From: Rhodoplanes serenus | Lineage (GTDB): Bacteria > Pseudomonadota > Alphaproteobacteria > Rhizobiales > Xanthobacteraceae | Length of the DNA: 37,282 nucleotides | Assembly: GCA_945893085.1 (NCBI GenBank) | Contig: CAMDEB010000002.1 | Location: 1-37,282, forward strand | Reading direction: 5' to 3' | Shown: positions 1 to 37,282 of the stretch, in pieces | How positions within the stretch are numbered: the stretch's first letter is position 1 | Layout of the letters: each line of letters starts with the position of its first letter | Translations under genes and position numbers: made by a program | The notes under the pieces: generated by a model | What the model was told of the DNA's origin: nothing | The model's database searches: none | What the model saw: the letters and a program-made list of their open reading frames with translations, nothing else

Positions 1-147
1 GCGCGACGGATCTTCGCAATCGTCTCCACGACCAGCATTCCAATCTTGGCTCCCATGAAAGTGGAAGCCAGTGTGGACCCTCAGTGCGGGGGGCCCGATT
101 GGACGCCGATCACCCCGAAAACGGGGTCCTTATTCCATGCCGAAACA
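1..147 (-). mobile_element. Terminal part of a probable IS21-family element; left end near 147, istA start at 56 or 38, running off the window
   Basis: Minus strand from 56 reads MGAKIGMLVVETIAKIRRA..., resembling the N-terminus of IS21 IstA transposases. The end begins TGTTTCGG and carries ACCCCG-TTTT-CGGGGT. The neighbouring ORF's repeat pattern breaks exactly here. Confidence 0.6.
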
Positions 148-1102
148 CATTCAGAACGCCGACGTTGGTCGATGCGGCACCGGTATCGCCGGTGCCGGAG
201 TTGCCGGTATTGCTGCCGGAGTTGAGAACGCCGACGTTGGTCGAAGCCAGGCCGTTGTTGTCGCTGGTGTTGCCGGTGCGGGTGCCGTCGGCATTGAGCG
301 CGCTGACGTTGGTCGACGCGATGCCGCCGCTCTGCGTGGTATTGCCGGTCCGGGCGCCCGACGCGTCGAGCACGCTGGCATTGGTCGAGGCCAGCGGCGT
401 GTTCGTGCCGTCACCCGTGGTCATGCCCACGCTGGTGTTGTCGCCGATCTGCACCGGGTTGCTGGGAAGATTGGGCACGGCTTGCTTCACCGCTCGGATC
501 TTGTTCTTGGTGATCGCAACGACGGTGCCGCCCTTCTTTTTCACGACCTTCTTGACGGTCACGACTCGTGAGCCGACGGCATTGCCGGAACGGGATATCA
601 CGCGCTGACCGATGGCTTCACCGCGACGCAGGATTCCCCGCGGCGCGTTGCCGAAATTCGCTCCACCTGAAAAGAAATTGCTGCCGCTGAAACCCGGTCC
701 GCTGCCGCCGACCGTGCCGCCAATGACGCCGCTGGTCCCAACGCTGCCGCCGGTCACTCCACCGACGGTGCCGCCGACCGTGCCACCGACCCCGGTGCCG
801 ATCCCGCCGCCGACGCTGCCGCCCGCGCTGATGCCACCCACCGCGCCGGTGCTAATTCCGCCGACCGTACCGCCGATGCTGCCGCCGCCGATTCCACCAA
901 TGGCGCCGCCGACACCGCCGATCGCGCCGCCGACCACGCCACTGCCGACCGAAGTTCCGCCGACGCTGACCTTGCCGCCGCCGACACTGACCTGGGCGTG
1001 CACTGACGTGCCCAATGCCGTGGTCAGGCACAGAGCTGTTAGTCCCATCCGCAAAATCGATCCGATTTCGGAACGGGCCTCGTTATTTGCCTCGTTGTTC
1101 AT
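110..1102 (-). CDS. Gly/Ser/Val-rich secreted repeat protein, probably 3'-truncated by the IS insertion
   Basis: Start MNNEANNEARSE at 1102 with GGGAG upstream; signal-peptide-like segment ending SVHAQ; Gly-rich region; 24-aa C-terminal repeats; last 12 residues (VFRHGIRTPFSG) come from IS-end sequence. Confidence 0.65.
   Translation of the reverse strand: MNNEANNEARSEIGSILRMGLTALCLTTALGTSVHAQVSVGGGKVSVGGTSVGSGVVGGAIGGVGGAIGGIGGGSIGGTVGGISTGAVGGISAGGSVGGGIGTGVGGTVGGTVGGVTGGSVGTSGVIGGTVGGSGPGFSGSNFFSGGANFGNAPRGILRRGEAIGQRVISRSGNAVGSRVVTVKKVVKKKGGTVVAITKNKIRAVKQAVPNLPSNPVQIGDNTSVGMTTGDGTNTPLASTNASVLDASGARTGNTTQSGGIASTNVSALNADGTRTGNTSDNNGLASTNVGVLNSGSNTGNSGTGDTGAASTNVGVLNVFRHGIRTPFSG
148..391 (-). 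repeat. 72-bp (24-aa) tandem repeats, three full copies plus a truncated fourth
   Basis: The g(a/g)c(g/a)ttggtcga core recurs at 161, 233, 305 and 377, a spacing of exactly 72 bp. Protein units: ASTNASVLDASGARTGNTTQSGGI / ASTNVSALNADGTRTGNTSDNNGL / ASTNVGVLNSGSNTGNSGTGDTGA / ASTNVGVLN-. Confidence 0.9.
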
Positions 1103-1315
1103 TGACGCATCTCCCACCAAAAGCCCGTTGCGGGCTTGTTTTGAGTCCCTGAGGAACCTGTGGAGATAACGGATGCGTGTAAGGCGAAGTTCCGGCACGC
1201 AATGCTATTTTTAACGTCTGCTACCCGGAACTCTTTTGAATTTCGCCAGCAAATGAGCGGGATGCGACAATAAGGTCATGACGAGCACCCTGCCTGATCG
1301 GGTCGCAACGCCGCC

Positions 1316-3049
1316 TCAATGTCCGGCGGCGTGAGCCCCGCGGGTGCGGGTGTCTGCCGCGCCGATCAAACCTTCCGGTGTGATCATGATCGAGTTGGCC
1401 GAGGTTCCCGGCCGCCGCACCACCACGCGATGACCGCGCGCCTCCAGCGCGCGCACCGCCGTGGCCGGCAGGCTCTCGACCCCCACCTCGTCCGGCAGCC
1501 ATTGGTGATGGATGCGCGGCGCCGTCACCGCATCCGCGACGCTCATGCCGCGGTCGATCACGTTGACGATCACCTGCAGCACCGCGGTGATAATACGGCT
1601 GCCGCCGGGCGACCCGGTGACCAGGAACGGTTTGCCGTCCTTGAGGACGATGGTCGGGGTCATCGACGACAGCGGGCGCTTGCCCGGACCCGGCTCGTTG
1701 GCTTCAAAGCCGATCAGGCCGAAAGCGTTGGGTGAGCCGGGCTTGACGGCGAAGTCGTCGAGTTCGTTGTTCAGCAGAATGCCGGTGCCTTCGGCGACGA
1801 TGCCGACGCCATAGCTGAGATTGAGCGTGTAAGTGTTCGACACCGCATTGCCGAAGCGATCGACGATGGAATAGTGCGTGGTGTTGTCGCTCTCGAACGC
1901 CGCGGGATTGCCGGCATTGATCTCCCGCGAAGGCCGCGTGCGCTCCGGATCGATGGTGGCGCGCTGTGCGGCGGCATAGCGCTTCGAGATCAATCCGGCG
2001 ACCGGCACCTTCACCACATCGGGATCGCCGAGCAACTGCGCGCGATCGGCATAGGCGCGCTTCATCGCTTCGATCATGAAATGCAGCGACTTGGCGTCGC
2101 CTGAGCGCAGGTCGTACTCCTCGAGCACGTTCAGCATTTCGATCAGCAGCACGCCGCCGGAGGAGGGCGGCGGCATCGAGACGATGTCATAGCCGCGATA
2201 CTTGCCACGCACCGGCGTCCGCTCGACGGCGCGATAGCGCTTGAGATCCTCGCGCGTCATCAGGCCGCCGGCCGCGCGCACCGCCGCGACCAGCTTGCCG
2301 GCAATCGGCCCGTCGTAGAATGCACTGGGACCATTGCGCGCGATCGCCGCCAACGATGCGGCAAGATCGCGCTGCACCAGCGTGTCGCCTTCGCGCAGCG
2401 GCATGCCCTGTTTGAGAAAAATCTTGGCCGACGCCGGCCAGCGGGCGAAGCGTCCTGCATTCTCTGGAATGGAGTCGGCGATGTCGGTCGCGACCGGGAT
2501 GCCGTTGCGCGCCAGCGCGATCGCCGGCGCGATCAGTTGCGCCAGCGTGAATCGTCCGGAGCCGTACTTCTGATGCGCGAGTGCCAGCCCCGCGACCGTG
2601 CCCGGCACGCCGACGGCAAGTCCGAGGTCGCGCGACTTCCGCGGGTCGGCCTCGCCGCGCTCGTCGAGATAGGTCGTGCGCGTGGTCGCCGCCGGCGCGG
2701 TCTCGCGGTAGTCGATCGTGAACTGTTCGTTGCGCGCGGCGAGATGGATGACCATGAACCCGCCGCCGCCGATGTTGCCGGCGCGCGGATAGGTGACGGC
2801 GAGGGCGAATCCGATGGCCACCGCGGCGTCGACCGCGTTGCCGCCCTTCTCCAGCACCTCGACGCCGATCCGCGTGGCGTGCCTTTCCTGCGCCGTCACC
2901 ATGCCGTTACGGGCGGTCACCGGCTGGACGCGCGGGAACTCGGCTGTGATCGTGCTGCGTTGCGCCGGGGCGGGGGAGACGGCGCCTGTCGCCAGGAGCA
3001 GGCCGACAATCAGCGCGCGAAGGGGCGTTCGGATCATGCCGCGATTCAT
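1316..3049 (-). CDS. ggt: Gamma-glutamyltransferase
   Basis: 577 aa; GGNAVDAAVAIGFALAVTYPRAGNIGGGGFM, NTTHYSIVDRFGNAVSNTYTLN catalytic region, PLSSMTPTIVLKDGKPFLVTGSPGGSRI. Confidence 0.93.
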   Translation of the reverse strand: MNRGMIRTPLRALIVGLLLATGAVSPAPAQRSTITAEFPRVQPVTARNGMVTAQERHATRIGVEVLEKGGNAVDAAVAIGFALAVTYPRAGNIGGGGFMVIHLAARNEQFTIDYRETAPAATTRTTYLDERGEADPRKSRDLGLAVGVPGTVAGLALAHQKYGSGRFTLAQLIAPAIALARNGIPVATDIADSIPENAGRFARWPASAKIFLKQGMPLREGDTLVQRDLAASLAAIARNGPSAFYDGPIAGKLVAAVRAAGGLMTREDLKRYRAVERTPVRGKYRGYDIVSMPPPSSGGVLLIEMLNVLEEYDLRSGDAKSLHFMIEAMKRAYADRAQLLGDPDVVKVPVAGLISKRYAAAQRATIDPERTRPSREINAGNPAAFESDNTTHYSIVDRFGNAVSNTYTLNLSYGVGIVAEGTGILLNNELDDFAVKPGSPNAFGLIGFEANEPGPGKRPLSSMTPTIVLKDGKPFLVTGSPGGSRIITAVLQVIVNVIDRGMSVADAVTAPRIHHQWLPDEVGVESLPATAVRALEARGHRVVVRRPGTSANSIMITPEGLIGAADTRTRGAHAAGH

Positions 3050-3124
3050 GCCGCGAGCCTATCCGAAGCCAGGCGGCGGTGGTACCGTTTACGACTTGCG
3101 ATAAAAAATCTGGGGAGGATGACC

Positions 3125-4108
3125 ATGCTGACACGTCGCACGACGCTAGCTGGGCTCGCCGCGGGCACCGCGGCGCTCGCTTGCAGTTCGGTTCCGGCCT
3201 GGAGCCAGAACTTCACCAAACAGGTGCACATGATCGTGCCCTATGGGCCGGGCGGCACGTCGGACATCCTGGCGCGGCTGATCGGGCCGAAGCTGTCGGC
3301 GGCGATCGGTCAGCCGGTCATCGTCGAGAACAAGCCGAGTGCATCGGGCAACATCGGCGCCGATTTCGTCGCCAAGCAGGCGGGCGATGGCCACACCCTG
3401 CTGATCACCGACGTCGGCACGATCGCGACGCAGCCCAGCCTGGTGAAGAAGCTGTCCTTCGATGTGCAGAAGGACTTGGTGCCGATCGGCATGGTGATGT
3501 TCTCGCCGTATTGTTTTGCCGTGCATCCCTCACTGCCGGTGAGCACGTTTGCGGAACTCATCGCCTACGACAAGGCCAACCCCGGCAAGCTCAACGTCGG
3601 CAACAGCGGCGTCGGCTCGATCCAACATCTGCTGGCGATCGTGATCGCCAAGAAATACGGGCTCAAATGGGGCATGGTGCCCTACCGCGGCGGCGCGCCG
3701 GCAGTCCGCGCCGTGGTTTCCAACGAAAGCAACGTGATCTTCAACGGCGCGCTGGCGACCATGCCATTCGTCAAGCAGGGTCAGCTCAAAGGCATCGCGG
3801 TGTCGGGCGACAAGCGTCTGCCCGGCTTGCCGGACCTGCCGAACTTCAAGGAACTCGACATGCCGATCGTGGAGGTCGGCTCCTGGCAAGGCCTCCTCGC
3901 GAGCAAGGGCACGCCCCCGGCGATGGCGGCGCGGCTCAACTCCGAAATCAAAAAGATTTTGGCGATGCCGGAGATCGCCAACAAGATCGTCGAGTTGGGC
4001 GGCGAGGTGCGCACCGACACGCCGGAACAGTTCGGCGCATGGATCGCCAAAGCGATCGTCGACTGGGGCGCGGTGGTGAAGGCGGAGAACCTGCAGACCG
4101 ACGGCTGA
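3125..4108 (+). CDS. tctC: Tripartite tricarboxylate transporter substrate-binding protein (Bug/TctC family)
   Basis: Signal peptide MLTRRTTLAGLAAGTAALACSSVPAWS; VPYGPGGTSDILARLIGPKLSAAIGQPVIVENKPSASGNIGADFVAK; GGGGAGG upstream; followed by tctB and tctA. Confidence 0.88.
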   Translation: MLTRRTTLAGLAAGTAALACSSVPAWSQNFTKQVHMIVPYGPGGTSDILARLIGPKLSAAIGQPVIVENKPSASGNIGADFVAKQAGDGHTLLITDVGTIATQPSLVKKLSFDVQKDLVPIGMVMFSPYCFAVHPSLPVSTFAELIAYDKANPGKLNVGNSGVGSIQHLLAIVIAKKYGLKWGMVPYRGGAPAVRAVVSNESNVIFNGALATMPFVKQGQLKGIAVSGDKRLPGLPDLPNFKELDMPIVEVGSWQGLLASKGTPPAMAARLNSEIKKILAMPEIANKIVELGGEVRTDTPEQFGAWIAKAIVDWGAVVKAENLQTDG

Positions 4109-4131
4109 GATCGTTGCGCGAGCAGGAAAAC

Positions 4132-4578
4132 ATGACCCTGCGCGTCAATGTTCCCGATCTCGCCTTCGCGGCGTTTCTGGTCGCACTGGGTGCGTTCGCC
4201 TTCGCGCTGGCGTCCAACCTTTCGGTCGGCACCGCGGCGGCGATGGGCCCGGGCTACGTGCCGCGCGGGCTCGCCGGCATCATCATGGTCTATGGCGTGG
4301 TGCTCGGCTTGCGCGCGGCGTTCACCGGACGGCAGGCGTTTCCGGGGATTGCGTGGCGGCCGCTGCTGCTGATCACAGCTGCGGTCGCGCTGTTTGCGAT
4401 CCTGCTGCCGCGGGCCGGCCTCGCGCTGACGAGCCTCGCGGTGGTGATCTGTTCGGGATTTGCCGCCTACGATGTGCGGCTGCGCGAGAACGCGCTGCTC
4501 GCGGTCGCGCTGGCGATCTTTGCGGTGCTGCTGTTCGTCACGGTGCTCGGATTGCCGATTCCGGTTTGGCCGCAATGA
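4132..4578 (+). CDS. tctB: Tripartite tricarboxylate transporter TctB family protein
   Basis: 149 codons, about four hydrophobic segments, between tctC and tctA; MTLRVNVPDLAFAAFLVALGAFAFALAS... Confidence 0.85.
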   Translation: MTLRVNVPDLAFAAFLVALGAFAFALASNLSVGTAAAMGPGYVPRGLAGIIMVYGVVLGLRAAFTGRQAFPGIAWRPLLLITAAVALFAILLPRAGLALTSLAVVICSGFAAYDVRLRENALLAVALAIFAVLLFVTVLGLPIPVWPQ

Positions 4579-4591
4579 GTGGAGCGGCGGC

Positions 4592-6091
4592 GTGGACCTG
4601 ATCGCCAATCTCGCCACCGGGTTCGGGGTTGCGCTGACGCCGGCCAATCTCGGCTTCTGCCTGCTCGGCGCACTGATCGGCACGCTGGTCGGCGTGCTGC
4701 CCGGCATCGCGCCGATCACCACCATCGCGATCCTGCTGCCGTTCACGTTTTCGCTGCCGCCGACCTCGTCGCTCATCATGCTGGCGGGAATTTTCTACGG
4801 CGCACAATACGGCGGCTCGACCACGGCGATCCTGGTCAACGTGCCGGGCGAATCCTCCGCCATCGTCACCTGCCTCGATGGCCATCAGATGGCCAAGCAG
4901 GGCCGCGCTGGACCGGCGCTCGCCATTGCCGCCATCGCCTCGTTCGTCGCCGGCACCATCGCCACGCTGGTGATCGCCACCGCGAGCGTGCCGATGAGCT
5001 GGCTGGCGCTCAAATTCAACGCCGCCGAGTATTTCAGCCTGATGGTGCTGGGTCTGACCGGTGCGGTCGTGCTCGCGGCCGGCGCGCCGGAGAAGGCGGT
5101 GGCGATGGTGCTGGTCGGACTGCTGCTCGGCCTGGTCGGCATCGACGTCAACACCGGCACGCCGCGCATGACCATGGACATCGCCGAGCTCGGCGACGGC
5201 ATCGGCTTCGTGCCGATCGCCATCGGCCTGTTCGGCATCGCCGAGCTTGCGGTCACGCTCGGCAGGCCGCGGGACCACAGCCTGTTGTCGTTCAAGCTCA
5301 GCAATCTTTGGCCAAGCTGGGCGGAAATCCGCCAGTGCATTCCGGCGATGTTGCGCGGCACCGTGCTGGGCTCGGTGCTCGGCGTACTGCCCGGCGGCGG
5401 CGCGGCGCTGTCGTCGTTCGCGGCCTACGCGTTGGAGAAGAAGTGGTCGCGCCATCCGGAGCGTTTCGGCCGCGGCGCAATTGAAGGTGTCGCCGCGCCA
5501 GAGGCTGCCAACAACGCCGGTGCGCAGACCAGCTTCATTCCGCTGCTGACGCTCGGCATCCCCGGCAACGCCATCATGGCGCTGATGGTCGGCGCGATGA
5601 TGATCCAGGGCGTGCAGCCCGGACCGCAGGTGATGACCGCGCAGCCGCAATTGTTCTGGGGCGTGATCGCGTCGATGTGGCTCGGCAACCTGATGCTGAT
5701 CGTGCTCAACCTGCCGATGATCGGGCTGTGGGTGTCGCTGCTGCGGGTGCCTTACCGGCTGATGTTTCCGGCGATCGTGCTGTTCTGCTGCATCGGCACC
5801 TATTCGGTCGGCAACACGGTGTTCGACATCTGGGCGATGCTGCTGTTCGGCGTGCTCGGCGTGTTCTTCTACAAGGTCGGCGCGGAGCCGGCGCCGTTCA
5901 TCCTCGGCTTCATCCTCGGCCCGCTGATGGAGGAGAACTTCCGACGCGCCATGTATCTCTCGCGCGGCGATCCGCTGGTGTTCATCGAGCGGCCGATCAG
6001 CGCGGTGCTGCTGCTGATGTCGCTGGCGCTGCTGGTGATCCTGGTGCTGCCGGCGGTGAAGAAGAAACGGGAAGAGGTGTTCCAGGAGTAG
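4592..6091 (+). CDS. tctA: Tripartite tricarboxylate transporter permease TctA
   Basis: GTG start, 500 codons; LLGALIGTLVGVLPGIAPITTIAILLPFTF, FYGAQYGGSTTAILVNVPGESSAIVTCLDGHQMAKQGRAGPAL, GVLPGGGAALSSFAAYALEKK. Confidence 0.93.
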   Translation: MDLIANLATGFGVALTPANLGFCLLGALIGTLVGVLPGIAPITTIAILLPFTFSLPPTSSLIMLAGIFYGAQYGGSTTAILVNVPGESSAIVTCLDGHQMAKQGRAGPALAIAAIASFVAGTIATLVIATASVPMSWLALKFNAAEYFSLMVLGLTGAVVLAAGAPEKAVAMVLVGLLLGLVGIDVNTGTPRMTMDIAELGDGIGFVPIAIGLFGIAELAVTLGRPRDHSLLSFKLSNLWPSWAEIRQCIPAMLRGTVLGSVLGVLPGGGAALSSFAAYALEKKWSRHPERFGRGAIEGVAAPEAANNAGAQTSFIPLLTLGIPGNAIMALMVGAMMIQGVQPGPQVMTAQPQLFWGVIASMWLGNLMLIVLNLPMIGLWVSLLRVPYRLMFPAIVLFCCIGTYSVGNTVFDIWAMLLFGVLGVFFYKVGAEPAPFILGFILGPLMEENFRRAMYLSRGDPLVFIERPISAVLLLMSLALLVILVLPAVKKKREEVFQE

Positions 6092-6103
6092 CGCTGGCGC
6101 GCG

Positions 6104-7075
6104 CTACGCCGCGCCTTCGTCCAGGAACGCCTGCACCGCTGCGAACAGTGCCCCGCGGCTCCTCTCGATCATCATATGGTGCGTGCCTTCGGCCAGCATG
6201 ACGAAGCGCTTGCCGGGCGAGTTGACCAATAGCGGGAACAGCGTCTGCGACATGTAGGGCGGCGTGTCGCTATCCCATTCGCCGAGCACGATCAGCGTCG
6301 GCGCGGTGATCTTCGCCGGGTCGTACATCGGCTTTCCAGCCAGCCAGAACTCCGCCGTGTCCTGCACGGTGCCATTCGGCGCGCGGATCACCGGCGGGTT
6401 CTGTTTCGCGCCGACTGGATCGGTTGCCCAGTTGGCCTTGCTCCATTGCTCGAACCAGCCGGCGGGAATGTGGTCGGCCTTCTTGTGATTGGGCACACCG
6501 GCCAGCCAGCGTGCTTTCGCCTGCTCGGTGGTCACGGTGCGGTAGGCGCCGATCGGGTCCGAGCCGCCGTGAATGTGCGACGGCGTGGTGCGCAGCCACG
6601 ACGGTGCGTAGAGCATCAAACGCGCCACCTTGTCTGGATTCTGCGTCGTGTAAGTCGCCATCTGCGCGCAGCCCCACGACCAGCCGAGCAGGTTGAGGCG
6701 TGTCAGCTTACGGCGCTTGAGGATCATGTCGACGACCGAGCCGACATCCTTTACCGCTTGCGGCGTGCGCACCACCGGCGCATTGGCCTCAGGCTTGTCG
6801 TTCATCTCTTTCGGCCGGGTCGAGCGGCCATAGCCGCGCACGTCGAGGCAATAGACGTCGTAGCCGTGCGAGGCGATGTACTCCATCCACGACTGACTGC
6901 CGAGCGGCAGGTCGAACATGCTGTGCGCGGGATAGGTCGAGCCGTGCACGTAGAGCAAGGTGCGTTCCGGCGTGAACGACGTCATGTCCGCCGGTCGCTT
7001 GTTGCGGACATAGATTTCGATGCCCGGATCGGAGGGCACCATCATTTCTTCGGTGACAAGTTGCGGGGCGCTCAC
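6104..7075 (-). CDS. Alpha/beta hydrolase
   Basis: 323 aa; LLYVHGSTYPAHSMFDLP, nucleophile elbow GWSWG, C-terminal GTHHMMIERS. Confidence 0.85.
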   Translation of the reverse strand: MSAPQLVTEEMMVPSDPGIEIYVRNKRPADMTSFTPERTLLYVHGSTYPAHSMFDLPLGSQSWMEYIASHGYDVYCLDVRGYGRSTRPKEMNDKPEANAPVVRTPQAVKDVGSVVDMILKRRKLTRLNLLGWSWGCAQMATYTTQNPDKVARLMLYAPSWLRTTPSHIHGGSDPIGAYRTVTTEQAKARWLAGVPNHKKADHIPAGWFEQWSKANWATDPVGAKQNPPVIRAPNGTVQDTAEFWLAGKPMYDPAKITAPTLIVLGEWDSDTPPYMSQTLFPLLVNSPGKRFVMLAEGTHHMMIERSRGALFAAVQAFLDEGAA

Positions 7076-8169
7076 GATGAAACCCGGCAGTCCTTCAGAA
7101 TCTCCGGCTTGAACGCTAGGCCGTGCCCCGGCCGCTCCGGCGCCGTGATGGTGCCGTTCTTAACCGGCACCGGCTCGACCCAGAGATCCTCCGACAGGCC
7201 CATGTCCTCGATCCAAAGCCCGTTCGGGATCGAGGCGAGGATCTGCACGTTCAATTCCGGGAACAGGTGCGGCGCCATCGCGATGCCCCAGGTGTCGGCC
7301 AGCACCGCGGTCTTGCGCAGATCGGTGAAGCCGCCGCGCATCGGGTCGGGCTGCAGGATCGGAATGCGCGGGTCCTCGAAAAACGGCCGCAGATCGAAGC
7401 GGGTGAAGTGCGTCTCGCCGCCGACGATACGGATGTCGAGTTTCTCGGCGACGCGCATGTAGCCCTTGAAGTCGTCGGCCGGCACCGGCTCTTCCAGCCA
7501 GTAGATGTCGTAGGGCTCGATCTTGCGGCCCTGCTGGATCGCGACGTCCGCGGTCCAGCCCTGGTTGATGTCGATCATGATGTCGACGTCGGGGCCAAGC
7601 GCCTCGCGCATCCGCTTCACGTTCTCCACGTCGCCGCGCAGGTTTGTGGTGTGCGCCATCTGCATCTTGATCGCCTTGTAGCCCTGCGACTTGTAGTGCA
7701 GCGCCTTGGCGATCATGCCGTCGCCGCCGGAGCCGCGAAAACAACCGCTGCCGTAGACCGGAAGCGTCGCGCGCACGTGGCCCCACAACCGGTGCAGCGG
7801 CATGTTGGCGCGCTTGCCGATCGCGTCCCACAGCGCGATGTCGAGCGCCGACTGCGCCATGGTGGCGATGCCGCCGCGGCCGTAGGTGACGGTCAGCTTC
7901 CAGATATCGTTCCAGATGCCTTCGACCGCGGTCGCATCCTTGCCGATGACGCGCGGGATGATCACCTCGTCCAGGATGGCCGTGATGGTGCGCAGCCCCG
8001 GCCGGAACGAAAACAAGTAGCCCATGCCGACGATGCCGCTCGTGGTCTCGACCTCGAGCACCAGGATGTTGCGCGCGTCACCGAACGAATGACCCTTCAG
8101 CCACGGTGTCTCCGGCCACGGCACCCGCAGGATGCTGGTGCGGATGGCCTTGATGGTCATGTCGGTCAT
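7072..8169 (-). CDS. Mandelate racemase/muconate lactonizing enzyme family (enolase superfamily)
   Basis: 365 aa; KAIKMQM (KxK), MIDINQGW, YWLEEPVPADD, VGGETHFTRFDL, MAPHLFPEL; 4-nt overlaps with both neighbours. Confidence 0.9.
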   Translation of the reverse strand: MTDMTIKAIRTSILRVPWPETPWLKGHSFGDARNILVLEVETTSGIVGMGYLFSFRPGLRTITAILDEVIIPRVIGKDATAVEGIWNDIWKLTVTYGRGGIATMAQSALDIALWDAIGKRANMPLHRLWGHVRATLPVYGSGCFRGSGGDGMIAKALHYKSQGYKAIKMQMAHTTNLRGDVENVKRMREALGPDVDIMIDINQGWTADVAIQQGRKIEPYDIYWLEEPVPADDFKGYMRVAEKLDIRIVGGETHFTRFDLRPFFEDPRIPILQPDPMRGGFTDLRKTAVLADTWGIAMAPHLFPELNVQILASIPNGLWIEDMGLSEDLWVEPVPVKNGTITAPERPGHGLAFKPEILKDCRVSS

Positions 8170-9065
8170 GGTTTTTGTCCGTTGAGGCTGTGTTCCACGC
8201 AGTCATCATAGCTCGGCAGTCGCGTGATGAACCCACCCGAATGCAGGCTTTGGCCGAGCCGCTCGAAACCCTCGTGCGACATCTCCGGACTGCGCGCCCA
8301 CAGGCCGGCGTCGCGGTAGCGCCGAAGCGAGGCGATGAGTATCTCTGGTGGCACATCCGGAAAGAACGACGCCGTGGCTTTCGCCAGCTCTTCGGCAGGG
8401 TTGGCGTACAGCCACTGCTCCATCTTGGCGGTGGCGCGCACCATCGCCGCGAACGCATCGCGGTGCCGGGCGACGCCGTCTTTGCTGGCGATGAAGGCGG
8501 TGTAAACGGTCGGTCCGCGCGTGCTGGCGGCATAAAGCAGATCGCCGGCGGACTGACGCTCGGCCATCGACATGAAGGGTTCGAACGCCTGCATCACGTC
8601 GATCTCGCCTCCGCGCAGCGCCGCGTAGTTGCGATCCATCGGCCGGTCGGCGATGCGCTTGAGTTGGTTCGGATCGACGTCGCGCAGGCGCAGATCGTGC
8701 TGCAGGCACTGCCACGGGGTCGGAACCTCTGACACGGTGGTAAACCGTAAGTTGTCGAGATCGGTGAGCTGGAACGGCTGGCGGTCGCTGCGTCCGAACA
8801 GGAAAAACGGATCGCGCGACACCACCTCGCCGAAGCAGACCAGCGGCGAGTTCGCGTCCTGGTCGTGCGCCTTCATCACCCGCATCGGCCCGCCCCAGGT
8901 GATGTCGACGCTGCCGTCGAGCAGCATCGGCACGGCATCGCCCGGCGTGTCCGAGGTCATCATCTCGATATCGAGACCCTCGCGGGCGTAGAAGCCGAGC
9001 GCCTGGGTCGCGTAGAACGGCGCGTAGAAGATCGCGCGGAAATTCTCCATGAGCTTGATTCGCAT
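8166..9065 (-). CDS. ABC-type substrate-binding protein, NMT1/THI5-like
   Basis: 299 aa; FYAPFYATQALGFYAREGLDIEMMTSDTPGDAVPMLLDGSVDITWGGPMRVM. Confidence 0.8.
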   Translation of the reverse strand: MRIKLMENFRAIFYAPFYATQALGFYAREGLDIEMMTSDTPGDAVPMLLDGSVDITWGGPMRVMKAHDQDANSPLVCFGEVVSRDPFFLFGRSDRQPFQLTDLDNLRFTTVSEVPTPWQCLQHDLRLRDVDPNQLKRIADRPMDRNYAALRGGEIDVMQAFEPFMSMAERQSAGDLLYAASTRGPTVYTAFIASKDGVARHRDAFAAMVRATAKMEQWLYANPAEELAKATASFFPDVPPEILIASLRRYRDAGLWARSPEMSHEGFERLGQSLHSGGFITRLPSYDDCVEHSLNGQKP

Positions 9066-9179
9066 GGTGGGCTGCTCCGCGACGGCGTGATGCTTTTTTA
9101 GCGTTGCCGCGATTTTTGAGGATGCCTAAGCTTGATACAAGGCAAAGTTTCCAGCCGCATGCGCGAGGACCACAGGCTC

Positions 9180-10163
9180 ATGAAAGCACTATGCAGCGGA
9201 TTGTTGCTCGCCGTCGCGACCATCGTGTGTGCCGGCTCCGGCGCGGCATGGGCGCAAGACAGCTATCCCAGCAAGGTGATCACGCTGGTGGTGCCGGTGC
9301 CACCCGGCGGCGCCGCCGATTTCATCGCGCGGGCGCTCGGCCAGAAGCTTTCCGAGGCGGTCGGCCAGCCGGTGGTGATCAGCAATCGCGGCGGCGCCAG
9401 CGGCACCATCGCCTCCGACAACGTCGCAAAGGCGCCGGCCGACGGTTACACGCTGTTGTTGAATTCCATCACCACACACGGCATCGGCCCGCATCTCTAC
9501 ACCAAGCTGCCGTATGACTCGGTGAAGGACTTCACGCCGATCGTGCTGGCGGCCAGGCTGCCGTTGCTGATGACGATCAACGCGGCTCACTCGGCGAAAT
9601 CGGTGAAGGACGTGATCGCCTACGGCAAGGCCAACCCCGGCAAGCTGTCGTTCGCCTCGTCGGGCAACGGCGGCGCGCCGCATCTCACCGGCGAATTGTT
9701 CAAGAACACCGCTGGAATCAACATGCTGCACGTTCCCTATCGCGGCAGCGGGCCTGCGGTGATCGACGTCGGCGCCGGCCGGGTCGACATCATGTTCGAT
9801 GCTGTGCCCTCGCTACTGGCCCTGATCCAGGCCGACAAGCTCCGCCCGCTGGCCGCGGCCAGCGCCGTGCGCAATCCGATCCTCCCCGATGTGCCGACGT
9901 TCGCCGAGCTTGGCATGAGCGGCATGGAAATCTCGCTGTGGTACGGCATCGTTGGACCGGCTGGGCTGCCGGCTCCAGTCGTGCCGCGGCTCAACACCGA
10001 GTTCGGCAAGATCATGGCGTTGCCCGACATCGTGCAGAATTTTGGCAAGCAGGGCGCGGTGCCGGGCGGCGGCTCGCCGGCGCAGTACGCCGATTTCATG
10101 CGGGTGGAATCCACGCGTTGGGGCGAGGTGGTGCAGAATAACGGTATTCCCAAGCTGGAGTAA
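9180..10163 (+). CDS. Orphan Bug-family substrate-binding protein (second paralogue)
   Basis: Signal peptide MKALCSGLLLAVATIVCAGSGAAWAQ; SYPSKVITLVVPVPPGGAADFIARALGQKLSEAVGQPVVISNRGGASGTIASDNVAKAPADGYTLL. Confidence 0.88.
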   Translation: MKALCSGLLLAVATIVCAGSGAAWAQDSYPSKVITLVVPVPPGGAADFIARALGQKLSEAVGQPVVISNRGGASGTIASDNVAKAPADGYTLLLNSITTHGIGPHLYTKLPYDSVKDFTPIVLAARLPLLMTINAAHSAKSVKDVIAYGKANPGKLSFASSGNGGAPHLTGELFKNTAGINMLHVPYRGSGPAVIDVGAGRVDIMFDAVPSLLALIQADKLRPLAAASAVRNPILPDVPTFAELGMSGMEISLWYGIVGPAGLPAPVVPRLNTEFGKIMALPDIVQNFGKQGAVPGGGSPAQYADFMRVESTRWGEVVQNNGIPKLE

Positions 10164-10177
10164 TTGCCTCGCCCGCG

Positions 10178-10828
10178 CTACCGCGACTGCGCGTGATACA
10201 CGCTGTTTGGCCGCATGTCGGTCGCCGATGCCACGCGGTTGGTCATGTTGTAGAAGCCGGCGACCGCGGCGATATCCCAGATGTCGCGGTCGGAAAACCC
10301 CGCCTTGCGCAGTGCCTCGCGGTCGCTTTCTTCGGTCTTCCAGGATTCGGTGGTCAGCTTCATCGCAAAGTCGAGCATCGCGCGATGCCGCTTGCTGAGC
10401 CGGGCGGCGCGATAGTTCATCACCATCAGTTCGCCCAGCACCGGATCGCCCGACAGCGCCCGCACCGCCGCGCCATGCGCGACCAGGCAATAGTAGCAGC
10501 GGTTCTGCGCCGATACCGCGACCGCGATCATCTCGCGTTCGAGTTTGGAAAGCCCGGACGGCGCGAGCATCAGATCGTTGTACATGGCAACGAATGGCTC
10601 GAGCTTGCTGTTGTCGAAAGCATAGGCCTTGAGCACGTTGGGCACGAAGCCCAGCTTTTCCTTGCATTTGCCGAAATAGGCCTGCATCGCCGGTGACAGC
10701 GCCCCGGGCTTGAGCGCCAGGGCGGTTATCGTCGTGTCATCGTCGGCGGCCATGCCGACCTGCGGCGAGACGGCCGCCTTGCCGGGCTTTGCTTTGACCA
10801 GACTTGCTTTTCGACCTTTTTTTGCCAC
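10178..10828 (-). CDS. Carboxymuconolactone decarboxylase/AhpD-like peroxidase-related protein
   Basis: CxxCxxxH motif in NRCYYCLVAHGAAV; FGKCKEKLGFVPNVLKAYAFDNSKLEPFVAMYNDLM; GTG start at 10828 behind GGGAG; alternative ATG at 10753. Confidence 0.8.
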   Translation of the reverse strand: MAKKGRKASLVKAKPGKAAVSPQVGMAADDDTTITALALKPGALSPAMQAYFGKCKEKLGFVPNVLKAYAFDNSKLEPFVAMYNDLMLAPSGLSKLEREMIAVAVSAQNRCYYCLVAHGAAVRALSGDPVLGELMVMNYRAARLSKRHRAMLDFAMKLTTESWKTEESDREALRKAGFSDRDIWDIAAVAGFYNMTNRVASATDMRPNSVYHAQSR

Positions 10829-10912
10829 CGCACCGCTCCCACATCTCTGATGGATGTCGAAGCCTACATCCCTTCCGCTTCCGGACGAAACCGTTACAGT
10901 CGGCGTGCCGCC

Positions 10913-13900
10913 ATGAATGATTCTCGCCCCATCCCAGCGGACACAGCCGCTCCTCTCAGCGGCGATGATGCGCGTGTGGCTCGCGCCCTGACCGAAGCGG
11001 CCGGCGCGCTTGGCGCCGAGAGCGGCGCCGTGCCGGAAGGATTCGCCGCGCTGCTGTTCGGCCGCGCCGCGCCGGAAGATCTCGTGGACTACGATTCGCG
11101 CGAGCTCGCCGCGATGGCCCGCGACGCCTGGGCGTTCCTGGCCGCGCGCAAGCCGGGCTCGCCGAAGATCCGCTTCGAATCTCCACAGGCGAGCGCCGGA
11201 GCACATCTCAAGTCGGTCTCGGTGATCGAAATCGTCAATGATGATATGCCGTTTCTCGTCGATTCGGTGATGAGCGAATTGACCGAGCGTGGTCTTGATG
11301 TCCGCCTGGTTGCGCATCCGATCCTGGCAGTCGAGCGCGATGCGAACGGCAAGCTCAAGAACCTTCCGGTGGAGGCACTGCCGAGGGTCGTCGGCAAGGG
11401 CAATGGCCCACGCGAGAGCTTCATCCACATTCACGTCGATCGTGTCGATGACCCCCAACGGCGCAGCGAAATCGTGCAGGCGCTTGAGCAGGTGCTCGCC
11501 GAGGTCCGGCTCTGTGTCCAGGACTGGCGGCCGATGCTGGGGCGGATCGCAGAGGTCATCACCGAGCTGAAGACCAATCCGCCACCGCTGCCGGTCGACG
11601 ATATCGCCGAGGCGATCCAGTTCCTCGAGTGGGTGGCGGGAAACAACTTCACCCTGCTCGGCGTTTGCGACTATGCGTTTCCTGGGCAGGAGCTCGATCT
11701 CCTGCCGGTGCCGGCCACCGGTCTGGGCATCCTGCGGCATGGCGATCTGCCGGTGCTTCAGCGTCGCGGTCAGGTCCTGACCATCACGCCGGAGATACGC
11801 GCGTTTTTCAGCGAACCCAAGACGCTCATCGTCACCAAGGCCAACATCAAGTCGCGCATCCATCGGCGCGTCTATCTGGACTATGTCGGCGTCAAACGCT
11901 TTGACGCGGACAGCAATCCGACCGGCGAATTCCGCATCGTCGGGCTGTTCACCTCGACCGTCTACAACCGCTCGACGCGGTCGATTCCCTATCTCCGGCG
12001 CAAGGTCGATGCGGTGGTCCGGCGTGCGGGGTTCGATCCCGAAGGCCATTCCGGCAAGGCTTTGGTCAACGTGCTGGAGAACTATCCGCGCGATGAGTTG
12101 TTCCAGATCGATGGGAACACGCTCTATCAATTCGCGCTCGCGATCCTACAGCTCGAGGAGCGGCCGCGCGTGCGGGTGCTGGCGCGCCGCGATCGCTTCG
12201 ACCGCTTCGTCTCGGTGCTGGTCTATGTGCCACGCGAACGCTTCGACACTGACGTCCGCCAAGCGATCGGTGGTTACCTTGCGGACGCGTTCAACGGCCA
12301 TGTCAGCGCGTTCTATCCCTCCTTTACCGAAGGGCCGCTGACGCGCGTCCATTTCATTATCGGCCGCACTGAGGGCGAAACTCCCAATCCATCTCGCACG
12401 ACGCTGGAGGAAGCAGTCTCCGCGATCGTGCGCACCTGGACCGATGCATTGGCCGAGGCGCTCGCCGACGTCCACGAGCCGCCGCGGGCGCGAGCGCTGT
12501 TCGAGCGCTATCGCGAAGCTTTCTCCGAAGGCTACCGGGAGGTCTATTCGCCGCTCGACGCGGTCGCCGACATCCGCTTCATCGAGGGCCTGTCGGCGGA
12601 GCGCCCGCTCGGCGTCGATTTCTATCATCGCGTCTGGGACGAGAAACAGTGCGTCGGTCTCAAGGTTTGGAGCCACAGCCGGCCGATTCCGTTGTCGGAG
12701 CGGGTACCGGTGCTCGAGAACATGGGCTTCCGCGTGGTGGACGAACAGACCTACCATGTCGCAGCCGCCGTCGTGGGCGAGCCCGAGGTCTGGCTGCACG
12801 ACATGATGCTGGAGCGGGCCGGCGGCGGTGGCGTTGATCTCGACTCGATGAAGCAGCCGCTCGAAGCCAGCTTCCTCACGGTGATGCGCGGCGGCGCCGA
12901 GAACGACGGCTACAACGCGCTGGTGCTGGCGGCGGGACTTTGGTGGCGCGATGTGGCCCTGGTGCGCACGATTTCGCGCTTCCTGCGCCAGATCCGCGTG
13001 CCCTATTCGCAAGACTACATGTGGGCGACGTTGCGCAAGCATTCCGCGCTGGCGGCGAAGATCGTCGATCTGTTCCATCTCCGCTTCGATCCGCGGTTCA
13101 GCGGCACGCCGCAAGAGCGCACCAAACGCGAGGCGTCGGTGTTCGCCGAGATCGACATCGCATTGCAGGCGGTCGAGAGTCTGGATGAAGACCGCATCAT
13201 CCGTCATTTCGTCAACGCGGTGCAGTCGGCGATTCGCACCAATTTCTATCAGCTCAACGCCGAGGGTCAGCCGAAGTCGCTGATCGCCGTCAAGTTCGAC
13301 AGTCGCAAGATCGACGGCATGCCGCTGCCCCGGCCGCTGTACGAGATCTTCGTCTATTCGCCGCGCGTCGAAGGCGTGCATCTGCGCTTCGGCAAGGTCG
13401 CGCGCGGCGGCATCCGCTGGTCCGACCGGCCGCAGGATTTCCGCACCGAAGTTCTTGGCCTGGTCAAGGCGCAGCAGGTCAAGAACGCGGTGATCGTGCC
13501 GGTCGGCGCCAAGGGCGGCTTCGTGCCGAAGCGCCTGCCGGTCGGCGGTGCGCGCGAGGCGGTCCAGGCGGAAGGCATCGCGGCCTACAAGCTGTTCATC
13601 TCGACGCTGCTCGAGATCACCGACAATCTCGACATCAACGGCGTCGTGCCGCCCGCCGACGTGGTGCGCCACGATGGTGACGATCCCTATCTGGTGGTTG
13701 CCGCGGACAAGGGCACCGCGACGTTTTCCGACGTCGCCAACGCAATTTCCGAGGAGCACGGCTTCTGGCTCGGCGATGCCTTCGCGTCCGGTGGCTCGGC
13801 CGGCTACGACCACAAGGCCATGGGCATCACCGCCCGCGGTGCGTGGGAGGCGGTGAAGCGGCATTTCCGCGAGCTCGATGTCGACATCACGACCACGCCG

Positions 13901-15826
13901 TTTACCACCGTTGGCGTCGGCGACATGTCGGGCGACGTGTTCGGCAACGGCCTGTTGCGCGAGAAGACCACGCGGTTGCTCGCGGCCTTCGATCACCGCG
14001 ACATCTTCATCGACCCCGATCCCGATCCGGAAAGAAGCTTTACCGAACGCGCGAGGCTGTTCGCGCTGCCGCGTTCGAGCTGGCAGGACTACGACAAGAC
14101 GCTGATCTCGAACGGCGGCGGCGTGTTTGCCCGATCCGCCAAGGAGATCGTGCTGTCGGAGGAAGCGCAGGCGGCCATCGGCCTCGCCAAGGACAGGGCG
14201 ACACCGCAGCAGATTATGAATGCGATTCTCAGGGCACCGGTCGATCTGCTGTTCTTCGGCGGCATCGGCACCTATGTGCGCGCCTCCAGCGAGGCCGACG
14301 AGGCGGCGGGCGACCGCGCCAATGATGCGATCCGGATCACCGGCAAGGATCTTCGCTGCAAGGTGATCGGCGAGGGCGCCAATCTCGGCATGACCCAGCA
14401 CGGCCGGGTCGAGGCGGCGTTTGCCGGCGTCAAGCTCAACACCGACGCGATCGACAACTCGGCCAGCGTCAACACCTCGGACGTCGAGGTCAACATCAAG
14501 ATCGCGCTGAGCGTACCGGTGCGTGAGAACAAGCTCACGATCGAGGCGCGCAACGCGCTGCTCAGCGAGATGACCGATGATGTCGCGGGCCTGGTGCTGC
14601 GCAACAACTATCTGCAGACGCTCGCGCTGTCGCTGGCCGAGCGACGCGGTCTCGAGGATTTGGGCTTCCAGCAGCGCTTGATGCAGACACTCGAACTGCG
14701 CGGCGAACTCAACCGCGCGGTCGAGTTCCTGCCCGACGACATGGAAATCGGCGAGCGCGTCCGGCGCTCGCAGGGGCTGACGCGGCCGGAGCTCGCCGTG
14801 CTGATCGCCTATGCCAAGCTCTCGCTGTACTCCGAATTGCTGGATTCGGCGGTGCCCGATGATCCTTATCTCGGCCGCGAGCTCAGCCGTTATTTTCCGA
14901 AGGCGCTGACGCAGAAATTTCCCGACGCGCTCGAAAAGCACCGGCTACGGCGCGAGATCATCGCGACCCAGCTGGCGAACTCGATCATCAACCGGGGCGG
15001 GCCGTCGCTGGTGGTGCGGATCGCCGATCAGACCGGCGCCAGCGCCGCCGGCATCGCCGCGGCGTTCGCGGCGGTGCGTGACAGCTACGACATGCCGGCG
15101 CTAAACGAAGAGATCAACGCCCTCGATGGCAAGGTGTCCGGCGAGGTGCAGCTCGCGCTCTACGCCGCGGTGCAGGACCTTTTGATCGATCGCCTGGTCT
15201 GGTTCCTGCGCAACGGCGATCTGACGCAAGGGCTCGCCGCCGTGGTAGGGCATCATCGCCAGGGCATCGCCGCGCTGGCCGCCGCGCTCGACACCTTGCC
15301 GCCAGAGGCCGGGGCCATCCGCGCGGCGCGGACTTCGGACCTGAAGAACACCGGTGTACCGGAAGACCTGGCGCAACGCATGGCCGACCTGACCGTCCTG
15401 GCGGTGGCACCCGACGTGGTTTGGATCGTCGACCGCACGAAGCAACCGATCGCCGCCATCGCCGCGACTTATTTCGCGGCTGCCGCGTTCTTCCGGCTCG
15501 ACCGCGTGGCTGCGGAGGCGCGGAAGATCGTGGTCTCGGATTATTTCGACCGGCTCGCGCTCGATCGCGCCCTCGATGCGATCGGCGACGCCGAACGCCG
15601 GCTCACGGCGGCGATGGTCGCGACCGGCGAGTCCGGTCAGGCAGCGGTCGATGCCTGGGTCGAACCGCGCAAGGCCGAGGTCGAGCGCGTGCGGGCGTCG
15701 ATCCACCAGATCGCCGGCAGCGGCCTGACCCTGTCGAAGCTGTCCGTGGCGGCGAGCCTGCTCGGTGACCTGGTCCGTGACGAGCGGTCTCAGGTGCCTA
15801 AAATCCCCGCTGCTCCGAAGGCTTGA
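10913..15826 (+). CDS. NAD-specific glutamate dehydrogenase, large (about 180 kDa) class
   Basis: 1638 codons; VNDDMPFLVDSVMSEL, GVHLRFGKVARGGIRWSDRPQDFRTEVLGLVKAQQVKNAVIVPVGAKGGFVPK, TTVGVGDMSGDVFGNGLL, ISNGGGVFARSAKEI, GEGANLGMTQHGRVE. Confidence 0.95.
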   Translation: MNDSRPIPADTAAPLSGDDARVARALTEAAGALGAESGAVPEGFAALLFGRAAPEDLVDYDSRELAAMARDAWAFLAARKPGSPKIRFESPQASAGAHLKSVSVIEIVNDDMPFLVDSVMSELTERGLDVRLVAHPILAVERDANGKLKNLPVEALPRVVGKGNGPRESFIHIHVDRVDDPQRRSEIVQALEQVLAEVRLCVQDWRPMLGRIAEVITELKTNPPPLPVDDIAEAIQFLEWVAGNNFTLLGVCDYAFPGQELDLLPVPATGLGILRHGDLPVLQRRGQVLTITPEIRAFFSEPKTLIVTKANIKSRIHRRVYLDYVGVKRFDADSNPTGEFRIVGLFTSTVYNRSTRSIPYLRRKVDAVVRRAGFDPEGHSGKALVNVLENYPRDELFQIDGNTLYQFALAILQLEERPRVRVLARRDRFDRFVSVLVYVPRERFDTDVRQAIGGYLADAFNGHVSAFYPSFTEGPLTRVHFIIGRTEGETPNPSRTTLEEAVSAIVRTWTDALAEALADVHEPPRARALFERYREAFSEGYREVYSPLDAVADIRFIEGLSAERPLGVDFYHRVWDEKQCVGLKVWSHSRPIPLSERVPVLENMGFRVVDEQTYHVAAAVVGEPEVWLHDMMLERAGGGGVDLDSMKQPLEASFLTVMRGGAENDGYNALVLAAGLWWRDVALVRTISRFLRQIRVPYSQDYMWATLRKHSALAAKIVDLFHLRFDPRFSGTPQERTKREASVFAEIDIALQAVESLDEDRIIRHFVNAVQSAIRTNFYQLNAEGQPKSLIAVKFDSRKIDGMPLPRPLYEIFVYSPRVEGVHLRFGKVARGGIRWSDRPQDFRTEVLGLVKAQQVKNAVIVPVGAKGGFVPKRLPVGGAREAVQAEGIAAYKLFISTLLEITDNLDINGVVPPADVVRHDGDDPYLVVAADKGTATFSDVANAISEEHGFWLGDAFASGGSAGYDHKAMGITARGAWEAVKRHFRELDVDITTTPFTTVGVGDMSGDVFGNGLLREKTTRLLAAFDHRDIFIDPDPDPERSFTERARLFALPRSSWQDYDKTLISNGGGVFARSAKEIVLSEEAQAAIGLAKDRATPQQIMNAILRAPVDLLFFGGIGTYVRASSEADEAAGDRANDAIRITGKDLRCKVIGEGANLGMTQHGRVEAAFAGVKLNTDAIDNSASVNTSDVEVNIKIALSVPVRENKLTIEARNALLSEMTDDVAGLVLRNNYLQTLALSLAERRGLEDLGFQQRLMQTLELRGELNRAVEFLPDDMEIGERVRRSQGLTRPELAVLIAYAKLSLYSELLDSAVPDDPYLGRELSRYFPKALTQKFPDALEKHRLRREIIATQLANSIINRGGPSLVVRIADQTGASAAGIAAAFAAVRDSYDMPALNEEINALDGKVSGEVQLALYAAVQDLLIDRLVWFLRNGDLTQGLAAVVGHHRQGIAALAAALDTLPPEAGAIRAARTSDLKNTGVPEDLAQRMADLTVLAVAPDVVWIVDRTKQPIAAIAATYFAAAAFFRLDRVAAEARKIVVSDYFDRLALDRALDAIGDAERRLTAAMVATGESGQAAVDAWVEPRKAEVERVRASIHQIAGSGLTLSKLSVAASLLGDLVRDERSQVPKIPAAPKA

Positions 15827-15854
15827 CGCCGAAAGTCCTGCGCTCTCACTTAAC

Positions 15855-17444
15855 TTAATGCCGGAAATGCCGCGTGGCGGTGAACACCATCGCCACGCCG
15901 TGCTCGTCGGCGGCCTTGATCACCTCGTCGTCGCGCATGGAGCCGCCCGGCTGGATCACCGCGGTGGCGCCGGCCTCGATTGCCACCAGCAAGCCGTCGG
16001 CGAACGGGAAGAACGCATCGGAGGCGACAACTGAGCCTTTGGTGAGCGGCGTGGCGAGGTTTTCGGTTTTCGCCACGTCCTCGGCCTTGCGCGCCGCGAT
16101 CCGCGCCGAGTCGATGCGGCTCATCTGGCCGGCGCCGATGCCGACGGTGGCGCGGTCCTTGGCGTAGACGATGGCGTTCGACTTCACATGCTTCGCCACG
16201 CGGAAGGCGAAACGCAGATCGGCGAGCTCGGCTTCGCTCGGCGCGCGCTTGGTCACGGTCTTCAACGGCATCGCGTCGACCACCGCATTGTCGCGCGACT
16301 GCACCAGCAGTCCGCCGGCGACCGATTTCACGGTCAGCCCGTCGGCGCGCGGATCGGGCAGCCCGCCGGCCAGCAGCAGCCGCAGGTTTTTCTTCGCGCC
16401 GACGATCGCGATCGCCTCGTCGGTGGCATCGGGGGCGACGATGACCTCGGTGAAGATCTCGGTGATCGCCTTCGCGGCTTCCGCGTCGAGCGTGCGATTG
16501 ACCGCGACGATGCCGCCGAATGCCGATGTCGGATCGCAGCGCAGCGCCTTGCGGTAGGCCTCGGCGAGGCTCGCGCCTTCGGCGACGCCGCACGGGTTGG
16601 CGTGCTTGATGATGGCGCAGGCGGCAGTGCGCGCGGGATCGAACTCGGCGACGCATTCATAGGCCGCGTCGGTGTCGTTGATGTTGTTGTAGGAAAGCTG
16701 CTTGCCCTGAACCTGCCGCGCGGTGGTGACGCCAAAACGCGCCTCCGGTCCGCAGTAGAACGCGGCGCTCTGGTGCGGATTCTCGCCGTAGCGCAGCGCC
16801 TCGGCGAGCCGGCCGCCGAAGGCGCGGAAAGACGGCGCGGGATCGGACAGCGCTTTCGCGAACCAATTGGAGATCGCCGCGTCGTAGGCGGCGGTGCGCG
16901 CGTAGGCCTTGGCGGCAAGCCGCTGGCGCAGCGGGAGCGTGGTCGAGCCGCCATTCGCGGTGAGTTCGGCGAGCAGGGCGGCGTAGTCCTCGGGCTCTAT
17001 CACGACGGCGACGTCGGCGTGGTTCTTGGCGGCGGCACGGATCATCGCCGGACCGCCGATGTCGATGTTCTCGATGCAATCGTCGTAACCTGCGCCCTTC
17101 GCGACCGTCGCCTCGAACGGGTAGAGGTTCACCACCAGCAGGTCGATCGGCGCGATGCCGTGCGCCTGCATCGCCGCGGCGTGCTGCTTGTTGTGGCGGA
17201 TCGCCAGCAGGCCGCCGTGCACCTTGGGATGCAAGGTTTTCACCCGGCCATCCATCATCTCCGGAAAGCCGGTGAGCTGCGACACATCGACGACCTTGAG
17301 CCCGGCGTCGGCCAACGCCTTGTGGGTGCCGCCGGTCGAGACCAGCTCGATGCCGTGGCCGGCGAGCCCGCGCGCGAACTCGACCAGGTCGGTCTTGTCG
17401 GACACCGACAGCAGCGCGCGGGAGATGCGGCGAAGCTCCGTCAC
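15855..17444 (-). CDS. purH: Bifunctional AICAR formyltransferase/IMP cyclohydrolase
   Basis: GTG start [97 protein letters not shown]. Confidence 0.96.
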
Positions 17445-19207
17445 AACGGCAACTCCGGCGCTGGAGCTTCCTCGCCTCGGACGCGGCGGCTGCTGCTTGA
17501 GGCCGGCGTCACATGGGCGAAGCTCCAATGCACGCGCGGCACTTTGCGGGCGCGGCCGTAGATCACGATCTGCACGGTGCGGCGCGGGCCGTCGGAGCCG
17601 GCGAGGTAGACGCTTTCCTCCAACTCGACGCGGTCCTCGTGCGCGCTGAAGGTCCACACCTCGCGGTTCGGCAGCATCAGCATGATGCCTTTGCCATCAG
17701 TCAGCTTGTTGGCCTTGATCGAGGGATGCAGATGGAAGCGGATCGCGAATTCATCCGGCAGCTTCGTCGACAGCGTGTCGCCGTCGGAGGCCACGAACAG
17801 GTCCTCGCCGTCGACCCGGTTGCCTTCGATGGCGAGCTTCAACGCGCGCTGGTGCACCACGCTGAAGCGATCGGCATAGCCGTCGTGGGAGGCGCGCAGC
17901 ACGACGCCGTCAGTGCGCTCCTCGCGCGACGCCGGAATGTTGGTTGGCCCGCTCACGATCGGCGTGCCGATCAGCCGCTTGAACGAGCTCGATTCGAGGA
18001 AGCGGCTCGACGACGTGTCGTTGAACGTGACGGTCGAGTGCGCGGCGGTGGCGCGCGCCACCTGCCGCCAGGTTTCGCGGCTGGTGGCCGGCAGCCCGCA
18101 GTTCACCACGATGCGCTGCAGCCCGGACGACAATTCGAACGACAGACAACCGGCGTGCGCCTCCTGGCTCATGCCGAGCGGCGGCGATCCGCCGGTTTCC
18201 ATCAGCACCAGCAGGCCCTTCGCTTCGGTGCGCTGGTAGCCGGAATGCGGCGCGTTGGCGAGCGGCGCGCCGCGGGCATCGTCGTAGGCGAGGATGGTGG
18301 CGATGAGCTCCGGATTGGTCGGTCCCATGCCGTTGAAGTGCGCGAAGTTGCCGTCGCCGTGCCGGAAGAAGCGCAGCATCGGCATCATGCGATCGATCGC
18401 GTTGTTGAGCGCCGGTGGCGGTGCGATGTTGCGCGCGGCGAAGGCCTGACGCAGCGGCAGCAGATCGAGCAGCAGTTCGATCAGAGCGCCCGGATTGCGG
18501 CTGATGTGTCCGCCGTCGGGGAGAACCTGGTGTTCCACCTCCGCCATCAGGCTCTTGATCGCGCTGCGCATGTGGCGCGCCTGGCCCGCCATGCAGACCG
18601 CCGCGTAGGTCAATGCGACCAGCGCCTGCATGCGCGGCACGCCCTCGCGCGCCTCGAGCGCCGTGTGCCGCAGGCAGCGCACCTGTCGCGCCAAGCTGCG
18701 CAGGAATCGGCGATAGAACTGCTCGTCGGCGTCGTGGAGAATGAGCAGCGCCTGGCTGAGCCAGGCGGTGATGCGGCGCGCCAGGATGTCGGGCCGCCAG
18801 GCGATCGGGTGGAACGAGCCCTGCAGCGAGATCCATTCATCCACCAGCGCGCGGGCGTTGGCGCGGGTGATGCCGGATTCCGCGGCGCGCAGATGGCGCA
18901 GCCAGCCGAAGCCGAGCAGCGACGCCGCCCATTCCTCCGACGGCGGGGTAATCTCGAACGGCGAGCGACCGTCGCAGATCACCACCTTGCCGGAGAACGC
19001 GAAGCGGCCGGCGTAGATTTCGCTGGCGCGGGTGCCGTCTGCGGTCCGCAGATCCTGCGGCGCGATAACCAGGCGGTCGGCCTTGCCGGGGAACAGGTTC
19101 CAGCGGATCAGCGGATGGCCGCGCAGCCGTCCGGCTACGTTGCGCAGGCCGCGGCGTCCCAACAGGAGGGACAACCGGGCCCGCTCCACGATCGACAGGC
19201 CGGCCAT
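17441..19207 (-). CDS. Heparinase II/III family protein
   Basis: 589 codons from [83 protein letters not shown]-like [13 protein letters not shown]; 4-nt overlap with purH. Confidence 0.85.
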
Positions 19208-19341
19208 GGACGCGCTCGCCTTCTCTGCTGTCGCGGGCGCCCGAAGCCCCCGCCTTCCCCAGGCAACATATAGCGAAGGGTGCAACAGCGGCCAACCGTG
19301 GCGAATCCATTGGAATCGCAGGAATTCGAGCCCGGCGGGGC

Positions 19342-20664
19342 TCAGAGTCTCTCAAGCCGCGCGGCGTAGAAGCCGTCGAGGCCCGCCATGCGGGGGTCGG
19401 GATCGGGGAGGTGGCACGGCAGCGTGCGCAGTTCCCCCAACGGCGTGACGAATTCCGCAGGCATCTCACCCGCCGCGATCGGCCGGCGGCGCAGGTCCGG
19501 GTTGCGTGCCAGCAGCGCGGCGATGGCGTCTTCGCCCTCCTCGGGCTCCAGCGAGCAGGTGCAATAGACCAGCGTCCCGCCCGGCTTCACCAACCCGGCA
19601 GCGCGGTCGAGCAGCCGGGTTTGCAGGTCGATTAGCGTCGCCAGATTGGCCTCGGACTTGAGCCAGGGGATGTCCGGATGCCGGCGGATGGTCCCGGTCG
19701 AGGAGCACGGCGCATCCACCAGCACGGCGTCGAACGGACCGGCCTGCCAGGCGGTGGCGTCGGCCATGATGGTCTCGGCATCCAGCTTTAGCCGGACGAG
19801 ATTTTCGCGCAGCCGGGCGACGCGCCCTTTCGAGCGATCGACGGCGGCGACGCGGGCGCCCGCGAGCGCGAGCTGCGCGGTCTTGCCGCCCGGCGCGGCG
19901 CAGAGATCGGCGACCGACTTGTCGTGGAGGTCGCCGAGCAGCCGCGCCGGCAATGCGGCGGCGGCGTCCTGCACCCACCATGCGCCTTCGCCGAAGCCCG
20001 GCAGTCTCGAAACCGAACCATGCGCGACCGCGCGCACCGTTCCGGTCGGCAGCACGCGGCCGTTCAACTGCGCGGCCCAGGAATCCGGATCGCTCTTTAC
20101 GGTGAGATCGAGTGCGGGCTCGTGCGCGTTGGCGGTTGCGATGGCGTGCGCGGTGGCTTCGCCATAGTGCTTGACCCAGCGTTGCATCAGCCAATCCGGC
20201 GTATCGAGCCACGCCGTATCGACACCTTTGAAGCGATCGGCGCCCTCGCGGGCGACGCGGCGCAGCACGGCGTTGACCAGGCCGGAGTAATGCTTCGCCA
20301 GGTTGTCGGCCTGCACCAGACGGACCGACAGATCGACCGCGGCATGGTCGGCCACTTCGAGAAACAGAATCTGCGCCATGCCGAGGAGCAATGCGGTCTC
20401 AACCCGCGGCGCATCCGCCGGCAGTCCGCTCTTGAGCAGCGATGTGACCAGATGGCGCAGCGTGCCGAGCCGCCGCATGACCGTGGCAACGAGTTGCCGC
20501 ACCAAGGCGCGGTCGCGGTCCTCCAGCGCGCCGAGCGTGCTGCCCTCGAGCAATTCGTCGAGCGGCCGCCCGCGCCGCAGCACGCCATCGAGAATATCCG
20601 CGGCGATGCGGCGGACCGCGAGGCCGGGGACTTCGGCCTGGGACGTTGAACTGGAAAGAGCCAT
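19342..20664 (-). CDS. rsmB: 16S rRNA (cytosine967-C5)-methyltransferase
   Basis: 440 aa; N-terminal NusB-like domain; DLCAAPGGKTAQLA, VLVDAPCSSTGTIRRHPDIPW, LVYCTCSLEPEEGEDAI. Confidence 0.92.
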   Translation of the reverse strand: MALSSSTSQAEVPGLAVRRIAADILDGVLRRGRPLDELLEGSTLGALEDRDRALVRQLVATVMRRLGTLRHLVTSLLKSGLPADAPRVETALLLGMAQILFLEVADHAAVDLSVRLVQADNLAKHYSGLVNAVLRRVAREGADRFKGVDTAWLDTPDWLMQRWVKHYGEATAHAIATANAHEPALDLTVKSDPDSWAAQLNGRVLPTGTVRAVAHGSVSRLPGFGEGAWWVQDAAAALPARLLGDLHDKSVADLCAAPGGKTAQLALAGARVAAVDRSKGRVARLRENLVRLKLDAETIMADATAWQAGPFDAVLVDAPCSSTGTIRRHPDIPWLKSEANLATLIDLQTRLLDRAAGLVKPGGTLVYCTCSLEPEEGEDAIAALLARNPDLRRRPIAAGEMPAEFVTPLGELRTLPCHLPDPDPRMAGLDGFYAARLERL

Positions 20665-20717
20665 CAGGAAAACATGCCACGATGCACCGGTGCGGTGCGC
20701 AAGGACATGCCGTCCAT
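20664..20717 (-). CDS. Candidate 17-aa ORF (MDGMSLRTAPVHRGMFS) overlapping the rsmB start (TGATG)
   Basis: AAGGGG 3 nt before ATG; stop codon TGA shares one nucleotide with the rsmB ATG; lies between the htpX stop and rsmB. Confidence 0.35.
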   Translation of the reverse strand: MDGMSLRTAPVHRGMFS

Positions 20718-20749
20718 AGTCCCCTTAAGCGTTGCGGGAAAGCGGTACC

Positions 20750-21685
20750 TCAGCCCCACGGCCCTCCGGCTGGCCTTCTGCCCCATGGACCGCGGGACGG
20801 AGTTTGCCTCGCCGGAGCGCCGTCCGACCAGCCCTGTCCCATGCGCCGTGCCAGCTCTTGCAGCGCGGCGATACGGTTTTCGGTCGCCGGATGAGTCGAA
20901 AACAGGTTGTCCATCCGCTGCCCGCTGAGCGGATTGACGATGAAGAGATGCGCGGCGGCCGGATTGCGCTCGGCCCGCTCGTTCGGAATCGCATGCGCCG
21001 CGTTCTCGAGCTTCGCCAGCGCCGAGGCCAGCCATTCCGGCCGGCCGGCGATCTGGGCTCCGGTCTCGTCGGCGGAGTATTCACGAGTACGGCTGATCGC
21101 CATCTGCACCAGCATGGCGGCGATCGGCGCCAGGATCACCATCGCCAGCGTGCCGATCAGGCCCGCGCCGCCGTTGTTGTTGTCGCGGTGGCCGCCGAAA
21201 AACATACCGAACTGCGCCAGCATGGAAATCGCGCCGGCGATGGTCGCCGTGATCGTCATGATCAGGGTGTCGCGATTCTTGATGTGCGCAAGCTCGTGCG
21301 CGATCACGCCGGCGGTCTCCTCGCGCGACAGGTGCTGCAACAGGCCGGTGGTGACGGCGACGGCGGAGTGTTCGGGGTTGCGGCCGGTGGCAAACGCGTT
21401 CGGCTGCGGATTGTCCATCAGGTAGACGCGCGGCATCGGCAGGCCGGCGCGCGATGCCAGCTCGCCGACGATGCGCACGAGATCGGGCGCCGTTCGCTCG
21501 TCCACCTCGTGGGCGTCGTGCATCGACAGCACGAGCCGGTCGGCGTTCCAGTAGCTGAACAGGTTCATGCCGGCGGCGACCAGGAACGCGATCATCGCAC
21601 CGCCCTCGCCACCGATCAGGTAGCCGACGCCCATGAACAAGGCCGTCAAGCCTGCCAGCAGGATGGCGGTCCGCAGGTAGTTCAC
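20750..21685 (-). CDS. htpX: M48-family zinc metalloprotease HtpX
   Basis: GTG start [44 protein letters not shown] (HExxH); [11 protein letters not shown]. Confidence 0.93.
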
Positions 21686-21820
21686 GTCTCGTCTCCACTC
21701 AAAAGGCCGCCCGCGTGGCGCGGCCATCAGGACCGAAAAATGGGATCGCGCATCCCGACGTCAAGCACCGTGCGCCTCACGGTCGCGGCATGCCTTGACG
21801 GCCGTCAACCGCGATACTTT

Positions 21821-22039
21821 ATGAAACGCATGACCGCGTCAGACGATCCGCCGGCAACGTCCGCGCCTCCGCGAAAGCGGACGCCCGCAGCCGAACGGGC
21901 CTTGCAGGAGGCAGCGCAACGCCGCGCCGAGATCGACCGCGCCGCCGCCGGCGGTGCCAAAGAGGTGCAGGGACCGGGAGGATTGGAGCCCACGCGCTAC
22001 GGCGACTGGGAACGTAAAGGCTTGGCCTCGGATTTTTAG
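21821..22039 (+). CDS. DUF1674 domain protein, SDHAF4-like
   Basis: 72 aa ending GPGGLEPTRYGDWERKGLASDF, the family signature. Confidence 0.88.
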   Translation: MKRMTASDDPPATSAPPRKRTPAAERALQEAAQRRAEIDRAAAGGAKEVQGPGGLEPTRYGDWERKGLASDF

Positions 22040-22151
22040 CGGGTTGGTTATTCTACTTTTGATTGTATTCTAAACAAAATCTCTCTTAGATTGAGCCTTG
22101 ATCTGATCCGCCGACTCAGCTATTTCTAGGATTATGTTCGCGATTGTATAC

Positions 22152-22180
22152 TTGACAAACTACGTTGGCTAGAATAGGCT
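22152..22180 (+). promoter_or_regulatory. Candidate sigma70-type promoter of the IS1595 transposase
   Basis: TTGACA (22152-22157), 17-nt spacer, TAGGCT (22175-22180); the -35 is perfect, the -10 weak. Confidence 0.45.
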
Positions 22181-22200
22181 TATTTCTAAGGAGATAAGCC
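22177..22200 (+). promoter_or_regulatory. Leader hairpin with the ribosome-binding site in its loop
   Basis: GGCTTAT-TTCTAAGGAG-ATAAGCC followed directly by ATG at 22201; perfect 7-bp arms. Confidence 0.6.
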
Positions 22201-23205
22201 ATGTTGCCTTCGTCTGTTTTGAGCGCAAAATTCTTCCACAATGAGGCGGAAGCCTTCAAACATGTGGAAAAAATCCTATGGCCAAACGGCCCGATCTGCC
22301 CACATTGCGGCAATTTCGATCAGGACCGGATCAAGCGCCTAGAAGGAAAATCTACGCGGCTCGGCCTGTTGAAATGCAATGAGTGCCGGATGCAGTTCAC
22401 GGTGAAGGTCGGCACTGTGTTCGAGTCGGCGCATGTGCCGTTGCACAAGATGCTGCAAGCGCTGCACTTGATGGCTTGCTCGAAGAAGGGTGTAAGCGCG
22501 CATCAGCTGCACCGCATTCTGCAAGTGACTTACAAAACGGCGTGGTTCCTCGCGCATCGCATCCGTGAGGCTATGCGGACTGGTGGGCTTGGTCCTATGG
22601 GCGGGTTAGGCTCCATCGTTGAGGTCGACGAAACCTATTTCGGTCCGGCCGACGAACAGCCCACCGAAACCACATCGGGCAAGCCGTTCAAGAAGCGTGG
22701 CACGCACGGTCCTTCTGGCAAGCGCGCTGTGGTTGCCCTCGTTGAGCGGGGCGGCGAGGTCCGCACGTTCCATGTTGACCGCATGGACAAAGCGACGGTG
22801 GACACAATCGTGAGGGGCAACGTTGCAAGCGAGAGCCGGCTGCACACCGATGAAAGCAGGCTCTACGGCGATGCCGCCGAGCACTTTGCGGCGCATGAAA
22901 CGGTGAAGCACAGCGCCGACGAATACGTGCGCTACAACCACACATTCCCCAACGGGAAGCTGCACACTGAGAAGGTCCACACCAACTCAGCCGAAGGCTA
23001 TTTCTCGATCTTCAAACGCGGCATGAAGGGCGTGTATCAGCATTGCAGCGAGAAGCATCTGCACCGCTATTTGGCGGAATTTGATTTCCGCTACAACGCA
23101 CGCGCTGCGCTTGGCGTGAGCGATGAAATGAGGGCCGGTAAGGCGCTGAAAGGGATCGCCGGTAAGCGCCTTACCTATCGAAATCCTGACCGCGCCACGG
23201 CCTAA
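22201..23205 (+). mobile_element. IS1595-family transposase (intact ORF, 334 aa)
   Basis: N-terminal zinc ribbon CPHCG...CNECRMQFTV; GTVFESAHVPLHKMLQALHLM; DDE-type core VEVDETYFG, LHTDESRLY, VHTNSAEGYFSIFKRGMKGVYQH. Confidence 0.9.
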
Positions 23206-23220
23206 AAAAGTCAGACCACA

Positions 23221-23431
23221 AGCGGCAAAGCTGCCGCTACAGTTGGCGTTCGATTTTGGCTGAGCCATTATTGCGACCCAGTCAAATCGGCTAGAACTGA
23301 TGTTGATTCGGGTGGGTAGCTACCACCTGATGCGACCCGGGAGAGCCTAGGTACTGGCTGTTAACCAGCGTCCGAAGCTCCCCCGGCCCTGTATCTTCTA
23401 GAAGCCGGTCTGCCCCAAGCAGGCCGGCTTC
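23221..23431. other. Cluster of four hairpins in the noncoding region downstream of the transposase
   Basis: 23221-23238 AGCGGCA-aagc-TGCCGCT; 23309-23339 CGGGT...ACCCG around GGTAGCTACC; 23337-23386 CCGGGAGAGC...GCTCCCCCGG (one mismatch) enclosing CTGG-CTGTTAA-CCAG; 23401-23431 13-bp stem with one T-G pair. Confidence 0.6.
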
Positions 23432-23509
23432 GCATTTAAGCGCATGTTCAACGTCTGAGTCACGCGCCGAATCGCCAAGGCATCGTACATAGCGTACAGT
23501 CGGGCCACA

Positions 23510-23543
23510 AGGATTTTTGCGGAAAAAACTCCGCAAAAATCCT
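23510..23543. repeat. Perfect 14-bp inverted repeat, possible operator
   Basis: AGGATTTTTGCGGA-AAAAAC-TCCGCAAAAATCCT, ending 5 nt before the ATG at 23549. Confidence 0.85.
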
Positions 23544-23548
23544 CGGAT

Positions 23549-23788
23549 ATGCACATGGCCGATGATAAGTCCGAGCCTTTAGACTTTCGAGTTTCGGCAG
23601 TTTTGTATAAGTATCTCGGATACTTAGCGAAGCACACGACTCTCGGCCAAAAGGAAACGGATGTAGCGCGGTTCTTGCTGACCGAGCGCCTAAACGACAT
23701 GGTTCGAACGAAGGAACACGACAAACTGAAGCCGCCACAGGACAGCCCCGATGAAACGACCGAAAGCGGGACCCCGTCAGGTCACTGA
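23549..23788 (+). CDS. Small hypothetical protein, possibly ribbon-helix-helix-like
   Basis: 79 aa; LDFRVSAVLYKYLGYLAKHTTLGQKETDVARFLLTERLNDMV looks like beta strand plus two helices; ATG at 23549 or 23555. Confidence 0.6.
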   Translation: MHMADDKSEPLDFRVSAVLYKYLGYLAKHTTLGQKETDVARFLLTERLNDMVRTKEHDKLKPPQDSPDETTESGTPSGH

Positions 23789-23936
23789 ATTTAGGAAAGC
23801 CGCGCGCGCTCTCGGTGCCGACGAGACGCCGGAGCGTTTTGACGCGGCGCTGCGGGTGGTCGGGCAGGCTAAGGTGAAGGGCAAGACGCCGCTGCTTCGT
23901 CCTGTCCGGCGGGTACAGCCGAAGGTCCGTGACTGA
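23751..23936 (+). CDS. Small basic hypothetical protein
   Basis: 61 aa, MKRPKAGPRQVTEFRKAARALGADETPERFDAALRVVGQ...; overlaps the preceding ORF by 38 nt. Confidence 0.5.
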   Translation: MKRPKAGPRQVTEFRKAARALGADETPERFDAALRVVGQAKVKGKTPLLRPVRRVQPKVRD

Positions 23937-23937
23937 G

Positions 23938-24369
23938 CTAGAATTGGAGCCGGTATCGTCCGCCGCGCTGATCGCTGCACGCCCCCATGCCATGTGGGGA
24001 TAGTCCAGCCTCGATCTTCATCTCGCAATTGAGTGAGGTGCCTCGATCACCGGTCAAAAAGGCCGTGGCATTGCCGATATTCGATCCCGTCGAGCTTGAT
24101 CCGAATGCCGTGGCACTACGGGTGCCCGAATGGACGAAGGCGGTCCCGCTGCTGGAAACGGTTTCTAAAATCCCGACATATCGCCCCGAAAACCGCTCGC
24201 CAGAACTGGGATCGAAGGCTCTCACCTCCCCGGTGCGCCGCGCCCGCTCTATTTGAAATTCAAGGACTTTTCCGTTCTCTGCAATAATGTTTCCGGGGAT
24301 CATTCCCCCAGCGCATCCCAGCAGCGCGAGCATCGACGAAATCAGACAGACGCTACGGAAATTATACAC
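23938..24369 (-). CDS. Hypothetical lipoprotein
   Basis: 143 aa; lipobox-like LALLGC after a hydrophobic N-terminus; GERFSGRYVGI, LNCEMKIEAG, GRYRLQF. Confidence 0.75.
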   Translation of the reverse strand: MYNFRSVCLISSMLALLGCAGGMIPGNIIAENGKVLEFQIERARRTGEVRAFDPSSGERFSGRYVGILETVSSSGTAFVHSGTRSATAFGSSSTGSNIGNATAFLTGDRGTSLNCEMKIEAGLSPHGMGACSDQRGGRYRLQF

Positions 24370-24510
24370 CTGACCCTCCTCACCCGGCCCTTAGTTATCG
24401 GACAACCGGAGCGAGCGAACAAGCTAAGGGTGGCTAATTCGGAGAATGAAATTGCCCTGCCGGGGGATCACGGCGTCATATCGTGGTTTGGCAAGTACAT
24501 AAACGCCATT

Positions 24511-25059
24511 ATGTTCCCCAATGTAAGACTTCGGTCCGCCTCTGGCCGTGGCCTGAGCATCGCCGCGGCAGCAGTGACGTTTGCCCTGGGCCTCGGCATC
24601 GGAGCCACCATCCTCCCGGTGACCGCGAGCCGAAGCGTCGTCGCGCCGGTGGTCGCGGTCCCTGCGCCGGCGGCACCCGCCAGCGAGCCGATCGCCTTGC
24701 GGGCGGCGCATCCAGCCGAGGTGTTGCGGGTGCTCGACGGCGATACGTTCGAAGCGCGCGTGCACCTGTGGCCGGGCCTCGACATCACGACCAAGGTTCG
24801 GCTGCGCGGCATCGATGCGCCGGAGCTCAAGGGCCGCTGCACCGAGGAACGCTCGAAGGCCGAGACCGCGCGCGATGCGCTGAAGACGATCCTCGATCAG
24901 GGCGATGTCGCGATCGCGCGCGTCGCGCTCGACAAATACGGCGGCCGCGTGATTGCCGATGCTTCGACCCACGCGACGCCGGATGTCTCCGCGGCGTTGC
25001 TCAACATCGGAATGGTGCGCCGCTATGCCGGTGCGCGCCGCGAGACCTGGTGTCCCTAG
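24511..25059 (+). CDS. Thermonuclease (SNase-like) family protein with N-terminal signal or anchor
   Basis: VLRVLDGDTFEARVHLWPGLDITTKVRLRGIDAPELKGRCTEE...; about 183 codons from MFPNVRLRSASG. Confidence 0.82.
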   Translation: MFPNVRLRSASGRGLSIAAAAVTFALGLGIGATILPVTASRSVVAPVVAVPAPAAPASEPIALRAAHPAEVLRVLDGDTFEARVHLWPGLDITTKVRLRGIDAPELKGRCTEERSKAETARDALKTILDQGDVAIARVALDKYGGRVIADASTHATPDVSAALLNIGMVRRYAGARRETWCP

Positions 25060-25078
25060 CCTCGCGCTATCGCGGACA

Positions 25079-25606
25079 TCAGTTCGTCACGAACACCAGC
25101 GTGCCGATGCCGACGCGATCATAGAGATCCATGATGTCCTGGTTGTACATCCGGATGCAGCCATAGGACACGAAGCCGCCGATCGAGTTCGGATTGTTGG
25201 TGCCATGAATGGCGTAGTCGCCGCCTGAGAGCGTCAGCGCCGCGACGCCCATCGGATTGGCCGGCGAACCGCCGGGAATGACGTCGGGCAGATTGGGCCG
25301 GTCGCGCTTGATGTCGGGCGGCGGCGACCAGTCGGGACGGATGTGCTTGCCGTCGATGAACGCCCGGCCGGCCCATTGCCGACCGGCGCGGCCGACGCCG
25401 ACCGGGTAGCGGATCGAACGGCCCTGGCCGAGCACTAGATAGAGCCGGCGTTCGCTGGTGCGCACGATGATGGTGCCGGACGGAATGCCGTCGCCGAATG
25501 CAACCACCTCGCGGGCGGAAGCGGACGGTGCGATCACCAGGGTGCAGAGGAAAAAAGCGGAAAAAACCGCAAGCGACGCGGCCAGCCACCGATACACGGA
25601 ACTCAT
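25079..25606 (-). CDS. L,D-transpeptidase (YkuD domain)
   Basis: HGTNNPNSIGGFVSYGCIRMYNQDIMDLYDRV active-site motif; signal peptide from MSSVYRWLAASLAV. Confidence 0.92.
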   Translation of the reverse strand: MSSVYRWLAASLAVFSAFFLCTLVIAPSASAREVVAFGDGIPSGTIIVRTSERRLYLVLGQGRSIRYPVGVGRAGRQWAGRAFIDGKHIRPDWSPPPDIKRDRPNLPDVIPGGSPANPMGVAALTLSGGDYAIHGTNNPNSIGGFVSYGCIRMYNQDIMDLYDRVGIGTLVFVTN

Positions 25607-25732
25607 AACGCAACGTCCTGACGCTAACGTTGCCGCATCTTCACGAAGTATTAACCTTACCCCGGCGGTCGCGCAATGATCACCAGCGCGCCGAAACCGG
25701 GTGGCTTGCGCAATTCGTTGATTTTGCTCAAT

Positions 25733-25760
25733 AAAAAGGACGCGGCCAGAGGCCGCGTCC
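25733..25760 (-). terminator. Rho-independent terminator downstream of acs
   Basis: GGACGCGGCC-tct-GGCCGCGTCC (minus strand) followed by TTTTTATT; perfect 10-bp arms. Confidence 0.85.
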
Positions 25761-25786
25761 AAGCGCAGAAACCGGTTTCGACGGCG

Positions 25787-27751
25787 CTAGGACGCGCTGG
25801 CCTTGGCCTTGTCCCGGCGGTTCTGGCGATTGTTGACCAGGTCATCCACCACCGTCGGATCGGCCAGCGTCGAGGTGTCGCCCAGCGCGCCGTAGTCGTC
25901 CTCGGCAATCTTGCGCAGGATCCGGCGCATGATCTTGCCGGAGCGGGTCTTCGGCAGGCCGGGCGCGAACTGGATCAGGTCAGGCGAGGCGATCGGGCCG
26001 ATCTCCTTGCGCACCCACGCCACCAGCTCCTTGCGCAGCTCTTCGCTCGGCTGCTCGCCGGTCATCAGCGTGACGTAAGCGTAGATGCCCTGGCCCTTGA
26101 TGTCGTGCGGATAGCCGACGACCGCGGCCTCCGAACATTTCGGATGCGCGACCAGCGCACTCTCCACCTCGGCGGTGCCCATGCGATGTCCGGCGACGTT
26201 GATCACGTCGTCGACGCGGCCGGTGATCCAGTAGTAGCCGTCCTCGTCGCGCCGGCAGCCGTCACCGGTGAAATATTTTCCGGGATAGGTTTTGAAATAG
26301 GTGTCGATGAAGCGCTGATGGTCGCCATAGACGGTTCGCATCTGGCCGGGCCAGGAATCCGCAATGCAGAGATTTCCGCTGCAGGCGCCTTCGAGCACCT
26401 TGCCGTCGGCATCGACGATCTGCGGCACGATACCGAAGAACGGCCGCGTCGCCGAGCCGGGCTTCAGACGCGTCGCGCCGGGCAACGGCGTGATGAGAAT
26501 GCCGCCGGTTTCGGTCTGCCACCAGGTGTCGACGATCGGGCAGCGCCCGTCGCCGACCACGTGATAGTACCACTCCCACGCTTCCGGATTGATCGGCTCG
26601 CCGACACTGCCAAGCAACTTGAGAGACTTCCGCGAAGTTTTCTTCACCGGATCGTCGCCGGCCTGCATCAGTGCGCGGATCGCGGTCGGCGCGGTGTAGA
26701 AGGTGTTGACCTTGTGCTTGTCGATCACCTCCCAGAACCGCGACATGGTCGGATAGTTCGGCACGCCTTCGAACATCAGCGTGGTGGCGCCGTTCGCAAG
26801 CGGCCCGTAGACGATGTAGCTATGGCCGGTGACCCAGCCGACGTCGGCGGTGCACCAGTAGATGTCGCCGTCTTTGTAGTCGAACACGTATTGGTGCGTG
26901 ATCGAGGTGTACAGCAGATAGCCGCCAGTGGTGTGCAGCACGCCCTTGGGTTTTCCGGTCGAGCCTGAGGTGTACAGGATGAACAGCGGATCCTCGGCGC
27001 TCATCTCGGTGCACGGGCATTCGCTCGTCACCACCTTGGCGGCCTCGTGGTACCAGACGTCGCGCACCGGATCCATGTCGACCGCAGCACCGGTGCGACG
27101 GATGACGATGACATGGTCGACGCCGCCGACCTTCTGAATCGCCGCGTCGGTGTTGGCCTTCAGGGGAATCTTGCGGCCGCCGCGCACGCCCTCGTCGGCG
27201 GTGATCACCACGTTCGACTTGCAGTCCTCGATCCGGCCGGCAAGCGAGTCCGGCGAGAAGCCACCGAACACCACCGAGTGCACCGCGCCGAGTCGCGCGC
27301 AGGCCAGCATAGCGTAAGCGGCTTCGGGGATCATCGGCATGTAGATGGTGACGCGGTCGCCCTTTTCGACGTTGCGGTTGCGCAAGATGTTGGCGAACCG
27401 GCAGACCTCGTCGTGCAGCTCCTGATAGGTGATCTTCTTGTCGTCCTTGGGATCGTCGCCCTCCCAGATGATCGCCACCTGGTTGGCGCGCTTCGGCAAA
27501 TGCCGGTCGATGCAGTTGTAGGCGGCGTTCAGAGTACCGTCCTCGAACCATTTGATCGACACGTTGTCCGGCGCATAGGAGGTGTTCTTGACCTTCTTGA
27601 ACGGCTTCATCCAGTCGATGCGCTTGGCCTGTTCGCGCCAGAACGCGTTCGGGTCGGCGAGCGAACGCTCGTACAGCTCGTGGTACTTGGGCTCGTTGAT
27701 GGTGGCGCGCTGTTTCCAGTCGGGCGGTACGTCGTAAATCTTGTCGGACAT
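25787..27751 (-). CDS. acs: Acetyl-CoA synthetase
   Basis: 654 aa; [79 protein letters not shown]. Confidence 0.97.
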
Positions 27752-27813
27752 CGTTTCCCCTCCAGGCGGAGCGATTGGAGCGCAGCCGCGCGATCGCTGC
27801 TTTCTTGGCCGGC

Positions 27814-27843
27814 ATTATGCGACGGGGCCCGGACAAGCGACAA
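27814..27843 (-). promoter_or_regulatory. Possible acs promoter (TTGTCG-18-CATAAT)
   Basis: Hexamers on the minus strand about 65 nt upstream of the acs start. Confidence 0.3.
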
Positions 27844-27970
27844 GCCGGATGCCCTTGCACTTTGGTCGATCGGACGAGCCGACGCGGCAAGTCCTCCCTA
27901 TGGCTTTTCGCACTGCGATCATAGAGACTTCTGCTGCCTCGATAGAACGAAAAAATGTGGAGGGCGCTTG

Positions 27971-28945
27971 ATGAAGGGCCTGATGCGTGCCGTTCTCGCC
28001 GCCGTGTTCGGCGTTGCCGTTGGGGCCACTGCCGCGATGGCGCAATCCTATCCGAACCGGCCGATCCGCATGTTCGTCGGCTTTCCGCCCGGCGGGGGCG
28101 CTGACATCGTCGCGCGCGTCGTCGGCAACGCACTGTCGATACGTCTTGGCCAGCCCATCGTCATCGAGAACAAGGGTGGTACAGGCGGCAATTTCGCCGC
28201 TGCTGAAGTCGCTAGGTCGGCGCCGGACGGCTACACGCTGATGCACGGGCCGGACAACCTGTTCCTCGCCAATCCGCACATCTACGGCAGCAAGATGCCG
28301 CTCGATCCGCTCACCGATCTGGTGCCGGTGTCGAGCCTGGCCGCGAACCAACTGATCCTCGCGGTGCATCCGTCGGTGAAGGCCAACACCATGCAGCAGT
28401 TCGTCGATCTGGTGCGCAAGAGCAACCCGCCGCTGTTCTACGCCTCGATCGGCAACGGCAGCATGCATCACATGGCGATGGAGATACTCAAGCAGCATCT
28501 CAAGTTCGACCTGACTCACGTGCCGTATCGCGGCGGCGGGCCGGCCGGTGCCGCGCTGCTCGCCGGCGACATCCAGGCGATGTTCGGCGGGGGCTCGCTG
28601 GTGCCGACGATCACTTCCGGCAAGGTGCGCGCGCTCGCCACCACCGGTGCGAAGCGCTCGCCGGTGCTGCCGGACCTGCCGACCATCGGCGAAATCTATC
28701 CGGGCTACGAGGTGCTGATCTGGCACGGCACCTTCGCACCGAAAGGAACGCCGCAGCCGATCCTGGACCGGCTGCGCAAGGAGATCACGGCCGTTCTTCA
28801 GCAACCCGACGTGAGCGAGCGCCTGATCAACTCCGGCTCGGGCGAGCCCTATTTCACCACGCCCGAGGAGTTCGCCGCGCGTATCCGCAGCGACAACGAG
28901 AAGTTCGGCACAGTGATCCGGGCGCTCGGCATCAAGATAGAGTGA
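27971..28945 (+). CDS. Orphan Bug-family substrate-binding protein (third paralogue)
   Basis: Signal peptide MKGLMRAVLAAVFGVAVGATAAMAQ; SYPNRPIRMFVGFPPGGGADIVARVVGNALSIRLGQPIVIENKGGTGGNFAAAEVARSAPDGYTLM. Confidence 0.9.
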   Translation: MKGLMRAVLAAVFGVAVGATAAMAQSYPNRPIRMFVGFPPGGGADIVARVVGNALSIRLGQPIVIENKGGTGGNFAAAEVARSAPDGYTLMHGPDNLFLANPHIYGSKMPLDPLTDLVPVSSLAANQLILAVHPSVKANTMQQFVDLVRKSNPPLFYASIGNGSMHHMAMEILKQHLKFDLTHVPYRGGGPAGAALLAGDIQAMFGGGSLVPTITSGKVRALATTGAKRSPVLPDLPTIGEIYPGYEVLIWHGTFAPKGTPQPILDRLRKEITAVLQQPDVSERLINSGSGEPYFTTPEEFAARIRSDNEKFGTVIRALGIKIE

Positions 28946-28982
28946 CGCCGGCATCGTCTTTAGCTTCGTCGAAATTCGTCAG

Positions 28983-29411
28983 CTAGGGTCCCATCCAGCC
29001 GACGATCGCGCCGATGATCAGCAGCCCGCCGAGCCAATGGACGCTGTCGATCACCGTCAGCATCGGCTTGCGGCCGCTAAAGGCGTTGTTGACCGTCATG
29101 CTCGTCAGCACGAAGCCGAACCACACGGTTGCACCGGAGATCAGTCCGGCGCGCAGGCTGAACGTCTTAAGATGAACCAGGATGCCGTAGAGCGCCCAGG
29201 CCATGATCAGCGATGCCACGAATGCCAGAATAAACGGTGCGACCATGCTGAGCTTGGACTTCCCAGCCTGCTCCGCCTGGCACTGCTCCAGGGTCTTGCC
29301 CTGCGCCGCGAGCCAGGGCTTGCTCAGCGCGGTGTAGTAGAGGCCGCCGAAAATCCAGGCCGCGACGGCGGCGAGCAGGATCGACAGAAAGTGGACGCTC
29401 GCGAAGCCCAT
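28983..29411 (-). CDS. DUF1761 domain-containing membrane protein
   Basis: 143 codons; FLSILLAAVAAWIFGGLYYTALSKPWLAAQGKT, four hydrophobic segments. Confidence 0.8.
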   Translation of the reverse strand: MGFASVHFLSILLAAVAAWIFGGLYYTALSKPWLAAQGKTLEQCQAEQAGKSKLSMVAPFILAFVASLIMAWALYGILVHLKTFSLRAGLISGATVWFGFVLTSMTVNNAFSGRKPMLTVIDSVHWLGGLLIIGAIVGWMGP

Positions 29412-29494
29412 CCGTTCCTCCTCAGGTGTGTCGCGAAGTATACAATGGTGGCCCGGCGTCTGCATGGCCTGCGGCGCTGGAAGTGAGGACATCC

Positions 29495-30721
29495 GTGCCG
29501 TCCATCAAGCCTGACCGCGTTCTCGGCGATCTCTATGCACTGCGCCAGATCGGCGCCTACAAGACCGGCGTGCACCGGCCGACATTCTCGCCTGAGGATG
29601 TCGCCTCGCGCCAGTGGCTGGTCGATCGCATGACCGAAGCCGGGCTCGATGCGCGGATCGACGGCATCGGCAACGTGCTCGGCTCGAGCCGCGCGCCGGG
29701 GCGCAAGATGCTCTCGGGCTCGCACATCGAGACGCAGAATCATGCCGGCTGGCTCGATGGCGCGCTCGGCGTGATTTATGCGCTCGAAGCGGCGCGGGCG
29801 TTGCGCGACGATCCGGCGACACGCGATCTCGGCGTCGACGTCATCGCCTTCTGCGACGAGGAGGGTCATTTCGGCAGCTTTCTCGGCAGCCGCTCGTTCA
29901 TCGGCGAGGTCACCGAAGCCGACATCGACAACGCCCGCGACCGCACCCACGGCAAGCCGATGCGCAAGGCGCTGGCCGAGGCCGGCTATGCCGGCCGTCC
30001 GCGATTGACCATGGATCCCGTCCGATACGCCGGTTATTTCGAGGCGCATATCGAGCAGGGCAGCAGCCTGGAGACCGGCAAGCTGAAGATCGGCGTGGTC
30101 ACCGCCATCGTCGGCCTGTGGGACTACCGCATCACCGCGACCGGGCAGCAGAACCACGCCGGCACCACCATGATGTGGGAGCGCCGCGACGCCGGGCTCG
30201 CGTTGCTGCGGTTACTGGGCGCGATCGACCAGCGCTTTCCGCAGGTCGCTGGACCGCGCAGCGTGTGGACCATCGGGCGGATCGCGTTCGCGCCCGGCGA
30301 GCCCAGCATCATTCCGGGAGAAGCCAAGGCGCTGTTCCAGTTCCGCGATGCCGATCCGCTCGTGCTGCAACGTTTGGAAGCGGCGCTCTATCAATTGGTC
30401 GAGGACGCCAATCGCACCGGATCTTGCACGATCACTGTCGAGAATGTCAGGCACGGCACCCCGGCCGTGATGGATGAACGCTTCCAGCAGGCGCTCGACG
30501 ATGCCACGTCGCGCCGCGCGCCGGGACTGAGCGTGCGGATGCCGTCAGGCGCCGGTCACGACGCACAGTACATTGTGCGCAAGCTGCCGGCCGCGATGAT
30601 GTTCGTGCCGAGCATCGGCGGCATCAGTCATCACTGGAGCGAGAATACCTCGGATGAGGACATCGTGCTTGGCGCGCAAGTGTTCGCCGACGCGATTGCG
30701 AGTGTGCTGAAAGCGGGTTAG
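29495..30721 (+). CDS. M20-family Zn-dependent hydrolase (allantoate amidohydrolase/N-carbamoyl amino acid hydrolase type)
   Basis: GSHIETQNHAGWLDGALGVIYALEAARAL, FCDEEGHFGSFLGSRSF, EAHIEQGSSLE, MPSGAGHDAQYI; GTG start after GAGGAC. Confidence 0.88.
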   Translation: MPSIKPDRVLGDLYALRQIGAYKTGVHRPTFSPEDVASRQWLVDRMTEAGLDARIDGIGNVLGSSRAPGRKMLSGSHIETQNHAGWLDGALGVIYALEAARALRDDPATRDLGVDVIAFCDEEGHFGSFLGSRSFIGEVTEADIDNARDRTHGKPMRKALAEAGYAGRPRLTMDPVRYAGYFEAHIEQGSSLETGKLKIGVVTAIVGLWDYRITATGQQNHAGTTMMWERRDAGLALLRLLGAIDQRFPQVAGPRSVWTIGRIAFAPGEPSIIPGEAKALFQFRDADPLVLQRLEAALYQLVEDANRTGSCTITVENVRHGTPAVMDERFQQALDDATSRRAPGLSVRMPSGAGHDAQYIVRKLPAAMMFVPSIGGISHHWSENTSDEDIVLGAQVFADAIASVLKAG

Positions 30722-31140
30722 CCCTTCACTCCGCCCATCTTGCAGATCAGTTTCCACTCCGCGTCGGTGACGGGCTGCACCGAGAGCCGCGATTGCCTGA
30801 GCAGCGCCATATCCTTGAGCTTCGGTTCCGCCTTGATCGTTTCGAGCGTCACCGGCTTCCGCAGTGGCTCGCGCGCCGCGACATCGACCACCACCCACGG
30901 ATCGCCCGTCTCGGCGGTCGGATCGGGGTGGTGCTCGCGGACCACTTCGACGACTCCGACAATCTCCTTGCCGACGTTGGAATGATAGAAAAAGGCGCGA
31001 TCGCCCTTCTTCATCTTCATTAGGTTCAGCTTGGCGGTGTGGTTGCGAACGCCCGACCACAGCTCGCCCTTGGCGCCCTTCTTGACTTGCATGTCCCACG
31101 ACCACGCATCGGGCTCGGATTTGATCAGCCAGTAAGCCAT
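30718..31140 (-). CDS. EVE domain-containing protein
   Basis: 140 aa; MAYWLIKSEPDAWSWDMQVKKGAKGELWSGVRNHTAKLNLMKMKKGDRAFFYHSN. Confidence 0.92.
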   Translation of the reverse strand: MAYWLIKSEPDAWSWDMQVKKGAKGELWSGVRNHTAKLNLMKMKKGDRAFFYHSNVGKEIVGVVEVVREHHPDPTAETGDPWVVVDVAAREPLRKPVTLETIKAEPKLKDMALLRQSRLSVQPVTDAEWKLICKMGGVKG

Positions 31141-32124
31141 CTATTCCTCCCGGAAGGGGCGCGTCAGCAGAGATTCGATTGCGGCATTCACGCTCATGCT
31201 GCCGTCGAGCACCGCGGCGATGGCGGCGGCAATCGGCATATCGATGCCGCGCCCGCGCGCCAATTCGACCAGCGCCGGTGCAGTGAACTGCCCTTCGGCG
31301 AGCTTGCCGTGCGGAGCGTCGCTGAGCTTCTCGCCTTTTCCCAGCGCGATGCCGAACGAGAAGTTTCGCGACTGCGGCGTCGAGCAGGAGAGGACGAGAT
31401 CGCCGAGCCCGGACAGCCCGGTGAGCGTCTCCGGCCGCGCGCCATAGGCGCGGCCGAAGCGGACCAGTTCGGCAAAGCCGCGCGTGGTCAGCGCCGCCGC
31501 GGCGCTCGCGCCGAGCCCGCGGCCGGCGACGATGCCCGCCGCGATCGCCAGCACGTTCTTCGCCGCGCCGCCGATCTCAACGCCGCGCACGTCGGTGGAG
31601 TGGTAGGGCCGGAACGTCGCGGAGCCGAGCGCCTGGGTGAGCCGCTCGGCCAGCCCAAGATCCTTGGCTGCGAGCGTCACCGCCGTTGGAAGGCCTCGCG
31701 CCACGTCGTCGGCGAAACTTGGCCCGGAAAGGATAGCGGGCAGCGCGGTCTGCGCGCATTCCGCGATCACCTCGGTCATGAATTTGTCGCTGCCGCGTTC
31801 GATTCCCTTGGCGCATGCGACCACCGGCGTGCCCGAGGGCAGCAGGTCGGCGATGGCGAGCGTGACCTCGCGCAACGCCTGCGCCGGCACCACGATCAAC
31901 ACCGCGTCCGCACGTGCGGCAACGGAGATGTCTGCCGTCACCTCGATATTGTTCTCGAGCTTGATGCCCGGGAGGCGCGCGCTCTCTCGGCTCTTCGTCA
32001 GCGCCGCGGCGGTTTTTGCATCGCGCGCCCACAGCGTCACCGTGCGGCCGGCGCGTGCCGTCACGTTGGCGAGCGCGCTGCCCCAGGCTCCGGCGCCGAG
32101 CACGGTGATGCGCTCGAAGCTCAT
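31141..32124 (-). CDS. gpsA: NAD(P)H-dependent glycerol-3-phosphate dehydrogenase
   Basis: [74 protein letters not shown]. Confidence 0.95.
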
Positions 32125-33173
32125 GCGGGTTTCCCTACGCCGGTGCACTCTTCCAGCGGCCAGCGCGCACGCGGCGCGACATCGAGCGGATCGGTCAGGC
32201 CGAACGCCAGCCGTTCTGCGCCGGCCCAGGCGATCATCGCGCCATTGTCGGTGCAGAGCGCCGGCGGCGGTATCACCAGGACGGTGCCGCTCTCGAAGGC
32301 GAGCCGGTTGAGCACCTTGCGCAGCGCCTGATTGGCGGCGACGCCGCCGGCGGCAACCAATGCGTTGGGTGCGCCGTAGCGCTCGCGGAACAGCCGCATG
32401 CCAGCCCGCAGCCGGTCCAGCACCACGTCGACCACGGCCTGCTGGAACGAGGCGCAGAGATCGGCGACGTCCTGGTCGGAGAGCGGGGCGATCTTCTCGG
32501 CTTCGAGCCGCAGCGCGGTCTTCAGTCCGGAGAACGAGAAGTCAGCCTCGGGTCGGCCGTGCATTGGACGCGGCAGCACGAACCGCACCGGATTGCCTTG
32601 CAGCGCCTCTTGTTCGACCTGCGGCCCGCCCGGAAAGCCGAGACCGAGAAGCTTGGCGGTCTTGTCGAAGGCCTCGCCGATGGCGTCGTCGACGGTGGTG
32701 CCGATCAGCTCGTAATGGCCGACCGCGCGCACCGCCACGATCTGGGTGTGGCCGCCGGAGGCCAGGAACAGGCAATAGGGGAATGGCACCGCGTTGGTCA
32801 GCCGCGGGGTGAGCGCGTGCGCTTCCAGGTGGTTGACCGCAATCAGCGGCTTGGCGCTGACCAGCGCAATCGCTTTGGCGGTGGTGAGCCCGACGATGAC
32901 GCCGCCGATCAGCCCCGGCCCGGCGGCCGCGGCGACGCCGTCGATGGTCTCGAAGGTTTGGCCGGCATCGGCCATGGCCTTGGCGATGATGCGGTCGAGG
33001 GCCTCGACATGGGCGCGCGCGGCGATCTCCGGCACCACGCCGCCGAAGGCGGCATGCTCGTTGACCTGCGACAGCACGATGTTGGACAGGATCTTGCCCG
33101 GCCCGTCATCCAGGCGCTCGACCACCGCCGCGGCGGTCTCGTCGCATGTGGTTTCGATTCCGAGTACAACCAT
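32121..33173 (-). CDS. tsaD: tRNA N6-adenosine threonylcarbamoyltransferase
   Basis: [69 protein letters not shown]; 4-nt overlap with gpsA. Confidence 0.96.
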
Positions 33174-33183
33174 GGGGCCTCTG

Positions 33184-33231
33184 GCGCATGATCCTGAAAA
33201 GTTGACAGACTTTTCAGACAAGATCATGCGC
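33184..33231. repeat. REP/RPE-like nested palindrome between tsaD and hemC
   Basis: GCGCATGATC-CTGAAAAGT-tgacag-ACTTTTCAG-acaa-GATCATGCGC: outer 10-bp and inner 9-bp perfect arms; resembles palindromes dispersed in Bradyrhizobiaceae genomes. Confidence 0.8.
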
Positions 33232-34209
33232 AAACTAAAAGAGCAGGTCGAACAACGGCTAGCATCGCGGGGTCCGGTGGCGCAATCCTCTGAAATCGTG
33301 CGTCTTGGCACGCGCGGCAGCCCGCTCGCGCTGGCCCAGGCGCGGATGGTCCGCGACCGGCTGGCCGCCGCGCACGGGATCGACCCGGCGCGGATCGAGA
33401 CGGTCGTGATCCAGACCACCGGCGACCGCATCCAGGACCGGCCGCTCGCCGACGCCGGCGGCAAGGGCCTGTTCGCCAAGGAGATCGAGGAGGCGCTGGT
33501 CCAGGGCCGGATCGACCTCGCGGTGCATTCGTCCAAGGACATGCCCACCTTTCTCCCGGCAGGCCTGGTGCTGACGGCGTTCCTGCCGCGCGAGGACGCC
33601 CGCGATGTGTTCGTCAGCCGCAAGGCGCGGACGCTGGCCGAACTACCGCACGGCGCGACCGTTGGCACGTCGTCGCCGCGCCGGCGGGCGTTCGTACGCC
33701 GCATGCGGCCCGATCTTCGGGTGGTCGACCTGCGCGGCAATGTCGAGACGCGGCTGCGCAAGCTCGATGAAGGCGTTGCCGACGCCACGCTGCTGGCGCT
33801 CGCGGGACTCAATCGCCTTGGCCTGACCGATGCTGCGACCGCGGTGCTCGAATTGGAGGAGTTCCTGCCGGCGGTGGGGCAGGGGGCGATCGGCATCGAG
33901 ACCCGGGACGACGATGCCGCGATCCGGGCATTGCTCGCGCCGATCAACGATCCGGACACCGCAACCGCGCTTGCGGCGGAACGCGCCTTCCTCGCCGTGC
34001 TCGACGGGTCGTGCCGCACGCCGATCGCCGGCCATGCGACGGTTGAGACCGGACGTGTCCGCTTCCGCGGCATGATCGTGCGGCCGGACGGTACCGAAGC
34101 GTTTGAAACGACCCGCACCGGCGTGGTAACCGACGCCTCCGAACTCGGTGCCGATGCCGGCCGCGAGTTGAAGGGACGCGCCAGCCCCGATTTTTTTGCA
34201 AACTCCTGA
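33226..34209 (+). CDS. hemC: Hydroxymethylbilane synthase
   Basis: [76 protein letters not shown]-terminal start uncertain. Confidence 0.95.
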
Positions 34210-34211
34210 AC

Positions 34212-34922
34212 ATGCATCTCCTGGTCACCCGCCCCGAACCCGATGGCGAACGCACGGCAGCGCAGTTGCGTGCGCGCGGACATGACGTGAGGCTGGCGCC
34301 ACTGCTGCGCATCGAGGCCGTTGCCGACGCCGATCTCGGCGGCGGGCCGTTCGCGGCGATCCTGCTGACCAGCGCCAATGGCGCCCGTGCGCTGGCGACC
34401 CACTTACGGCGCGACGAGCTCCTGGAGCTGCCGGTGCTGGCGGTTGGCCGCAGCAGCGCGGATGCGGCGCGCGCCGCCGGCTTTGCCGATACGGTGTCCG
34501 CTGACGGCGACGGCGGCGATCTCGCGCGTCTTGCCGCGGCCTGTTTCGCCGGAAGCGGGAGGTCGCTGCTGTATCTCTCCGGCGAGGATCGTGCCCGCGA
34601 TCTGGCGGGCGAGCTTGCCGTGCAGGGTCTCGCGGTCCGGACGGTCGTGATCTATCGTGCGGTCAAGGCCCAAAACCTCACGCCCGAAGCGCTGGCGGCG
34701 TTGGGCGGGGGCGGCATCGACGGCGTGCTGCATTTCTCCCGGCGTAGCGTGGAGACTTATCTGGACTGCGCTGCGGAGCTGCTCGACCGGGCGCTCAAGC
34801 CTATCCACTTTTGCCTGTCGGCGCGGGCCGCTGAGCCGCTGAAGGCTGCGGGCGCCGCCGTCATCCGCGTTGCGCCGCGTCCGGACGAGGATGCGCTGAT
34901 GGAGCTGGTCGGGCGAGCCTAG
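34212..34922 (+). CDS. hemD: Uroporphyrinogen-III synthase
   Basis: [46 protein letters not shown]; directly after hemC. Confidence 0.9.
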
Positions 34923-34944
34923 CATGGTCCCGAAACCTTCCGCC

Positions 34945-34976
34945 GCAGGATGTGCGCGATGCAGGATGTGGGCGAT
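34945..34976. repeat. 16-bp tandem duplication in the hemD-mic60 gap
   Basis: gcaggatgtgcgcgat/gcaggatgtgggcgat, one mismatch. Confidence 0.8.
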
Positions 34977-35006
34977 GGCCCCCGCCGAATCGTTTAGGAT
35001 GCAGGC

Positions 35007-36386
35007 ATGGCAAGCGGGAAACGTCCTTCTTCAGGGGCTGGCGGTCACGGCGGGAACAGGCGCCGCCGGCCGTCGTCGATCATCGACTTGAAGGCGACCG
35101 AGGTTGCCACCGAGCGGGTGGTAAACCCTTCCCCTGCTGAAGCATCGGCTGCGCCGCCGAGCCCCGACACCGCATTCATCCCGCCGCTGCCCGAACAGCC
35201 GGTGCCGCCGTTCATTCCACCGGAGGCGGAACGGCCGCCGCGGCCGACGTTCCGGCCGCCGCCGCCCGAGGACCCCGATCCGCCGGCCGGCGAGCGGCCC
35301 GAACCCGCGCGCGGATCGGTCGCATGGCTGCCGCCGGAATTTCCGTGGTCCCTGGTCGGCGCCGGCGCGACCGGTGCTGCGGTCGTGCTGCTCGGCGCGG
35401 TCTTGGTCTGGCTCGCCGGCACCTTCGGCCGCGACGACCCATCGGTAGCGCTCACCCAACGGCTCGCGGCGATCGAAAACCAACTGCGCGATCTTGCCGC
35501 ACGTCCGCAGCCTGCTCGCAATGACCCCCGCGCGCTCGAGGATGTTTCGGCGCGGCTCGTCCGGGTCGAGACCACCCTGGCCTCGCCGCGGCCGCCGGTG
35601 GCCGATCCCGCCGTTCCCATCATTCTCGGCCGTATGACGGCGACTGAGAATTCGCTGAAAACGCTGTCGGACTCCGTCGCCACACTGTCGCGGCGCTCCG
35701 ACGCCGCGGCGGCGACGCAGACCGAATTGCAGAACGCCGCGCGCACCAGCACGGCCGATCACAGCGAGCTTGCGGCGGTGAGCGAGCGCATCGCGGCGCT
35801 CGAACGCGCCAATCGGACGCTCAGCGGTGAACTGGCCAAGCGCCAGGCCGCCACAGGCAGCGACAACGCCGTGCGTCTCGCGGTGACCGCGGGCGCGCTT
35901 CGCTCGGCCGTTGAGCGCGGCGATCCGTTCAGCGCGGAGCTCACAGCCGTCAAACCGCTGGTGGCCGATGCCAATTCGCTGGCGGCGCTCGAGCCGTTCG
36001 CGGCGTCCGGTGTGCCGAGCAATGCCGTGCTCGGCCGCGAGCTTGCCGGTTTGGTGCAGCCGATGCTGCGCGCCGCCGGCAGCAGCAGCCCACCGCGCGA
36101 CGGCGGATTCATCGACCGCCTGCAGGCCAACGCCGAACGGTTGGTGCGCATACGCCCGATCGACGAGGCGCCAGGCGACGATCCGACTCCCGTGATCGCG
36201 CGCATCGAAACGAAAGCGGCGCAGGCCGACATATCCGGCGCGCTCACCGAACTGGCCAAGCTGCCCCAGGCGGTGCGCGCGCCGGCGCAATCGTGGATCG
36301 CCAAGGCCGAGGCGCGAAGGCAAGCCGTCGAGGCGAGCCGGCGGCTCGCCTCGGAAGCCATCGCCGCGCTCAAGGCAGCACCATAG
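35007..36386 (+). CDS. Mitofilin/alphaproteobacterial Mic60-like inner-membrane protein
   Basis: Pro-rich cytoplasmic N-terminus, single TM (FPWSLVGAGATGAAVVLLGAVLVWLAG), coiled-coil region, C-terminal helical domain; between hemD and hemY. Confidence 0.82.
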   Translation: MASGKRPSSGAGGHGGNRRRRPSSIIDLKATEVATERVVNPSPAEASAAPPSPDTAFIPPLPEQPVPPFIPPEAERPPRPTFRPPPPEDPDPPAGERPEPARGSVAWLPPEFPWSLVGAGATGAAVVLLGAVLVWLAGTFGRDDPSVALTQRLAAIENQLRDLAARPQPARNDPRALEDVSARLVRVETTLASPRPPVADPAVPIILGRMTATENSLKTLSDSVATLSRRSDAAAATQTELQNAARTSTADHSELAAVSERIAALERANRTLSGELAKRQAATGSDNAVRLAVTAGALRSAVERGDPFSAELTAVKPLVADANSLAALEPFAASGVPSNAVLGRELAGLVQPMLRAAGSSSPPRDGGFIDRLQANAERLVRIRPIDEAPGDDPTPVIARIETKAAQADISGALTELAKLPQAVRAPAQSWIAKAEARRQAVEASRRLASEAIAALKAAP

Positions 36387-36396
36387 GCCGGATGCG

Positions 36397-37282
36397 ATGA
36401 TCCGCGTCGTCGTCTTCCTCGCGCTGGTCGCCCTGGTCACGCTCGGCGTGGTCTGGATCGCCGACCGTCCCGGCGAGGTCGCCATCACCTGGCAAGGTTT
36501 GAGGATCGAGACCTCGCTCATGGTCACCGTGGTCGCGGTCGCTGCGGTGGCCGTGCTCACGGTGTTGCTGTGGTCGGTGGTGCGAACCGTGCTGCGCTCG
36601 CCCGATCTGATGGCGATGTTCCTCAGTCATCGCCGCGGCGTGCGCGGCTATCTCGCGATTTCACGCGGCCTGGTGGCGATCGGCGCCGGCGACGCCCGCG
36701 CCGCGCGCAAGTTCGCCGACGAGGCCGAGAAGATCGCGCCCGGCGAGCCGCTGGCGCTGTTGCTCAACGCGCAGGTGGCGCAGCTTGCCGGTGATCGCGC
36801 CGCTGCCGAGTTCTCGTTCCGCGCCATGGCGGAACGCGACGACACCAAGCTGCTCGGGCTGCGCGGCCTCTACGTCGAGGCGCGCCGCCGCGAGGATACC
36901 GACGCCGCTCGCGGCTATGCCGAGGAGGCCGCCAAGGCCGCGCCGTCGCTCGCTTGGGCCGGGCAGGCGGCGCTCGAGTTCCGCTGCACCGCCGGCGACT
37001 GGACCGGTGCGCTGGCCGCGCTCGATCGCAACAACAGGAACGGCCTGATCGAAAAGCCGGCCTACAGGCGCCAGCGCGCAGTGCTGCTGACCGCGCGCTC
37101 GCTCGCAGCCGAGGACACCGATCGCGACCGTGCGCTCACGCTGGCACTCGATGCGATCAAGCTCGCACCCGCGCTGGTGCCTGCGGCGGAGCTGGCCGGG
37201 CGGCTGCTCGGCGAAACCGGTCATCTGAAGAAGGCGAGCCGGATCATCGAGGCGGCGTGGAAAGCCAACCCGCATCCCGACC
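36397..37282 (+). CDS. hemY: HemY-like protein, partial at window edge
   Basis: Open to the end of the window, absent from the ORF track: MIRVVVFLALVALVTLGVVWIADRPGEVAITWQGLRIETSLMVTVVAVAAVAVLTVLLWSVVRTVLRSPDLM..., TPR-like repeats. Confidence 0.88.
   Translation, partial: MIRVVVFLALVALVTLGVVWIADRPGEVAITWQGLRIETSLMVTVVAVAAVAVLTVLLWSVVRTVLRSPDLMAMFLSHRRGVRGYLAISRGLVAIGAGDARAARKFADEAEKIAPGEPLALLLNAQVAQLAGDRAAAEFSFRAMAERDDTKLLGLRGLYVEARRREDTDAARGYAEEAAKAAPSLAWAGQAALEFRCTAGDWTGALAALDRNNRNGLIEKPAYRRQRAVLLTARSLAAEDTDRDRALTLALDAIKLAPALVPAAELAGRLLGETGHLKKASRIIEAAWKANPHPD

Follow-up and report, generated by a model that had tools for sequence, protein, structure and literature searches.

A conserved structured element, most likely a noncoding RNA, carried by an IS1595-family transposon of Rhodoplanes serenus

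A question raised by this locus is whether the roughly 340 nucleotides that separate a transposase gene from the next plausible coding sequence encode a structured RNA and, if so, what such an RNA would be doing there. The original prediction, made from the letters of this DNA, had placed a possible uncharacterised structured RNA or element at positions 23206-23548 of the window, i.e. of the entire 37,282-nucleotide stretch of Rhodoplanes serenus DNA that was analysed. This noncoding stretch is bounded by the transposase stop at 23205 and by a conserved small coding sequence, orf79, with its start at 23549 or 23555. The hairpins said to lie at 23221-23238, 23309-23339, 23337-23386 and 23401-23431 can all be read at those coordinates, and both the A-C mismatch of the 23337-23386 stem on the plus strand (G-U on the minus strand) and the G-U pair of the 23401-23431 stem on the plus strand are correct in the sequence. 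The perfect 14-bp inverted repeat was located at 23510-23543 with a 6-nt loop. Across the 37 kb window, no other short-loop inverted repeat is perfect over 14 bp, or even over 12 bp. The folding energy of 23206-23548 corresponds to z = -5.8 on the plus strand and -6.5 on the minus strand, with none of 100 shuffles reaching the same level; 23206-23450 gives z -5.1 on the plus strand. In 160-nt sliding windows the fold signal is limited to approximately 23241-23640, and z < -4 occurs nowhere else in the transposon that contains the stretch.

This transposon came to light when the sequence was scanned for inverted repeats with the same 8-mer on either side. It extends from 22139 to 24507, encloses the noncoding stretch and is a complete, compound IS1595-family element with passenger genes (table 1). 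It belongs to this family by its transposase, which combines an ISXO2-like DDE domain with an N-terminal zinc ribbon (both Pfam matches above gathering cut-offs), as well as by its ends, i.e. terminal inverted repeats (TIRs) and an 8-bp target-site duplication (TSD). TIRs of the type GGCGATTATATACTTGACAA together with an exact 8-bp TSD are present in about 55 of 80 loci encoding related transposases. The joined flanks of the window transposon align in one piece in the relative G102 (L107), which thus presents an empty site. The order inside the element is transposase, noncoding stretch, orf79, orf61 and orf143, and the surrounding host genes are htpX, DUF1674, SNase and YkuD in a Rhizobiales-type genome. 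Other IS1595 elements occupy the same htpX/DUF1674-to-SNase interval in two congeners (L102 in G150 and L103 in G135, the latter with perfect TIRs and the TSD CTTATAGT), and this interval may be an insertion hotspot. The related transposon in genome G193 (L119, from 2292 onward) adjoins rsmB and a heparinase-like gene, which are also found in the chromosomal neighbourhood of the window, and its target ATCATGAT resembles that of the window element. Among the passenger genes, orf61 had no match in Pfam, NCBIfam or PHROG; proteins of its type, 50-60 aa long, are frequent companions of this group of IS1595 transposases (in the window and in 53 of 80 loci, L022-L101).

Table 1. Coordinates of the window transposon, of its parts and of other structured stretches in related loci
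Feature	Position	Strand	Remarks
Target-site duplication, left	22131..22138	.	8 bp, ATTATGTT; same 8-mer at 24508-24515, matching inverted repeats inside
Terminal inverted repeat, left	22139..22164	+	CGCGATTGTATACTTGACAAACTACG; 15/20 matches to right end
IS1595-family (ISXO2-like) transposase, 334 aa	22201..23205	+	Pfam PF12762 E 3e-33, PF12760 E 1e-11
Short hairpin directly 3' of transposase stop	23221..23238	+	different hairpin at this place in the L022 element
Structured noncoding RNA (most likely), ends approximate	23240..23440	+	5' hairpins, conserved AAATCGGCTA (23284-23293), core hairpin, terminal hairpin, conserved ATTTAAG
Core hairpin	23337..23386	+	10-bp outer stem, CTA, GG/CC, 4-bp inner stem, invariant loop CTGTYAA, GAA
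Terminal hairpin, 13 bp	23401..23431	+	weak T tail (GCATTTAAG)
Promoter/operator-like region of orf79	23450..23554	+	paired GANTC, direct repeat CGTACATAG CGTACAGTC, 14-bp inverted repeat 23510-23543
orf79, small passenger protein	23549..23788 (start 23549 or 23555)	+	homologues in 6/300 family genomes, best 45% identity
orf61, small passenger protein	23751..23936	+	downstream of transposase in related loci
orf143, lipoprotein-like passenger ORF	23938..24369	-	no Pfam match; no homologue in fetched loci
Terminal inverted repeat, right	24482..24507	-	matched to left end
Target-site duplication, right	24508..24515	.	8 bp, ATTATGTT
Type-2 RNA	L035:6080-6194; L052:6016-6121; L061:6713-6804(-); L089:6086-6175		motif ACACGGTGAATCTCCNGGCCGTAGCC; also L188-L191, L192-L194
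Third structured stretch	L024:6047-6126; L067:2163-2254; L080:6125-6212; L082:6121-6208

The noncoding stretch itself is made up of two separate units, a structured RNA (approximately 23240-23440) followed by the promoter/operator region of orf79 (approximately 23450-23554). The structured stretch as such was borne out, and what the original prediction had missed is its position inside a transposon, its two-unit make-up and its preference for the plus strand. The hairpin at 23221-23238 is only a possible part of the RNA. The 14-bp repeat lies outside the conserved RNA and within the orf79 promoter region, where the element of locus L022 has a different hairpin. A promoter search called none for the RNA and no convincing terminator was seen either, the hairpin at 23401-23431 not being called as an intrinsic terminator (GC-rich hairpin plus T tract).

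The L022 element provides the evolutionary comparison. It shows the same order of transposase, noncoding stretch, orf79 and orf61, its transposase protein is 72% identical, and its noncoding stretch is strongly structured too (z -5.4). L022, L007, L119 and G193 represent one genome, the genomes compared are drafts, and the known examples of the RNA come from two independent elements. In both of these the RNA and orf79 are paired, whereas the gene after orf61 differs, the place of orf143 being taken by a GNAT acetyltransferase (Pfam) in L022/L119. A covariance model with the window sequence (23337-23434) as its sole input matched the syntenic L022 stretch with E 1.2e-7 in a search of 838 kb, and this model also provided the structural alignment, because MAFFT misaligned the core hairpin. 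With the structure derived from the window sequence alone and the changes read from L022, in five of 29 pairs both bases differ and still pair, which as such is equally expected of DNA-level hairpins; six out of six slid controls, in which partners were moved by 1 to 3 columns, gave 0 compensatory changes, and a shuffle control was weak, as expected with two sequences, with 11 of 500 shuffles reaching the observed level. One further pair is repaired in L022 relative to the A-C mismatch of the window, and three one-sided changes, all of them in the terminal hairpin, all yield G-U on the plus strand. Moreover, the loop and flank motifs CTGTYAA, CTA/GAA, AAATCGGCTA and CATTTAAG are invariant between the two elements, which argues for constraint beyond the stems.

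Covariation among homologues, a check named by the original prediction, thus amounts to five compensatory pairs with one homologue and none in the slid controls. The Rfam check produced no family match in the stretch: with the covariance models of Rfam 15, nothing reached gathering in the window, and a threshold relaxed to E <= 5 brought out nothing significant in the stretch. The idea of an uncharacterised structured RNA or element is therefore supported by the fold z-scores, the L022 homologue, the compensatory pairs and the absence of an Rfam match. As judged by sequence comparison, these data establish the approximately 200 nt at 23240-23440 as an evolutionarily constrained structured nucleic acid, with the plus strand favoured. 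Covariation and conserved loops, together with a minus-strand ORF that lacks a counterpart in L022, point to a real structured element, and this element is most likely an RNA, i.e. best read as the product of an uncatalogued, putative noncoding RNA gene on the plus strand.

Further copies of this RNA seem to be rare. When the stretch was used as a nucleotide query against plasmids and phages, no real match was obtained, and matches of 30 bases each in L002 and L003 from a family-wide DNA search were rejected as chance. A motif search of 399 family genomes returned only the window, G193 and L112, the last of which was also rejected as a chance match, to what we take to be a Rhizobiales intergenic repeat. 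Model R2 detected the RNA of the window in 2 of 399 family genomes, i.e. nothing new, and no further copy in 89 fetched loci; 66 motif matches in IMG/VR every one failed this model.

The gene that follows the RNA, orf79, is itself poorly characterized. A profile of six orf79 sequences matched only the window's own genome among 348 genomes of the order, and orf79 had no match in Pfam, NCBIfam or PADLOC. Its AF2 model is weak (two helices, pLDDT 64), and a guess from sequence that it might be a ribbon-helix-helix protein was not borne out by this model. What its homologues share lies upstream: all six orf79-type genes compared (window, L005, L006, L008, L009 and L022) have a GANTC pair 64-113 nt before the start in differing contexts, against a background of 0.32 single sites per 140 nt, and in both the window and L022 this block is found downstream of the RNA. 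Since the block thus precedes orf79 in all contexts and follows the RNA, a promoter of orf79's own appears likely. In Alphaproteobacteria, CcrM methylates GANTC, and cell-cycle control of orf79 is therefore a plausible guess. Short repeats occur upstream of orf79-family genes beside the paired GANTC. The orf79-type genes in L005 and L006 directly follow a tRNA gene, and that in L008 follows a different, strongly structured noncoding stretch (z -5.6); the RNA of the window is absent beside the homologues in L005, L006, L008 and L009.

How, then, is the RNA to be interpreted? The reading that we somewhat favour is that the noncoding RNA has a gene of its own, that the promoter of orf79 comes after it as a distinct unit, and that the RNA acts in trans as one half of a mobile RNA-protein module. 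One alternative is a cis-acting leader, attenuator or riboswitch-like, which would be transcribed as the 5' untranslated region of orf79 and control this gene: in both elements the RNA is on the orf79 strand and directly upstream, with strong hairpins ahead of the start codon. Such a leader seems unlikely, however, as orf79 appears to own a promoter downstream of the RNA (the GANTC pair) and has homologues in other contexts without this RNA. By its location next to the transposase gene, the RNA could also be a small RNA controlling the transposase, by antisense or 3' untranslated region control of transposition. Regulatory RNAs are indeed known in IS elements. Some of these cases are discussed in PMC11092175. 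Yet, in neither element can the RNA pair with the transposase mRNA, or with other parts of the element, better than shuffled sequences do, and at this position related transposons either have no RNA or have an unrelated one, which makes transposase control quite improbable.

We regard it as no less improbable that the hairpins are merely terminators or insulators after the transposase gene with no function in trans; the stretch does follow the transposase stop and several relatives have terminator hairpins there, but internal loops are conserved besides the stems (CTGTYAA, CTA, GAA, AAATCGGCTA) and the hairpins have no proper T tract. A DNA-level element, i.e. a cruciform or protein-binding hairpins serving transposition or regulation, would account equally well for the compensatory changes, which do not separate RNA from DNA, and for the perfect symmetry of the 14-bp inverted repeat. 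This reading is nevertheless very improbable, since the terminal hairpin has three one-sided changes that are all G-U on the plus strand, a bias not favoured by pairing in DNA (the A-C mismatch in the core hairpin of the window being one contrary case), and the transposon ends are ordinary TIRs. Finally, the minus strand contains an open frame of 87 codons (23291-23554), for which coding conservation had been named as a possible refutation of a structured RNA. L022 retains the RNA but has no homologue of this frame at the corresponding position, and the frame crosses covarying stems, so that protein coding is hardly credible.

According to the favoured interpretation of a trans-acting RNA, the RNA would be transcribed on its own in the same direction as the transposase, would have its 3' end at or near the hairpin 23401-23431 and would form, together with orf79 or host factors, a mobile RNA-protein module in which it is the RNA component. 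The nearest candidate partner is orf79, which by analogy may play the part of a module protein. By the same kind of analogy, the module might benefit or stabilize the transposon like a toxin-antitoxin or defence-type RNA. This toxin-antitoxin component rests on analogy with unrelated proteins, because orf79 does not look nuclease-like. The RNA would then be cargo, occupying a slot directly after the transposase in which relatives seem to carry other, unrelated RNA-protein modules.

Related elements contain further structured RNAs in this position. Within 300 nt after the transposase, 16-18% of folding windows have z < -3, versus 3-4% further in. A type-2 RNA with the core ACACGGTGAATCTCC-N-GGCCGTAGCC is present in L035, L052, L089 and L061, the copies in L061 and L089 being matched by model R3, which had been built without them. 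Compensatory changes affect 6 of its 18 pairs, a CTCC/GGAG pseudoknot is possible, and a 26-base motif recognizes this RNA across transposons and viral contigs. R3 finds it in exactly those 4 of 80 elements that encode protein P134 (Fisher p 6e-7), and in L061 the RNA and P134 are inverted together. The type-2 RNA is also found in four IMG/VR viral contigs, with P134 adjoining in L189 and L191, and together with P134 in the genomic loci L192 and L194. It is usually convergent with a nuclease-like protein of 130-160 aa with a BECR fold. The predicted fold of P134 is confident (pLDDT 92). Its strong matches (probability 1.00) are to phage MuF and PolyVal proteins, in their C-terminal domains of nuclease and ADP-ribosyltransferase-like type, whereas RelE/HigB toxins match it only weakly. 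Residues H52, K98 and H112 of P134 are conserved. In 12 related elements, the opposite strand carries a DUF3800 gene, and a third structured stretch, located between the IS1595 transposase and the convergent DUF3800 gene, is common to 4 of these 12; base changes in it preserve the outer stem (GTGGTCC/GGGCCAC versus GCGGCCC/GGGTCGC). DUF3800 proteins are reported to have an RNase H fold and to be associated with noncoding RNAs (PMC10910872). Notwithstanding these associations, orf79 resembles neither P134 nor DUF3800. Counting the RNA of the window with orf79, type 2 with the BECR-fold nuclease-like protein and type 3 with DUF3800, none of which matched Rfam where tested, we tentatively propose that in compound IS1595 transposons of Alphaproteobacteria the position after the transposase is a cargo slot for interchangeable RNA-protein modules, with at least three unrelated RNAs. 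That these form a mobile RNA-based addiction or defence class is a possibility that still falls short of being probable.

IS1595-family transposons with passenger genes were reportedly treated by Siguier et al. in 2009, and the window element is like them in its transposase domains, TIRs, 8-bp TSD and passenger genes; to our knowledge, a structured RNA gene as cargo was not described there, and the titles and abstracts of the literature searched contained no report of one. DUF3800-associated RNA motifs, which Weinberg et al. are said to have described in 2017 and which are included in Rfam, are similar in that a structured RNA lies beside a small gene of the mobile-element type and DUF3800 occupies the same slot in the 12 relatives, but the window element and L022 have no DUF3800 and no Rfam match. 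Type III toxin-antitoxin systems, which pair an RNA antitoxin with an endoRNase, are similar in that a mobile element carries a small structured RNA and, adjoining it, the gene of a small protein, and the type-2 partner P134 looks BECR/RelE-like in its predicted model. Unlike the antitoxins of these systems, the RNA of the window is without tandem repeats (the stretch was checked for direct repeats). As for orf79, it has no family match and a poor helical model, and it does not look nuclease-like. OMEGA RNAs of TnpB/IscB and the IS110 bridge RNA are also noncoding RNAs within transposons; by contrast, the window element has no TnpB, IscB or IS110 protein and instead has a DDE transposase, ordinary TIRs and a TSD.

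If our interpretation is correct, a common family of bacterial transposons would carry structured RNAs that are not yet catalogued, together with nuclease-like proteins as their partners. This would add RNA families that current libraries miss, and the loci described here would be short and concrete places at which RNA-based toxin-antitoxin or anti-phage function may be found.
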